From Streptomyces sp. ICC1 (GTDB taxonomy: Bacteria > Actinomycetota > Actinomycetes > Streptomycetales > Streptomycetaceae): 64,000 nt of DNA. Position numbers and translations under genes: made by a program. This document shows positions 1-64,000 of the stretch, one piece after another. The DNA lies in contig NZ_CP030287.1 in NCBI RefSeq assembly GCF_003287935.1, positions 7,448,869 to 7,512,868 of the forward strand, in the 5' to 3' direction. The notes under the pieces were generated by a model. That model worked only from the letters and a program-made list of their open reading frames with translations, was not told the origin of the DNA and did no database searches. Each line of letters starts with the position of its first letter. Position 1 is the stretch's first letter.

Positions 1-200
1 AAAAAAAAAAAAAAACTAACCGAAAGAACAAACATACTCTCGATCTTTCACGCAATACACAACAGAATGCCTACACCTAACTGAGAGACATAGTACTCCA
101 TCACGCATCTAACATCCGTATAGACATACATGTGCGTAGTTCAGTCAATAACACACAGCATAACGGCGACGCTCGCCGGAGCTAGGCGCGCCTGGCCCTG
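1..200. other. Atypical low-GC contig end, probable artefact
   Basis: The window opens with 15 A residues followed by about 150 bases of AT-rich sequence with no codon structure, unlike the ~70% GC sequence that follows. I see no gene, repeat family or terminal structure in it. Because it leads straight into an inverted fragment of tuf, I read it as low-quality or chimeric sequence at a contig end rather than a biological feature. Confidence 0.6.
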
Positions 201-204
201 CGGC

Positions 205-335
205 GGGCCATGGACACGGACGTGCCCATGCCCGGGCAGTACACGGACGCGCCGTTCCGGATGCCGGTGGCGAACGTCCTCACCATCACCGGTCGCGGCA
301 CAGTCGTCACCGGCGCCGTCGGGCGGGGAGACGAG
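205..335 (+). pseudogene. Inverted fragment of EF-Tu (tuf3) domain 2
   Basis: In one forward frame this stretch encodes [12 protein letters not shown] and [15 protein letters not shown], closely matching the domain 1/2 boundary of the tuf3 product encoded on the opposite strand at about 1000-1127. The copy differs at several bases and has neither start nor G-domain. At about 325-347 it stops matching tuf in this orientation and instead resembles the plus strand of 1378-1396, so it is itself a chimera. It cannot encode a factor; either an inverted partial duplication or an assembly fold-back. Confidence 0.6.
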
Positions 336-356
336 GAGGATCGCCCCGCGCCGTCG

Positions 357-419
357 CCGTCGCCGTTGCCCGTGCCGTCGCCGTTGCCCGTGCCGTCGCC
401 GTTGCCCGTGCCGTCGCCG
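357..419. repeat. 18-bp tandem repeat, three and a half copies
   Basis: The unit CCGTCGCCGTTGCCCGTG is repeated three times perfectly (357-410) and then partially. It lies in the anomalous contig-end segment between the inverted tuf fragment and tuf3. It has no spacers, so it is not a CRISPR array. Repeat slippage or a collapsed read pile-up is the simplest explanation. Confidence 0.8.
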
Positions 420-517
420 CCCATGAGCCGCCCGCCCCTTCGTACACGTCGTACACGCCAGTGGTGACGGCAGTCTGGCGCAACCGGACCACCGCCACCA
501 CAACGGGTACCGGCCGG

Positions 518-1696
518 CTACCCGACCTCGGTCACCGTCCCCGCTCCGACGGTGCGGCCGCCCTCGCGGATCGCGAATCCGAGGCCGCTCTCCAGCGGGA
601 CGTCCCGGCCGAGCTCGACGGTCATGGTGACCGTGTCACCCGGCCGGGCCACGCCCGCCCCGCCCAGGTCCACGTCGCCCACCACGTCGGCGGTGCGGAT
701 GTAGAACTGCGGCCGGTAGCCGGAGGCCACCGCCGTGGTGCGGCCGCCCTCCCGGGCGGACAGGACGTACACCCGCGCCGTGAAGCGCCTGGAGGGGACG
801 ACGCTGCCGGGCGCGGCCACCACGTGCCCGCGGCGCACCGCGTCGCGCGGCACCCCGCGCAGCAGGAGGGCGACGTTGTCCCCGGCCTCGGCGGACTCCA
901 TCGGCTTCCCGAAGGTCTCCAGCCCCGTGACCACGGACTCCACGGGCTCGCCGACGCCGCCGAGGAGGGCGACGCGGTCGCCCGTCCGCACGGTGCCGCG
1001 CTCGACGGCGCCGGTGACGACGGTGCCGCGACCGGTGATGGTGAGGACGTTCTCCACCGGCATCAGGAACGGCGCGTCCGTGTACCGCACGGGCATGGGC
1101 ACGTACGTGTCCACGGCGTCGAGCAGGGCCAGGATCGCCGAGGTCCAGCGCGGGTCGCCGTCCAGCGCCCCGAGCCCGGAGACCCGTACGACCGGGGTGC
1201 TGTCCCCGCCGTAGCCGTTCGCGGTGAGCAGCTCGCGCACCTCCAGCTCGACGAGGTCGGTGAGCTCGGGGTCCCCGGCGTCGGCCTTGTTCAGCGCGAC
1301 CACGATGTGGTCGACGCCGACCTGCCGGGCGAGGAGCACGTGCTCGGCGGTCTGCGGCATGACCCCGTCGAGCGCGGAGACGACGAGGATCGCCCCGTCG
1401 AGCTGGGCCGCACCCGTGACCATGTTTTTGACGTAGTCGGCGTGACCGGGCATGTCGACGTGCGCGTAGTGCCGGGTGTCGGTCTCGTACTCGACGTGCG
1501 CGAGGTTGATGGTGATGCCGCGCCGGGCCTCCTCGGGGGCCCGGTCGATGCGGTCGAAGGGCACGTAGGAGGCGCCGCCGCGCTCGGCGAGGACCTTGGT
1601 GATGGCGGCGGTCAGCGTCGTCTTGCCGTGGTCGACGTGACCCATGGTGCCGATGTTGAGGTGCGGCTTGGTGCGCACGAAGGCCGTCTTGGCCAT
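518..1696 (-). CDS. tuf3: Divergent elongation factor Tu (EF-Tu3)
   Basis: This 392-residue GTPase has the EF-Tu layout: G domain, then two beta-barrels ending in [19 protein letters not shown]. The P-loop GHVDHGKT and the switch-I RGITIN motif are intact. It departs from housekeeping EF-Tu at conserved places: DMPGH instead of DCPGH in G3, NKAD instead of NKCD in G4, and a VSGLGAL segment at G5. This is the pattern of the minor Tuf3 paralogue of streptomycetes, not the abundant Tuf1. The ATG at 1696 was chosen because it begins [16 protein letters not shown] and is preceded by GGGAAGA at the right distance. It stands alone, without fusA or rpsL. Role in stringent or antibiotic-related conditions is proposed for tuf3 in the literature but not visible here. 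Confidence 0.93.
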
Positions 1697-1967
1697 GATG
1701 TCTTCCCGTGTGGTCCGAAGCTGGATGTTCGGGACCCCCTGAGCGAACCGACCCTCCCCCTGCGGGGTCCGCCGGACGATCCGGTATGGGTCAGCTTCGT
1801 GCGCCGCCGAATGCGGTTGCGCCCGCGGTGTGTTCCGCGAGGAGGGCAGCCTTCGGCGCGTCCGCGACTGCGGACGGCGCTGCGGGGAAGGCGTGCCTGG
1901 ACATGTGGCCGATCCTGCCGGATCGGGCACGGACCGTCGAACGGTTATTCGCCGAACCGCGCGCTCT

Positions 1968-2132
1968 CTAGTGCCGTGACCGGAAAGGTCCACCGGGTCG
2001 CGGCGCCCGGCACGGCACCTCGCCGCGTTGTCGGACCACGCGAGTACGTCCAGTACGCGACGTGATCCTCCGCCTTGCGATGCACCGCACCGGACACCGC
2101 GACCCGGCAAACCTTTCCGGTCACGGCACTAG
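1968..2132. repeat. 165-bp palindromic CTAG-bounded element, copy 1
   Basis: The element has 24-bp perfect terminal inverted repeats (CTCTAGTGCCGTGACCGG inward, mirrored at the right end with flanks) and CTAG at each border. Its interior matches copy 2 (17379-17543) almost base for base and is the same length. It carries no transposase. The layout (inverted ends, CTAG or TA duplicated at the target, no coding capacity) is that of a MITE, perhaps mobilised by an IS5- or IS630-type transposase; that assignment is inference. The right-hand CTAG provides the TAG stop of the AlkD-like gene on the minus strand. Confidence 0.85.
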
Positions 2133-2845
2133 AGGTTCTTGAGCGCCTCGCGGACCGACAGCGGGGACAGCCGGCGGCCTTCCGCGGCGACGAAGGCGCG
2201 CACCGCGCCGGGGTCCGTCTTGGCGTACTCGCGCAGGCACCAGCCGATGGCCTTGCGGACGAAGAAGTCCGGGTGGCCGCCCTGGCGCCGGCAGTAGGCG
2301 AAGAGCCGCTCGGTGTCGGTCGCGGACTTGTACCGGAGCTGGTGCAGGAGCGCGGTGCGGGCCACCCACACGTCCTCGTCCCCGATCCACTCGTCCATCA
2401 CGGCCGCGAGCGCCGGGTCGGCCGCCACCAGCGGGCCCACCACGTGCGCGGCGAGCGCGTCCACGGTGTCCCACCAGGGGACGGTGGTGATCAGGTGCCG
2501 GGCGAGGGGGAGGAGGTCCGAGGAGCAGCGCCCGACGTTGCGGCGCAGGTAGTCGGCGGCGAAGTAGTGGTACTCACGCTGCGGAAGCTCCCAGCAGCGC
2601 AGCGCGAGCGCGGTGCAGTCCGTCTCGTCCGGTTTCGGGGTGTTCTTGGTCACGGCCTTCGACAGTTCGCGCCGCAGCGGGGTGCGGATCCCGAGGAAGG
2701 GCGCGACGCCCTTCATGTACGCGGCCATGTGCGCGGCCTGCTCCGCGTCCGCGGCGGCGCCGAAGGAGCCGGTGAGGCGCTCCGCCAGCAGCTCCGCGAG
2801 GGGGCTCCGCGGAACCGGCGGACGCGGCTGGTCGTTCGGCTGCAT
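2129..2845 (-). CDS. DNA alkylation repair protein, AlkD-like HEAT repeat
   Basis: The product (238 residues from the ATG at 2845) has the helical-repeat pattern of the AlkC/AlkD glycosylase family: KGVAPFLGIRTPLRR, ELPQREYHYFAADYL, PWWDTVDALAAHVVG, DEDVWVARTALLHQL and FVRKAIGWCLREYAKTDP follow in the usual order. AlkD-type enzymes excise positively charged alkylpurines. A GTG at 2872 would add nine residues; neither start has a strong ribosome-binding site and the divergent gene begins at 2895. The TAG stop lies inside the CTAG border of the palindromic element, so the element sits exactly at the 3' end of the gene. Confidence 0.85.
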   Translation of the reverse strand: MQPNDQPRPPVPRSPLAELLAERLTGSFGAAADAEQAAHMAAYMKGVAPFLGIRTPLRRELSKAVTKNTPKPDETDCTALALRCWELPQREYHYFAADYLRRNVGRCSSDLLPLARHLITTVPWWDTVDALAAHVVGPLVAADPALAAVMDEWIGDEDVWVARTALLHQLRYKSATDTERLFAYCRRQGGHPDFFVRKAIGWCLREYAKTDPGAVRAFVAAEGRRLSPLSVREALKNL

Positions 2846-2894
2846 GAGGCCCAGATTACGGCGCGCGGCCACACGGGTCGGTTAGTCTCCCGGA

Positions 2895-3647
2895 ATGTCC
2901 CTCCTCCTCGCGCCGTGGACCCGGCTCTCGCTGCTCGTCGCGCTGCTCCTGGCGGCCGGCGTCTGCGTCGTGCTGTACGAGCCCCAGCGCCTGCTGTCGG
3001 AGGGCTGGCCCCCGGGGCTCCCGGTGGGTGTGGCGGTGCTGCTCTTCGCCGGGGCGTACGGGGTGTGCACGGCCGCCCTGGTGCCGCGCCCCCTGCTGAA
3101 CCTGGCGTCCGGGGCCCTCTTCGGGTCCGTGTTCGGCCTGCCCGCGGCGGTCGCGGGCTCGGTCATCGGCGCCGGCATCTCCTTCGGCCTCGGCCGGATG
3201 ATGGGCCGCGACGCCCTGCGCCCGCTGATCCGCGGCCGCTGGCTGCAGGCCGCCGACGACCAGTTGGCCCGGCACGGATTCCGCTCGATGCTGGCGGTGC
3301 GGATCTTCCCCGGCCTGCCCTTCGCGGTGGCCAACTACGGTGCGGCGCTGTCGCGCTGCGGCTGGCTGCCCTTCCTGCTCGCCACCGCGATCGGCGTGGT
3401 CCCGAACACCGCCGCCTACGTGGTCGCCGGCGCCAGCGCCTCCTCCCCCACCTCCCCCGCCTTCCTCGCCTCGTTCGGCTTCATCGCCGCCTCCGCGGTG
3501 GGGGCCGCGGTCGTCGCCTGGCGCAAGCGGCACCGGCTGGCTCCCGTACGGGAGTCCGCGCCCCGGCCGGGGCGAGTGCCCGTACGGGCCCGCGAACTGA
3601 CGCCGGTACACCCCCCTGTGGTCACGGCCGCACCCCACGGGCCCTAG
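2895..3647 (+). CDS. TVP38/TMEM64 (VTT-domain) membrane protein
   Basis: A 250-residue integral membrane protein with about five hydrophobic segments. The VTT/SNARE-associated family pattern is visible: VPRPLLNLASGALFG, FGLGRMMGRD, RIFPGLPFAVANYGAAL and PNTAAYVVAG. Members relate to the DedA superfamily and are implicated in lipid scrambling or undecaprenyl-phosphate handling, which is interesting next to uppP downstream, but this functional link is inference. The C-terminal 40 residues are basic and cytoplasmic-looking. It is transcribed divergently from the AlkD-like gene with only 49 bases between the chosen starts. Confidence 0.85.
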   Translation: MSLLLAPWTRLSLLVALLLAAGVCVVLYEPQRLLSEGWPPGLPVGVAVLLFAGAYGVCTAALVPRPLLNLASGALFGSVFGLPAAVAGSVIGAGISFGLGRMMGRDALRPLIRGRWLQAADDQLARHGFRSMLAVRIFPGLPFAVANYGAALSRCGWLPFLLATAIGVVPNTAAYVVAGASASSPTSPAFLASFGFIAASAVGAAVVAWRKRHRLAPVRESAPRPGRVPVRARELTPVHPPVVTAAPHGP

Positions 3648-3695
3648 CATCGGACCCGAACTGCCCGACGATCACAAGGACGAGCGCACCCCGAC

Positions 3696-4577
3696 ATGAG
3701 CTGGTTCGAATCCCTAATCCTCGGTCTCGTCCAGGGGCTTACGGAGTTCCTCCCGATCTCCTCCAGCGCCCACCTGCGGCTGACCGCGGCGTTCGCCGAC
3801 TGGACCGATCCGGGAGCGGCCTTCACCGCCATCACGCAGATCGGCACCGAGGCCGCCGTGCTGATCTATTTCCGCAAGGACATCGCGCGGATCGTCTCCA
3901 CCTGGTTCCGCTCGCTGTACACCAAGGCGCTGCGCTCCGAGCAGGACGCCAAGATGGGCTGGCTGGTGATCGTCGGATCGATTCCGATCGGTGTGCTGGG
4001 CCTCGTCTTCAAGGAGCAGATCGAGGGCCCGTTCCGCGATCTGCGGCTGATCGCCACCAGCCTCATCGTGATGGGCATCGTGCTCGGCGTCGCGGACCGG
4101 CTGGCCGCCCGTGACGAGGAGGGCGGCCGGCACCGCGCCGTCCGCGAGCGCAAGACGCTCAAGGAGCTGGGCGTCAAGGACGGCCTGATCTTCGGCCTCT
4201 GCCAGGCGATGGCACTGATCCCGGGCGTCTCCCGCTCCGGTGCGACGCTCTCCGGCGGTCTGCTGCTGGGCTTCACCCGGGAGGCGGCGGCCCGCTACTC
4301 CTTCCTCCTCGCCATCCCGGCCGTCCTGGCCTCGGGCCTGTTCGAGATCAAGGACGTGATCGAGGAGCCGGGCCACATCGCGTGGGGGCAGACGATCTTC
4401 GCCACGGTCGTCGCCTTCCTGGTCGGCTACGCGGTCATCGCCTGGTTCATGAAGTTCATCTCCAGCAGGAGCTTCATGCCCTTCGTGATCTACCGGATCC
4501 TGCTCGGCATCGTGGTGTTCGCCCTGATCGGCACGGGTGAGCTCAGCCCGCACGCCGGCGAGTCGGCGGGCCATTAA
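3696..4577 (+). CDS. uppP: Undecaprenyl-diphosphatase UppP (BacA)
   Basis: The 293-residue membrane enzyme dephosphorylates undecaprenyl pyrophosphate to recycle the lipid carrier for peptidoglycan and wall polymer synthesis. Both family signatures are present: LTEFLPISSSAHL near residues 15-27 and PGVSRSGATLSGG from about residue 176, which hold the catalytic Glu, His and Arg residues. Eight or so hydrophobic segments fit the family topology. The ATG at 3696 follows AAGGACG at a suitable distance. A strong hairpin follows the stop. Increased UppP is known to give bacitracin tolerance. Confidence 0.96.
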   Translation: MSWFESLILGLVQGLTEFLPISSSAHLRLTAAFADWTDPGAAFTAITQIGTEAAVLIYFRKDIARIVSTWFRSLYTKALRSEQDAKMGWLVIVGSIPIGVLGLVFKEQIEGPFRDLRLIATSLIVMGIVLGVADRLAARDEEGGRHRAVRERKTLKELGVKDGLIFGLCQAMALIPGVSRSGATLSGGLLLGFTREAAARYSFLLAIPAVLASGLFEIKDVIEEPGHIAWGQTIFATVVAFLVGYAVIAWFMKFISSRSFMPFVIYRILLGIVVFALIGTGELSPHAGESAGH

Positions 4578-4605
4578 CGGCGCCGCCCACCGCATCGCGT
4601 GAATC

Positions 4606-4639
4606 GGAGGCCGTTCGGGAACGTTCCCGGGCGGCCTCC
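4606..4639 (+). terminator. Hairpin terminator after uppP
   Basis: GGAGGCCG and CGGCCTCC form a stem around a loop that is itself self-complementary (GGGAACGTTCCC). It lies 28 bases after the uppP stop. There is no T-tract, as usual for Streptomyces terminators. Confidence 0.65.
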
Positions 4640-4698
4640 GCGTCGTTGTGCCTGGAGAGACCTGAAGCGATCTGAAGACGAGCTGCAGGGGGTGTCCC

Positions 4699-4875
4699 AT
4701 GGGTCGAGTGGTGTTGGAGCGGTTTCCGGCCGGAAGTCCGAGGGGGAGCTGGCCGGCCGAGGAGTACGCGGCACAGCGCACGCGCGAGGGCGTGCCGGCC
4801 GAGGTGGTGATGGACCTGGCCAGCGATGCGTTCCTCGTCGTGGTCCGCCCGCGGGAGGCGCGTTCCGGCCGTTGA
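4699..4875 (+). CDS. Small conserved-looking protein, 58 residues
   Basis: An ATG at 4699, preceded by GGGGGTG, opens a 58-codon frame: it starts MGRVVLERFPAGSPRG, continues SWPAEEYAAQRTREGVPAEV and ends in a hydrophobic strand DAFLVVVRP. Codon third positions are G/C biased in this frame. The product is soluble and acidic-basic mixed, with no signal or membrane segment. I do not recognise a function. It lies between uppP and a SnoaL-like gene on the same strand and may be expressed alone, since the uppP terminator precedes it. Confidence 0.65.
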   Translation: MGRVVLERFPAGSPRGSWPAEEYAAQRTREGVPAEVVMDLASDAFLVVVRPREARSGR

Positions 4876-4944
4876 GCGGCCACCGGAAGATCCGGATCCC
4901 GCACGCCTCTTGGCCTGCGCGCCCGCCGCCCTCACACTGACCCG

Positions 4945-5415
4945 ATGACGCAGCGTGTGGACCTTGCGACCGTGATGGACCGGCTGGCGATCGACGAGGT
5001 GGTCTCGGGGTACGCGGTGGCCGTCGACGACGGCGACTGGGCCGCCTACCGCGCCCTGTTCGCCCCGGGAGGGCGCGCCGACTACAGCTCGGCCGGCGGG
5101 GTCGAGGGGCCGGCGGACGAGGTCGCGGGCTGGCTCGAGGAGACGATGAAGCTGTTCCCGGTGCGCCAGCACCTCATCGTCAACCGGCTGATCCGCGTAG
5201 CGGACCTGGGCGGCTCCCCCGGCGACACGGCGGAGGTGCGGGCGGACTTCCTCAACCCGATGCGGCTGGCCGGCGAGGAGTTCGACGGCACGGTCACCGC
5301 GCCCAACTTCGTCGCCGCGGGCCGCTACACCTTCGCCCTCGCCCGCACCGCCCGCGCCGGCTGGCGGCTGTCGCGGGTCACCGTCCACGAGAAGTGGCGC
5401 CACATGTCGGCCTGA
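4945..5415 (+). CDS. SnoaL-like / NTF2-fold protein
   Basis: The 156-residue product begins with the helix DRLAIDEVVSGYAVAVDDGDW and a following YRALFAPGGRADYSS segment, which is the typical opening of the SnoaL_4 group of the NTF2-like fold. The later VRQHLIVNRLI and WRLSRVTVHEKWRHM strands complete the cone-shaped fold. These proteins act as isomerases, hydratases, dehydratases or ligand-binding proteins; nothing in the neighbourhood fixes the substrate. It precedes lnt by only 38 bases and may be cotranscribed with it. Confidence 0.8.
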   Translation: MTQRVDLATVMDRLAIDEVVSGYAVAVDDGDWAAYRALFAPGGRADYSSAGGVEGPADEVAGWLEETMKLFPVRQHLIVNRLIRVADLGGSPGDTAEVRADFLNPMRLAGEEFDGTVTAPNFVAAGRYTFALARTARAGWRLSRVTVHEKWRHMSA

Positions 5416-5453
5416 GGCGTCCTGCTGTTCCACACTGGATGCGGAGGCGCGTC

Positions 5454-7109
5454 ATGGTGTTCACCGTCCCCGGGCCGCAGCGGTGGTGGCGTGCGGCGGC
5501 CGCCGTCGCCGCCGGGGCGCTGCCCTGCCTGGCCTTCCCCGCCCCGGCTCTCTGGTGGTTCGCCTACGTCGCCCTCGTGCCCTGGATGCTGCTGCTGAGG
5601 TCGGCGCCCACCGGCCGGCGCGCCGCCCTGGAGGGCTGGCTCGGCGGAGCCGGGTTCGTGTTCGCCGTGCACCACTGGCTGCTGCCCAGCCTGCACGTGT
5701 TCCTCTTCGCCCTGGCCGCGCTGCTGGGCCTGCTCTGGATCCCCTGGGCCCTGCTGGTGCGGGAGCTGCTCGGCGCCGCCCCGGGTCCGGGGCGTGCGAC
5801 GGCCGCGCTGGTCCTCGTACCGGCGGGGTGGCTGCTGTCGGAGCTGGCGCGGTCCTGGCAGGGGCTGGGCGGGCCGTGGGGGCTGCTCGGGGCCAGTCAG
5901 TGGCAGGTGCCGCCCGCCCTGCGGCTGGCTTCGGTGGGCGGGGTCTGGCTGGTCGGCCTGCTGGTGGTGGCGGTGAACTGCGCGGTGGTGCTGCTGGTCG
6001 CGGTGCCGGGGGCGCGGGCTCCGGCGCTCGCCGGGGTGACGGGGTGCGCGGTGCTGACCGGCGCGGTGTGGCTGTGGGCGCCGCGCCCTGAGGCGTCGGG
6101 TTCGCTGCGGGTGGCCGTCGTGCAGCCGGGCCTGGTCGCGGACGGCACGGACGCCCCGGAGCGGCGGTTCGCCCTCGGCGAGCGGCTGACCCGGACCCTG
6201 GCGGGACAGCGTCCGGACCTGGTGGTGTGGGGCGAGAGCAGCGTCGGCGAGGACCTGACGGCCCGACCGGACCTCGCCCGGCGGCTCGCCGCCCTGTCGG
6301 CCGAGGTCGGGGCTCCGCTGCTGGTCAATGTGGACGCCCGGGCCGCCGACCGGCCCGGGATCCGCAAATCGGCGGTCCTCGTCGGACCGCGTGGCCCCAC
6401 CGGCGACCGGTACGACAAGATGCGCCTGGTCCCCTTCGGGGAGTACGTGCCGGCCCGCGCCCTGCTGGGCTGGGCCACCTCGGTCGGCAAGGCCGCCGAC
6501 GAGAACCGCGTCCCGGGCGGCGCCCAGGTCCTGATGGAGCTGCCCGGCCGCCCGGACGTCCGCGTCGGCCCGCTGGTCTGCTTCGAGTCGGCGTTCCCCG
6601 ACATGAGCCGCCACCTGGCCCGCGACGGAGCCGCCCTGCTGATCGACCAGTCGGCCACGTCCAGCTTCCAGGACGGCTGGGCCCCGGCCCAGCACGCCTC
6701 GCTGTCGGCGCTGCGCGCCGCCGAGACCGGCCGGCCCGTGGTCCACGCCACCCTGACCGGCATCAGCGAGGTGCGCGGTGCGGACGGCGGGCGGATCGGG
6801 CAGCCGCTGTCCACCTCGGCGAGCACGGCGCGGCTGTACGAGGTCCCGCTCGCCCGGGGCACGACGGCGTACGTCCGCTTCGGCGACTGGGCGGTGGGCG
6901 CCGCGCTCGCGGCCCTGGCGGGCTACGGCGCGGTGACGGGCGCCCGCCGCGCACGGCTCGGCCGGCCGACCGGGGCCGCGGCGGCCGCCGGGGACACCGG
7001 GGCCGCCGGGGCCACCGCCGCTCCGGGCCCGGGCGTGGCCGGGACGCCGCCGGTCAGCGCGCCTGCTCCAGAGCCGACTCCACCACCCGCTCGCAGAGCT
7101 CGTGGGTGA
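5454..7109 (+). CDS. lnt: Apolipoprotein N-acyltransferase
   Basis: This 551-residue enzyme adds the third acyl chain to the N-terminal cysteine of membrane lipoproteins. About seven hydrophobic segments occupy the first 220 residues, followed by a nitrilase-fold domain. The catalytic Glu-Lys-Cys triad is visible: VVWGESS (Glu about 261), YDKMRLVPFGEYVP (Lys about 322) and LVCFESAFPD (Cys about 376). The ATG at 5454 was preferred over upstream starts because GGAGG lies six to seven bases before it. The C-terminal 60 residues are Ala/Gly/Pro rich and overlap the 3' end of the convergent oxidoreductase gene by 56 bases. Confidence 0.92.
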   Translation: MVFTVPGPQRWWRAAAAVAAGALPCLAFPAPALWWFAYVALVPWMLLLRSAPTGRRAALEGWLGGAGFVFAVHHWLLPSLHVFLFALAALLGLLWIPWALLVRELLGAAPGPGRATAALVLVPAGWLLSELARSWQGLGGPWGLLGASQWQVPPALRLASVGGVWLVGLLVVAVNCAVVLLVAVPGARAPALAGVTGCAVLTGAVWLWAPRPEASGSLRVAVVQPGLVADGTDAPERRFALGERLTRTLAGQRPDLVVWGESSVGEDLTARPDLARRLAALSAEVGAPLLVNVDARAADRPGIRKSAVLVGPRGPTGDRYDKMRLVPFGEYVPARALLGWATSVGKAADENRVPGGAQVLMELPGRPDVRVGPLVCFESAFPDMSRHLARDGAALLIDQSATSSFQDGWAPAQHASLSALRAAETGRPVVHATLTGISEVRGADGGRIGQPLSTSASTARLYEVPLARGTTAYVRFGDWAVGAALAALAGYGAVTGARRARLGRPTGAAAAAGDTGAAGATAAPGPGVAGTPPVSAPAPEPTPPPARRARG

Positions 7110-7959
7110 GCAGCGCGTCGCGGGCGCTGAGCGTCGTGCCCGTCTCGACGGCCGTCAGGAAGGCGTCCACGACCTGTTCGATGCCGCGCTGGCGGGCGAC
7201 CGGCACCCAGTCCCCGCGCCGCCGGATCGTCGGCTGGCCCTTGTGGTCGATGATCTCCGCGAGGTTGACGACCTGGCGCTTGGTGTCCTGTCCGGAGACC
7301 TCCAGGACCTCCTCGGTGGAACCGGAGAGCCGGTTCATGATGCCGAGCGCGGTGAAGCCCTCACCGGACATCTGGAGCACCACCTGGCTCATCAGGCCGT
7401 CGCGCACCACGGCCCGCACGTCGACCTGGTCGGTCTCGCCCGGCAGCAGGAAGCGCAGGGTGTCGACGACGTGGATGAAGTCGTCCAGGACGAAGGTCCG
7501 CACGTCCTCGGGCAGCCCGACCCGGTTCTTCTGCATGACGATCAGCTCGCGCGGGTGGTCGGCGCACTGCGAGTAGCCGGGCGCGTGGCGGCGGTTGAAG
7601 CCGACGGCGAGCGAGACCCCTCGCTCCTCGGCCAGTTCGACCAGGCGCCGCGAGTCCGCGAGCTCGTAGGCGATCGGCTTGTCCACGTACGTCGGGACGC
7701 CCGCCTCCAGCAGCCGTTCCACGATCTCGGGGTGGACGGCCGTCGGGGCGTGCACGAAGGCCGCGTCGAGCTTCTGCGCGAGCAGCGAGTCGAGGTCGGC
7801 GTGCAGGCGACCCGCCGGGAGGTGGTGGTGTGCGCCGACCCGCTCCAGAGTGGCCGGGGTCCGGGTCTGCAAGTGCAGTTCGAGCCCTGGACGGGTGGCG
7901 AGAACGGGCAGGTACGCCTTCTGCGCGATGTCGCCGAGTCCGATACAGCCGACCTTCAC
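7054..7959 (-). CDS. Gfo/Idh/MocA family oxidoreductase
   Basis: The 301-residue product begins KVGCIGLGDIAQKAYLPVL, the GxGxxA-type Rossmann NAD(P)-binding motif of this family. PTAVHPEIVERLLEAGVP and VDKPIAYELADSRRL contain the conserved DKP lysine used in catalysis. The C-terminal half has the beta-sheet dimerisation domain with FIHVVDTLRFLLPG. The GTG at 7959 was chosen because GGAGG precedes it by seven bases. The substrate, usually a sugar or sugar-like alcohol, cannot be read from the sequence. Its 3' end overlaps the convergent lnt gene. Confidence 0.88.
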   Translation of the reverse strand: MKVGCIGLGDIAQKAYLPVLATRPGLELHLQTRTPATLERVGAHHHLPAGRLHADLDSLLAQKLDAAFVHAPTAVHPEIVERLLEAGVPTYVDKPIAYELADSRRLVELAEERGVSLAVGFNRRHAPGYSQCADHPRELIVMQKNRVGLPEDVRTFVLDDFIHVVDTLRFLLPGETDQVDVRAVVRDGLMSQVVLQMSGEGFTALGIMNRLSGSTEEVLEVSGQDTKRQVVNLAEIIDHKGQPTIRRRGDWVPVARQRGIEQVVDAFLTAVETGTTLSARDALLTHELCERVVESALEQAR

Positions 7960-8042
7960 CGGGAGCCTCCAGATGTGTTCCTCGTGGGATGTGAGCAGCC
8001 TAATCGCTGGTGGGCACGGGTGCGTTCGACAAGGATGAGGGC

Positions 8043-8567
8043 ATGACCCCCAACAGCGGATCACACCGCAGCGAACCTTCCACCACGGCCGACGAGCGCG
8101 AGATGCTCGACGGCTGGCTCGATTACCACCGCTCCACCCTCGTCTGGAAGTGCCAGGGCCTCTCGGACGAACAGCTGCGCACGAGCCCGCTGCCGCCGTC
8201 CGAACTGAGCCTGCTGGGGCTGGTGCGGCACATGGCGGAGGTGGAGCGGTACTGGTTCCGGGAGATCGCGCTGGGCGAGGACCTCCCCGAGCTGTACTGC
8301 ACCGGTGACGACCCGGACGGGGACTTCCACTTCACCGGGAAGGACACCTGGGCCGAGGCCGAGCAGGTGTGGCAGACCGAGGTCGAGCTGGCCCGGCAGG
8401 CGGCGGCCGGCCGCTCCCTGGAGCAGACCTCGCAGGCCGAGGACCACCACCGCGGCGAGGTGTTCAGCCTGCGCTGGATCTACACCCACATGATCGAGGA
8501 GTACGCGCGCCACAACGGCCACGCCGACCTGCTGCGCGAGCAGCTCGACGGTTCCACGGGCGACTAG
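8043..8567 (+). CDS. DinB/DUF664 family protein (mycothiol-transferase-like)
   Basis: The 174-residue product shows the DinB-like four-helix metal-binding layout: LGLVRHMAEVERYWFRE in the first half and RWIYTHMIEEYARHNGHADLLRE near the end supply the three spaced histidines. DUF664 proteins of actinobacteria are thought to be thiol (mycothiol) transferases. The ATG at 8043 follows AAGGATGAGG. It is divergent from the oxidoreductase gene, about 80 bases away. Confidence 0.85.
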   Translation: MTPNSGSHRSEPSTTADEREMLDGWLDYHRSTLVWKCQGLSDEQLRTSPLPPSELSLLGLVRHMAEVERYWFREIALGEDLPELYCTGDDPDGDFHFTGKDTWAEAEQVWQTEVELARQAAAGRSLEQTSQAEDHHRGEVFSLRWIYTHMIEEYARHNGHADLLREQLDGSTGD

Positions 8568-8700
8568 CGGCAGAACCCCCCGGGTTTCTGGGCTGCCGGA
8601 CTGCCGGGCCGTGTCAGCGGGCGGGCAGCCGTCACCCGTGGGGGGTGAATATCGGCTCCGGGTTTTCGCAACGGGGTCCTCGCACAGCAGAGTTGCGCGG

Positions 8701-9282
8701 GTGCATCCAACCCGAACCACGACAAAGCTGCTGCTCGGAGTCGCCTGTGCGGTCTCGGCCGTCTCCGGCTGCGTGAACGTGACCCCGGCCCCCGTGCAAC
8801 CGGCGACCGCTCCCGGTGCCCCGGGGGAGCCGCCCCGGCACGAGCCCCGCGGCGGGCCGGGGGCCACGCCGGTGGTCGTCCAGGCACCCGCTCTGGAGGC
8901 GCTGAAGGCGGTGCCGGGCCGCCCTGCCGGGCCCGCGCCCTCGGCTACCGGCCGGCGGGTCGCCGAGCGCTCCGCGGCGCCGGCCGCGCAGGCCGGTACG
9001 CCGGACCGGGGCGCCGGCTCCGGAGCCCCGGCGGGCGCTCCCCCGGTCCCGGACATCCCGGAGCCCCGCCGGCCCGGCGACCCGCACCGGGACCGCGCCG
9101 ACGGGCGGCCCGGCGGCCACCGCCCGCGCCACACCCGCTCCGATGAGGCCGAGGTGCCCCGCGAGCTGGTGCGGGAGCTGCCGGTGCGGCCGGCCGACGT
9201 GTGCGCCCTGGGCCGCCGGCACGGGCGCTGGCATCCGGACAGCCCGGAGGCCCGGATCTGCGCGGGCGTCCACGGCGGCTGA
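8701..9282 (+). CDS. Putative lipoprotein, Pro/Ala rich
   Basis: From the GTG at 8701 the product starts with RTTTKLLLGVACAVSAVSGC, a lipoprotein signal with cysteine at the lipobox. The middle is a long Pro/Ala/Gly linker. The C-terminal 30 residues, VCALGRRHGRWHPDSPEARI and a final Cys, look conserved and may form a small disulphide-bonded domain that I recall as common at the end of streptomycete secreted proteins. Function is unknown. The start is uncertain because the ribosome-binding site is weak. A lipoprotein-like frame on the other strand overlaps its 3' half. Confidence 0.65.
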   Translation: MHPTRTTTKLLLGVACAVSAVSGCVNVTPAPVQPATAPGAPGEPPRHEPRGGPGATPVVVQAPALEALKAVPGRPAGPAPSATGRRVAERSAAPAAQAGTPDRGAGSGAPAGAPPVPDIPEPRRPGDPHRDRADGRPGGHRPRHTRSDEAEVPRELVRELPVRPADVCALGRRHGRWHPDSPEARICAGVHGG

Positions 9283-9478
9283 GACCCCCGACGGCCCCGC
9301 CCGGCCGTTCGGCCGGGGCGCTCGTCGCCGGCACCGAGGCCGGCTTCCGCGCCGGCCCGGCGCCCGGGCCGCCCGAGCAGCCGCTCGCCAGCAGGCCGCC
9401 GACGAGCAGGCCGCCGACCAGCAGGCCGCCGACGAGCAGGGTCGGCACCGCCCCGGATGTTCTGCCGCCGGCCTTCAT
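8945..9478 (-). CDS. Possible lipoprotein, C-terminal part doubtful
   Basis: An ATG at 9478 preceded by AAGGGAG opens MKAGGRTSGAVPTLLVGGLL, followed by two further VGGLL repeats and the lipobox LASGC, so the first ~65 codons look like a genuine lipoprotein start. They lie 28 bases after cobK in the same direction. From about 9282 downward the frame runs antisense through the better supported lipoprotein at 8701-9282 and becomes Arg/Pro/Gly rich, as expected of a shadow frame. The gene may be truncated or frameshifted. Confidence 0.35.
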   Translation of the reverse strand: MKAGGRTSGAVPTLLVGGLLVGGLLVGGLLASGCSGGPGAGPARKPASVPATSAPAERPGGAVGGLSRRGRPRRSGPPGCPDASARAGGPGRTRRPAAPAAPAPARGAPRPHRSGCGAGGGRRAARRRGPGAGRRAGGAPGCPGPGERPPGLRSRRPGPAYRPARPAPRSARRPAGR

Positions 9479-9506
9479 GGCCCGCTCCCTTCGCACGCGT
9501 GAGTGA

Positions 9507-10367
9507 TCAACGCGGCAGAGCGTAGTGCAACAGGCGCAGGGCCTCGGCGACGGAGGTCGCCACGGGGTGGCCCTCGGGGACGGGCGGGCGGCGGACGACG
9601 AGGACCGGGACGCCGGCCTCGCGGGCGGCCGTGAGCTTGGGGGCGGTGGCGGAGCCGCCGCTGTCCTTGGTCACGAGGAGGTCGATGCGGTGGCGGGCGA
9701 GGAGCTCCCGCTCGTCGTCCAGGGTGAACGGGCCGCGGGCGAGCAGGACTTCGAGGCGCGGCGGCGCGGGCGCGTCCGGCGGATCCACCGAACGCACCAG
9801 GAACCAGGGCTCGGCCAGGTGCGCGAAGCTGTGCAGGCCCATCCGGCCGGTGGTCAGGAAGACGCGCGAGCCGAGTCCCGGCAGCAGGGCGGCCGCCCCG
9901 GCGAGGGAGTTCGCGAAGTGCCAGTCGTCCCCGGGGCCCGGGGTCCAGCCGGGGCGGCGCAGCGCCAGCAGCGGCACGTCCGAAAGCTCCGCCGCCCCGG
10001 CCGCGTTGAAGCTCATCCGCTCCGCGAACGGGTGCGTGGCGTCGACCAGGTGCGTGACCCGGTGGGCGGTGATCCACTCCGCGAGCCCGGCGGGACCGCC
10101 GAAGCCGCCGATCCGGGTCTCGCCCGGCGGCAGCACCGGGGAGGCGACCCGGCCGGCCAGCGAGGTGGTCACCCGGTACGGGGTGCCTTCCGCGGCGGCC
10201 AGGGCCTGCGCCAGGCCGCGGGCCTCCGTGGTGCCGCCGAGGATCAGGACGTGCGGGCGGCGGCCCGGGCCGCTCGGGCTGCTCGGGTCGGCGGACGGAC
10301 CTGCGGGCGGACCTGCGGGCGGGCCGCCCGGCGGGCCGGCGGTGGGGGCAGGCCCGTCAGCAGGCAT
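9507..10367 (-). CDS. cobK: Precorrin-6A reductase
   Basis: CobK reduces precorrin-6A with NADPH in aerobic cobalamin synthesis. The 286-residue product has a 38-residue Pro/Gly leader and then VLILGGTTEARGLAQALAA, the nucleotide-binding loop of CobK/CbiJ. VDATHPFAERMSFNAAGAA and LLVTKDSGGSATAPKLTAA are strong family signatures. Its ATG lies inside the last codons of cobM (11-base overlap), so translation is probably coupled. It is the third gene of the cobL-cobM-cobK operon. Confidence 0.93.
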   Translation of the reverse strand: MPADGPAPTAGPPGGPPAGPPAGPSADPSSPSGPGRRPHVLILGGTTEARGLAQALAAAEGTPYRVTTSLAGRVASPVLPPGETRIGGFGGPAGLAEWITAHRVTHLVDATHPFAERMSFNAAGAAELSDVPLLALRRPGWTPGPGDDWHFANSLAGAAALLPGLGSRVFLTTGRMGLHSFAHLAEPWFLVRSVDPPDAPAPPRLEVLLARGPFTLDDERELLARHRIDLLVTKDSGGSATAPKLTAAREAGVPVLVVRRPPVPEGHPVATSVAEALRLLHYALPR

Positions 10368-11106
10368 GCCGGTCGCGCTCGGCGGAGTACAGGTGGCTGT
10401 CGCGGAACTGCTCGGCGCCCAGGGTGCGGCCCACCAGGATGACGGCGGTGCGGACCAGCCCGGCCTCCTTCACCTGCCCCGCGATGTCGGCCAGCGTCCC
10501 GCGCAGGATCAACTCGTCGGGACGGCTGGCCATCGCGACCACCGCCGCCGGGCACTCGGCCCCGTAGTGCGGCAGCAGTTCGTCCACGACGCGGTCGACG
10601 TAGCGGGTGGCCAGGTGCAGGACCAGCAGTGCCCCGCTGCGCCCCAGGGTGGCGAGGTCCTCGCCGGGCGGCATGGGCGTGGCCTGCTGGGAGATCCGGG
10701 TCAGGATCACGGTCTGGCCGACGGTGGGGACGGTCAGCTCCCGCTTCAGCGCGGCGGCCGCGGCGGCGAAGGCCGGGACGCCGGGCACCACCTCGTAGGG
10801 GATGCCGGCCGCGTCGAGCCGCCGCATCTGCTCCGCGACGGCGCTGAAGACGGACGGGTCGCCCGAGTGCAGCCGCGCCACGTCCTGGCCGGCCGCGTGC
10901 GCGCGGACGCATTCGGCGATGATCTCGTCCAGGTTCAGCTGCGCGGTGTCGATCAGGCGGGCGTCCGGCGGGCACTCGGCGAGCAGTTCGCGCGGGACCA
11001 GGCTGCCCGCGTACAGGCAGACGGGGGCGGCGGCCAGCCTGCGGGCGCCGCGCACCGTGATCAGGTCGGCGGCGCCGGGGCCCGCACCGATGAAGTACAC
11101 GGTCAT
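10357..11106 (-). CDS. cobM: Precorrin-4 C11-methyltransferase
   Basis: The 249-residue SAM-dependent methyltransferase begins MTVYFIGAGPGAADLITVRG, the GAGPG motif of tetrapyrrole methylases. LHSGDPSVFSAVAEQM, PGVPAFAAAAAAL and LTRISQQATPMPPGE are characteristic of CobM/CbiF. It methylates C-11 of precorrin-4. Its ATG overlaps the cobL stop in an ATGA tetranucleotide, and its own 3' end overlaps cobK, so all three genes are coupled. Confidence 0.95.
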   Translation of the reverse strand: MTVYFIGAGPGAADLITVRGARRLAAAPVCLYAGSLVPRELLAECPPDARLIDTAQLNLDEIIAECVRAHAAGQDVARLHSGDPSVFSAVAEQMRRLDAAGIPYEVVPGVPAFAAAAAALKRELTVPTVGQTVILTRISQQATPMPPGEDLATLGRSGALLVLHLATRYVDRVVDELLPHYGAECPAAVVAMASRPDELILRGTLADIAGQVKEAGLVRTAVILVGRTLGAEQFRDSHLYSAERDRHAC

Positions 11107-12371
11107 GTCGTCTGATCCACCATTTCGGGATAGGGCTTGGTAACCGACCACTGGGTGACGGGCATCGCCTGGCGCCAGCCCGTGAAACCGCCGACCGGCA
11201 CGGCGTGCGCGACGGCCAGTTTCACCAGGTCGCCGCCGTGGCGCCGGTAGCGCTCGGTGAGGACGGCCTCCGACTCCAGGGTGACCGTGTTGACCACGAG
11301 CCGGCCGCCGGGGGCCAGCACCTCCCAGGCCGCGTCGAGCAGGCCCGGCGCAGTGAGGCCGCCGCCGATGAACACGGCGTCGGGGGCGGGCAGTCCGGCG
11401 AGCGCCCCGGGCGCGGCGCCGGTGACCACGCGCAGTCCGGGCACGCCGAGCGCGGCCGCGTTGCGGGTGATCCGCGCGGCCCGCTCGGCCACCCGCTCCA
11501 CGGTCACCGCGCGGCAGGAAGGGTGCGTGCGCATCCACTCGATGGCGATGGAGCCGGAGCCGCCGCCGATGTCCCACAGCAGTTCGCCGGGGGCCGGGGC
11601 CAGCGCGCACAGGGTGGCGGCGCGGACGTGGCGCTTGGTGGGCTGGCCGTCGTGCTCGTAGGCGGTGTCGGGCAGGCCGGGGGTCGCGCCGAGCCGGGGG
11701 ACCCCGGCGGCGGGGTCGCGGCGGCAGTCGACGGCGACCACGTTGAGGGGGTCGCCGGGGGCGCGGTCCCAGCTCCGGGCGAGGCCCTCGTACGCGTCCT
11801 CGTGCTCGGAGCCGAGCTGTTCCAGGACGCGCATCCGGCTGGGGCCGAAGCCCCGCTCTCGAAGCAGAGCGGCGATCTCGTTTGCGGTCACTGCTCCGGC
11901 GCTCAGGACCAGCACCCGCCGGCCCTCGTACAGCGCGGCCGCGAGCCGGGCCACCGGGCGGCCGACGACGGTGACCACCTCGGTGTCCTCCACGGGCCAG
12001 CCCAGGCGCGCGCAGGCGTACGACACGGAGGAGGGGTGCGGCAGGACGTGCAGGGCGCCCGGGCCGAGCTCCTCGGACAGCGCGCGGCCGATCCCGTAGA
12101 ACATCGGGTCGCCGCTCGCCAGCACCGCGATCCGGCGGCCCGCGTGCTCCGCCATCAGCTTCGGCACGGCCGGGCGCAGCGGGCTCGGCCACGCCACTCG
12201 GACGCCCGCGCACTCCTCGGGCGGCAGCAGGTCCAGCTGCCGGGGTCCGCCGATCAACACCTCGGCCCCGGCCAGCGCGGCCCGCGCGGGAGCGGTCAGC
12301 CCGCCCCAGCCGTCGGCGCCGAGGCCGACGACCGACACGGGTACGGGGGGCGGTGGCGGCGTCGAGCTCAC
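11103..12371 (-). CDS. cobL: Precorrin-6Y C5,15-methyltransferase (decarboxylating)
   Basis: CobL methylates C-5 and C-15 of precorrin-6Y and removes the acetate carboxyl on ring C. The 422-residue product is the usual fusion: an N-terminal CbiE tetrapyrrole methylase with VSVVGLGADGWGGL and LASGDPMFYGIGR, and a C-terminal CbiT domain with LWDIGGGSGSIAIEWMRTHP. The GTG at 12371 follows CGAGG. It is the first gene of the operon; no cobalamin riboswitch consensus is apparent in the 255 bases before it, which it shares with a divergent dehydrogenase. Confidence 0.94.
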   Translation of the reverse strand: MSSTPPPPPVPVSVVGLGADGWGGLTAPARAALAGAEVLIGGPRQLDLLPPEECAGVRVAWPSPLRPAVPKLMAEHAGRRIAVLASGDPMFYGIGRALSEELGPGALHVLPHPSSVSYACARLGWPVEDTEVVTVVGRPVARLAAALYEGRRVLVLSAGAVTANEIAALLRERGFGPSRMRVLEQLGSEHEDAYEGLARSWDRAPGDPLNVVAVDCRRDPAAGVPRLGATPGLPDTAYEHDGQPTKRHVRAATLCALAPAPGELLWDIGGGSGSIAIEWMRTHPSCRAVTVERVAERAARITRNAAALGVPGLRVVTGAAPGALAGLPAPDAVFIGGGLTAPGLLDAAWEVLAPGGRLVVNTVTLESEAVLTERYRRHGGDLVKLAVAHAVPVGGFTGWRQAMPVTQWSVTKPYPEMVDQTT

Positions 12372-12626
12372 TGCGCGGAACCTCGGAGTACGGGAAGGGG
12401 GTGGACCCGCAGCCTACTGGTCGGCCCCGGACACCCCGGGAGCCGGGGCCTAGTGCTGTGGCGGCCGGGTGGGGCCCCTTTCCCGCGTGCCCCGCGCGGA
12501 GGTGCACCCGCGGCCGGCCGGGCCCCGCGGCGGCAGGGCTCCGGGAGCCGGGCTCCGGGCTCCGGGCGTAGGGTGCGGGGGCCAGGGACCCGGCCGGGGT
12601 CCCGGCGGCGAGCGGGAGGAGGCGGC

Positions 12627-13583
12627 ATGCCGGGCTGGAAGGCCGCGCACATACCCGATCAGAGCGGCCGCACGGCCGTGGTCACCGGGGCCAACAGCGG
12701 GATCGGCTACTTCGCCGCCCGGGAGCTCGCCCGGCGCGGGGCCGCGGTCGTGCTGGCCTGCCGCAGCGCGGCCCGGGGACGGGCGGCCGAGGTCGCACTG
12801 CGCTCCGAACTGCCCGGCGCGGACGTGCGGTTCATCCCGCTGGACCTCGCCGACCTGGCCACCGTGCGGGAGTTCGCGCGGGAGTACGGCCAACGGCACG
12901 GCAGCCTCGACCTCCTCGTCAACAACGCCGGGGTGATGGCCCTGCCGTACGGGCGGACCGCGGACGGGTTCGAGACGCAGTTCGGGGTCAACCACCTCGG
13001 CCACTTCGCCCTCACCGGGCTGCTCCTGCCCGGGCTCCTCGCCGCCGGCCCCGGGGCCCGGGTCGTGAACCTCTCCAGCGGCTTCCACGCCCTCGGGGAC
13101 GTGGACCACGAGGACCTGAACGGCGAGCGCCGCTACCGGCGCTGGATCGCCTACGGCCGCTCCAAGACCGCGAACCTGCTCTTCACCCACGAGCTCGCCC
13201 GCCGGCTCGCGGCCGCCGGCTCCGGGATCGTCACCGCCGCCGCCCACCCCGGTTACGCCTCCACCAACCTGCACGTCGGAGCGACCCCGCAGGCGGGCAC
13301 CACCCTCACCTCGCGGATCACGGTCGCCGCCAACACCCTGGGCAACACCATCGGGAACGGCGTCATCGCACAGTCCGCCGCCTCCGGCGCCCTGCCCACC
13401 CTGTACGCGGCCACCGCGCCCGGGGTCCGGCCGGACGAGTTCATCGGTCCGCGGCTCGGCTGGCGCGGGGCGCCCGCCCGATCCTGGCGGGCGAAATGGA
13501 CCTTGGACGACAAGTCCGGCGAACGCCTCTGGTCCGCCTCCGAAAAGCTCACGGGAGTCTCGTACGCGTCCCTATCGCACTGA
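12627..13583 (+). CDS. Short-chain dehydrogenase/reductase
   Basis: The 318-residue oxidoreductase carries the SDR cofactor motif VVTGANSGIGYFAARELARR, the LLVNNAGVM structural motif and the catalytic YGRSK pair preceded by NLSS. The family resemblance is to retinol dehydrogenase/WW-domain oxidoreductase-like SDRs of about 310 residues. An Arg after the first strand (ACRSAARGRAAEV) suggests NADP(H) preference. GGGAGGAGG precedes the ATG at 12627. The physiological substrate is unknown. Confidence 0.92.
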   Translation: MPGWKAAHIPDQSGRTAVVTGANSGIGYFAARELARRGAAVVLACRSAARGRAAEVALRSELPGADVRFIPLDLADLATVREFAREYGQRHGSLDLLVNNAGVMALPYGRTADGFETQFGVNHLGHFALTGLLLPGLLAAGPGARVVNLSSGFHALGDVDHEDLNGERRYRRWIAYGRSKTANLLFTHELARRLAAAGSGIVTAAAHPGYASTNLHVGATPQAGTTLTSRITVAANTLGNTIGNGVIAQSAASGALPTLYAATAPGVRPDEFIGPRLGWRGAPARSWRAKWTLDDKSGERLWSASEKLTGVSYASLSH

Positions 13584-13655
13584 ATCCCCGAGGGCTAACT
13601 TGCTACTCGCCAGTCACTTTCTTCAGGCTGTCGGGCCGCATCCCCTGGGAGAGCC

Positions 13656-15227
13656 ATGCGCAGATCCGCCCTGCCCGTGCCCCTGCTGTTCCCGCTCCTC
13701 CTCGCCACGCTCGCGGCGCTCCTCGCGACCGCCCTCACCGCACCGCCCGCCCGGGCCGCCGCGAGCGCGGAGCGCCGTACGCCGGTCGTCCTCGTCCACG
13801 GCTACGGGGACACCGCGGCCTCCCTCGACGGGCTGGAGGACCACCTGCGCGGCCAGGGCTGGCTCTCGAGCGACCTCGCCGAGTTCGGCTACGACTGGGC
13901 CGCGACGAACGAGTCCAACGCGGCCCGCTTCGGGGCCTTCCTCACCGAGCGCTTCGGCGCCCGCCAGGTCAACGTCGTGGCCCACAGCATGGGTTCGCTG
14001 CTCACCCGCAAGTACCTCAAGGACGGCGGGAGTTCCCGGGTCCGTGCCTGGGTCTCGCTGGGCGGGCCCAACCACGGGGCGGGTGACGCCGCGCCCTGCG
14101 GCCCCTTCGGCACCTTCTGCGACATCCACGCCGCCTCCCTCGCCGACATGACCCCCGGCGGCGCCTTCCTGACCTCCCTCAACGCGGGTGACGAGACCCC
14201 GGGCGCCACCCGCTACACCACCTTCAGCTCCACCTGCGACCAGCAGATCCCGCCCGGCGACAGCCGCGCCCCGCGCTCCACCGAACTGGCCGGCGCCGTC
14301 AACCACGTCCTCCCGGTCGGCGACAGCGGCTGCCCCTCGCACTACGGGCTGCTCGGCAACGACTGGATCCGCCGGCAGATCGTCGCCGAGTTCTCCAAGG
14401 ACCCGGTGAGCCGGGTCGACCTGAAGAACGGCCCCTTCCGCATCACCGTCGACTCGGCCCGCTTCACCTCCGCCGGGGAGAGCGGTCCCGAGCTCTACGA
14501 CGGCCTCACGCTCACCACCGACGGGACCGCCCGCACCCTGTGGCACCGCGACCGCGCCGGCGCCACCGCCTTCCCCGACCACGACCCCTGGTTCGGGCTC
14601 GACGATTCCGCCCGCGGGCAGGTCTTCGGCTCCGGCGCCACCATCACCGCCCACGTCACCGACGCCGACTACACCGCCGGGAACAACGACGACGTGATGG
14701 CCGCCGGCCGCGTCCACTGGGACCCGGCCCTCGGCTTCGGCCGGTTCACCGCGAAGATGGCGGGAGTGGACGGCGGCGAGGTGTCCGTCACCTACACCGT
14801 CACCCCGGCGCAGGGCGTCCCCGCCTGCCGGGTCCGCGTGGACGGGGCCGAGCTGACCTACTTCGACGACGGCACGACCCGGCCCGCGCTCTACGGGGAC
14901 CTCACGGTCCGGACCGGTGACGGCGGCCGCGGCGCCGTGTGGTCGCGCTCCTCGTCGGACCCGTCGACCTTCCCCAACAAGGGCGGCCGCACCAACCCGG
15001 ACCCGTACTTCCACCAGCAGGTCGGCTCGGGGACGACGTACGGCCCCGGCCCCTTCGAGATCGGCGTGTACCTCTGGGACCGCGACGCCTCCTCGGCCGA
15101 CGACCTGGTCGCCCGCGGCACGGTGGCCTGGGATCCCTACACCGACCAGCCCGGAACCCGTACGAGCGACTTCCGCGGCGACGACGACGGGCACGTGCGG
15201 GTCACCTGGACGGTCCTGTGTCCGTGA
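13656..15227 (+). CDS. Secreted triacylglycerol lipase/esterase
   Basis: A 523-residue exported hydrolase with an N-terminal signal peptide ending near PARAAAS. The alpha/beta-hydrolase domain has the oxyanion segment PVVLVHGYGD and the nucleophile elbow VVAHSMGSL, with a plausible His in GCPSHYGLLGN; this is the LipA/EstA (class 2 lipase) layout. About residues 265-523 form two extra beta-rich regions (FRITVDSARF..., CRVRVDGAELTYFDDG...), an accessory domain that I cannot name. Cysteine pairs suggest extracellular disulphides. It stands alone on this strand. Confidence 0.87.
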   Translation: MRRSALPVPLLFPLLLATLAALLATALTAPPARAAASAERRTPVVLVHGYGDTAASLDGLEDHLRGQGWLSSDLAEFGYDWAATNESNAARFGAFLTERFGARQVNVVAHSMGSLLTRKYLKDGGSSRVRAWVSLGGPNHGAGDAAPCGPFGTFCDIHAASLADMTPGGAFLTSLNAGDETPGATRYTTFSSTCDQQIPPGDSRAPRSTELAGAVNHVLPVGDSGCPSHYGLLGNDWIRRQIVAEFSKDPVSRVDLKNGPFRITVDSARFTSAGESGPELYDGLTLTTDGTARTLWHRDRAGATAFPDHDPWFGLDDSARGQVFGSGATITAHVTDADYTAGNNDDVMAAGRVHWDPALGFGRFTAKMAGVDGGEVSVTYTVTPAQGVPACRVRVDGAELTYFDDGTTRPALYGDLTVRTGDGGRGAVWSRSSSDPSTFPNKGGRTNPDPYFHQQVGSGTTYGPGPFEIGVYLWDRDASSADDLVARGTVAWDPYTDQPGTRTSDFRGDDDGHVRVTWTVLCP

Positions 15228-15371
15228 CCCGCCCTGACCTGCCCTGACGCGACCCCACCGGTCGAACGGGTGTGTGGGCGCCCCGGCATGAGCCCGTCCG
15301 CCCCCGGGAAGCCCCAAGGCGCCCCGTCCGGGCCCTCACCGGGGCGCGCGGACCGCACCACACTCTGCGGC

Positions 15372-16787
15372 ATGGACGACGACGGTACGGACAACCACCC
15401 AGGAAGCACCGACTCGGAGCCCGGGGACCACGCGGTGGTCCTCGGGGCGGGCATGGCCGGGCTGCTGGCCGCGCGGGTCCTCGCGCGGCGCTTCTCCCGC
15501 GTCACCGTGATCGAGCGGGACGAACTGCCCGAAGGAGAGCCGCAGTTCCGGCCCGGGCTGCCGCAGTCCCGGCACGCGCACATCCTGTGGGCGAGGGGCG
15601 TGGAGCTGATCGAACTGATGCTGCCGGGCATCACCGGCAAACTGGTGGGTGCCGGGGCGAGCCTGCTGAACTCGCCGCGGGACTTCCTCTGGCTGAGCCC
15701 CGCCGGCTGGTTCGGCCCGTTACACGGGGCCGAAGTGCTGCTCTCCAGCCGGGAGTTGCTCGACCGGACGGTGCGCCGCGAGGTGCTGCGGGACGGCCGC
15801 ATCACGATCCGCGGCGGGACGACGGCCACCGGACTGGTGGCCGGGCCGGACGGCCGCTCGGTGACCGGCGTACAGCTCCGCCACGGCGGCCCGCTGGCCG
15901 CGCGACTCGTCGTCGACGCGACCGGCCGCGCCTCCAAGGCGCCCGACTGGCTCATCGCGCTCGGCCACGCGGCCCCGGAGGTCACCCGCTACGACTCCCG
16001 ACTCGGCTACTCCAGCCGCTACTTCGAGATCCCGGCCGATCCGGGGCGGCGCTGGCAGGGCCTGTACGTCCAGGGCCGCCCCGACCTCCCGCGCGGCGGC
16101 GTCCTGATGCCGCAGGACGGCAACCGCTGGCTGGTGACCCTGATCGGCAACGGCGAACACGCCCCGCCCGTCGAGGACGGGGCGTTCTTCGCGTTCGCGC
16201 GGAGCCTGCGCAGCCCGGCCCTGTACGACGCCATCCGGGACGCGACCCCGCTGTCCCCGCCCACCGCCTTCCGGAACACGGCGAACGAATGGCGCCACTA
16301 CGAGCGCCTCGCACACTGGCCGGCCGGATTCGTGGTCCTCGGCGACGCCGTCTGCCGGTTCAACCCCGTGTACGGACACGGGATGACGGTCGCCGCGCTC
16401 GCCGCGGAGGCCCTGGCCAAGGAGATCCGCACCCTGAACCCGCGGGAGATCGCCGGGGCCGCCCGGCGCATCCAGCGCCGCACCACCGCGGCGTCCGCCG
16501 TGCCCTGGCAGATCGCCACCAGCGAGGACATGCGCTATCCGGTGACGAAGGGGCCGCCGCCGGACCGGGCCACCCGGATCCTGCAGCGCTACATGGCGCG
16601 GGTGATGGTGGGAGCCAACGCCGACCCGGCGATCGCGGGCCGCTTCTTCGGCGTGCTGTCGCTGACCGCCCCGCCGGCCGTCCTGCTCGAGCCCGTCACG
16701 ATGGCCCGCGTCCTGTCGAAGTGGCGCCTTCCGGCCACCCCCGAAACCACCGACTACCCACCCCACCACGGCCCGCCGAAGGACTAA
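15372..16787 (+). CDS. FAD-dependent oxidoreductase
   Basis: The 471-residue flavoprotein has the dinucleotide-binding motif [19 protein letters not shown] followed by an acidic strand end (VIERDEL), and the second FAD motif [19 protein letters not shown]. It resembles the UbiH/geranylgeranyl-reductase group of p-hydroxybenzoate-hydroxylase-like flavoproteins. The ATG at 15372 was chosen because homologous sequence begins shortly after it; no strong ribosome-binding site is seen. The last four bases overlap the end of the convergent macrodomain gene. Confidence 0.85.
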
Positions 16788-17305
16788 GAAGGCCCGGCGG
16801 CCACCGCGTTCGCGAAGGCTTCGTAGGCGCGTTCGTCGAAGAGAACGAAGCGGACCTCCTCCACCTCGGTCCGGGCCGACCGCACGGTCTCCACCGCGAT
16901 CCGCGCCCCGTCGTCCAGGGGCCATCCGTAGATCCCGGTGGAGATCGCCGGGAAGGCGACGCTACGGGCTCCCAGTTCATCGGCGACCCGCAGCGACTCC
17001 CGGTAGCAGGAGGCCAGCAGCGCCGACCGGTCCTCGTCCCGCGACCAGACCGGACCGACCGTGTGGATCACGTGATCGGCCGGCAGCCGGCCGGCCGTGG
17101 TGGCGACCGCCTTGCCCGTCGCGAGACCCTTGCCGTAGTGCGAGCGGCGCAGCTGTTCGCAGGCGGCCAGGATCTCCGGACCGCCGCGCCGGTGGATGGC
17201 CCCGTCGACACCGCCGCCGCCGAGCAGCGAGGAGTTCGCCGCGTTGACCACGGCGTCGGCCCGCTCCGTGGTGATGTCGCCCCGGACGAGTGCGATGCGC
17301 GGCAC
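16784..17305 (-). CDS. Macrodomain protein (O-acetyl-ADP-ribose deacetylase-like)
   Basis: The 173-residue product is a MacroD-type ADP-ribose-binding domain: [39 protein letters not shown] and [20 protein letters not shown] are the three ligand-loop signatures. Such enzymes hydrolyse O-acetyl-ADP-ribose or remove ADP-ribose from proteins. The GTG at 17305 was preferred to one at 17332 because GGAAGGAA lies just before it. The gene lies beside the second palindromic element. Confidence 0.92.
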
Positions 17306-17378
17306 GGGAGTTCCTTCCTTCGTGGAGGACACACGCTACCGGGAGCCCCGGCAAGATCCGAAAGAGCCGGCCACAGCA

Positions 17379-17543
17379 CTAGTGCTGTGACCGGAAAGGT
17401 CCACCGGGTCGCGGCGCCCGGCACGGCACCTCGCCGCGTTGTCGGACCACCGAAGTACGTCCAGTACAAGCGGCGGCCCTCCGCCTTGCGATGCACCGCA
17501 CCGGACACCGCGACCCGGCAAACCTTTCCGGCCACAGCGCTAG
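17379..17543. repeat. 165-bp palindromic CTAG-bounded element, copy 2
   Basis: Same length, ends and interior as copy 1 at 1968-2132, with a handful of base changes. CTAG occurs at both borders. A second, degenerate right-hand end (CCGGCCACAGCACTAG, 17367-17382) abuts its left border, so an older copy may have been hit by, or recombined with, this one. The right CTAG provides the TAG stop of the trypsin-like protease on the minus strand, as copy 1 does for the AlkD-like gene. Confidence 0.85.
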
Positions 17544-18294
17544 CCGCGGACGGCGCGTTCGTAGAGCTCGCGGACGTCGTCGTCGAAGGAGGAGCTGTAG
17601 GAGGTCTGGTCGTCGCCGCCTCCGTCGCGGCCGCCGATCACGCCGATCAGGGCCTTCCCGTCGGTCAGCACCGGCCCGCCGCTGGTGCCGTCGGGTACGT
17701 CCGGGCAGTCCAGCCGCAGCTGCGCGGGCCCGTCCGCGACGGCCAGGGTCAGGCAGCCCAGGGGCTGTTCGGCGGTGTTCGGGTAGCCCACCAGCCGGGC
17801 GGGCACCGGGAGCGCGGTTCCGGTGCGCAGCGTCCAGGCGGCGCCGGTGACGTCCTCCAGCCGCTGCCCGGGACGGCCGGGGCGGCGCACGCGCACGAAG
17901 GCCACGTCGTGGTCGGGATCGTGGTCGGCGCTCCAGCGGGGGTCCACGTCGATCCGGGTCGGGACCCAGACCCCGAAGGGGAACGTGCCGTCGTGGTAGC
18001 CGGGGGCGAAGGCCAGGTTGGTGCGGAAGCCGTTCTGGTGGACGCAGTGGGCGGCGGTGACGATGAGGTCGCCGCCGGGGGAGTGGACCACGGCGGCCGA
18101 GCAGTGGTGGTCGGGGTCGCCGTCGGCGCCGGGGGAGAACAGCGCGCCGACGGCCGGCTCGGCGGGGACGGTCCCGGCCGTCGGGGGGCCGGAGGGCTCG
18201 GCGGACACGGAGGGCTCCGGCGGCTCGTCGCCGCCGCTGCCGCCGCTGCCGCCGCTGCCGCCGCTGCCGCCGCTGCCGCCGCGGCCGACGACGA
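17540..18294 (-). CDS. Trypsin-like serine protease, N-terminus missing or unresolved
   Basis: The catalytic domain is complete: HCSAAVVHS and VTAAHCVHQ (His), DPDHDVAFVRV (Asp) and CPDVPDGTSGGPV (Ser), with Cys pairs of a secreted chymotrypsin-fold enzyme. Ahead of it is a Gly-Ser-Gly linker encoded by 9-bp repeats. Upstream of the linker the frame runs antisense into the CorA gene without a signal peptide, membrane segment or ribosome-binding site, so the real start is not identifiable and the export signal is absent. The stop codon is inside element copy 2. Deletion or assembly collapse at the repeat is likely. Confidence 0.7.
18231..18283. repeat. 9-bp tandem repeat (CCGCCGCTG)x5
   Basis: Five perfect copies of CCGCCGCTG plus a partial sixth. 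Read on the minus strand they encode the Gly-Gly-Ser linker of the protease; read on the plus strand they give poly-Ala ahead of CorA. The repeat is exactly where both divergent genes lose recognisable N-terminal sequence. Confidence 0.9.
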
Positions 18295-18361
18295 CGCCGT
18301 CGGCCGCGCCGTCCAGGAGAGTGCCCGCCGCGCGCCCCCCACCCCCGCCGACCACCGCAGC

Positions 18362-19375
18362 GTGATCGACTCCGCCGTCTACCGCGACGGCGTGCGCATC
18401 GCCTCCCCCGTCACCCTCGCCGACACCTTCCGCCAACTCCGCGAACAGCCGGACGGCATGGCCTGGATCGGCCTGCACCGCCCGACGGAATCCGAACTCC
18501 ACTCCCTGGCAGCCGAGTTCAACCTCCACCCGCTCTCCATCGAAGACGCCCTGGAGGCCCACCAGCGCCCCAAACTGGAGCGCTACGGAGACACCCTCTT
18601 CGTCGTCCTGCGCGCCGCCCGCTACCTGGACGCACTGGAGGAGGTCGACTTCGGCGAGCTCCACATCTTCGTGGGCCCCGACTTCCTGATCACGGTCCGC
18701 CACGGCGCCGCCCCGGACCTCTCGGCCGTCCGCCGGCGAATGGAGAAGTCCCCCGAACTCCTCTCCCTCGGCCCTGAGGCCGCCCTCTACGCCATCCTCG
18801 ACGCGGTGGTCGACGGCTACGCCCCGGTCGTCGAGGGCGTCCAGATCGACATGGACGAGATCGAGACCGAGGTCTTCAGCGGCGACCCGGAGGTCTCCCG
18901 CCGCATCTACGAACTCTCCCGCGAAATGGTCGAGTTCCAGCGTGCCACCCGCCCCCTGGTCGGCATGCTCCACAGCCTGATGGCGGGCTTCGCGAAGTAC
19001 GGCACGGACGAGGAACTCCAGCGCTACCTCCGCGACGTGGCGGACCACGTCACCCACACCAGCGAACGCGTGGACGGCTTCCGCCAGGCCCTCACGGAAA
19101 TCCTGACGGTCAACGCCACCCTGGTGTCCCAACAACAGAACGCCGAAATGCGCGCATTGGCCGAAGCGGGCTTCGAACAGAACGAAGAAATCAAAAAAAT
19201 CTCCTCGTGGGCCGCCATCCTCTTTGCACCCACACTCGTGGGAACCATCTACGGCATGAACTTCGAAGACATGCCGGAGCTGAAGTGGGCGGGCGGCTAC
19301 CCCTTCGCAGTCGGCTTGATGGGCGTGGTTTGCGTAAGTTTGTACATGATTTTCAAGCGTCGGGACTGGCTCTAG
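18362..19375 (+). CDS. corA: CorA-type magnesium/cobalt transporter, start uncertain
   Basis: From the GTG at 18362 the product has 337 residues: a large cytoplasmic alpha/beta domain, long stalk helices and two C-terminal membrane segments separated by the YGMNFEDMPE loop, the GMN signature of the CorA pore, ending in a basic KRRDWL tail. The family is complete from about VIDSAVYRDGVR onward. No ribosome-binding site precedes the GTG and the reading frame stays open upstream through the protease antisense strand, so the natural N-terminus may have been lost at the 9-bp repeat. A second CorA lies at 60879-61961. Confidence 0.82.
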   Translation: MIDSAVYRDGVRIASPVTLADTFRQLREQPDGMAWIGLHRPTESELHSLAAEFNLHPLSIEDALEAHQRPKLERYGDTLFVVLRAARYLDALEEVDFGELHIFVGPDFLITVRHGAAPDLSAVRRRMEKSPELLSLGPEAALYAILDAVVDGYAPVVEGVQIDMDEIETEVFSGDPEVSRRIYELSREMVEFQRATRPLVGMLHSLMAGFAKYGTDEELQRYLRDVADHVTHTSERVDGFRQALTEILTVNATLVSQQQNAEMRALAEAGFEQNEEIKKISSWAAILFAPTLVGTIYGMNFEDMPELKWAGGYPFAVGLMGVVCVSLYMIFKRRDWL

Positions 19376-20056
19376 GGGTCGACCGGCTCCACCAGCGCAG
19401 CGTACATAGTTTGCTGTTGCATCTCCGGAATGGGTACTAGTATGAGGCGCTGGGGAGCCCCTGGGGAGAAGTGATGCAAGTGATCTCGTCTACCTGCCTC
19501 CGGCAAGGCCCTGAACAGGACTTTTACCCTCCTGACGTCGCTGGGGAGAATCCGGGGAGAATCGGCTGACGACCCAGGTCCTGCGTCTGCGGTTTCGCCC
19601 TGTCCGCTTTCCTGGTCAACATCTCAGCGTGGCCCTTGCTGCACCCGCAACGGATCACAGACAGTGGCATTGCTGCTGAACGGCGGCACCATCGGCCCGC
19701 TCTGTACGCCTCCCGTTGTCGGCGCTGAACCGGCCCCACCCACCACCCGCAAAGGCCGCCGACGTCAGCATGTCTGTCGGAGTGGTCTGCTACCCGATGG
19801 TGTCCCGCCGAGGACACCATCGGTGGCGTTCGTCGATGCGAGGCCGGATGAAGCGGGAAGTGCTGGTGGTGACGAGTGGTGTTCAGGTCAGCCCAGCGTC
19901 TGCGCGTCCAGGTCTCATACACAAGCGGCCGACAGCCCGTGCCTCCTGCTCAGGGCAAGAACGGGCTGCGACAGCCGGCGCACCGCCGCTACTCACTCCG
20001 GGCGCGGGCTCGCACATCGTGGCCCGCATCACTTCTTCGGCCGCCATAATGGAGGC
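19376..20056. other. Non-coding stretch with direct repeats at island edge
   Basis: No frame here has convincing codon bias, start and ribosome-binding site. GC content falls relative to the neighbours, and homopolymer-poor mixed sequence continues to 20056. It holds the GGGGAG repeat pairs described separately. It separates CorA from the AbiEii and SNF2 genes and reads like the edge of an integrated element whose integrase is gone. Confidence 0.5.
19451..19560. repeat. Two pairs of GGGGAG direct repeats, 11-bp period
   Basis: TGGGGAG occurs at 19451 and 19462, and again at 19542 with CGGGGAG at 19553, each pair spaced by 11 bases. One helical turn spacing suggests binding sites for a protein that sits on one face of DNA, for example arm-type sites of a tyrosine recombinase; no recombinase gene is present, so this is inference. 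Confidence 0.45.
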
Positions 20057-20449
20057 ATGTCCTCCAGCCCACAGCATCCTGCGCCCGCGCCGAGGGGCCT
20101 CTCCGGCGCGGAAGCCGAGGACCTCGCGCTGTACCGGGAGAAGTTCCGGCGCCGTCTGCCGGAATCGCTGGACGAGCTGCATGGGCCGGCGCGCGGTGTC
20201 GTAGAGCTGCCGCTGCACCTGGCCTGGTCCGGGATGACCTCGTACGACCTGGGCAAGCCTCGCCAGCGCATGGGCCTGTACCGCACCGTCCTGCACGAGG
20301 GCCTGCACGACGACCTGCCCCTCTACCTCAATCAGGATCTGCTCCTCCAGCTGTGGCCCGTGCTGCGCACCCTCGTCGGTCGCACCGTGCGCACCGTGTG
20401 GGAGGACGCCTTCCCCCAGCTCGCCTCCCGCACCCGGGCAGCCGCGTGA
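20057..20449 (+). CDS. Helical partner protein of AbiEii nucleotidyltransferase
   Basis: A 130-residue soluble, mainly helical protein. It begins MSSSPQHPAPAPRGLSGAEA and contains YREKFRRRLPESLDELHGP and LYRTVLHEGLHDDLPLYLNQ. The ATG at 20057 follows TGGAGG directly. Its TGA overlaps the GTG of the following nucleotidyltransferase gene in GTGA, so the two are translationally coupled. I see no helix-turn-helix like that of the classical AbiEi antitoxin. By position it is the candidate antitoxin or regulator; that role is inferred. Confidence 0.8.
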   Translation: MSSSPQHPAPAPRGLSGAEAEDLALYREKFRRRLPESLDELHGPARGVVELPLHLAWSGMTSYDLGKPRQRMGLYRTVLHEGLHDDLPLYLNQDLLLQLWPVLRTLVGRTVRTVWEDAFPQLASRTRAAA

Positions 20450-21123
20450 CGGACATGCCGGATCTGCACATGCGGCTCCTGGCGGATGTGATTGCCCTCG
20501 GCTCGCCGTATCCCTTAGTCCTCACCGGCGGGTATGCCGTGAGGGCGCACCGCCTCGTGAACCGTCCCAGCCAGGACCTCGATGTCGCCACGGAGAACCC
20601 GGCGCCCATGGCCGACATCGCGGCCGCAGTCTGTCGCGGCCTCGAGGCTCGGGGCTGGAAAGTGCATGCACTGGAAACTGCCCCGCTGTCCGCTCGCTTC
20701 ACCGTGACCGACCCGGTCACCGGGCAGGACTGTGAAGTCGACATCCTGAAGGAAGTCTTCTGGCGGCCCGTCTCCCAGAGCCCGTACGGGCCCGTCCTCG
20801 CGGAGGAGGACGTGATCGGGACCAAGGTTCGCGCCCTCGCCGACCGCGGAGCGCCCCGCGACCTGATCGACGTGTTCGCTGCCTCCCGCCGCTGGACCAA
20901 TACCGAGCTTGAGGAGTTCGGCCGCCGCCACGCCCGTGGCCGCTTCGAGCGCGAGGACCTGCAGGCGAACCTCACGGGCGCCGAGTGGACCGACGACGAA
21001 GCCTTCGCCGCCTACGGCCTGGACGAGACCACCATCGCCGCCCTTCGTACCTGGGCCGTGGAGTGGGCCGATGACCTCGCGGCCCGACTCCCCGAAGAGT
21101 CCGATGATCCGGACATCGACTGA
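20446..21123 (+). CDS. AbiEii/AbiGii-type nucleotidyltransferase
   Basis: The 225-residue product has the core of the AbiEii nucleotidyltransferase family: VLTGGYAVRAHRLV (residues 25-38) and RPSQDLDVAT with the metal-binding Asp44 and Asp46. CEVDILKEVFW and EDVIGTKVRALADRGAPRDL match the later family motifs, including the conserved Lys and the RDLxD region. AbiEii toxins are the toxic half of type IV toxin-antitoxin and abortive-infection systems. The GTG start overlaps the upstream stop by four bases. The last residues are highly acidic. Confidence 0.87.
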   Translation: MTDMPDLHMRLLADVIALGSPYPLVLTGGYAVRAHRLVNRPSQDLDVATENPAPMADIAAAVCRGLEARGWKVHALETAPLSARFTVTDPVTGQDCEVDILKEVFWRPVSQSPYGPVLAEEDVIGTKVRALADRGAPRDLIDVFAASRRWTNTELEEFGRRHARGRFEREDLQANLTGAEWTDDEAFAAYGLDETTIAALRTWAVEWADDLAARLPEESDDPDID

Positions 21124-21467
21124 TCGAATCCGGACGAGACCGCATCTGCAGGCTGCCGACGAGACCGACCAGCCCCGAGAGCTCCGACTCACGCGGCTCA
21201 GACACCCGGACGGGCTACGAAACCCGGCATCACGCCGCGTCCGCACATGTCGAGGGCTGCGACAGCCGTGGCCGGTAGGGCCATGCGCTCCCGAGCGCCT
21301 TTGCCGCCCCGCGAAAGGTCGCGAGGGCAGAGGATACCTGCTGCGGGCGGCGTCGGGACCGTGTGTGCCCCGAAGGACGGTGGCCGCCACAACCGGGTTT
21401 GAGCCGGGCATACCGGCAGCGCCATGATGGGGCCGTTCGAGTGGCCCCGGTGCGGTAGGAGCAGCAG
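21124..21467. other. Intergenic region between AbiEii pair and SNF2 operon
   Basis: About 340 bases without a supported gene, RNA or repeat. The last 12 bases carry the GGAG ribosome-binding site of the next gene. A promoter for the three-gene operon should lie here, but I see no confident -35/-10 pair. Confidence 0.5.
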
Positions 21468-23711
21468 ATGCGGCGAGACGGGAAGACGGCCCCGTCCGAT
21501 CTCCAGCTGAAGATCGTGCTGCACGGCACAAGACCGCCCCTGTGGCGGCGCCTCGTGCTGCCGTCCGATACCTCGCTCGGGACGCTGCACGACGCCATCC
21601 AGGTCGCCTTCGGATGGCACGGTGGCCATCTGCATCTCTTCACCGACGAGTTCGGCCGGGGGTACGGCGATGCGGCCCGACTCACCGGCATCGACCTCGG
21701 CTTCGGCCACGAGGTCGGCGACGAGGACGCCACCGCGCTCGGCGACGTGCTGGCCGAGGAGAAGGCACGGCTGCGCTACGTCTACGACTTCGGCGACGAC
21801 TGGGAGCACGGGATCACGCTGGAGAAGACACTGCCGTGCCCGGTCGACGCGGAGCGGGCGGTGCGCTGCGTCGGCGGCCGTCGCGCCGACGTACCGGCCG
21901 AGGACATCGGCGGCGTGCGGGGGCTGGCTGAGGTGCTGGAGTTCCTCGGCACCCCGGACGGGGCAGGGGATGGCCCGTACGGCGAGCTTGTCGCCGAGCT
22001 GCGGGCGGCCGGTTACGATCCGGCGGCCTTCGACCGGGACGGGATCACCGCGCGGCTGGCCCGGCTGACGCCGGACACGGTGTCCGGCAATGCGAAGCCG
22101 CCGACCGGTGAAGGGGCCGGGCGCGGCGGTGTCCGTCGGCTGACCGCCGAGGACGTGGCGTTGTGTACCTGTGGGCAGTGCGGGGTGGGCGATCCCGTCG
22201 ATGCCGGAGTCGACGGACCGGCCGAGGATGTGCCCGTGCTGCGCCCGGTGACGCTGGCTCCGCGGGAGAACCTTGTCGCTGCCGTGCGGGGTGTTCCGCT
22301 CTTCGACGCTGCGCTGCGGCTCGCCGCCTGGTGCCGCGAGGGACGGCAGGTCACCGCTGGCCGGGTACTGCGGCCCGCGCTCGCCCGTGAGGCCGTCGAG
22401 GAGATCCAGCTGTGGAAACTGGCCGGCGACGACTCGCCGTATGCCGATGCCGTCGCGAGGGCTCGTGCGTTGAAATCGCTGCGCAGCGCCAAGGACGTGG
22501 CCGTTCTCGATGATCCGTGGTGGCTCGCCGTGGATGGCGGAATGATCACGATCAGCGGTGGCCGCGCGTGGGGTGGCGCGGCAACCGACTTCACCGGTGA
22601 GGGCCTCCTGGATTTCTGGGCCGCCACGATGGGCGATCTGCTGGAGGAGATCGGTGAGACGGGGGTGCTGAACGGGTGGCACGGTGAGTTGGGCGAGCTG
22701 ACGGCCGAGATCGCCGACGGACTGGTCGGCCTGCTGTACGACGACCCGGACGACGCCTGGGTGGATGTCGACGACCTGCGTGCGAAGGCCCGCGAGGTGG
22801 GCGAGAACGGGCCGGAGTTCGATCTCTTCCAGGCGATGTTCGCGGCGTCCTTCCAGGGACTCGGGGAAAGGCTCGCCCTGCTGGGCGCGGTGGAGTACGA
22901 GCCCGGTGACGGGGACGATTCGGCCGAGGAGACGCTGCGCACATTCCTGAACGCCATGGTCGGAGAGGAGCTGGGCGGCGGTTCGGGAACCTCGACGGCA
23001 GCGTCGGCCCCGTCGTGGGACGACCAGCGCGGGCACCGCATGCGGCTCACCCCACTCGGCCGCTACGGGCTCCGCGCGTACCTGATGGAGTGCGGTGTGC
23101 CCGCGCCGCTGCTCGGCGAGTACGCCGAAGCGGACGCCGACGCTCTGCTCCAGGGGCTCCTGGGCTACTCCCCCGACGAGATGCGCCGGGAGGTCGAAGG
23201 GTGGCTGGCACACCGTTCGGCGACGGATGCCGCGGTAGGGCTGCTCGACGCATGCGCGGGAGACGGCTCCGAGGCAGCGTCGAAGCGCGCCGTGGCCCAA
23301 CTGGTGCTGGCCGACCTCGACGACCCCCGGGCACTGCGCGTGCTGCGCAAGGCAGCGGACTCCGACGTCGAGGGGTGCCGCCAGGTGGCCACCACGACCC
23401 TGGGCGCACGCCTTGGGGCAGAAGCGCGCGTGGACCCGGAGCGGGCGGAGGAGGCCGGACTGTGGCTGCTCATCGACGGACTGTCGATCCTCGCCGGTGC
23501 TCAGGAGAGCGAGGAACTGACCCGCGGCTTCCTGGAGAACTGGAACACGGCGCCGGAGGCGCTCGAACAGCGGGTGGACGAGCTGTGGCGAGTGGAGCAC
23601 CCAGCCACCGCCCAAGTGCTCGCCGAACTGGGTGAGGGCCTGCGCGGCGTCGACAAGCGGCTGGCCAAACGCATGCGTACCGCGGCGAACAAGGCCCACT
23701 CCCGCCGGTGA
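21468..23711 (+). CDS. pRiA4b ORF-3 family protein with long C-terminal region
   Basis: The first 190 residues of this 747-residue protein are a pRiA4b ORF-3 (IS1096 TnpR passenger-like) domain: LQLKIVLHGTRPPLWRRLVL, TLHDAIQVAFGWHGGHLHLF and YVYDFGDDWEHGITLEKTLP are its hallmarks. The rest is alpha-helical and acidic; it includes LTPLGRYGLRAYLMECG and repeats rich in Leu/Ala that may be HEAT-like. Biochemical function is unknown. GGAG precedes the ATG at 21468. The stop overlaps the start of the SNF2 helicase gene in GTGA, so the two proteins are made together. Confidence 0.83.
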   Translation: MRRDGKTAPSDLQLKIVLHGTRPPLWRRLVLPSDTSLGTLHDAIQVAFGWHGGHLHLFTDEFGRGYGDAARLTGIDLGFGHEVGDEDATALGDVLAEEKARLRYVYDFGDDWEHGITLEKTLPCPVDAERAVRCVGGRRADVPAEDIGGVRGLAEVLEFLGTPDGAGDGPYGELVAELRAAGYDPAAFDRDGITARLARLTPDTVSGNAKPPTGEGAGRGGVRRLTAEDVALCTCGQCGVGDPVDAGVDGPAEDVPVLRPVTLAPRENLVAAVRGVPLFDAALRLAAWCREGRQVTAGRVLRPALAREAVEEIQLWKLAGDDSPYADAVARARALKSLRSAKDVAVLDDPWWLAVDGGMITISGGRAWGGAATDFTGEGLLDFWAATMGDLLEEIGETGVLNGWHGELGELTAEIADGLVGLLYDDPDDAWVDVDDLRAKAREVGENGPEFDLFQAMFAASFQGLGERLALLGAVEYEPGDGDDSAEETLRTFLNAMVGEELGGGSGTSTAASAPSWDDQRGHRMRLTPLGRYGLRAYLMECGVPAPLLGEYAEADADALLQGLLGYSPDEMRREVEGWLAHRSATDAAVGLLDACAGDGSEAASKRAVAQLVLADLDDPRALRVLRKAADSDVEGCRQVATTTLGARLGAEARVDPERAEEAGLWLLIDGLSILAGAQESEELTRGFLENWNTAPEALEQRVDELWRVEHPATAQVLAELGEGLRGVDKRLAKRMRTAANKAHSRR

Positions 23712-26674
23712 CGGCAGGGGCGAAACCTGCTGGTGGAAGAAGACGCGGTGAAGACCGCCTGGACGACGGTGAGGCGAAAAAGAGAGTGGCACGAGTCCTC
23801 GTACGGGAGCAGGGCACGGGCACGAGGAGCGTGCCGCCATTGGCCACACCGGAGTCGGCGGCCTGGGCCCGGAGTCTGCTCGACGACGGCTGGGCGGCGG
23901 TCTTCCTGCCCGGCGAGCCCGCCCGCCTCGGCCGGTTGCTGCTCTGGCAGCCCGCCGGGGCAGCCGCCGCCGAGGGCACGGCACCCGCGGGCGTCGAGGC
24001 CGAGGCGGCGGAGCTCGTGCTGCCGCACGGCCGCTCGGTCAGACGGCGCAGGGCGGAGGGTTACGCGCTGCCCGTCGCCCTCGCTGTCGCCGCGCTGTCC
24101 GGGGCACAGCCACCACATCCATCCGCCGCCGCCTGGCAGGCCGCCGCCCGCTTCGCGCTCCGGCTGCTCGCCGACGGCCGCCTCCACCCGGCCCTCACCC
24201 CCGCCGGCTACGACACCTGGCAGGCGGGCCCCTTCACCGCAGCCCAGCGTCGGACGCTGGACGCCCTCGCCGCCGCCTTCCCGCCCCACGGCCACTGCCT
24301 GCCGGAGCCGGGTCCTGCCCCGCTGCGGATCGCCGAACCGGCCGCGCTGGTGCGCCGGTTCTGCGACGCGGTCGCCGATGCCCTGGTCCGTACCCCCGCC
24401 GCTCCGCTCGCCATGGGAACCCTGCCGTACGCCTGGCGCGAGACGCGTGCCGTGCCCACCCTGCACGAGTGGGCCGAGGAGACCGCCGCCGCGTTCACCG
24501 CCGACGTCCGGATCTCGCTGCGGGTCGACGTACCCGAGGGACGCCGCCGGCACTTCCGGGCCGTCCTCCAGCTGCACACCGCTGCGGATCCGGCGCTCGT
24601 CGTGGAGGCCGCACAGCTGTGGAGCGAGCCGGCCGAGACCGAGCGCCTGCTCGGCCCGCGCGCCGAAACCGAGACGCTGCTCGCACTGCGCCGCGGCGCC
24701 CACGTCTGGCCACCGCTCGACCGGCTGCTGAAGGACGCCGCTCCGGACCAGCTGCGGCTGACCGACGACGAAGCCTTCGACCTGCTGGGCGACGCCACCG
24801 ACACGCTGCGCGCCGCCGGTGTCGACGTGCACTGGCCGCGCGAGCTCGTCAAGGCACTGACCGCGACCGCGGAGATCGGGCAACGCACCGCGCCCGGCTC
24901 CAGCACGGGCGGCATGCTCGACGCCGACACCCTCCTCGACTTCCGCTGGCAGCTCTCGCTCGGCGGAGACCCGCTTACCGAGGCCGAGATGGACGCCCTC
25001 GCGGAGACGCGTCGCCCCCTCGTCCGGCTGCGCGACCAGTGGGTGGTCGCCGACCCGAAGCTGGTGGCCCGCGCCCGGCGCCGCCGGATGGAACCGCTCA
25101 CTCCCATGGAGGCGCTGGGCGCCGCGCTGACCGGCGAAGCGGAGCGGGACGGGGAGACCTTTCGCTGCACGGCGGTCGGTGCGCTCGGCGGCCTCGTCGC
25201 CCGTATCCGCGACCCCGAATCCCGCACCCCCGCCCCGCAGCCCTCCGCACTGAAGGCCACGCTGCGCGACTACCAGAAACGGGGCCTCGCCTGGCTGGCC
25301 GAGATGTGCGAGCTCGGTCTCGGCGGCTGCCTCGCCGACGACATGGGCCTGGGCAAGACCATCACCCTGCTCGCTCTGCACCTGCACCGCCAGACCGACC
25401 CCGCCACCGCGGGCCCCACGCTCGTCGTCTGCCCCGCCTCGCTGCTCGGCAACTGGCAGCGCGAGGCAGCCAGGTTCGCACCGTCCACCCCCGTGCGCCG
25501 CTACCACGGCGGCGACCGCCACCTGAAAGACCTCGCCGACGACGAGATCGTCCTGGTCACCTACGGGGTCCTGCGCCGCGACCGGGAGACCCTCGCCGAG
25601 AACGCCTGGTCGCTGATCGCCGCCGACGAGGCCCAGCACGTCAAGAACCCCTACGCCGTCACCGCCCGCGAGCTGCGCGCCCTGCCCACCCGCGCCCGCG
25701 TCGCCCTCACCGGCACTCCCGTGGAGAACAACCTCTCCGAACTGTGGGCGCTCCTCGACTGGACCACTCCCGGACTCCTCGGACCGCTCACCGCCTTCCG
25801 CGACCGCCACGCCCGCGCGATCGAGTCGGGCGAGGACCCGCAGGCCGTCGAACGGCTGTCCCGTCTCGTCCGCCCGTTCCTGCTGCGCCGCAGGAAGTCC
25901 GACCCGGGCATCGCCCCCGAACTGCCCGCCAAGACCGAGACCGACCGCGTCGTGCCGCTGACCGCCGAGCAGGCAAGTCTGTACGAGGCGGTGGTCCGCG
26001 AAACCATGGCGAAGATCAACGAAGCCGAGGGCATCGCCCGCCGCGGCCTGATCCTGAAGCTCCTCACCGCACTGAAGCAGATCTGCAACCACCCCGCCCA
26101 ATATTTGAAAGAGCACAGCCTGCGCCAGTCCACACCGCTGCACGGCCGCTCCGGCAAACTGGCGTTGCTCGACGAACTGGTCGACACCATCACCGCCGAA
26201 GGCGAGTCGGTGTTGGTCTTCACCCAGTACAAGCAGATGGCGAGCCTGCTGGAGAAGCACCTCGCGGAACGAGGCGTCCCCACCCTCTTCCTACACGGCG
26301 GCACCCCCGTCACCGCGCGCGAGGAGATGGTGGACCGCTTCCAGCGCGGCGAGGTGCCGGTGTTCCTGCTCTCCCTGAAGGCCGCGGGCACCGGCCTGAA
26401 CCTCACCCGTGCCACCCATGTCGTGCACTACGACCGCTGGTGGAACCCGGCGGTTGAGGACCAGGCCACCGACCGCGCCTACCGCATCGGCCAGGATAGA
26501 CCGGTACAGGTCCACAAACTCATCGCGGAGGGGACCGTGGAGGACAAGGTGGCGAAGCTTCTCGAATCCAAGCGCGCGCTCGCCGACGCCGTGGTCGGCT
26601 CCGGTGAGGCGGCTCTGACCGAACTGTCCGACGCCGATCTCGCCGAACTCGTAGCGCTGGGGAGGCAGGAATGA
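23708..26674 (+). CDS. SNF2-family DEAD/DEAH helicase
   Basis: A 988-residue Swi2/Snf2 ATPase. The first ~500 residues are an accessory domain of the bacterial SNF2 type. The motor follows: DDMGLGKTIT (Walker A, about residue 543), DEAQ (motif II, about 640), LTGTPVENNLSELWALLDW (motif III), and in the second RecA domain SVLVFTQYK, SLKAAGTGLNLTRA and DRAYRIGQ (motif VI, about 921). Such enzymes translocate on double-stranded DNA and remodel DNA-protein complexes. It overlaps both neighbours by four bases (GTGA upstream, ATGA downstream). Confidence 0.93.
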   Translation: MTAGAKPAGGRRRGEDRLDDGEAKKRVARVLVREQGTGTRSVPPLATPESAAWARSLLDDGWAAVFLPGEPARLGRLLLWQPAGAAAAEGTAPAGVEAEAAELVLPHGRSVRRRRAEGYALPVALAVAALSGAQPPHPSAAAWQAAARFALRLLADGRLHPALTPAGYDTWQAGPFTAAQRRTLDALAAAFPPHGHCLPEPGPAPLRIAEPAALVRRFCDAVADALVRTPAAPLAMGTLPYAWRETRAVPTLHEWAEETAAAFTADVRISLRVDVPEGRRRHFRAVLQLHTAADPALVVEAAQLWSEPAETERLLGPRAETETLLALRRGAHVWPPLDRLLKDAAPDQLRLTDDEAFDLLGDATDTLRAAGVDVHWPRELVKALTATAEIGQRTAPGSSTGGMLDADTLLDFRWQLSLGGDPLTEAEMDALAETRRPLVRLRDQWVVADPKLVARARRRRMEPLTPMEALGAALTGEAERDGETFRCTAVGALGGLVARIRDPESRTPAPQPSALKATLRDYQKRGLAWLAEMCELGLGGCLADDMGLGKTITLLALHLHRQTDPATAGPTLVVCPASLLGNWQREAARFAPSTPVRRYHGGDRHLKDLADDEIVLVTYGVLRRDRETLAENAWSLIAADEAQHVKNPYAVTARELRALPTRARVALTGTPVENNLSELWALLDWTTPGLLGPLTAFRDRHARAIESGEDPQAVERLSRLVRPFLLRRRKSDPGIAPELPAKTETDRVVPLTAEQASLYEAVVRETMAKINEAEGIARRGLILKLLTALKQICNHPAQYLKEHSLRQSTPLHGRSGKLALLDELVDTITAEGESVLVFTQYKQMASLLEKHLAERGVPTLFLHGGTPVTAREEMVDRFQRGEVPVFLLSLKAAGTGLNLTRATHVVHYDRWWNPAVEDQATDRAYRIGQDRPVQVHKLIAEGTVEDKVAKLLESKRALADAVVGSGEAALTELSDADLAELVALGRQE

Positions 26675-27477
26675 GCCCCTCGATCCCCGGCCCGCGCCGC
26701 ACGCCCGCCCGCGGCAGGCGTGCCTTCGCCACGACCTGGTGGGGCCAGGCATGGGTGACGGCCCTGGAGGACTCCACCCTGGACTCGGGACGCCTGTCCC
26801 GCGGACGCACCTACGCCCGCCAGGGCATGGTAGGCCCGACCGCGATCGCCCCCGGCCAGGTCAAAGCAGCCGTCAGGGGCAGCAGGCCCCGCCCCTACCG
26901 CTCCGCCGTCCACCTGCCCGTCCTCACCGACGCCCAGTGGGACACCCTCCTCGACACCATCTCAGCCCGGGCCGGGCATCTCGCCGCACTCCTCGACGGC
27001 GATATGCCCGCCGAACTCGTCGACGACGCCCGCCACGCTGGCATCCCCCTGCTCCCGCAGCCCACCGAACTCGACCCCGAATGCTCCTGCCCCGACTGGG
27101 GCTACCCCTGCAAACACGCCGCCGCGCTCTGCTACGCCATCGCCTCCACCATCGACGCCGACCCCTTCGTGGTGTTCGCGCTGCGCGGCCGCGGACGGGA
27201 GGAGGTCCTCGCCCAGCTGCGCGCCCGCCGTGCGGCCGCCCAAGCGGCCTCCACCCCACCGGCCCCAGCCGGCCTCCCGGCCGTCGGCGCCTATGCGGCC
27301 TGGGCTGCCCTGGCCGAACACACTCCACCCCTTCCGGAGCTCCCCGAACCGGCCCTTGTGTATAAGGCACAGTCCCCGAGCTGCGCCCGGACCCGCCCGG
27401 GGCCCCGGGGCTCCGCACCCGACCCCCGCGCCTCAATCGCCGGCGGGGCTGGATCTTCCAGCCCCGCCGGCGATTGA
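26671..27477 (+). CDS. SWIM zinc-finger protein, C-terminus replaced by repeat
   Basis: The 268-residue product contains ATTWWGQAWVTALE and SGRLSRGRTYARQG, typical N-terminal motifs of SWIM proteins found beside SNF2 helicases, then the CxCxnCxH finger (Cys138, Cys140, Cys147, His149 in CSCPDWGYPCKH). SWIM domains bind DNA or protein partners. Relatives are usually longer. From about residue 230 (27360) the frame runs into a common streptomycete intergenic repeat and ends at a TGA inside its hairpin, so the C-terminus looks lost. The ATG overlaps the helicase stop. Confidence 0.8.
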   Translation: MSPSIPGPRRTPARGRRAFATTWWGQAWVTALEDSTLDSGRLSRGRTYARQGMVGPTAIAPGQVKAAVRGSRPRPYRSAVHLPVLTDAQWDTLLDTISARAGHLAALLDGDMPAELVDDARHAGIPLLPQPTELDPECSCPDWGYPCKHAAALCYAIASTIDADPFVVFALRGRGREEVLAQLRARRAAAQAASTPPAPAGLPAVGAYAAWAALAEHTPPLPELPEPALVYKAQSPSCARTRPGPRGSAPDPRASIAGGAGSSSPAGD

Positions 27478-27479
27478 GG
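27431..27479. terminator. Strong bidirectional hairpin repeat
   Basis: CCTCAATCGCCGGCGGGGCT and its complement form a perfect 22-bp stem with a five-base loop. The same hairpin with its upstream CCCCGAGCTGCGCCCGG leader is, from memory, a widespread streptomycete intergenic repeat. It lies between convergent genes (SWIM gene and amidase) and would terminate both. Confidence 0.8.
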
Positions 27480-27532
27480 CGGTCTGTTCAGCCGCGGGGG
27501 CGGGGCGGCTCGGGGTGGTGCAGCCGGACAGG

Positions 27533-28951
27533 CTACGGGCGGCCCTGGAGTTTGGCCGAGCTCGTGCGGGTCGGGGGGAGTGCGCCGTAGAGGAGGCGGC
27601 CCGGGCATTCCGTGGCGAAGCCGTCGCGGTGGCCCGAGATGACGTTCAGGCGGACGTTGCTGCCCTTCGCGTAGAGGTTGCCGCCGCCCGAGCGGAGCGT
27701 GGTCTTCGCGCGGGGGTCCGCCCCGAAGAGGCCCAGCTTCCAGGCCGTGAGGCGGGCCACCGCGTCGACCGCCGGCTTCGGCGGGGCCGTCGAGGAGAAG
27801 GTGCCGATCACCGCCACTCCCATGCTGTCCGTGTTGAAGCCCATGGTGTGCGCGCCGAGCACCGGCTTGGCGACACCGCCCGCCCGGCCCTCGTACACCG
27901 TGCCGCACTTGTCGACGGCGAAGTTGTAGCCGATGTCCCGCCAGCCGCTGCTGACCACGTGGTAGCGGTACAGGCTGCGCAGCACCGCCGGGGCGTCCTT
28001 GCAGGCGTAGTTGTTGCCGGAGGCGGTGTGGTGGACGAAGGCCGCCTTGACCGTGTTCGTGTAGACGAACGCCTTCTCGCGCAGGCTCTCGTCGGCGCCC
28101 CAGCCCTTGCGGGTGACGATCCGCGGGCGCGGGCCGATGTACGGGCTGGCGGCGGCGAGGGTGTCGTCGGCGAGGATCGCGTCGGCGGTGGAGTCGGCCT
28201 TGTCGAGCGGGGCGATCTCGTTGGCTCCCAGGGGTGCCATCGGGACGTTGGCGGAGGAGGACTCCGTCATCTCCATCGTCATGCCGGGCAGCAGGGCCGC
28301 CTCGCCCTTGTCGTCGGCCGGCTCGGACGTGCCGTTCTTGCCGTCCGCCGCGGCCTGGCCGGAGTCGCCGGGGTCGACGAGTTCGATCCGCAGGCCCTTG
28401 GGGAGTCGGCCGCCGCCCGTGCGGCCGCCCTTGTCGCCCTGGTCCGCCTGGTCGGCCTGGACGCGGACCTCGACGCCGTCGGACTCGCCGACCCACAGCG
28501 GGGCGGTGCTGCCGCGGACGCGGCCGGAGCCGCGTTCGCTCGTGCCGGGGTCGGCGGCGTGTTCGCCGTTGTGGGTTTCGACGTCCTGCCAGTCGGACCA
28601 GGTCGCCGTGGACGCGGAGCGGGTGCGGACCTGGACCCGGCCCTGGAGCTGGGCGCCGGCGTCGTCCCAGACGACGCCGACGAGCGAGAACGTCTCGACC
28701 TCGCGCGCGGCCAGGCCCCGGGCCTCGGGAAGCCGGGGCGAGGCACTCATGCCGGGGACGCCCGGGGAGCGGTCCGCCGCGGGTCCCACGGGGACCAGCG
28801 GCAGCGACTGGGTGGACCCGGCGGGGGTCACGGGGGCGGCCTCCGCCGTGAGCACGGACGGAGTGGCCAGGGCCGTAGTGGGGAGCGCGAGCGGCAGGGC
28901 CAGTGCGGCAGCCGTCGCGACGCCGATCGAGGAAGCAAGGAATGCACGCAT
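27533..28951 (-). CDS. Secreted peptidoglycan recognition protein/amidase
   Basis: The 472-residue exported protein starts with the signal peptide RAFLASSIGVATAAALAL ending near ALATPS. The C-terminal ~200 residues are an Amidase_2/PGRP domain: GWGADESLREK, AAFVHHTASGNNY (zinc His), VLGAHTMGFNTDSMGVAVIG and VISGHRDGFATECPG (zinc His and Cys). It would cleave the N-acetylmuramoyl-L-alanine bond or bind peptidoglycan. The region between is a variable beta-rich segment with DWQDVE. The ATG at 28951 is chosen from the signal peptide; its ribosome-binding site is poor. Confidence 0.88.
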   Translation of the reverse strand: MRAFLASSIGVATAAALALPLALPTTALATPSVLTAEAAPVTPAGSTQSLPLVPVGPAADRSPGVPGMSASPRLPEARGLAAREVETFSLVGVVWDDAGAQLQGRVQVRTRSASTATWSDWQDVETHNGEHAADPGTSERGSGRVRGSTAPLWVGESDGVEVRVQADQADQGDKGGRTGGGRLPKGLRIELVDPGDSGQAAADGKNGTSEPADDKGEAALLPGMTMEMTESSSANVPMAPLGANEIAPLDKADSTADAILADDTLAAASPYIGPRPRIVTRKGWGADESLREKAFVYTNTVKAAFVHHTASGNNYACKDAPAVLRSLYRYHVVSSGWRDIGYNFAVDKCGTVYEGRAGGVAKPVLGAHTMGFNTDSMGVAVIGTFSSTAPPKPAVDAVARLTAWKLGLFGADPRAKTTLRSGGGNLYAKGSNVRLNVISGHRDGFATECPGRLLYGALPPTRTSSAKLQGRP

Positions 28952-29090
28952 GGAAAGGATGCTGGGGAATCCCGGAACCCGGCGCCATCCGAGAACTGAC
29001 GTGCCGTCCGGTCCGGGGCCGATACCCCTCCCCCGTACGGGGGACCGCGCTGCCGCCGTACGGACGAGGGGCCCGCGTAGGCTCGGGTCC

Positions 29091-29840
29091 GTGAACGCCA
29101 CTGACCGCACCCCTGCCGACCTGCTGCGATCCGCGCTCGCCGGCGATCCCGGCCGCCCGCTCGTCACCTTCTACGACGACGCCACGGGCGAGCGCGTCGA
29201 ATTGTCCGTCGCCACCTTCGCCAATTGGGTGGCCAAGACCGCCAATCTGCTCCAGGGCGACCTGGGCGCCGAGCCCGGCGACCGGCTCGCGCTGCTGCTC
29301 CCCGCGCACTGGCAGAGCGCCGTGTGGCTGCTGGCCTGCGCCTCGGTCGGAGTCGTCGCCGAGGTGGGCGGGGACCCGGCCGGCGCCGACCTGGTGGTGA
29401 GCGGGCCCGACACCCTGGAGGAGGCCGCGGCGTGCTCCGGCGAGCGGGTCGCGCTCGCGCTGCGGCCGCTGGGCGGGCGCTTCCCGCAGCCGCCGGCCGG
29501 GTTCGCGGACTACGCCGTGGAGGTCCCGGGGCAGGGCGACCGGTTCGCGCCCTTCCAGCCCGTGGACGCGGACGGCCCGGGCCTGGCGGTCGGCGGCGAG
29601 GAGCTGTCGTACGCCGGGGTCGTGGAGCGGGCCCGCGAGGACGCGGTGAAGCGCGGTCTCGGCGAGGGCTCCCGCACGCTGTCCCGGCTCGGCTACGACG
29701 GCTGGGAGGGGCTCTCGGCCGGGCTGTACGCGGCCCTGGCGACCGGCGGCTCCGTGGTGCTGTGCCGCAATGCGGAGGGCCTCTCGGAGCAGGCGCTGGC
29801 GCAGCGGATCGAGAGCGAGCGCGTCACCCACACCGCCTGA
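29091..29840 (+). CDS. TIGR03089 family protein (truncated AMP-ligase-like)
   Basis: The 249-residue protein resembles only the first part of acyl-adenylate-forming enzymes: PLVTFYDDATGERVELSVAT, NWVAKTANLL and GDRLALLLPAHWQSAVWLLA. It lacks the later AMP-binding and hinge motifs, which is normal for the actinobacterial TIGR03089 family. Function is unknown. The GTG at 29091 lies 140 bases from the divergent amidase start, and the gene typically sits beside LCP and mannose-activation genes, as here. Confidence 0.85.
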   Translation: MNATDRTPADLLRSALAGDPGRPLVTFYDDATGERVELSVATFANWVAKTANLLQGDLGAEPGDRLALLLPAHWQSAVWLLACASVGVVAEVGGDPAGADLVVSGPDTLEEAAACSGERVALALRPLGGRFPQPPAGFADYAVEVPGQGDRFAPFQPVDADGPGLAVGGEELSYAGVVERAREDAVKRGLGEGSRTLSRLGYDGWEGLSAGLYAALATGGSVVLCRNAEGLSEQALAQRIESERVTHTA

Positions 29841-30006
29841 CTCCGCCGTCACCCACACCGCCCCATGCCGGATATAGGCTATTTGTCACCCACATGGCCC
29901 TATACAGAGTCGTGCCCCCGGGCCGTCGGGGGCACCCGGGGGCAGGATCGGCAGAGGCCGTACTCACCCGTACGGCCGCCGGTACGGGTGAGGGGACGGA
30001 ACACGA

Positions 30007-31230
30007 GTGAGGGACAGCGCGGGCATACCGGGCGGCACCGAAGCGGCCGGAGGCACCCAGAAGCCTCCGAAGGGCCGTCGGCGCCGCCTGCTGCGCTGGA
30101 TCGGCCTCGGGCTGGTCCTGCTGGTCCTCGCGGGAGCGGGGGCCGGCTGGTGGGTCTACTCCAAGCTCGAGGGGAACATCAGCGAGGACACCTCGGCCGC
30201 CGCCGAGCTGCGGCGCTACGACAAGGAGCGCCCGGTCCACCTGGCGGGCGGGGCGCAGAACATCCTGCTGATCGGCTCGGACTCCCGCTCCGGCGCGGGC
30301 AACGCCCGCTACGGGCAGGACGAGGGCACGCAGCGCTCGGACACCACGATCCTGCTGCACCTGCCGGCGGACCTCAAGAGTGCGACGGCGGTGTCGATAC
30401 CCCGGGACCTGATGGCGGAGATACCCGCCTGCCTGCAGCAGGACGGCAGCCGCACCAGGGAGCAGTTCGCCCAGTTCAACTGGGCGTTCGCATGGGGCGG
30501 GGCCGCCTGCACGATCCGTACGGTCGAGGCGCTGACCGGGATCCGGGTGGACCACCACATGGTGGTGGACTTCAGCGGCTTCACGAAGATGGTGGACGCC
30601 ATCGGCGGGGTGGAGGTCTGCCTCAGGCGGCCGGTGGACGACGCGGAGGCCAAGCTGAAGCTGCCGGCCGGCCGGCAGACGCTCCAGGGCGAGCAGGCGC
30701 TGGGCTTCGTACGGGCCCGCCACAGCCTGGGCAACGGCAGCGACACCGAGCGGATGGAGCGCCAGCAGGCCTTCCTCGGGTCGCTCGTGAAGAAGGTGCA
30801 GAGCAACGGGGTGCTGCTCAATCCGGGGCGGCTGTATCCGCTGCTGGACGCGGCGACCTCCTCGGTGACCACGGACCCGGGGCTGGCCTCCCTGCGGGGG
30901 CTGTACGAGCTCGCGCGGAGCGTGCGCGACATCCCGACCGACCAGGTCAAATTCCTCACGGTGCCGCGCCGGCCGTACGCCGCCAACCGGAACCGGGACG
31001 AGCTGCGGCAGCCGGACGCGGACCAGCTGTTCCGGCGGCTGCGGGCGGACGAGCCGCTGACGATAGCGCCGCCCGCACCGACGCCCGAGCCCACCCCGCA
31101 GAGCGAGCAGGCGGCGCCGGGCGCCGCCGACGACGGAGCGGACGGCGCGCGGCCCCGGGGAACCGCGGACGGCCCCACACCCGTCCCCACCTTTACGGGC
31201 ACCACGGCGGGCGTGGCCGACTGCCGGTAA
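30007..31230 (+). CDS. LCP family cell-wall glycopolymer ligase 1
   Basis: The 407-residue LytR-CpsA-Psr protein has a short cytoplasmic tail, a membrane helix (WIGLGLVLLVLAGAGAGWWV) and an extracellular LCP domain with NILLIGSDSRSGAG, TAVSIPRDL, VVDFSGFTKMVDAIGGVEVC and LGFVRARHSLGNG. The Arg and Asp residues bind the polyprenyl-pyrophosphate substrate. LCP enzymes attach teichoic acids or other glycopolymers to peptidoglycan. It lacks the LytR_C domain of its two downstream paralogues, ending instead in a Pro/Ala-rich tail. Start is the GTG at 30007. Confidence 0.93.
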   Translation: MRDSAGIPGGTEAAGGTQKPPKGRRRRLLRWIGLGLVLLVLAGAGAGWWVYSKLEGNISEDTSAAAELRRYDKERPVHLAGGAQNILLIGSDSRSGAGNARYGQDEGTQRSDTTILLHLPADLKSATAVSIPRDLMAEIPACLQQDGSRTREQFAQFNWAFAWGGAACTIRTVEALTGIRVDHHMVVDFSGFTKMVDAIGGVEVCLRRPVDDAEAKLKLPAGRQTLQGEQALGFVRARHSLGNGSDTERMERQQAFLGSLVKKVQSNGVLLNPGRLYPLLDAATSSVTTDPGLASLRGLYELARSVRDIPTDQVKFLTVPRRPYAANRNRDELRQPDADQLFRRLRADEPLTIAPPAPTPEPTPQSEQAAPGAADDGADGARPRGTADGPTPVPTFTGTTAGVADCR

Positions 31231-31452
31231 AGCAATCCCAAAAGCCGGTGACCGACCCGAGCTTGTTGAGGCGATTGCCCCGTTGTAAGGGCGTGGAATT
31301 CATCACCAGCATGGTTTGCGACGAAGCTGTCCGGATAAGGTGAGCGATCCGGCGCCCGGCCAGCACAGAGGCCGCGCGCCAGCAGCCGGATCGTTGACCG
31401 TGCGCCCGGGGGAGGCGCGTCGCGAAGCACCGACGGAGGATTCGAGCAAACC

Positions 31453-33189
31453 GTGGATGCGCAAAGCCGTGGACGGGCCGAGGAAATCGACCCCGCAGAC
31501 CAGTGGGTGCTCAACCCCCGCACCGGCAACTACGAACTGCGACTGGATCATTCCGTTGCGCAAGCACCGGCGCAGCGTGCCGCGCCCCGTGCCGTGCCGC
31601 GCAGGGCTCCGGCCGCTCCGGGATCTCCCGCCGCTCCGGCCCCGGCCGTTCCCGGCCCGCGCCGCGGCGAGGGGCCTCCCGGCGGCCGCCGGGGCGGGCG
31701 CTCGCGCAAGGGCGGCGGCGGACGCCGCAAGAAGATCCTGGTCGTGACCGGTGGAACCCTGGCGTTCCTGCTGGTCGGCGGCTCGGTGGCGGCGTACCTC
31801 TACTACGACCACCTGAACGGCAACCTCACGGTCACCGATGTCGGCGACGCCGGTACGAGCGGCGGCTTCAAGAAGGACCAGGCGATCAACATCCTGGTCA
31901 TCGGCACCGACAAGCGCAGCGGCGCCGGCAACGAGGGGTACGGGGACGCGGGCAGCGTCGGCCACGCCGACACCACGATCCTCTTCCACGTCTCGAAGGA
32001 CCGCTCCAACGCCACGGCGCTGTCCATCCCGCGCGACCTGATCACCAACGTGCCGGCCTGCCCGACCAAGCAGCCGGACGGTTCGACGAAGAACATCGCC
32101 GGCGAGCGCGGGGCCCGCTTCAACACCAGCCTCGGACAGGCGGGCCGCGACCCGGGCTGCACGATGCGCACGGTCAAGGAGCTCACCGGGGTCCAGGTCG
32201 ACCACTTCATGATGGCCGACTTCAACGCGGTGAAGAACCTGAGCACGGCGGTCGGCGGCGTGCCGGTCTGCGTGGAGAAGGCCGTCGACGACAAGGACTC
32301 CAAGCTCAAGCTGTCGGCGGGCCAGCACCGGCTGGAGGGCGAGCAGGCGCTGGCCTTCGTCCGGACCCGGCACGCCTTCGGGCAGCGCAGCGACCTCGAC
32401 CGCATCAAGACCCAGCAGCAGTTCCTGAGTTCGATGATGCGCGAGATGAAGTCGAAGCAGACGCTGACCAGTCCGCAGAAGTTCTTCTCCCTCGCCGAGG
32501 CGGCCACCAAGTCGCTGGGCGTGGACTCCGGCATAGGGTCGATCGACAAACTCACCGAGCTCGCGGGCGAGTTGAAGGACATCGACCTCAAGAACATCAC
32601 CTTCACCACGCTTCCGGTGCTCGACAATCCGGCGGAGCCGGCCAACGAGAAGGCCACCGTGGTGGTCAACCAGACGCAGGCCGAGCCACTGCTGCAGATG
32701 ATCCGGGGGGACGTCTCCCTCACGGAGGTCGAGCAGAAGGAGCAGGCCGCGAAGGACGCGGCCGACGCCGATGCGAAGGCCAAGCTGGACGCGCTGACGC
32801 AGGGCAACCGCGCGGCGGCCAAGGACGTCCGGGTGGACGTCTACAACGGCGGCGGCCCGGCGGGTTCGGCGTCCGGCACCCTGAACTGGCTGCAGAACAC
32901 CAAGGGCGTGGGGAAGTCCAGCAACCTGGGCAACGCGCCCGCCAAGGTGGAGACCACGCAGCTGGAGTACGCGCCCAACCAGGCCGACCAGGCGCGGGCG
33001 CTGATGGACATGATGGGGCTGCCGGCGACGGCGCTGAAGATGGGGACGGCCGACGCCGCGCCGAAGACGCCGATGAAGCTGACGCTCGGCGCGGACTTCA
33101 AGGGGGCGGGGGTGTCGCTGACGGCCCCGCAGAAGACGCCCGAGGGCGTGCAGCGGGTCGAGGCGGACAAGGAAGTCTGCGCCAAGTGA
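31453..33189 (+). CDS. LCP family ligase 2 with LytR_C domain
   Basis: A 578-residue LCP protein: about 90 basic, Pro/Arg-rich cytoplasmic residues, one membrane helix (LVVTGGTLAFLLVGGSVAAY), the LCP domain (NILVIGTDKRSGAGNEG, ALSIPRDLIT, MADFNAVKNLSTAVGGVPVC, LAFVRTRHAFG) and a C-terminal LytR_C domain from about residue 455 (DVRVDVYNGGG onward). GGAGG lies about 12 bases before the GTG at 31453. Middle gene of three tandem LCP paralogues. Confidence 0.93.
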   Translation: MDAQSRGRAEEIDPADQWVLNPRTGNYELRLDHSVAQAPAQRAAPRAVPRRAPAAPGSPAAPAPAVPGPRRGEGPPGGRRGGRSRKGGGGRRKKILVVTGGTLAFLLVGGSVAAYLYYDHLNGNLTVTDVGDAGTSGGFKKDQAINILVIGTDKRSGAGNEGYGDAGSVGHADTTILFHVSKDRSNATALSIPRDLITNVPACPTKQPDGSTKNIAGERGARFNTSLGQAGRDPGCTMRTVKELTGVQVDHFMMADFNAVKNLSTAVGGVPVCVEKAVDDKDSKLKLSAGQHRLEGEQALAFVRTRHAFGQRSDLDRIKTQQQFLSSMMREMKSKQTLTSPQKFFSLAEAATKSLGVDSGIGSIDKLTELAGELKDIDLKNITFTTLPVLDNPAEPANEKATVVVNQTQAEPLLQMIRGDVSLTEVEQKEQAAKDAADADAKAKLDALTQGNRAAAKDVRVDVYNGGGPAGSASGTLNWLQNTKGVGKSSNLGNAPAKVETTQLEYAPNQADQARALMDMMGLPATALKMGTADAAPKTPMKLTLGADFKGAGVSLTAPQKTPEGVQRVEADKEVCAK

Positions 33190-33292
33190 CGCGCGGGGCC
33201 GCCGACCAGGCGCCCACGGTCGCGCGATGGCGTCACGGATCGCGCCCGACCGGCACCATGGGGGACACGAAGTGATCTTGAGGGGGGTACGT

Positions 33293-34966
33293 GTGAGGCA
33301 CAGCAGCGTGCAAGGGGAGGGAACGCCGGTCCGGTCCGGCGAGGCGATACCCGGCGACCGCCAGGGCGCGGGAGCCGTCGTGCCCCCGCAGCGGTCGGGC
33401 GGCCGCCGGCGCCGCCGCGGCGGTACGAGGCGGCCGGTACGGAGCAGGCGGCGGCGCGTACTGCGCTGGGCCGCCCTCATAGTGGCGCTGCTCATACTCG
33501 GGACGGCGGCGGCCGGCTACCTCTACTACCGCCACCTCAACGCCAACATCCGCAGCGGCCAGCGCCTGAGCGGCGACACCGGGGTGGCCAAGACCGAGGC
33601 CGACTCCGCCGGCCGACGGCCCATCAACATCCTGATGCTCGGCTCCGACGTCCGCGACGAGGCGAACGCCAAACTCGGCGGGGGCTGGGACAACATAGGC
33701 GACCCCGCGCGGGCCGACGTGCAGATGCTGATCCACATATCCGCCGACCGGAAGAACGCCTCGGTCACCTCCGTGCCGCGCGACACCATCGTGGACATCC
33801 CGGAGTGCACCGATCCCGAGACGGGCAAGAAGTACAAAGCCACCAAGACGATGATCAACGAGAGCCTCGCGAACGGGGGGCCCGGCTGCACCCTGGCCAC
33901 CTGGGAGAAGCTGACCAACGTCTACATCGACCACTGGATGATGATCGACTTCGCCGGTGTCGTGAGCATGGCCGACGCGATCGGCGGCGTCGACGTCTGC
34001 GTCAACCAGAACGTCTTCGACCAGTCGAAGCCAGGGTCGGGGACGGGCGGTTCCGGCCTCAAGCTGAAGGCGGGCACCACCCGGGTCCAGGGCGAGCAGG
34101 CGCTCCAGTGGCTGCGCACCCGGCACGCCTTCGGCAGCGACATGGGCCGGGCCAAGGCGCAGCACATGTACATGAACTCGATGATGCGCGGGCTCAAGGG
34201 CCAGAACGCCTTCACCGACATCCCCCGCCTCACGGGCCTGGCGGAGGCGGCGACGAAGGCGCTGAAGGTGTCGGAGGAGATCGGGTCGGTCAAGAAGCTC
34301 CTCGACCTCGGCCTCGCGCTCAAGGACGTACCGATCAACCGCATCACGATGGCCACGATCCCAGTGCTGGAAGCCCCCGGGGACAAGGACCGGCTGGTCG
34401 TGAACCCCAAGGACTCCGAGAAGATGTGGACGATGCTCCGCAAGGACGTCGCCATGGACTCCAACGGCGATCCGGCCGCCCCGGCCGAGAGCGGCCAGCC
34501 CGCCACGGGCGGTTCCCCCTCGGCGCCGGTCCCCGAGCCCTCCAAGGCCCCGGCCGCCGACCCGGCGAAGATCGCCGTACAGGTGGTCAACGGCACGGGC
34601 GCCGGGACGGCTCCGGTGCCCAAGCGGGCCACGGCCATCACGGGCCAGCTGGTCTCCAAGGGGTTCGCGCTGGCCAAGGCGGACAGCACGCTCACCCCGG
34701 AGAAGAGCACGGTCGTCCGCTACGCCACGGACGCCCAGGCGGCCGACGCGCAGAGCGTGGCGGCGGCCCTCGGGATTCCGGCCGGCTCGGTGCAGAAGGC
34801 CGCCGGCGCCGCCAAGATCACCCTCGTGGTCGGCGCGGACTGGCGCGAGGGCAACGCCTACCCGCAGCAGGCGGCGCCCGAAGCGGGCGCGGTCCCGGAG
34901 TCGGCCGACGTCCTCAACGGCACGGACACCGGCTGCATGGACATCTACTCGGTCTACCGCTGGTGA
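33293..34966 (+). CDS. LCP family ligase 3 with LytR_C domain
   Basis: This 557-residue paralogue has an Arg-rich N-terminus, one membrane helix (ALIVALLILGTAAAGYLYY), an LCP domain (NILMLGSDVRDEAN, TSVPRDTIVDIPEC, MIDFAGVVSMADAIGGVDVC, LQWLRTRHAFGSD) and a LytR_C domain beginning near KIAVQVVNGTGAG. The GTG at 33293 follows TTGAGGGGGG. It ends before a strong bidirectional terminator. Having three LCP genes in series suggests different glycopolymer substrates or growth stages. Confidence 0.92.
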   Translation: MRHSSVQGEGTPVRSGEAIPGDRQGAGAVVPPQRSGGRRRRRGGTRRPVRSRRRRVLRWAALIVALLILGTAAAGYLYYRHLNANIRSGQRLSGDTGVAKTEADSAGRRPINILMLGSDVRDEANAKLGGGWDNIGDPARADVQMLIHISADRKNASVTSVPRDTIVDIPECTDPETGKKYKATKTMINESLANGGPGCTLATWEKLTNVYIDHWMMIDFAGVVSMADAIGGVDVCVNQNVFDQSKPGSGTGGSGLKLKAGTTRVQGEQALQWLRTRHAFGSDMGRAKAQHMYMNSMMRGLKGQNAFTDIPRLTGLAEAATKALKVSEEIGSVKKLLDLGLALKDVPINRITMATIPVLEAPGDKDRLVVNPKDSEKMWTMLRKDVAMDSNGDPAAPAESGQPATGGSPSAPVPEPSKAPAADPAKIAVQVVNGTGAGTAPVPKRATAITGQLVSKGFALAKADSTLTPEKSTVVRYATDAQAADAQSVAAALGIPAGSVQKAAGAAKITLVVGADWREGNAYPQQAAPEAGAVPESADVLNGTDTGCMDIYSVYRW

Positions 34967-34996
34967 TCTGAGACCGACGGCGCGGTGCACGTCATG

Positions 34997-35040
34997 CGAA
35001 AGGGGTGACCCGGTCCGCCCGGACCGGGTCACCCCTTTCG
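34997..35040. terminator. Bidirectional hairpin terminator
   Basis: CGAAAGGGGTGACCCGGTCC and its perfect complement form a 20-bp stem with a four-base loop between the convergent LCP3 and glycosyltransferase genes. The AAA/TTT at the stem base gives a short U-tract in each direction. Confidence 0.9.
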
Positions 35041-35066
35041 CGTACGCGGGGCCGCGCGCCCGGAGC

Positions 35067-36104
35067 TCAGAGCTCGGCGGGGTCCCGGCGGGCCGACGGA
35101 CGCCGGCTCGCGATCACCTTGGCGGCGAGCGAGCGCGGACTGGTCAGGAAGCCGAAGCCCCAGCACACGTGCATGGTGGCCAGGGCGACGGGGATCCGCA
35201 GCCGGGCCTTCAGCGACAGGCCCTTGCCCGCCGGGACGGATCCTGCGGTGATCGCCACGAGGTAGCCGGCCGGCAGGACGAAGGCCCACGGGGTGACGGC
35301 CGCGCCGACGACCACGCCGGCGGCGATCGCGCAGACGGCCGTCGGCGCCGCGAGGTAGCGCAGGTTGATGGAGCCCGAGTGGTAGCGGGCCACCACGTGG
35401 CGCCAGCGCCCGTAGTCCTTGTACTGCTTGGCGAGCGCCCGTACGGAGGGCCTCGGGCGGTACTGGACCTTCAGCTCGGGCGAGAACCAGATGAGCCCGC
35501 CGGCCTCGCGGATGCGGAAGTTCAGCTCCCAGTCCTGGGCGCGGATGAACTCCACGTTGTAGCCGCCGGCCTTCTCCAGCGCCTCGCGGCGGAACACCCC
35601 GAGGTACACGGTGTCGGCGGGGCCGGCCTTGCCGCCGGTGTGGAAGGCGGCGTTGCCGACGCCGATCCGCGAGGTCATCGCGGCCGCGACGGCGTCCTCC
35701 CAGGGGTTCTCGCCCTCGGCGTGCATGATGCCGCCGACGTTCTGGGCCCCGGTCTCCTCCAGGAGGCGGACCGCGGTGGCGATGTAGTTCGGGGAGAGCA
35801 TGCCGTGGCCGTCCACGCGCACCACGATCGGGTGGCGGGAGGCTTCGATGGCCGCGTTGAGGGCGGCGGGCGTGCGGCCGGTGGGATTGGGCACGGTGTG
35901 GACCCGGGCGCGGTCGGAGGCTGTCTCGCGGACCAGCTCGGCGGCGATCTCGTCGGTACGGTCCGTGGACGGCCCGAGCGCGATCACCACCTCCATCTCA
36001 CCCCCGTACTCCTGTCCGAGGATGTGGCGGACCGAGTCGCGCAGATGGCGCTCCTCGTTGAGTACCGGCATGATCACCGAGACTGCGGGCTGCTGGGCGG
36101 GCAT
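35067..36104 (-). CDS. Glycosyltransferase family 2
   Basis: The 345-residue enzyme has the GT-A nucleotide-sugar fold: VSVIMPVLNEERHLRDSVRH, ALGPSTDRTDEIAAEL, RVDGHGMLSPNYI in place of a DxD motif, and QDWELNFRIREAGG (the ED-type catalytic region). About residues 270-320 are hydrophobic and probably membrane-associated, as in succinoglycan-type ExoA relatives. The ATG at 36104 follows GAAGGA. Placed convergent to the LCP genes, it may build an envelope polysaccharide; substrate unknown. Confidence 0.88.
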   Translation of the reverse strand: MPAQQPAVSVIMPVLNEERHLRDSVRHILGQEYGGEMEVVIALGPSTDRTDEIAAELVRETASDRARVHTVPNPTGRTPAALNAAIEASRHPIVVRVDGHGMLSPNYIATAVRLLEETGAQNVGGIMHAEGENPWEDAVAAAMTSRIGVGNAAFHTGGKAGPADTVYLGVFRREALEKAGGYNVEFIRAQDWELNFRIREAGGLIWFSPELKVQYRPRPSVRALAKQYKDYGRWRHVVARYHSGSINLRYLAAPTAVCAIAAGVVVGAAVTPWAFVLPAGYLVAITAGSVPAGKGLSLKARLRIPVALATMHVCWGFGFLTSPRSLAAKVIASRRPSARRDPAEL

Positions 36105-36721
36105 GTGGTCCTTCAAGGTCGGGTATCGGTGTCACGTTACCGCGTACGGGGGAAACGGGTGCGCGGCGGATGAGCGGTACGGACAGAGGCTGATCGTATG
36201 GACCTACTGTTCTGACGAATCAGCCGAATGTGCAATGTCCCCCGACCCGCAGTCCCGCTGCCCCCGCGGAGGTGTCCCCCGTGCCCCCGCCGCCCCTCTC
36301 CCCTATACCCACCTTACGCTCCCGACGCTCTACCCCGTGTATATCTCGGTGGTCGCCCTCACCCATGCCTCCTCAGCCCCCACCGTTCTCACGAACCCCC
36401 TCTGGCCGTCCGCCCCCACTGGGGAGCATCAGCCGCGTGACGAACTCGTGTCCGGCCCGGTGGGCCGTACCGGCCAGGCAGCACGCATACGGCTGGGTCC
36501 CGCCTGGTATTCCGGCGAGTACCGTGACACGCTCGAGGAGAACCAGCCTGGTCTGGTGGGAGACCCCGCGTCGCCGCACGGTCACCTCAGGTGACCGGCG
36601 GAGGGTACGGGTGGTCTCGCTCGGCTTTGTACGGCCTCTGCAGCCGTGCGCTTGACGGCCTTCTCCGCCCGAATCCGGGAGCCGACCGTAATGGGCTCCG
36701 ATCCGAACGGCGGATCAGACC
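36105..36721. other. Intergenic region of atypical, C-rich sequence
   Basis: This stretch lacks a supported gene. From about 36235 to 36320 it is unusually C-rich with poor codon structure, followed by an adapter-like segment and then about 230 bases of ordinary GC-rich sequence whose frames I do not recognise. The composition shift suggests low-quality assembly rather than a gene desert. Confidence 0.5.
36323..36357. other. Illumina-adapter-like sequence
   Basis: GTGTATATCTCGGTGGTCGCC (36337-36357) matches the reverse complement of the common P5 adapter at 20 of 21 positions, and CGACGCTCTACC just before it matches the other adapter arm (CGACGCTCTTCC) at 11 of 12. Two adapter pieces side by side are best explained by residual library adapter in the assembly. 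Confidence 0.65.
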
Positions 36722-36961
36722 ATGCGCCCCGCTCCGAACTTCGACGTCACCATGCACACCGGCCGGGCCGTTGTGGCCGTAGCGGGCGACGTCGACATCG
36801 AGACCTGCCCTTCCGCCACCGAGCCCACTGCCGGAATCGACCTGCGCGGGCTGGTTCTCGTCCCGGAGCTGCGCGGCGTACCCGACCAGCCGTCGCGGGT
36901 GCTGCAGCCCACCGGCACCCGGGACCTGTTCGCTCTCCACCCTCCATCCGCCTCGCCATGA
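36722..36961 (+). pseudogene. STAS-domain remnant with internal deletion
   Basis: The 79-codon frame begins like an anti-sigma-factor antagonist (FDVTMHTGRAVVAVAGDVDI, ETCPSATEPTAGIDLRGLVL) and ends like the last helix of the same fold (GVPDQPSRVLQPTGTRDLFA). The middle, about 40-50 residues carrying the phosphorylatable DxSG serine, is missing while the frame is preserved. It therefore cannot be phosphorylated by an RsbW-type kinase. It precedes an intact two-STAS gene. Confidence 0.6.
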
Positions 36962-37093
36962 GCACGCCACCGCCGGCAGCCGCGCACACGGAAGACCAGC
37001 GGGGTCGCGAGGAGCACCAGAACCTGCTCGCAGGCGGTGGGACCGGATCACCTTGACACAAGTATGCGATGAGGATTTCCTGTAATCAGTCAC

Positions 37094-37114
37094 GTATGCC
37101 TCATCGGGGCATAC
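37094..37114. promoter_or_regulatory. Inverted repeat upstream of double-STAS gene
   Basis: GTATGCC-N7-GGCATAC is a perfect 7-bp inverted repeat 27 bases before the start codon. A TTGACA hexamer lies at 37053-37058, though no well-spaced -10 is obvious. The site is a candidate operator; the binding protein is unknown. Confidence 0.35.
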
Positions 37115-37140
37115 CTCCTTCGGCTCGGCCGGGAGAACCC

Positions 37141-38049
37141 ATGACTCCCCCCTGCACACCCGTCTCGCCCACGCCGCAGCAGACAGCGGCCCCGGGCCTG
37201 TACCTGGGCGTGGACCCCTGCGTCGACGGGGTGATCGTCACCATCCGGGGAGAGATCGACCTCTGCAACTCCCTCCACCTGCGGAGCGTGCTCACGACGG
37301 TCCTGTGTTCGTACGAGGGGGCGGTCACGCTGGACATGTCGGCGGTCACGTTCTGCGACTGTTCCGGGCTGAACGAGCTCTTGCGCGCCCGCCACCAAGC
37401 TGAGGGCGAAGGCCGGCCGCTGACGATCCGGGCCGCGAGCCGCCGCACCGCCCGCCTGCTCGAGCTCACGGAGACCGCCGCCCTCTTCCGACCCGGCAGC
37501 CGGCCTGCCCAGGGCCGTTCCCGTACGGTGTGCCGGCCCGCTGCCGACCAGAACGCGGAGCCGGACACGGGGCGGGCGGGCACACCCACGGACTTCAGAG
37601 CGGACCTTCAGCTCATCGGGGACACCCTCCTGGTCACCCTGCACGGGGAACTCGACCTCCTGTGCCGTCCCGACCTCCTGGCGGTGGTCGCTCCGCATAC
37701 GGTGGCGATCGTCGTAGACCTGCGGGACGTCCCGTTCATGGACCTGAGCGGCCTCCGGTTCCTCGCCGCGCTGGAGCAACGCGCCAACGAGCACGGCGCC
37801 GCGCTGCTGACCACCGGATGGCAGCCGGCCCCGCTCCGCCTCACCGACGCCGTCACCCGTGCCCACCGGGCCTTCCCCGTCCTCTCCCGCTACGTACGGC
37901 TACGCCGGACGCGGGAACTACGGGCAGTCCTCACCTACCGGGCAGCGCTGCGCAGGGCCATCGGGATCGCCGATGCACAAGGCTGGGAGAAGTCCGCGAC
38001 AGCCCTGGCCCAAACCTGCGCCTCAATGCGCCCACAGCCGCCGCTGTGA
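37141..38049 (+). CDS. Tandem STAS-domain protein (anti-sigma antagonist type)
   Basis: The 302-residue product carries two STAS domains. The first has GVIVTIRGEIDLCNSLHLRS and DMSAVTFCDCSGLNELLRAR; the second DTLLVTLHGELDLLCRPDLL and DLRDVPFMDLSGLRFLAALE. Each keeps the DxSG-type loop with a serine that partner-switching kinases phosphorylate. The C-terminal ~70 residues are basic and helical. GGGAGAA precedes the ATG at 37141. It opens a run of stress-regulator genes on this strand. Confidence 0.82.
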   Translation: MTPPCTPVSPTPQQTAAPGLYLGVDPCVDGVIVTIRGEIDLCNSLHLRSVLTTVLCSYEGAVTLDMSAVTFCDCSGLNELLRARHQAEGEGRPLTIRAASRRTARLLELTETAALFRPGSRPAQGRSRTVCRPAADQNAEPDTGRAGTPTDFRADLQLIGDTLLVTLHGELDLLCRPDLLAVVAPHTVAIVVDLRDVPFMDLSGLRFLAALEQRANEHGAALLTTGWQPAPLRLTDAVTRAHRAFPVLSRYVRLRRTRELRAVLTYRAALRRAIGIADAQGWEKSATALAQTCASMRPQPPL

Positions 38050-38224
38050 GCCGTTTCGCCGCACGGAAAGGCGCACGTTCGTCAAGGAGACCTCTCCCGG
38101 GGCGCTCCGATGTGCCGGGCCCGATCGGAGGTGTCCGCGGCCTGTTCGCACATCGGTGCCCCCTGGCGGGGGAACCCTGCAGCCGCTGCGTGGATTCGCC
38201 CCGCTCCTCTTCCACCCGCGCTGA

Positions 38225-38755
38225 ATGGATCCCCCCGTGGCCTCTCCTGCCGACCCGCCCGTTCCCTCCGCGCAGAACTCCGCGACCCCCGTGGCCCGCC
38301 CGCCCCTGGTGGCGAAGCCGGTGACGGCGTGGGCGATCGGCATGCTGATGGCGAAGGTTCCCTGCTCGGCCCGCGAGGCCACACAGATCCTGCAGGCCGC
38401 TGCCGACATGGCTCACCTCTCAGCGGCCGAGATCGCCGCCGCGGTGGTCTCCGGCGCCCGAGGTGAAGCAGCCCCGGCCCACGTTGAACGGGCGCTGCGC
38501 CGCACGGTGCTGGTGGCGCGATCCGCATCGCCCGGGGCGGCCCGGGGAACCGGCCTGCTGCCGAGCCTGACGCGCACCGAAGAAGTGCTCTCGCGCCTCC
38601 ACGGATGCCGAGCCCGCCTGGCACAGGCCCCAGGCGATCCCGGCGCACTGCGCGCCATGGACGACGCCGCCTACACCCCGTGCGTCCTGCTCGGGCAGCC
38701 CCGCCTCCGGCTGGCCATCAGCGCCGCGGAACAACACCTGAGCGACCTGCGGTAA
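38225..38755 (+). CDS. ANTAR-like domain protein
   Basis: The 176-residue product has WAIGMLMAKVPCSAREATQI followed by LQAAADMAHLSAAEIAAAVV near residues 38-80, matching the three-helix ANTAR RNA-binding pattern (GMLM, then an Ala-rich helix). The remainder is helical, with no GAF domain. ANTAR proteins bind paired hexaloop hairpins in mRNA leaders to prevent termination. The ATG at 38225 and the in-frame GTG at 38237 are both possible; neither has a clear ribosome-binding site. Confidence 0.65.
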   Translation: MDPPVASPADPPVPSAQNSATPVARPPLVAKPVTAWAIGMLMAKVPCSAREATQILQAAADMAHLSAAEIAAAVVSGARGEAAPAHVERALRRTVLVARSASPGAARGTGLLPSLTRTEEVLSRLHGCRARLAQAPGDPGALRAMDDAAYTPCVLLGQPRLRLAISAAEQHLSDLR

Positions 38756-38929
38756 GCGAGGAGGCCCTGTTCACGCCGGGTCGCCGTTGTGGGATGGTGG
38801 AGGAGATGGATGGGCTGTGACCGGCGGGCATGAACACGCGCCGCCTACGAACCGTGTTCCGCGAGCAGCGGCCGAGCCGCCTCCCTCCCGTTCTCAGAGC
38901 TGGTACCCCGTACGAGGAGGGAACCCGCT

Positions 38930-39385
38930 GTGAATCCCTACGCGGTACAGGTGCACCTCTACGGGTCCGTGGCTGTGCTGACGCTGTGCGCGGGGAGGGG
39001 CTCCGCCGACAACGGGGCCTCTCTGAACAACCTCTTGCGCGCGCTCGAGGCCGTGGAAGGCAGCGCGGGTTCCCTGGTCCTGGACTTGGACCACGCTCCG
39101 TACCCGTTCCCCGCGGACGCCCTGGCCGCGGTCGACGCATGGGCGGTCGAGCGGGAGATCACCCTGGTCGTCCTCAGCCCTCCCCGGCGACCCACGGGGA
39201 TGCCCCGTACCAGCTCCCCCGGTCCGCGGCCGGCTGCCCACCTCGCGAACGGCCGCCCCCGCGGAGCCCCGGACGACGAACCCTCCCTGGCGCGAGAACT
39301 GCTCCGGATCCTGGGCATTCGGGCCCTGGTCCACCGAGCCGCGGGTGTCGGGGAGGCCCGCCACGAGGCCCATCCCTGTTCTTGA
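38930..39385 (+). CDS. STAS-like small regulator, degenerate
   Basis: From the GTG at 38930, directly after GAGGAGGGA, comes a 151-residue product. Its first 90 residues (YAVQVHLYGSVAVLTLCAGR, LNNLLRALEAVEGSAGSLVL, DLDHAPYPFPADALAAVDAW) follow the strand-helix order of a STAS fold but lack the DxSG serine. The rest is Pro/Arg/Gly rich. It may be a diverged antagonist of an anti-sigma factor; confidence in function is low, in coding status fair. Confidence 0.6.
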   Translation: MNPYAVQVHLYGSVAVLTLCAGRGSADNGASLNNLLRALEAVEGSAGSLVLDLDHAPYPFPADALAAVDAWAVEREITLVVLSPPRRPTGMPRTSSPGPRPAAHLANGRPRGAPDDEPSLARELLRILGIRALVHRAAGVGEARHEAHPCS

Positions 39386-39470
39386 CGCGCCGGGTCAGTG
39401 TCGGAAGGCTCCAAGGGGGTAGCCGCTGGGGGACAATGCGATCCGGATACAGGTGCGGAGGTGAACTGTC

Positions 39471-40223
39471 GTGGGGGACCCCTCCGCCTTCCCCGACGGC
39501 GGCGGTCCGCCATTCGGCCAGGATGACCTCAAGTGGCTCTCGCAGGCCTTGGCGGATTCCCTCGCCGGAACCCCCGGCATCGATACGCCGGCCGCGCTGT
39601 GCCGGGCGTGCGTGGACCTGCTGGACGTCACCGGTGCCTCGGTGTCCCTGGGCGGGGACAGCGACGACCACACCCTGTGGTGGTCCAGCGACCCGGTCGC
39701 CGGCCAACTCGCCGAAGCCCAGTACACGCTCGGCGACGGCCCGGGCCGCATCGCCCGGGCACTGGCCGCGCCGGTACTGGCCGCGGATCTGACCGGAGGC
39801 ACGGACGCGCGCCGCTGGCCCATCTTCGCCCAGCAAGCCGTCGCCCTCGGTGTGCGGGCGGTGTTCTCACTCCCCCTCGGACTGCCCGGCCTCGCGGTGG
39901 GGACCCTCGATCTCTACCGCGACCGCCCCGGCCCCCTCTCCGAGCGGGACCGCTCCTTCGCCTTCCCCGCGGCAGACGCGATCACCACCGCACTGCTCGC
40001 CCTCCAGGCCCAAGAACCCCCCGGCGACGGGGCGACATGGCTGGACGCTGCCGAACTCGACCATGACGAGGTCCACCAGGCCACCGGCATGATCATGGTC
40101 CATATCGACCGGGACATTCCCCAAGCCCTGGCACGCCTGCGAGCCCACGCCTTCACCCAAGGACAGAGCATCACCGAAGCAGCCCGTGACGTCCTTGCCG
40201 GAAGGGTCAGGTTCGATGACTAA
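39471..40223 (+). CDS. GAF and ANTAR domain regulator 1
   Basis: The 250-residue protein has a GAF domain over about residues 40-170 (ASVSLGGDSDDHTLWWSSDP, FSLPLGLPGLAVGTLDLYRD) and a C-terminal ANTAR helix bundle (HQATGMIMVHIDRDIPQALA, RLRAHAFTQGQSITEAARDV). GAF-ANTAR proteins are antiterminators gated by a sensed ligand. GGAGG lies nine bases before the GTG at 39471. A close paralogue follows 48 bases later. Confidence 0.87.
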   Translation: MGDPSAFPDGGGPPFGQDDLKWLSQALADSLAGTPGIDTPAALCRACVDLLDVTGASVSLGGDSDDHTLWWSSDPVAGQLAEAQYTLGDGPGRIARALAAPVLAADLTGGTDARRWPIFAQQAVALGVRAVFSLPLGLPGLAVGTLDLYRDRPGPLSERDRSFAFPAADAITTALLALQAQEPPGDGATWLDAAELDHDEVHQATGMIMVHIDRDIPQALARLRAHAFTQGQSITEAARDVLAGRVRFDD

Positions 40224-40271
40224 ATTGAACCCGCACGGCCGGACTGAGCAGAGAAGACGGTGAGGACGGAC

Positions 40272-41003
40272 ATGAACCGCGAACTGGAGATCACCGAGGC
40301 GTTCGTCAGCCTCACCGATACCGTCGCCGACGACGTGGACCCCCTCACGCTCCTGCGACGCCTGGTCGACCACTGCGTCAGCCTCACCGCCATGGACGCC
40401 GCAGGCGTCATGCTCGCCAACGCCCGCGGCCGCCTGCAATCGGTGGCCGTCACCGAGGACCGCGTCGAGCTCACCGAAGTGTTCCAGATCCAAGTCTCCG
40501 AAGGCCCCTGCATCGACGCTTACCGCACCGGCCACCCCATCCAAGCCGACGATCTGGCCGATGCCGGCGGTCGCTGGCCCGCCTTCACCCCGCTGGCACG
40601 CGCCGCCGGATTCGAGGCGGCCCACAGCTTCCCCCTGCAACTGCGCGGTCAAAACATCGGCGCCCTCAACCTCCTCGCCCACTCCCCCACCCCGCTCTCC
40701 CCGGGAGATGCCCGCCTCCTCCAGGCCCTCGCCCACACGGCGACGACCTCCGTCCTGACCTGGAGCCGAGAACCCCTGCGGCCCTACGACATCGTCACCC
40801 GCACCCAGGCAGCGCTCTCGACCAAAGCCGTCCTGGACATCGCCCTCGGCATGCTGGCCGCCACCGCCGAGATCAGCCCCGCCGAGGCCGCACGCCACCT
40901 GCACTCCTACGCGGCCGGCCATCGCCAACGCACCATCGACATCGCCGAAGACCTCGTGCGCCGACGCATGACCCCCCAAAGCGTCCTCACACCCGAGTCC
41001 TGA
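40272..41003 (+). CDS. GAF and ANTAR domain regulator 2
   Basis: The 243-residue paralogue starts MNRELEITEAFVSLTDTVAD and has the GAF core MDAAGVMLANARGRLQSVAV, VSEGPCIDAYRTGHPIQADD and HSFPLQLRGQNIGALNLLAH; the EGPCxDxY signature is typical of actinobacterial GAF-ANTAR proteins. The ANTAR part is LDIALGMLAATAEISPAEAA and onward. The ATG at 40272 has GAGGACG before it and is preferred to the GTG at 40260. Probably cotranscribed with the preceding gene. Confidence 0.87.
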   Translation: MNRELEITEAFVSLTDTVADDVDPLTLLRRLVDHCVSLTAMDAAGVMLANARGRLQSVAVTEDRVELTEVFQIQVSEGPCIDAYRTGHPIQADDLADAGGRWPAFTPLARAAGFEAAHSFPLQLRGQNIGALNLLAHSPTPLSPGDARLLQALAHTATTSVLTWSREPLRPYDIVTRTQAALSTKAVLDIALGMLAATAEISPAEAARHLHSYAAGHRQRTIDIAEDLVRRRMTPQSVLTPES

Positions 41004-41044
41004 AAGCAGAGCCGGGCAGGCGCGGCCCAAGCGGAGCACGCAGC

Positions 41045-41383
41045 TCAGTCGTCGGCCTTCACCTGGGCGGGCGAATCAGCGAGGAGCGCGAGAAGCCCGG
41101 CGATCTCATGGCCGGCTTCAGCCGGGTGCCGGAACAAGGACCCGGAGGCCACGGCATAGTGATTTCGGCGGGCATCGTCGGCACGCACTTCGCGAGTCAG
41201 GTACTCGGCCGCTTCAAGATCCGCGACGATCGCCTGCGCGGTGCGCTCGGTGATACCGCAGGTCAGCGCGACATCTCGAAGCCGGACGCCCGGATCCCGG
41301 GAAATCGCCAGCAGCACGCGCGCGTGGCTGGTCAGGAAAGTCCACTCCGGCCGGCGACCATTCGCTGCTCCCATGCACCCCAT
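41045..41383 (-). CDS. Winged helix-turn-helix regulator
   Basis: The 112-residue protein contains WTFLTSHARVLLAISRDPGV, RLRDVALTCGITERTAQAIV and ADLEAAEYLTREVRADDARR, a MarR/ArsR-type winged helix with recognition helix ITERTAQAIVADLE and a wing. The last ~30 residues are helical and may dimerise. AGAGGGG lies before the ATG at 41383. It is convergent to the GAF-ANTAR genes; its target is unknown. Confidence 0.82.
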   Translation of the reverse strand: MGCMGAANGRRPEWTFLTSHARVLLAISRDPGVRLRDVALTCGITERTAQAIVADLEAAEYLTREVRADDARRNHYAVASGSLFRHPAEAGHEIAGLLALLADSPAQVKADD

Positions 41384-41604
41384 TTTGCACCCCTCTGCCG
41401 CGGTGCGCGATTGCATGTGCTGGTTTTCATGCAATCACCGACAGGTGAGAGGCGGATACGAACAGCCGGAACAGCCGCAGGGCGAGGACGGGTCCGGCGG
41501 CCCCCATGGGAAGAAGCCCATCGGGACGGCTGCGCGGGAGACGACGGCGGGGGCGGCAACCGAGTGGTTGCCGCCCCCGCCTCGCTCATCCGGCTCCGCA
41601 CGGG

Positions 41605-41958
41605 TCACAGACGGTGCGGGCCGTCGTAGTAGCCGCCGACCTCGCGGTGGTAGTCCGCGTCACCGAGGTGCTTGTCCTTGTCGAACTCGGGAGCGTTCTT
41701 GATCTGCCCCTTCGTCCGGTCCACGTAGATCTTCTCGTCGTTCGCGTCGATCCGGCTGATCGTGCCCGCGGGCAGCAGGACTTCCTTGCCGAAGATCCAC
41801 GGACCGGTGTCGACCACGATGTAGGACGAGCCCACCTCATCCGAGTGCTTGTCGACCTTGCCGATGGAACCGTCCGTCGCCTCGACCTTGTATCCCGCCA
41901 GATCCGCACCAGCCAGACGGCCGGCGGTCTCGCGGTAACCCCAGAAATTCTCAGTCAT
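41605..41958 (-). CDS. PRC-barrel domain protein
   Basis: The 117-residue product has the PRC-barrel signature LAGYKVEATDGSIGKVDKHS, SYIVVDTGPWIFGKEVLLPA and IDANDEKIYVDRTKGQIKNA, followed by a short hydrophilic tail. PRC-barrel proteins of this size are abundant stress proteins in streptomycetes. GGAGGAG lies 12 bases before the ATG. The 395 bases upstream hold only a hairpin and no gene. Confidence 0.88.
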   Translation of the reverse strand: MTENFWGYRETAGRLAGADLAGYKVEATDGSIGKVDKHSDEVGSSYIVVDTGPWIFGKEVLLPAGTISRIDANDEKIYVDRTKGQIKNAPEFDKDKHLGDADYHREVGGYYDGPHRL

Positions 41959-42273
41959 GCGAAAAACAACTCCTCCGGTCAATGGGAGACGGAAGGGAAA
42001 TGTTTTTCCCCGCCTGTCCACCTTTTCCGTACCGCGTACTCGACACTGTGTACTCGACGGAACTCGCATCCCGCCCCGACCTCCGCCTGCCCCGCTTTTT
42101 CTCCCGCACACCTCTCGGGCCAGATCCGAGACCGGGGCGGCCGTCGATCGTTGGAGGTGAGCAGGTTCCCTGCCGCTTCACGGCGACCACCCCGGCACCA
42201 CCTCGACTACCCTCGATATCCATTTTCACCCGGTAACGCAAAACCGCCGGGGAATCCGCACACGGGACATGGC

Positions 42274-42317
42274 GGTGGCCTGCCACCCTCCGGCTGGCCG
42301 GAGGGTGGCAGGCCACC
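42274..42317. terminator. Long hairpin terminator
   Basis: GGTGGCCTGCCACCCTCCGG and its complement form a roughly 20-bp perfect stem with a very short loop. It lies 37 bases beyond the stop of the small hydrophobic protein and upstream of the PRC-barrel gene. Confidence 0.8.
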
Positions 42318-42353
42318 GTCACACCACACCTGATCTGCGGTCCCACAGATCAG

Positions 42354-42515
42354 CTACCAGCGATACCACCGGCCGCTGCCGCCCTTCGGGCGGGCAACAA
42401 ATCCGATCAGCCACAGCACGAGGACCGCGATCGCGACCCACCAGAGAATCTTGATCGCGAAACCCGCACCAGCGAGAACCAGAACCAGCAGAAGAACAAG
42501 AAGCAGGGGAACCAT
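42354..42515 (-). CDS. Small hydrophobic membrane protein, 53 residues
   Basis: The product starts MVPLLLVLLLVLVLAGAGFA, continues with a second membrane helix (ILWWVAIAVLVLWLIGFV) and ends with a basic Arg-Pro-Lys-Gly tail and WYRW. This two-helix form is the streptomycete hydrophobic protein family, often under stress sigma control. GGAGG lies nine bases before the ATG at 42515. Function is unknown. Confidence 0.8.
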   Translation of the reverse strand: MVPLLLVLLLVLVLAGAGFAIKILWWVAIAVLVLWLIGFVARPKGGSGRWYRW

Positions 42516-42710
42516 TGTTATCAACCTCCGAGGCACCGTCTGCCCGATCACGCCCAGGCCATGCACGCAAAACTTACCTGCTTCTTATCGATGCAGGCGG
42601 GAACATGCTCCGGCCATCTCTGGCCATTCGCCACGACTTCACACCCGAATCCGACCGTCTACGAGGCGTGAACACAGGTCACGGGTCAATAATGCGACAG
42701 GCCTCATTAC

Positions 42711-42900
42711 CCAGTGCTGTGACCGGGAAGGTTTGCCGGGCCGCGGTGATCGGTGCGGTGCCTCTCCCCCAGCTACCGCTGGGAGGGGCCCCCGGGCGGA
42801 GGGCCGCGGCTCGTACTGGACGTACCGCCGTGGTCCGACAACGCGGCGAGGTGCCGTGCCGGGCGCCGCGACCCGGTGGACCTTTCCGTCACAGCACTAG
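42711..42900. repeat. Palindromic CTAG-bounded element, copy 3, inverted and enlarged
   Basis: This copy is reversed relative to copies 1 and 2: its right half is the reverse complement of their left half (GTGGTCCGACAACGCGGCGA onward). It is about 25 bp longer because a small palindrome is nested in it. The right border has CTAG; the left border reads CCAG, so the target duplication is imperfect or decayed. It lies between two unrelated stress-type genes. Confidence 0.8.
42764..42788. repeat. Short palindrome nested in element copy 3
   Basis: CTCCCCCAGCTACCGCTGGG followed by AGGGG forms a compact stem-loop absent from copies 1 and 2 at the same position. From memory this is a very common small streptomycete repeat, so one repeat family has inserted into another. 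Confidence 0.7.
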
Positions 42901-43243
42901 GCAGAGCAGCGGGACCGATCAGTCCGTTGCGGGCCGGGCCGGCGCAGTTGTGCCTGAGCGAAGAGAGGGGCATGTCGTCGAGGACCCGCTCGGCTTCCGC
43001 TGGGGTCGGGCAACAACGGCACTACCGCCTGGACTGGACCTCGAGGAGCCGGTGAGCCGGGCCTCGTCACCCTCCTCGCGAGAACCGGGCCACCCTCCGC
43101 CGCCCACCCAGGAGCCTCCGGGGCCGGTATCGCTTGGTCGCGCCACCTTCGGGTAGGCGCCGTCTGGATCGGCGGACTTCCGCCGGCCGAAGCTCATTCG
43201 CACGCGTCATTCGCACGCGGCAGTGCGGAGCAGGGAGCGCTCC

Positions 43244-43675
43244 ATGATCCTCATCCTCGGCCTCATCATCCTGATCGCCGCGCTGATCCTCGCCGTGGCT
43301 GGAGTCATGGCGAATCTCGGCGGTGCTCACGAGCTCACCAACGACTTCTCCGTCTTCGGCTACCACGTCACCAGCTCCACCGGCGCCCTCTTCCTCTACG
43401 GCATCGCCGTCGGCGCGGCCGCCGTCCTGGGCCTGGCCCTCGTCCTGGCGGCGGCCCGCCGGGCCTCTCGCCGCAACCGCCTCGCACGCCACGGCGATTC
43501 CCTCACCTCGAAGAGGGAGAGCGCGGTCGTGGACCGCGAACGCGAGGACCTCATCGAGCAACGCGACGCCGCCCGCGCGCAAACCGCCCTCGGCGACCAT
43601 CCCACCACCGCGGCCCGGACCACAGGCCACCGGCGCCCCACATGGCTCGGCGGGCGCCACGATCCCCGCCAGTGA
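43244..43675 (+). CDS. Two-helix membrane protein with charged tail
   Basis: The 143-residue product begins with a membrane helix (MILILGLIILIAALILAVAG), a short external loop and a second helix (LYGIAVGAAAVLGLALVLAA), then a long Arg-rich cytoplasmic tail with a probable coiled segment (VVDREREDLIEQRDAARAQT). AGGGAG precedes the ATG at 43244. No known function; the topology and context suggest a small envelope-stress protein. Confidence 0.72.
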   Translation: MILILGLIILIAALILAVAGVMANLGGAHELTNDFSVFGYHVTSSTGALFLYGIAVGAAAVLGLALVLAAARRASRRNRLARHGDSLTSKRESAVVDREREDLIEQRDAARAQTALGDHPTTAARTTGHRRPTWLGGRHDPRQ

Positions 43676-43750
43676 CCCGAGACCGCGGATTCCAGAGTGG
43701 GACTCGAACTCAAGTCGGCACGCCGGGGCGCGGCGTGTTCGGGGAGATGC

Positions 43751-43790
43751 GGAACGGCTCCGCCCTCGGGAGAGGGGGGAGCCGTTTCCG
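43751..43790. terminator. Hairpin between convergent genes
   Basis: GGAACGGCTCC pairs with GGAGCCGTTTCC around a G-rich loop. It lies between the convergent two-helix protein gene and the GlsB/YeaQ-like gene and should end both transcripts. Confidence 0.65.
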
Positions 43791-43809
43791 TGCGAAGGGG
43801 ACGCGTCGG

Positions 43810-44079
43810 TCAGGCGTGGCGCCTGTTGCCGGTGACCAGCCGGTAGACCGCGAGGAGGATGAGGGAGCCGGCGATGGCGGCGATCCAGGTGGAGAGGTCG
43901 AAGAAGCCGTCGATGGAGTCGACGCCGAAGATGACCTTGCCGAGCCAGCCGCCGAGCAGACCGCCCGCGATGCCGATGAGGACGGTGATGATGATGCCAC
44001 CCGGATCCCTGCCCGGCATCAGTGCCTTGGCGATGAGGCCCGCGAGCAGCCCTATGAGAATCCAGGCCAGAATGCCCAT
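43810..44079 (-). CDS. GlsB/YeaQ/YmgE family stress membrane protein
   Basis: The 89-residue product has three membrane helices and the family pattern ILIGLLAGLIAKALMPGRDP, GGIIITVLIGIAGGLLGGWL. These transglycosylase-associated small proteins are typical general-stress genes. The ATG at 44079 follows a GAGACG. No gene is seen in the 297 bases upstream. Confidence 0.9.
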   Translation of the reverse strand: MGILAWILIGLLAGLIAKALMPGRDPGGIIITVLIGIAGGLLGGWLGKVIFGVDSIDGFFDLSTWIAAIAGSLILLAVYRLVTGNRRHA

Positions 44080-44376
44080 GATGCGTCTCCTACCTCGTTG
44101 GATAAAACCGGTGTGAGCGAGCGTCTGCGCCGTGCGGAGATTTCCAAACGCCCCGAGCCCTTGATCATTTCCCCGAGGGTCCTCCTTCGCGGGTCCAGTG
44201 CGGCTGCCGGGGCGCCGAACGAAGGGAACGGAAGATCGACTGCTGGTCCTGCCCGCCCGCGTGAGGTGTGGCCGGGGCGGGAACCGTCCACCTGGCCGAC
44301 GGAGTGAACGGCCTCACCCGCTTCGCTTCCCAGCTCGCCACGGGACACGTCCCCGACGAGCCGTTCCTTCGGGCAG

Positions 44377-45036
44377 ATGACCACGGCGGACCCCGCCTCC
44401 GACATCGCCGGAGACACCTACGACTACAGCCTCGACAACGACACCCTGCACCTGTCCATCACCGACGCCATGGGCCACGACGTCAACGCCTCCCTCATGG
44501 CCACCCTGCTGGTCAACGCCTCCCGCGGCGCCCGCCGCGCCGGATGCGACCTCGTCGAGCAAGCCCGCCAGGCCCTCCTCGACCACGGCAACCGGACCTT
44601 CGCCACCGGCCAACTACTGCGCATCGCCCTCGACGGAACGGGCGCCCGGCTCGTCAACGCGGGCCACCCCTGGCCGCTACGGCTACGCGACGGTGCGGTC
44701 GACGAGCTGGGCCTGGCCGTGGACATGCCCTTCGGTGTCCCCCATCAGGGCCCGTACCGCGTCCAAAACCTCGACCTGCGTCCGGGCGACCGCCTCCTGC
44801 TCCACACCGACGGCATGCAAGAACGCCAAGCGGCAACCGTCGACCTACCCGCGCTTCTCCGCAAGACCGCCGCCGAGCACCCGCGTGAAGTCGTACGCAC
44901 CCTGGTCGCCGCGGTCACCGATGCCTACAGCGGCGAGCCGCCGAAAGACGACGCCACCGTCCTGTGCCTGGACTGGCACGGCCCCCACACCCTGGGGCGG
45001 CAGGATCTCCACGGCGTGACGGAGTGGGGTAATTAG
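44377..45036 (+). CDS. SpoIIE/PP2C phosphatase, N-terminus truncated
   Basis: The 219-residue product contains most of a PP2C-like phosphatase: [20 protein letters not shown] (metal Asp), [52 protein letters not shown] and [11 protein letters not shown]. These are motifs that dephosphorylate anti-sigma-factor antagonists. Relatives carry sensor domains and about 40 more residues of the catalytic fold before AGD; here the frame starts almost at that motif, and the sequence upstream has no matching frame. It may be a broken gene that still holds most of the active site. Confidence 0.7.
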
Positions 45037-45086
45037 CCATAGAACGGGCAGGTGTCATAGAGGCCCACCATGTGGAGGGAGAAACC

Positions 45087-45333
45087 GTGGCCCCCGCCCC
45101 CGCCCCCTGCCTTGATCAGCCCGTGCCACGCACCGGCAAGTCCACAACATCAGCACGCGACGCCACCCGCCGCTTCCTCCACCCCGCCGCAATCGCGAGG
45201 CCCCCCACTCGGCCCGGAAGCGCCGATGCGGTGCTCCTGGTCGTCGCCGAACTCGTCACGAACGCGATCCGCCACACCAGCGGGCCCTGCACCCTGCACC
45301 TGGAACTGCGCGACGATCACATCGAAATCCGCG

Positions 45334-45356
<23 letters not shown>
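45087..45356 (+). pseudogene. RsbW-like ATPase, 3' half missing
   Basis: GGAGGGA precedes the GTG at 45087. The product has the N-box of an HATPase_c anti-sigma kinase (VLLVVAELVTNAIRHTSGPC, TLHLELRDDHIEIRV) but ends 15 residues later. The G1 and G2 boxes that hold ATP are absent. The frame stops inside the 3' end of the convergent osaA-like gene, at a point where that protein also loses its expected last residues. It is a fragment cut at a joint. Confidence 0.65.
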
Positions 45357-50883
<5,527 letters not shown>

Positions 50884-51057
50884 CAGTACCCGGCTCCAAG
50901 CCTGCCCAGTGTTTCACCCCGACCGAACCCGGCCATAACACTCCGGCACCATCGCACACCGGCCGCACCCTGCGGGTGGATTCCCGGACGACGGCACCAT
51001 GGCGACCGCGAAGGTAAGTAACCTGGCATCCGATGTCCACCGCGTCGAAGGAGACTA

Positions 51058-53580
51058 GTGATCACGGCACGGGCGGCTGCCAGTTTCGATCCACAAGGGC
51101 GTTCGGTCGCCTCTGCCCGCGCATTCGTCCGCGACACCCTCCAGGGCTGGGGTTTCGCGGACATCGTCGACGACGCCGTGGTCCTCACCAGTGAGCTCGT
51201 CACCAACGCCGTGGTCCACGCCGGCACCCGCGCCGAGGTCCTGTGCCTGCGCACCGAGGACGGCGTACGGGTCGAGGTCGCCGACCGGTACCCGGAGCGC
51301 GAGCTGCCCCTGCACCACCCCGGCGAGCGCCCGTACGCCGATCCCGACCGCGAGAGCGGCCGCGGGCTCATGCTCTGCGCCGCGCTCGCCACGCGCTGGG
51401 GCGTCGAGTACACCGGCACCCACAAACACGTGTGGTTCCGCCTCGACATGCCGGACCGTCCGGTCGGTACCCGCTCCGCGGGCCCCGTCGTCCCCGACCA
51501 GCTGCTCCCCCTCGCCGACAGCCGGGTCCGCGTCGCCGTCGTGCAGATCGACGCCACCGACACCATCTCCGGCTGGAACGAGGACGCCGAGATCGTCTTC
51601 GGCCACCCCGCCGAGAAGGCCGTCGGCCGCCCCCTCGCCGAGCTCGCCGCCTGGCCGCAGACCCCCGGCACCGGAACCGGCATCGCCGAGGCCCTGCGCC
51701 TGTCCCGCTGGGAGGGCAGCTACGGCATCCGCGGCGCCGACGGCCGCGTCATCCCCGTCTACGCCTCCCACCTGCGGGTCCGCGATGCCCACGGCGAGCC
51801 GTCCATCGTCTGCCTCCTCGTCCACGACGACGAGCGCGCCCTGCTCATGAGCCCCGTACGCGTCCCCGTCGACGGCGGCCACCTCGCCGAGTCCCGCCCC
51901 GCGGACCCCTTCGAGATCTTCATCGGCTCGCCCGCCCCCGACGACCTCGACGGACTGCTCCAGCGCACCGTGGAACGCGCCCGCGACCTCCTCGACGCCG
52001 ACGCCGCCTTCCTCCTCCTCGCCACCGACGACGAGACCGAGCTCGAGGTCCGCGCCACCACCGGCCTGCCCTCCACCCGCCAGCGCTTCGCCCGGGTCCC
52101 CGTCGAGGCCGGCACCAACCGGTACGGCAGCGCCCGCATGCCCGCCGTCCACGACGACCTCGCCGTCGTCCCCGGAGCCGTCCCGCTCCTGGAGAACACC
52201 GGCATGCGCTCCGCCGTGACCGTGCCCCTCAAGGTCGAGGGCCGCCTCACCGGGTCCCTCGGCGTCGCCACCGAGGCCCCCGGCCGCTACTCCAACGACG
52301 AGGCCCTGCGCCTCCAGTTCGCCGCCGACCGCATCGCCCTCGCCGTCGAGTCCGCCCGGCTCGGCGAGCTCGAACGGCTGCGCCGCGGCTCCCTCTCCTT
52401 CCTCGTCGAAGCCTCCGACCTGCTCGCCGGCACCCTCGACCGGGACCAGACCCTGGCCCTCATGGCCCAGATGACCGTCCCCACCCTCGCCACCTGGTGC
52501 GCCGTCTACACCATCGCCGACCAGTCCTCCGACCCGTACCTCTCCTACGTCCTGCACGAGGACGAGGACCGCATCGACGGCCTCAAGGACCTGCTGTCCC
52601 ACGTCAGCCCGCCCGAACCGGTCCGCGAATCCGGCGCCACCCCCTGGCCCGCGGCGACCCTCGCGGCAGGCGACGAGACGGTGGTCCTCCCCCTCCTCGC
52701 CCGCAACCGCGTCATCGGCATGCTGACCCTGGGCAAACCGTCCGAGGAGCACTTCCGCCAGGAGATCCTCGAACTCGCCGAGGACCTCTCCCGCCGCGCC
52801 GCCCTCGCCCTGGACAACGCCCGGCTCTACTCCGAGCGCACCGCCATCAGCCGCTCGCTGCAGCGCAGCCTGCTGCCGCCCGGCTCCCCCGCCATCCCCG
52901 GCATCGAGGTCGAGGTCATCTACCGGGCCGCCGGCGAGGGCAACGAGGTGGGCGGCGACTTCTACGACGTCTTCCCGATCCGCCCCGGCGTCTACGGCTT
53001 CGCCATCGGCGACGTCTGCGGTACGGGACCCGAGGCGGCCGCCGTCACCGGCCTGGCCCGCCACGCCCTGCGCCTCCTGGCCCGCGAGGGCCTCGGCGGC
53101 CCGGCCGTGCTGGAGCGCCTCAACGCGGCGATCCTCGACGAGGGCGCCCGCAGCCGCTTCCTCACCCTCCTCTACGGAGAGCTCCACCCCCAGTCCGACG
53201 GCAGCGCCCACATGAAGGTCGTCTGCGCGGGCCACCCGCTCCCCTTGCGCCTGCGCCCGAACGGCGAGGTGCTCCCGGCCGCTGACCCGCAGCCGCTCCT
53301 CGGCGTGATCGAGGACCTGGACCTGTACGAACAGACGCTCACCCTGGACCCGGGCGACGTCCTGCTCTGCGTCACGGACGGAGTCACCGAACGCCGGGAG
53401 GGCACCCGCATGCTCGGCGACGACGGCCTCGCCGAGGTCCTGACCACTTGTACGGGCCTCACCGCCGGCGCCGTCGCCTCCCGCGTCCTGCGCGCCGTGG
53501 AACGCTTCGCCGCCGAACCGGCCTCGGACGACATGGCCATCCTGGCTTTCCGCATTCCCGAACAGCGCCACGGCGACTGA
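51058..53580 (+). CDS. osaC: ATPase-PAS-GAF-PP2C multidomain regulator (OsaC-like)
   Basis: The 840-residue protein combines both halves of a partner switch: an N-terminal RsbW-like kinase (LTSELVTNAVVHAG N-box, ESGRGLMLCAALA G-box), a PAS domain (~165-260), two GAF regions (~285-430 and 440-590) and a C-terminal SpoIIE/PP2C phosphatase (GNEVGGDFYDV, IGDVCGTGPEAA, VCAGHPLPL, LLCVTDGVTERREG, ASDDMAIL). OsaC of S. coelicolor has this layout and is needed to switch off the sigma-B response after osmotic stress. AAGGAGA precedes the GTG at 51058. It is divergent from osaA with 174 bases between. Confidence 0.92.
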   Translation: MITARAAASFDPQGRSVASARAFVRDTLQGWGFADIVDDAVVLTSELVTNAVVHAGTRAEVLCLRTEDGVRVEVADRYPERELPLHHPGERPYADPDRESGRGLMLCAALATRWGVEYTGTHKHVWFRLDMPDRPVGTRSAGPVVPDQLLPLADSRVRVAVVQIDATDTISGWNEDAEIVFGHPAEKAVGRPLAELAAWPQTPGTGTGIAEALRLSRWEGSYGIRGADGRVIPVYASHLRVRDAHGEPSIVCLLVHDDERALLMSPVRVPVDGGHLAESRPADPFEIFIGSPAPDDLDGLLQRTVERARDLLDADAAFLLLATDDETELEVRATTGLPSTRQRFARVPVEAGTNRYGSARMPAVHDDLAVVPGAVPLLENTGMRSAVTVPLKVEGRLTGSLGVATEAPGRYSNDEALRLQFAADRIALAVESARLGELERLRRGSLSFLVEASDLLAGTLDRDQTLALMAQMTVPTLATWCAVYTIADQSSDPYLSYVLHEDEDRIDGLKDLLSHVSPPEPVRESGATPWPAATLAAGDETVVLPLLARNRVIGMLTLGKPSEEHFRQEILELAEDLSRRAALALDNARLYSERTAISRSLQRSLLPPGSPAIPGIEVEVIYRAAGEGNEVGGDFYDVFPIRPGVYGFAIGDVCGTGPEAAAVTGLARHALRLLAREGLGGPAVLERLNAAILDEGARSRFLTLLYGELHPQSDGSAHMKVVCAGHPLPLRLRPNGEVLPAADPQPLLGVIEDLDLYEQTLTLDPGDVLLCVTDGVTERREGTRMLGDDGLAEVLTTCTGLTAGAVASRVLRAVERFAAEPASDDMAILAFRIPEQRHGD

Positions 53581-53611
53581 GCACCCCACGGTGCCCTGAC
53601 CGCTTGACCGG

Positions 53612-53821
53612 CTACCGCCGGGGCCGCACCACAAGGATCATGAACGACGGGGCCGCCATCTCGCCCCGGGGCCCACAGCCCTCGTCGACGATCACATCGC
53701 TGTCGGCCGGGCAGGGGGAGGGGAAGGCGTCACGTTCGGTCTCCCGGTCCCCCGAGTACGCGGAGTCGTCCCTGGCCTTCACGACCAGGCGGACGAGGCG
53801 TTGGATCCTGTCGGTGCTCAT
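53612..53821 (-). CDS. Small acidic protein of unknown function
   Basis: The 69-residue product starts MSTDRIQRLVRLVVKARDDS and has two Cys (SPCPADSDVIVDEGCGP) and a hydrophobic end MILVVRPRR. GGAAGGA precedes the ATG at 53821. No domain is recognised. It is convergent to osaC, with 31 bases between stops. Confidence 0.65.
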   Translation of the reverse strand: MSTDRIQRLVRLVVKARDDSAYSGDRETERDAFPSPCPADSDVIVDEGCGPRGEMAAPSFMILVVRPRR

Positions 53822-53952
53822 GAGAGGTCCTTCCACTGGTCAGGGGGCTCGGACAGCGGATGAAGCCGTCATCCGTGCTTCCATTGCGCCCCGAGCGGCA
53901 GCCCTGGTCACGACCCGAGAACTCGGGACTTGACAAGAAGGTCCTGTAACGC

Positions 53953-53988
53953 AAAAAAAGGCCCCCGCCAAGAGGCGGGGGCCTTTTT
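53953..53988. terminator. Classical bidirectional terminator
   Basis: GGCCCCCGCC-AAGA-GGCGGGGGCC with seven A before it and TTTTT after it: a rho-independent terminator in both directions. It follows the tRNA-Thr/5S transcript on the minus strand. Confidence 0.9.
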
Positions 53989-53992
53989 GATG

Positions 53993-54065
53993 AGCCCTTT
54001 AACGGAATCGAACCGTTGACCTTCTCCTTACCATGGAGACGCTCTACCGACTGAGCTAAAAGGGC
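53993..54065 (-). tRNA. tRNA-Thr (GGT)
   Basis: The minus strand folds as a full cloverleaf: acceptor GCCCTTT/AAAGGGC, D-arm GCTCAGTCGGTAGAGC, anticodon stem TCTCC/GGAGA with loop ATGGTAA (anticodon GGT, reading ACC), T-arm AACGG TTCGATT CCGTT and discriminator U. No CCA is encoded. It lies five bases downstream of the 5S rRNA on the same strand and is followed by a strong terminator. Confidence 0.95.
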
Positions 54066-54763
54066 GGGTTGTTCGGCGGCGTCCTACTCTCCCACAGGGT
54101 CCCCCCTGCAGTACCATCGGCGCTGAAAGGCTTAGCTTCCGGGTTCGGAATGTAAACCGGGCGTTTCCCTAACGCTATGACCACCGAAACACTATTATAC
54201 ACAGAGTAGAGCGTCGTCAGCTTCGGAGGAGTATGAGAGGCAGACTCCTCGGCGCGCAGGCCCATCACGACCTCGTCCAGGAACTCCCCGCACACCCAGG
54301 CCGCCCCGCGCAGGGTCCCCTCCAGGGTGAACCCGGCCGCGCTCGCCGCACGGATCATGGCGGCGTTGTCGGCGAGGGTGTCCACCTGGAGCCGGTGCAG
54401 CCCGCGCACGGAGAACCCGTAGCGGCACAGCAGCCGCACGACCTCCGCGCCCAGCCCGCGCCCGCGGCTGCCGGGGCGCAGGGAGATGCCCAGGTGCGCG
54501 GAGCGGTTGTGCGGGTCGACGGCCCAGAGCAGGGCCTCGCCCGCCAGTTCGCCGGTGGCCCGCTCCACGACGGAGAAGACGGCGACGTCGTCGGAGGGCT
54601 CGCGCGGCTCGTACGGCGAGTGCCCGCTCGCCGCGCCCACCGGCCGCCACGGCCGGGTGTCGCCGCGCGAACGCGTCAGGACGTCCTCGTACAGCTCGGC
54701 GTGGAGCACGGCCACGTCATCCGCGTGCCGGGCGCGCAGCCCGGCCAGTTCTCCCTGGATCAT
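54056..54763 (-). CDS. GNAT acetyltransferase running into 5S rRNA
   Basis: The first ~175 residues form a GNAT domain: [40 protein letters not shown] (acetyl-CoA loop RGRGLG), [20 protein letters not shown] and [20 protein letters not shown]. After [11 protein letters not shown] the frame continues for about 55 residues through unusual sequence and the 5S and tRNA genes before a stop at 54056. The genuine gene should end near 54225; its own stop seems to have been lost at a joint with the 5S gene. Confidence 0.65.
54071..54190 (-). rRNA. rrf: 5S ribosomal RNA without adjacent 23S
   Basis: The minus strand reads GTTTCGGTGGTCATAGCGTT, then CATTCCGAACCCGGAAGCTA, and ends GTAGGACGCCGCCGAAC, a typical actinobacterial 5S rRNA of about 120 nt whose ends pair. 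GGTTTACATT appears to hold one more T than the GGTTACATT I remember as usual. No 23S sequence lies upstream; instead the acetyltransferase reading frame abuts it. tRNA-Thr follows directly. Confidence 0.9.
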
Positions 54764-54823
54764 GGGGACTTACTAGCCTCCGGCGGGCCCCGTCCACAAC
54801 AGGGTTTCCCGGTCCACATGCGT

Positions 54824-54871
54824 GAACGGGTCCGCCCCGGCCGGCGACTGCCGGCCGGGGCGGACCCGTTC
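54824..54871. terminator. Strong hairpin terminator after icd
   Basis: GAACGGGTCCGCCCCGGCCG pairs perfectly with its complement, giving a stem of about 21 bp. It lies 24 bases beyond the icd stop on the minus strand. Confidence 0.85.
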
Positions 54872-54895
54872 GAGCGGTGGAGCCTTCCGGCGGTG

Positions 54896-57166
<2,271 letters not shown>

Positions 57167-57281
57167 TCAAGATATCTCGTGAACGGGCCGGTCTGGACAG
57201 CCCCCGGCGCAAGCGCGTGCGAGACGCACGTCACGCACGGTGCCCGGCGTCGGGGCGGGGGGACCGCCCAAACGCCGAAAA

Positions 57282-57315
57282 CGTCGCCACCGACTGTTTC
57301 CAGCCAGTGGCGACG
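57282..57315. terminator. Hairpin after DUF805 gene
   Basis: CGTCGCCAC pairs with GTGGCGACG around a 16-base loop. It lies 28 bases beyond the DUF805 gene stop on the minus strand and before icd. Confidence 0.65.
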
Positions 57316-57342
57316 CTCAGGCACTACGGGTTACGAACCTGC

Positions 57343-57696
57343 TCAGGCGTGGACGGCCTTGGGGCTCGGGCCGTACTGGTTCGGGTTCGGCTGGCCCTCG
57401 GTGGCCATCAGGACGATCGCCCAGATGAAGCCGACGAGCGGAATGAGGCCGACGAGGACCCACCAGCCGGACTTGCCCTGGTCGTGCAGGCGGCGGACGG
57501 CGAGTCCGAGGTTCGGCAGGAAGGTCGCCAGCGCGTAGAGCGAGTAGAGCAGCGGCGACGTGCCGATGACCGCGTCGAGGATGGCGACGACGATCAGCGC
57601 GGCCAGGTTGAAGAGGAAGAACATCCAGAACTCCTGGCGGCGCGCGCGGCCGGAGAAGTCGACGTACTTCTTCAGAACGTCGGTGTAGTAGTGCAT
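57343..57696 (-). CDS. DUF805 membrane protein
   Basis: The 117-residue product has the DUF805 opening YYTDVLKKYVDFSGRARRQE and FWMFFLFNLAALIVVAILDA, four membrane helices and the RRLHDQGKSGWW loop, which is the family signature. Function unknown. It is a separate unit between hairpin-bounded icd and the chitosanase gene; the 282 bases upstream contain no gene. Confidence 0.92.
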   Translation of the reverse strand: MHYYTDVLKKYVDFSGRARRQEFWMFFLFNLAALIVVAILDAVIGTSPLLYSLYALATFLPNLGLAVRRLHDQGKSGWWVLVGLIPLVGFIWAIVLMATEGQPNPNQYGPSPKAVHA

Positions 57697-57978
57697 GAGT
57701 CCCCCCAGAGGACGGTTCGTCGGCCCGTCCAGATGGACCCGGCCGGGGCAGAACTTATGCCCCGCTTACGGCCTGGTCAAGCCAGTTGGCGAGGGACCAG
57801 AATGGTTACTTTTCATCTCTCCGCGTCCTAAACACATCAGTACCGGGCGCAACTTGAGACCCACCGGTCCGCTTCGGTCACCGAATGTGACAATTCGGCC
57901 GGTGAATTTCTCGCAACGACGGCCCGGGTCGGGGAGGAGCGCGCCCCCGGGCCGCCGTCGCTCGTCACGCGGGACCGG

Positions 57979-58821
57979 TCAGCCGATGTGGAACGGGTCC
58001 CCGTAGACCTTCCAGTCGAGCGGGGTGTTGAGGTTCAGGTTGCCCTTCTTGACCCACACGCGCTGCGCGGTGTCCACGCGGCTGGTGTCGCTGTGCGCCT
58101 CCTCCTGCTTCATCGCCCAGACGCGGGCGTCGAGGAAGGCGTTGAGCCACGTGGTCTCGTTGCCGCCCTGGGCCGGGGGCTTGGCCTTGGAGAGGGCGCG
58201 CTTGCGGATGTTGCGGAAGCTGGTGGAGTCGGTGCCGTCGCCGTGCATGACGATGGCGTCGTAGTAGATGAACTGGCCGAGCACGCCGACCCCGTCGGAC
58301 TTGCCCTGGTTCACGGACGGGTTGAAGTAGACGCGGTCGCGCTCGTGGTCCTGGGCCTTCTTGAAGTCGGCGTCGGAGGCCGCCTTGACCCAGTCCTTGG
58401 TGAAGTTGGGGTCGAGGCCGGAATGCGAGTCGCTGCCGTCGACCCTCCTGAGGGCCGGGAGGTACTTGGCGAGCACGTTGCCGGGCTTGACCTTCGTGTA
58501 GTACTCGACGAGTTCGAGCATGTCGTGGGTGCCGGAACAGAAGCCGATGATGCCGGCCGTGTAGCCGCGGCCGTCGTCTATGTCCTCGATGTACTTGTAC
58601 TGCGCCTTCCAGTTCAGCGAGGAGTTCTCGGCGCTGGAGACGATCTGCATGGCGATGTCCTTCTTCACCGGATCGTCGAGTCCGACGGCGGCGGCCGCCG
58701 ACACCCGCGCGGTGGGGGCCGCGTCGGGAGCCGTGGTCGCGTGGGCGGTGACGGGCGCCGCGAGAAGGGCAGTGCCGAGCAGGGCACTGATGGCCAGTCG
58801 CTTGCGGTGGGGGGTGAACAC
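57979..58821 (-). CDS. csn: Secreted GH46 chitosanase
   Basis: The 280-residue enzyme has a signal peptide ending near AHATTAP and a complete GH46 domain. The catalytic pair is visible: Glu in VSSAENSSLNWK and Asp in DIDDGRGYTAGIIGFCSG, about 17 residues apart as in the family. It hydrolyses beta-1,4-glucosamine links of chitosan outside the cell. The GTG at 58821 follows GGAGG. A short imperfect palindrome upstream resembles the operator of chitosanase genes. Confidence 0.94.
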   Translation of the reverse strand: MFTPHRKRLAISALLGTALLAAPVTAHATTAPDAAPTARVSAAAAVGLDDPVKKDIAMQIVSSAENSSLNWKAQYKYIEDIDDGRGYTAGIIGFCSGTHDMLELVEYYTKVKPGNVLAKYLPALRRVDGSDSHSGLDPNFTKDWVKAASDADFKKAQDHERDRVYFNPSVNQGKSDGVGVLGQFIYYDAIVMHGDGTDSTSFRNIRKRALSKAKPPAQGGNETTWLNAFLDARVWAMKQEEAHSDTSRVDTAQRVWVKKGNLNLNTPLDWKVYGDPFHIG

Positions 58822-58858
58822 AAGGCCTCCATAAGGCAGTTGATGCTCGGGCGACTTC

Positions 58859-58876
58859 GTTAGGAAACTTTACTAC
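58859..58876. promoter_or_regulatory. Candidate CsnR-type operator upstream of chitosanase
   Basis: GTTAGGAAACTTTACTAC lies about 38 bases before the chitosanase start. From memory, chitosanase genes of Streptomyces are repressed by the ROK protein CsnR at a palindrome built on TTAGGAAA and its complement. The left half matches; the right half is imperfect. Confidence 0.45.
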
Positions 58877-59024
58877 CAGATCTCTCGCCACCTCAAGACC
58901 TCGGAACCGACTGCTTGCGCGAGGGCCGCGGGACAGCGGGCCTTGGAGCTTTGACCAGCACGGACACCCGTCGGAGGGCTCGATTCCGTACCGGGGACCA
59001 GTCCCGGGGGCGACGGCGCCTTGG

Positions 59025-60083
59025 TTGACCGGGCGCACCCCGCGGAGTCCGGCCCGGTGCGTGCGGCTCTCTCGCCGGACCGTCCGCGGAGTGGGGGGGG
59101 GGAGCTCCCGCGCGGCGACCAGCGGTGTTCGGCGCGCGGGCCCCTGGCGGACCGCCGCCGACGACCCGCTCCCGGCCACCCTCGCCGGCATCGACGCACT
59201 GATCCTCGCCCCGACCGCGACTCCCGCGGCCCTCCCCCTCATCGGCCCGGCGCTCGCCGCCGAAGTCCCCGTCCTCGCGCTCGGCGACGGAGCCCGGCTC
59301 CTCGCGCGGGCCGCGGGCCCCGACCGCGGCGGGTCCGGGGCCGCCGACCCGCTGCTCGGCGGCGCCGACCCGCTGCTCGGCGGCGCCGGCGCGCCGCACG
59401 GATTCCGCGTGGGCGCCAGCGCGTGGGGGCTGCCCGACCCGGACGAGGCCGGCTGCGAGGTGCTGCGCCGCTTCGCCGAGCTGGTCGCCGGGCGCGCCGA
59501 AACCACCGCCACCCGTGCCTTCTTCACGCCCAGGGCGGCCGCCTGGGAGGAGCGGTTCGCCTACCAGACCCCCGCGTACGAGGCCGCGGTCGCCCGGATG
59601 CGGCTGCGCCCCGGGCAGCGCGCGCTCGACCTGGGCTGCGGCAGCGGCCGCGCCCTGCCCGCGCTGCGCGAACTGGTCGGGCCGTCCGGCACCGTCATCG
59701 GCGTCGACCTCACGCACGCCATGCTCACGGCCGCCGCCCGCGCGGGCCGGGGCGGCCCGGCCCGGCTGCTGCTCGCCGACTGCGGACGGCTCCCGCTCGC
59801 CGCCGGGGCCGTCCACGGGATCTTCGCCGCCGGTCTCCTGGACCACCTGCCGCGTCCGGACGGAGCCCTGCGCGAATGGGCCCGGGTCACCGCGCCCGGC
59901 GGGGAGCTCCTGCTCTTCCACCCGTCCGGCCGCGCCGAACGCGCGGCCCGGCACGGCCGCGCGGTGAGCCCCGAAGACCCCCTGGCCGAGCCGAACCTCC
60001 GCCCGGCCCTCGAAGCGGCGGGCTGGCACCTGGCCGCGTACGAGGACGCCGCCACGCACTTCCTGGCCCGGGCGCGGCGGTAG
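59025..60083 (+). CDS. Class I methyltransferase, N-terminal region uncertain
   Basis: The C-terminal ~200 residues are a SAM-dependent methyltransferase: YEAAVARMRLRPGQRALDLG, CGSGRALPALREL (motif I), VIGVDLTHAMLTAAARAG and GIFAAGLLDHLPRPDGALRE. Ahead of it is a segment (LPATLAGIDALILAPT, EVPVLALGDGARLLARAAG) recalling a glutamine-amidotransferase-like fold, apparently shortened. The first 35 codons are Arg rich and cross a run of ten G at 59093-59102, so a frameshift or wrong start is possible. A repeated ADPLLGG unit lies near residue 107. Confidence 0.72.
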   Translation: MTGRTPRSPARCVRLSRRTVRGVGGGSSRAATSGVRRAGPWRTAADDPLPATLAGIDALILAPTATPAALPLIGPALAAEVPVLALGDGARLLARAAGPDRGGSGAADPLLGGADPLLGGAGAPHGFRVGASAWGLPDPDEAGCEVLRRFAELVAGRAETTATRAFFTPRAAAWEERFAYQTPAYEAAVARMRLRPGQRALDLGCGSGRALPALRELVGPSGTVIGVDLTHAMLTAAARAGRGGPARLLLADCGRLPLAAGAVHGIFAAGLLDHLPRPDGALREWARVTAPGGELLLFHPSGRAERAARHGRAVSPEDPLAEPNLRPALEAAGWHLAAYEDAATHFLARARR

Positions 60084-60126
60084 TCCGCGGTCCCGCCCGG
60101 AGCGGCCCGCCTCCCGAAGGCCCGGG

Positions 60127-60804
60127 TCAGGCGGTGACGGTGCGCCCGGCGCCGGTGCCCGTGCCGGTGGTGCCGATCCCGGTCGTGCCGGCGCCGGTGG
60201 TGCGGCCCGCTTCCAGGCGGGCCTCCAGGCCCCGCTTCGCCTCGGGCCACTCCGGGCGGGTGATGCTGTACACCGCCGTGTCCCGGATCCAGCCGTCCCG
60301 CATGACCATGTGGTGGCGCAGTACGCCCTCGTGGGTGGCACCGAGCCGGGTGATCGCGGCCCGCGACTTCGCGTTGCGCACGTCCGTCAGCAGCTCGACG
60401 CGGTTCATCCCCATCGACTCGAAGGCGTGCGTCAGCATCAGCAGCTTCGCCTCCGTGTTCGCGCCGCTGCGCTGCCAGGACTCCGCGAGGAAGGTCCAGC
60501 CGATCTCGAGGCGCCGGTTCGCGGTGTTGATCACCATCAGCCGGGTCGAGCCGAGGACCCGCCCCGTCGCCGCCTCCACCGTCGCGTACGGGATCTGCGT
60601 GCCCTCCCCGCGCGCCGCGACCGCGTCCTCGATGAAGCCCCGTACGTCGTCCGGGTGCGGGACGGTCGTCACCGCGAGCTCCCACAGACTGCCGTCGCGG
60701 ACCGCCTCGCAGAGCCCGTCGTGGTGGCGGAGCTCCAGCGGTTCGAGCCGTATCCGGTCCCCGACCAGCTCCCCCGCCACCCCGCCCGTGGTCCCCTGCC
60801 CCAT
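60127..60804 (-). CDS. GNAT family N-acetyltransferase (RimJ-like)
   Basis: The 225-residue product has RIRLEPLELRHHDGLCEAVR, RVLGSTRLMVINTANRRLEI, GWTFLAESWQRSGANTEAKL and RVELLTDVRNAKSRAAITRL, the pattern of RimJ/RimL-type acetyltransferases. The acetyl-CoA loop is WQRSGANTEA. The last ~25 residues are a Gly-Thr repeat (TGAGTTGIGTTGTGTGAG), encoded by a short tandem repeat, and probably unstructured. Confidence 0.9.
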   Translation of the reverse strand: MGQGTTGGVAGELVGDRIRLEPLELRHHDGLCEAVRDGSLWELAVTTVPHPDDVRGFIEDAVAARGEGTQIPYATVEAATGRVLGSTRLMVINTANRRLEIGWTFLAESWQRSGANTEAKLLMLTHAFESMGMNRVELLTDVRNAKSRAAITRLGATHEGVLRHHMVMRDGWIRDTAVYSITRPEWPEAKRGLEARLEAGRTTGAGTTGIGTTGTGTGAGRTVTA

Positions 60805-60878
60805 GCCTGACCTGCCCGTTCGTCGTCATCGCGCGCCAATAGCGGGACCCTACCCGGCATCGGCGGGGCGGCTCGCGC

Positions 60879-61961
60879 TCAGAGCCAGCCGTTGCGCCGG
60901 AATCCCCGGTGGATCACGAAGCAGGCGACGGCCATCACGCCGATGACGAAGGGGTACCCGTAAGTCCAGTGCAGTTCCGGCATGTTGTCGAAGTTCATGC
61001 CGTACACCCCGCAGACCATCGTCGGGACGGCGACGATGGCCGCCCATGCGGTGATCTTGCGCATGTCCTCGTTCTGGGCGACGGTCACCTGCGCGAGATG
61101 GGCCTGGAGGATGGAGTCGAGGAGGGCGTCGTACGCGCCGATCTGGTCGGTGGCGCGGGTGAGGTGGTCGGCGACGTCGCGGAAGTAGGTGCGCATCTCC
61201 GGCGGGATGACCGGTATCGGCAGCGTGCTCAGCTGCTGGAGCGGCCGGCTCAGCGGGGCCACCGCCCGCCGCAGTTCCAGCAGTTCGCGCTTGAGCTGGT
61301 AGATCCGGCCCGCGTCGCCGCGCCCGCCGTGCTCGCTGAACACCATGGTCTCGACGGCGTCTATGTCGTTCTGCACGGCGTCCGTGACGGCCACGTACTC
61401 GTCGACCACGTGGTCGGCGATCGCGTGCAGGACGGCGACCGGCCCCTTGGCGAGGTGGTCGGGGGTGGCTTCCAGCTCCTCGCGGACCGATCCGAGGGTG
61501 CCGCGGCCCCCGTGCCGGATGGTGATGACGAAGTCGGCGCCGGCGAAGGCCATGAGCTCGCCGCCCTCGACGACATCGCTGGTGGCGGTCAGCTCCTCGT
61601 GCTCCACGTAGCGCACGGTCTTGAGCACCGCGAAGAGGGTCTCGTCGTAGCGCTCGATCTTGGGCCGCTGGTGCGCGTGGACCGCGTCCTCGACGGCGAG
61701 CGGATGCAGGCCGAACAGCTCGGCGAGTCCGGCGAGCTCGGTCTGCGAGGGCTCGTGGAGGCCGATCCAGACGAAGCCGTCGCCCGTCTTGCGGACCAGG
61801 CGCAGCGCCTCGGCGGCGTCGGCGCAGCCGTCCTGGCGCACGCCGTTCCGGTAGACGATGCAGTTGACGACGGCGCTGCCGAGCGGAGAGCGCGCCGGGT
61901 GGCTGAGGTCGACGGTGCGCCGGTAGCCGCGGCGCACGGCCCGGCGCAGGTTGCTGAACAT
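60879..61961 (-). CDS. corA: CorA-type magnesium/cobalt transporter
   Basis: The 360-residue transporter begins MFSNLRRAVRRGYRRTVDLS, then the cytoplasmic domain (CIVYRNGVRQDGC, FVWIGLHEPSQTELAGLAEL), stalk helices and two terminal membrane segments around YGMNFDNMPELHWTYGYPF. It shows what a complete N-terminus of this family looks like, by contrast with the copy at 18362. AAGGGGAG lies about 15 bases before the ATG, or seven before an in-frame TTG two codons upstream, which may be the true start. Confidence 0.92.
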   Translation of the reverse strand: MFSNLRRAVRRGYRRTVDLSHPARSPLGSAVVNCIVYRNGVRQDGCADAAEALRLVRKTGDGFVWIGLHEPSQTELAGLAELFGLHPLAVEDAVHAHQRPKIERYDETLFAVLKTVRYVEHEELTATSDVVEGGELMAFAGADFVITIRHGGRGTLGSVREELEATPDHLAKGPVAVLHAIADHVVDEYVAVTDAVQNDIDAVETMVFSEHGGRGDAGRIYQLKRELLELRRAVAPLSRPLQQLSTLPIPVIPPEMRTYFRDVADHLTRATDQIGAYDALLDSILQAHLAQVTVAQNEDMRKITAWAAIVAVPTMVCGVYGMNFDNMPELHWTYGYPFVIGVMAVACFVIHRGFRRNGWL

Positions 61962-62129
61962 GGACAACGACGTACTCCCCTTCGGCGGATCAGCGGCCAG
62001 TGTGCCACCGGACCGGCCGCGGCCCGGCCGTGGGCCGGTGGCGGGTCGGCGCGGGTATGCGCGGGTCGGCGCCGGCCGGTCCGCGGAAACGTTTGTGCGG
62101 TCCGTGGGCCCGGCCCCTATGCTGCCGCG

Positions 62130-62726
62130 GTGACCACACCGCCCGGCAGACCCGTGCCCCGCCGCACCGCCCGTGAACGGCGTGCGCTGATCGCGTTCGT
62201 CGCGATCTCCATGCTCATCGTCGCCGGCCTGTCCCTCGCGGCGTGGAAGCACTGGCAGCGCACCCACCCGGGCGACTTCGGCGCCGAGCCCCACCACTGC
62301 GAGCTGGTGACGCCGGAGACCGTCCACCGGCTGGTGCCCACGTCCTACGGCGGCCGCGAGGGCCGGGGCTCGTGCAGCTGGTCCGCCCCGCGCGAGGAGA
62401 GCCCGACCCGGGCAGGGATCTTCCTGCAGTCCTCCGTCCTCACCGAGGACCTCGCCGCAGAGGATCTCCGCGAGGAGCGCGGGAAGACCCTGGGCTGGGA
62501 GAAGACCTCCCCCGAGGACGTCACGGCCATCGGCGACGAGGCGTTCGTCCGCTCGCGGACGGAGAACCCCGAACGCCCCGCCGCGGCGCAGGTCTGCTTC
62601 CGGCTCAGCAACATGGTCGTCCGCGTCACCTACACCCGTGCCGACACCGACCGCGAGGCCGCGCGCGCCGGAGCCGTCGACGCGGCGCGCGAGGCCGCCG
62701 ACCATCTCAGGGCTTCCGTGCGCTGA
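62130..62726 (+). CDS. Membrane-anchored extracellular protein
   Basis: The 198-residue product has a basic N-terminus, a single membrane helix (ALIAFVAISMLIVAGLSLAA) and an external domain with two Cys (HHCELVTPETVHRLVPTSYG, GRGSCSWSAPREESPTRAGI) and AAAQVCFRLSNMVVRVTYTR. The pattern resembles the DUF3558-like streptomycete surface proteins that report binding to lipids or peptidoglycan, but I do not assign it firmly. It starts at a GTG divergent from corA. Confidence 0.72.
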   Translation: MTTPPGRPVPRRTARERRALIAFVAISMLIVAGLSLAAWKHWQRTHPGDFGAEPHHCELVTPETVHRLVPTSYGGREGRGSCSWSAPREESPTRAGIFLQSSVLTEDLAAEDLREERGKTLGWEKTSPEDVTAIGDEAFVRSRTENPERPAAAQVCFRLSNMVVRVTYTRADTDREAARAGAVDAAREAADHLRASVR

Positions 62727-62789
62727 GGCCGGGGGGCGCCGGGGGCCGGCGCCCCGGGCGGCTGCGCGAAGGGCCCCCCGGAGCCGGCC

Positions 62790-63050
62790 CCTGCGGGCCG
62801 GGCGGGGGGTTCGCCGACGCCTTGGCCTTCGACGGGCAGCTGCTCAGCGGGTTCCCCGAGCCGGGGCCGCGCCGCATCCGGGCCGTCTCCTTCGTCGAGA
62901 CCTTCGCCGGCGACGCGGTGGGCGAGCGGTACGTCGCCGAACACCTGGCCCCGGGCACCGTGGCGGCCGTGCGCGAGCTGGCCGGGGAGCTCCCTCCTGC
63001 TCGGTCAGCCCGCGAACCCGGACCGGTTGCGCCATCCCGCCTCCCCACGC
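62790..63050 (+). pseudogene. Fragment of an unrecognised gene
   Basis: In the frame ending at the TAG of 63116-63118 this stretch encodes FADALAFDGQLLSGFPEPGP, then VRAVSFVETFAGDAVGERYV and AEHLAPGTVAAVRELAGELP, which has protein-like amphipathic patterning. There is no start codon with a ribosome-binding site, and the frame runs without a break from the preceding gene's antisense frame. I read it as the remnant of a gene left by rearrangement. Confidence 0.35.
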
Positions 63051-63088
63051 TGATTGGAGAACTCCTTTCCAACCAGCACCACGAGCAA

Positions 63089-63118
63089 CCCGGCGAACCT
63101 TCCCGGTCACAGCACTAG
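63089..63118. repeat. Right-end remnant of the CTAG palindromic element
   Basis: CCCGGCGAACCTTCCCGGTC followed by ACAGCACTAG matches the right-hand terminus of copies 1 and 2. No matching left end is found upstream. The remnant lies exactly between the gene fragment at 62790 and the TPR-like coding region, so it probably marks a deletion or recombination point. Confidence 0.65.
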
Positions 63119-64000
63119 GCACCGCGCTCTACGGGCTCTACCAGGTCACGCACGACGTGGACCACCTGCTGGCGTCCGTCACGGCCCACGAGCACGCCGT
63201 CCGTCTGGCCCGCCCGGACGACAAGGCCTCCCCTCTGGACAACCTCGGTGCCTCCCTGCACGGACTGGCGCTGGCCCGGCGCGAACCGGACGCGTTGTGG
63301 CGCTCCCTGGGCTGCTTCGCGCAAGCGGCGAGCCTGCATCCCGCCGGTCCGCGCCGCCGGGCGGTCACCGAGAAGATCTGGCGCACCCTCGAGATCGTCC
63401 CTGAGGTGTGCGAGCGGCTCGAGGACATGGACCGGGCCGTCGCCGAGGGGCGCACCCTCATCCGCACCGCCGACCTGGGCGATCCTCGCCACCCCATCCA
63501 CCTGAGCATTTTCGCGGGGCTGCTCTACGAGCGCTTCATCGTCGGCGAGGCCGACGACCAGGGACACCTCGACGAGGCCGTGGACCGGCTGCGCGACGCG
63601 CTGCCGCTCCTGCCGGCGGAGCACCCGGATCACGCGGGCCTGGTCTCCAATCTGGGAGTGGTCCTGCGGGCCCGTGCCGACAGCGGCGGTCACCCGGGCG
63701 ACCTCGAGGAGGCGACAGCGCTCGTGGCCGCCGCAGCCGCCACGCAGCCGGACGACCCCACGATCCGGAGGAACCTGCGGCGCTTCCTCACCGAGCAGAG
63801 CGCCCGGCCGGAACCCGGTCCGGACACGGACCCGCTGATCATCCGGCTACGGCGGGTGACAGCGCTGTTGCACTCCCACGGTGAGCAGCGCTTCCCCCTG
63901 CTCCTCACCACGGCGGTACGACTCGCGGCAGAGGCTGTGGAGAGTACGCCGCCCACCCACCCCTCCTACACCGCACTCCACGGGCTCGTGGCCGAGGCCT
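63118..64000 (+). CDS. TPR-like helical protein, partial at window end
   Basis: The frame GTALYGLYQVTHDVDHLLAS stays open to the end of the window. It shows repeated helical hairpins of TPR character: DDKASPLDNLGASLHGLALA, LGDPRHPIHLSIFAGLLYER, HLDEAVDRLRDALPLLPAEH, HAGLVSNLGVVLRARADSGG and DLEEATALVAAAAATQPDDP. Actinobacterial proteins of this kind often carry a CHAT domain further on. The first possible start within this stretch is a GTG at 63157 without a ribosome-binding site, so the 5' end may be cut off at the element remnant. Confidence 0.65.

Follow-up and report, generated by a model that had tools for sequence, protein, structure and literature searches.

Do the five genes that follow corA in Streptomyces sp. 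ICC1 form a single, undescribed defence system? A preliminary description had read them as one island of coupled genes, made up of an AbiE system and an SNF2-SWIM operon between housekeeping-type neighbors. We examined the locus within a stretch of 64,000 nucleotides, referred to here as the window. Its features, numbered from the first base of the window, are:

18362..19375, + strand: corA, CorA-type Mg2+ transporter (a protein record that includes this CorA start is annotated as CorA, with PF01544)
about 19448-19564, no strand: CTGGGGAG... direct repeats, just 3' of corA
about 19926-21162, + strand: outer limits of the conserved DNA block of the AbiEii pair, 84-87% identical to 10 close relatives at unrelated loci
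20057-20449, + strand: P1, 130-aa helical partner, probable antitoxin
20446-21123, + strand: P2, AbiEii/MenT-type nucleotidyltransferase, probable toxin (AbiEii domain, E 1e-14)
21468-23711, + strand: P3, PRiA4_ORF3 domain (about residues 1-200; E 2e-43) with a helical/HEAT-like C-terminal part
23708-26674, + strand: P4, SNF2-family ATPase (NF058637, SCO1167/SCO6262 family) with DUF3670, SNF2, and Helicase_C
26671-27477, + strand: P5, full reading frame of the SWIM gene (PF04434, E 4e-7)
26671..27355, + strand: 5' part of P5, still homologous to intact orthologs, CxC...CxH zinc-finger motif kept
27356..27477, + strand: non-homologous tail of the P5 frame, reading past the breakpoint into the terminator-like palindrome
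27384-27526: terminator-like palindrome

The sequence confirms all five genes along with their 4-nt overlaps (P1/P2 GTGA, P3/P4 GTGA, P4/P5 ATGA), and also the repeats described at the edges, the direct repeats at the left and the palindrome at the right. The palindrome has 57 matches in its own genome, counting itself and matches on both strands, and therefore is not island-specific. Consistent with the earlier proposal, the locus is accessory, lies outside the syntenic core, and involves mobile DNA. The flanks do not represent fixed housekeeping synteny. Searching 31 genomes for each of corA and the gene at 27533 placed the two genes far apart or on different contigs in the relatives matching both. 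The gene at 27533, downstream, codes for an amidase-like protein as judged by reading of the sequence, without a family search.

Two units with separate distributions

The locus is likely composed of two independent accessory units at the corA 3' end, a MenAT/AbiE-like toxin-antitoxin pair and an SNF2-SWIM operon with a broken SWIM gene. DNA homology blocks end between P1-P2 and P3-P4-P5, the second block spanning about 21384-27355 in comparisons with other loci. The two blocks are conserved separately at different loci and do not make up one island of coupled genes. None of P3, SNF2, and SWIM was found at 11 fetched AbiEii-pair loci, 10 from close relatives and one a paralog in the same genome (E 1e-8, 8.5-20 kb). 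Likewise, P1 and P2 were absent from eight SNF2 loci of other genomes (E 1e-8, 8.5-20 kb) and from 21 SWIM-ortholog loci of other genomes (8.5-20 kb).

It is extremely improbable that all five genes are one undescribed defence system, as first suggested. They do stand together in the window, and remnants of AbiEii and P3 are found together in two other species. In S. atratus an AbiEii fragment adjoins P3, while one S. yangpuensis record holds short corA, AbiEii, and P3 pieces, the AbiEii piece being about 11 residues and recognised by eye only. These remnants show that the units met more than once or were co-inherited, and some link between them is possible. However, almost all other loci examined hold one unit without the other, and genomes G021 and G090 carry both units far apart. 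An apparent five-gene defence island can thus be two unrelated cargo units at a single insertion hotspot.

Composition of the two units

A P1-like gene lies directly upstream of P2 and overlaps or abuts it at 32 of 33 loci, a near-obligate pairing. The AbiEii pair is found at unrelated sites and on plasmids (74 plasmid records, 58 of them from Streptomyces), and AbiEii/MenT-type toxins, fragments included, occur in 75 of 121 genus genomes. P2 matches PF08843 (E 1e-14) with 55.5 bits against a cut-off of 22.5. It has the conserved residues G28-G29, R40, S42, D44-x-D46, R84, K127, R138-D139, and D142, with S42, D44-x-D46, R84, K127, D139, and D142 kept in at least 95% of 29 aligned sequences, the window's included. 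The conserved residues match those of MenT and MenT1 named in PMC11375011 and PMC10435456. P1 matched no family above cut-off in Pfam, NCBIfam, or PADLOC, no AbiEi-type protein at E values up to 1, and no fold in the PDB. Of the AbiE system described previously, the AbiEii-type toxin gene is present but its partner does not match AbiEi. Some databases call relatives of P1 "transcriptional regulator".

Judged from sequence, P1 and P2 most probably make up a toxin-antitoxin module with an antitoxin other than AbiEi. P2 would transfer nucleotides to an RNA acceptor, which is tRNA in characterised MenT relatives, and P1 would neutralise P2. The likely effects would be stabilisation of the mobile DNA carrying the pair and perhaps abortive infection. 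P1 may represent an antitoxin family for AbiEii/MenT toxins that is unmatched in the libraries used.

In the second unit, P4 retains helicase motifs (GKT, DEAQ, and motif VI) and scores 1470.2 against NF058637, the SCO1167/SCO6262 helicase model with a curated cut-off of 1200. Its best solved relative is 1z63, a Sulfolobus-type SNF2/Rad54 helicase. The P4 family is encoded in 117 of 121 genus genomes. An ortholog of the window SWIM gene, which codes for a CSC...CKH zinc finger, is present in 22 of 392 genus genomes (about 6%). SNF2 adjoins SWIM at 21 of these 22 loci, the window included. The entry phrog_29996 aligns to SWIM with its N-terminal part and to SNF2 with its C-terminal part.

Relatives of P3 spanning at least 700 residues adjoin SNF2-SWIM at 14 of 18 loci; at the other four no SNF2-SWIM lies within 9 kb. 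A plasmid copy of P3 beside SNF2-SWIM was also seen. P3 is missing from 16 of the 22 window-type loci, one of the 16 having a weak PRiA4 match nearby. It accompanies two SNF2 clades that differ in gene orientation and none of 20 sampled genus-wide paralogs. For the part of P3 following PRiA4_ORF3, about 500 residues, almost every genus genome searched encodes a homologous protein. By these sequence comparisons, P3-SNF2-SWIM is an accessory operon of sporadic occurrence, related to the helicase-SWIM pair (SCO1167/SCO6262) present genus-wide. P4 would be an ATP-driven double-stranded-DNA translocase guided by the SWIM zinc-finger protein, with the PRiA4-HEAT protein regulating or targeting it. 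The translocase would strip or remodel DNA-bound proteins, presumably RNA polymerase or foreign nucleoprotein. The comparisons delineate a PRiA4-HEAT/SNF2/SWIM module that recurs in two gene arrangements and has a directly testable function.

The corA 3' end and the apparently split SWIM gene

The last 65 or so codons of corA (about 19179-19375) are a repeated attachment-like segment at the left of the locus. Copies of the corA 3' end are found in genomes G006 and G007, as short, weak matches in G004 and BR123, and twice more in the window's own genome. Several genomes have duplicates of the corA 3' end flanking cargo, and the site therefore resembles an integration hotspot. In some other genomes, too, the CTGGGGAG repeats lie 3' of corA or adjoin a copy of its 3' end, and they are possible recombinase arm sites. 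Both units are positioned downstream of corA in the window, the order corA-P1-P2 is the same in G103, and G053 has corA with another, distant pair. A simple motif scan of the window turned up no recombinase gene. Three of 10 fetched close relatives have tyrosine-recombinase-like frames some 1.6-2.4 kb away from the AbiEii pair, and such frames are also near SWIM at locus L071. The corA flanks are unlike at the DNA level between the genomes compared, and these showed no clean empty site. We infer that integration would have gathered two independent accessory units at an integration-prone corA 3' end.

The SWIM protein had been described as part of the operon, and the SWIM domain and ATGA overlap are there, but the gene is cut short. 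P5 has 268 aa compared to 411-430 aa in 17 other frames, with homology stopping at about residue 228 (base 27355). A BR123 locus aligns to window positions 26623-27355 and then to positions 6402519-6403136 of the window's own genome, each at 93.5% and with the switch within 3 bases. The missing SWIM half is therefore 1.07 Mb away, where it lies next to a displaced corA 3' end matching the segment at the left of the locus. A chromosome rearrangement appears, from these alignments, to have split the SWIM gene in this genome.

Alternatively, the truncation and the 1.07-Mb separation of the halves may be an assembly artefact, which we regard as decidedly improbable. No match crossing the junction was among the matches listed from 391 other genomes, and the junction abuts the genome-dispersed palindrome. 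Yet the genome is one contig with a completeness of 100, each SWIM half ends cleanly where unrelated and apparently intergenic DNA begins, and the distal half lies next to a corA 3'-end copy of its own, as a split element would predict. With its SWIM gene apparently broken by rearrangement, the second unit is therefore probably impaired or inactive in this strain, and an intact relative is preferable for functional work. The operon genes look intact in S. atratus JCM 3386, S. colonosanans MUSC 93, and Streptomyces sp. CB01373.

Possible roles and relation to known systems

A defence role of the locus is possible. In S. atratus JCM 3386, a complete NsnABC set lies about 3 kb from the PRiA4-SNF2-SWIM operon, with a DruE-like fragment also upstream of the operon. 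NsnABC is the one complete known defence system recognised among 71 neighbors in 13 sampled neighborhoods, as judged from family tallies covering the first 25 of 36 families, and metabolic families are prominent there (PF00155 aminotransferases, for example, account for 11 of the 71). This relative's operon fits the proposal of a defence locus, but the five genes do not belong to a single system and defence genes are not general in the sampled neighborhoods. That P3-SNF2-SWIM alone is an undescribed system against mobile elements, with the AbiEii pair a bystander, is rather unlikely. The sporadic spread of the SWIM ortholog, the recurrence of the three-gene association in two SNF2 lineages, the plasmid copy, the S. 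atratus neighborhood, and the matches of P4 to Zorya, DISARM, and Dpd profiles, via its ATPase part, are consistent with it. Against it are the neighbors just described, the scores of P4 far under the NCBIfam cut-offs for ZorD, DrmD, and DpdE, the absence of P3 from most window-type loci, and the lack of a recognised nuclease, protease, or membrane effector among the five genes. In a fuller version, an undescribed three-component DNA-translocase system against mobile elements would have arisen in both SNF2 lineages and would be carried on plasmids and by elements at the corA 3' end, here with a toxin-antitoxin pair of a new antitoxin family; this reading is unlikely.

The chances are slightly short of even that the operon instead duplicates, as an accessory, a housekeeping pair for DNA transactions serving transcription conflict or stress response. 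The SNF2 family is nearly genus-wide and P4 scores above the cut-off of the SCO1167/SCO6262 equivalog model. The gene pair sco6262-6263 is in the sigma-E envelope-stress regulon list (PMC6767563), B. subtilis YwqA is grouped with RNA polymerase-interacting translocases (PMC7385302), and Deinococcus deserti has a SWIM gene that ranks among its most radiation-induced (PMC5552922). However, the window copy falls in a distinct accessory clade, some members of which have P3 as a partner of their own, and its SWIM ortholog is sparse in the genus.

Among known systems, P4 has the SNF2 ATPase domain in common with Zorya (ZorD), DISARM (DrmD), and Dpd (DpdE). We rejected it as an ATPase of these systems given its scores against the NCBIfam cut-offs (ZorD 305 versus 1500, DrmD 73 versus 610, DpdE 46 versus 500), and in a profile search the other four window proteins matched no further components. 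P3 resembles the PRiA4_ORF3 proteins (PF07929; solved relative 2i1s) but differs by its fused part of about 500 residues. Like MenAT and AbiE (DUF1814/PF08843), P1-P2 combines an AbiEii domain and conserved nucleotidyltransferase residues with a small partner gene directly upstream, overlapping frames, and plasmid copies. AbiE proper has the AbiEi/COG5340 winged-helix antitoxin, unlike the 130-aa P1. The operon is similar to the SCO1167/SCO6262 helicase and SWIM pair (SWIM-associated SWI2/SNF2 ATPases, SsoRad54-like), with P4 above the cut-off and the SWIM gene directly 3'. It differs in belonging to an accessory paralog clade, sometimes with an extra PRiA4-HEAT partner, and in its truncated SWIM gene.

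The five genes and their separate distributions

The window lies at 7448869-7512868 of a single 9.03-Mb contig. On re-reading of the sequence, the five reading frames of the preliminary description and their three four-base overlaps proved exact. They follow a transporter gene in this order:

18362-19375, plus strand: corA, CorA-type Mg2+ transporter
20057-20449: P1, 130-aa helical partner (unit 1); no family at cut-off in profile libraries including Pfam and NCBIfam
20446-21123: P2, AbiEii/MenT-type nucleotidyltransferase (unit 1); Pfam AbiEii, E 1e-14
21468-23711: P3, PRiA4_ORF3 and HEAT-like protein (unit 2); Pfam PRiA4_ORF3 in the N-terminal part only, E 2e-43
23708-26674: P4, SNF2 protein (unit 2); Pfam SNF2, DUF3670 and Helicase_C; NCBIfam SCO1167/SCO6262 family helicase, 1470 bits against a cut-off of 1200
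26671-27477: P5, SWIM protein (unit 2); Pfam SWIM

That description had joined the five genes in one accessory island, a candidate for a defence or mobile-element-control locus. The genes and the mobility are real, but the five do not form one unit, as they occur at different loci and in separate blocks of DNA similarity. In a 121-genome sample of the genus, close P2 relatives (86-90% identical) are found in 11 other genomes, and any P2 relative, fragments counted, in 75. Close P4 relatives (86-91%) are found in seven other genomes, with one more at 68%; 117 of the 121 encode a P4 family member at E 1e-100. The loci compared, all at E 1e-8, were those of 10 of the 11 close P2 relatives, a P2 paralog from the same genome, and eight P4 loci. 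P1 adjoins P2 at all 11 P2 loci, and none has P3, P4, or P5. SWIM is present at all eight P4 loci, and none has P1 or P2. Two genomes (G021 and G090) carry close relatives of both P2 and P4 at sites far apart. DNA similarity to close relatives starts at 19926-20040 and ends at 21123-21162 for unit 1. For unit 2 it starts at 21384-21420 in relatives with P3 and at 23742-23782 in those without, ending at 27305-27355. We read the locus as a probable toxin-antitoxin pair in which the partner protein is unusual. Next to it lies a PRiA4-HEAT/SNF2/SWIM operon of a recurrent, accessory kind, broken in the present genome.

The PRiA4-HEAT/SNF2/SWIM operon and its split SWIM gene

Among listed matches of at least 73% over at least 144 bases, 22 of 392 genus genomes, this one included, carry an ortholog of the window's SWIM gene. 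SNF2 adjoins it at 21 of the 22 loci (L246 is without), and P3 is present at six, one broken and one a remnant; L256 has a weak upstream match to the PRiA4 domain (32%). Of 80 loci retained in a scan for P3 relatives, 18 match P3 over at least 700 residues. SNF2 and SWIM are adjacent at 14 of these, eight with P3 in the same direction (L136-L143) and six with P3 divergent (L145-L149, L151). The other four (L144, L150, L155, L208) gave no SNF2 or SWIM match at E 1e-5 in the stretch examined. The module further includes two partial P3 loci (L152, L153). The remaining 60 have shorter matches, nearly always the PRiA4 domain alone, without the module; the exception is L182, where an SNF2 (40%) and an AbiEii pair, each only distantly related, lie close by. 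The divergent form is also found on a Streptomyces plasmid, and in one genome (L071, 5635-5745, G100) a tyrosine-recombinase-like frame lies shortly downstream of a divergent operon.

A 59-row SNF2 tree, built by a quick method with midpoint rooting and including two duplicate pairs of rows, separates a window-type clade of 28, a divergent-P3 clade of 10, and 20 genus-wide paralogs, each with SH-aLRT 100; one long row (L031) stands apart. No paralog of the 20 has the P3 architecture in its vicinity. Over its C-terminal ~500 residues, P3 is similar to a protein that most genus genomes searched encode, and the P3 matches found in 117 of 121 genomes are mostly to this part. Such a ~500-aa protein (G000:C1:3976052-3976771 and P0214) has no Pfam match. 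Because phrog_29996 aligns through its N-terminal part with SWIM and its C-terminal part with SNF2, it supports the view that P4 and P5 may function jointly.

The SWIM protein is 411-430 residues long in 17 further frames, which represent 15 distinct loci because two genomes were counted twice. Here it has 268 residues, the last ~40 being unrelated to the orthologs. A locus of another strain, BR123, matches window 26623-27355 at 93.5% and then 6402519-6403136 of the present genome, again at 93.5%, switching within three bases. After this distal half come CTGGGGAG repeats and then a corA 3'-end copy. As the two halves share one strand, their separation is not explained by a single inversion. 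Across the other 391 genomes, no listed match spans the junction at base 27355; misassembly is possible but less likely than a gene truly broken here. A dispersed palindromic terminator-like sequence occupies 27384-27526 (57 matches in a search of the same genome).

The corA 3' end

Segments of the corA 3' end recur downstream of intact corA, at ~3 kb in G007, 11 kb in G006, and 25 kb in G004 (short and weak), and in BR123 (likewise short and weak). The present genome has two more copies, at 6403509-6403705 and 6267998-6268181. Of all these copies, the better ones span residues 273-337. Between its two corA sequences, BR123 has P3 fragments and an intact SWIM gene, with no SNF2. In G103, corA is followed by repeat DNA, P1, and a P2 without ~28 residues including the D-x-D motif; in G053, corA and repeat DNA precede another pair, of 34-40% identity. 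In an S. yangpuensis protein record, pieces of CorA and P3 are fused with a short AbiEii piece identified by eye. Given these arrangements, the corA site seems to have received cargo repeatedly, which then decayed through deletions, and the corA 3' end seems to be an integration hotspot. A motif scan found no recombinase in the window. An empty corA site could not be demonstrated, because the genomes compared are not alike in the DNA around corA.

The corA 3' end is doubled around different cargo (window 18362-19375; L120, L122, L123, L152). Between the copies, G006 has a 2,940-aa open frame and G007 a 528-aa gene with a transposase-like gene (by eye). The conserved GMN region of corA is matched again at window 60928-61004, minus strand (81% DNA identity over 77 bases), probably by a corA paralog. 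Also on the minus strand, 53992-54188 encodes 5S rRNA and tRNA-Thr, with no further rRNA match in the 64-kb window.

Possible roles of the two units

Unit 2 could act in defence or have a housekeeping-like role in DNA transactions. In S. atratus JCM 3386, NsnA (E 5e-135), NsnB (6e-114), and NsnC (3e-88), the set named Menshen, are encoded ~3 kb upstream of the operon. A DruE-like helicase fragment is also upstream, and an AbiEii fragment lies between the set and the operon:

L136, 999-8669: complete NsnA/NsnB/NsnC set with DruE-like and AbiEii fragments, upstream of PRiA4-SNF2-SWIM (S. atratus JCM 3386)

Among 71 called neighbours of 13 loci, matches to defence models (E 1e-15) are sparse and spread over 36 families, none with more than three members among the best 25 of 36, and metabolic families are prominent. 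Of relatives, sco6262-6263 are placed in the sigma-E regulon of envelope stress in PMC6767563, and YwqA is linked to RNA polymerase in PMC7385302. SWIM-associated SWI2/SNF2 ATPases are linked to mobile systems in general in PMC5512222. From all this we place the DNA-transaction role somewhat ahead of defence.

For unit 1, P2 has an overlapping or abutting P1-like gene at 32 of 33 loci, all but L061. P2 relatives occur on plasmids in 74 records (58 from Streptomyces) and in none of 50,697 phage records. Three loci (L073, L078, L081) have a tyrosine-recombinase-like frame ~1.6-2.4 kb from the AbiEii pair. The present genome has further copies of the pair (L002-L004), one with a near-full-length P2 relative (62%) and two with partial matches, each preceded by a P1-like gene. 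All 29 P2-family sequences aligned show conservation of the residues that MenT toxins require according to PMC11375011 and PMC10435456: a serine/threonine acceptor, D-x-D, K, R, and D. P1 and P2 probably form a toxin-antitoxin pair. The predicted structure of P1 (mean pLDDT 82, from 31 sequences) has no fold match in PDB. Since the four MenA antitoxins represent three independent families, according to PMC11375011, it is plausible that P1 is yet another unrelated antitoxin-type partner.
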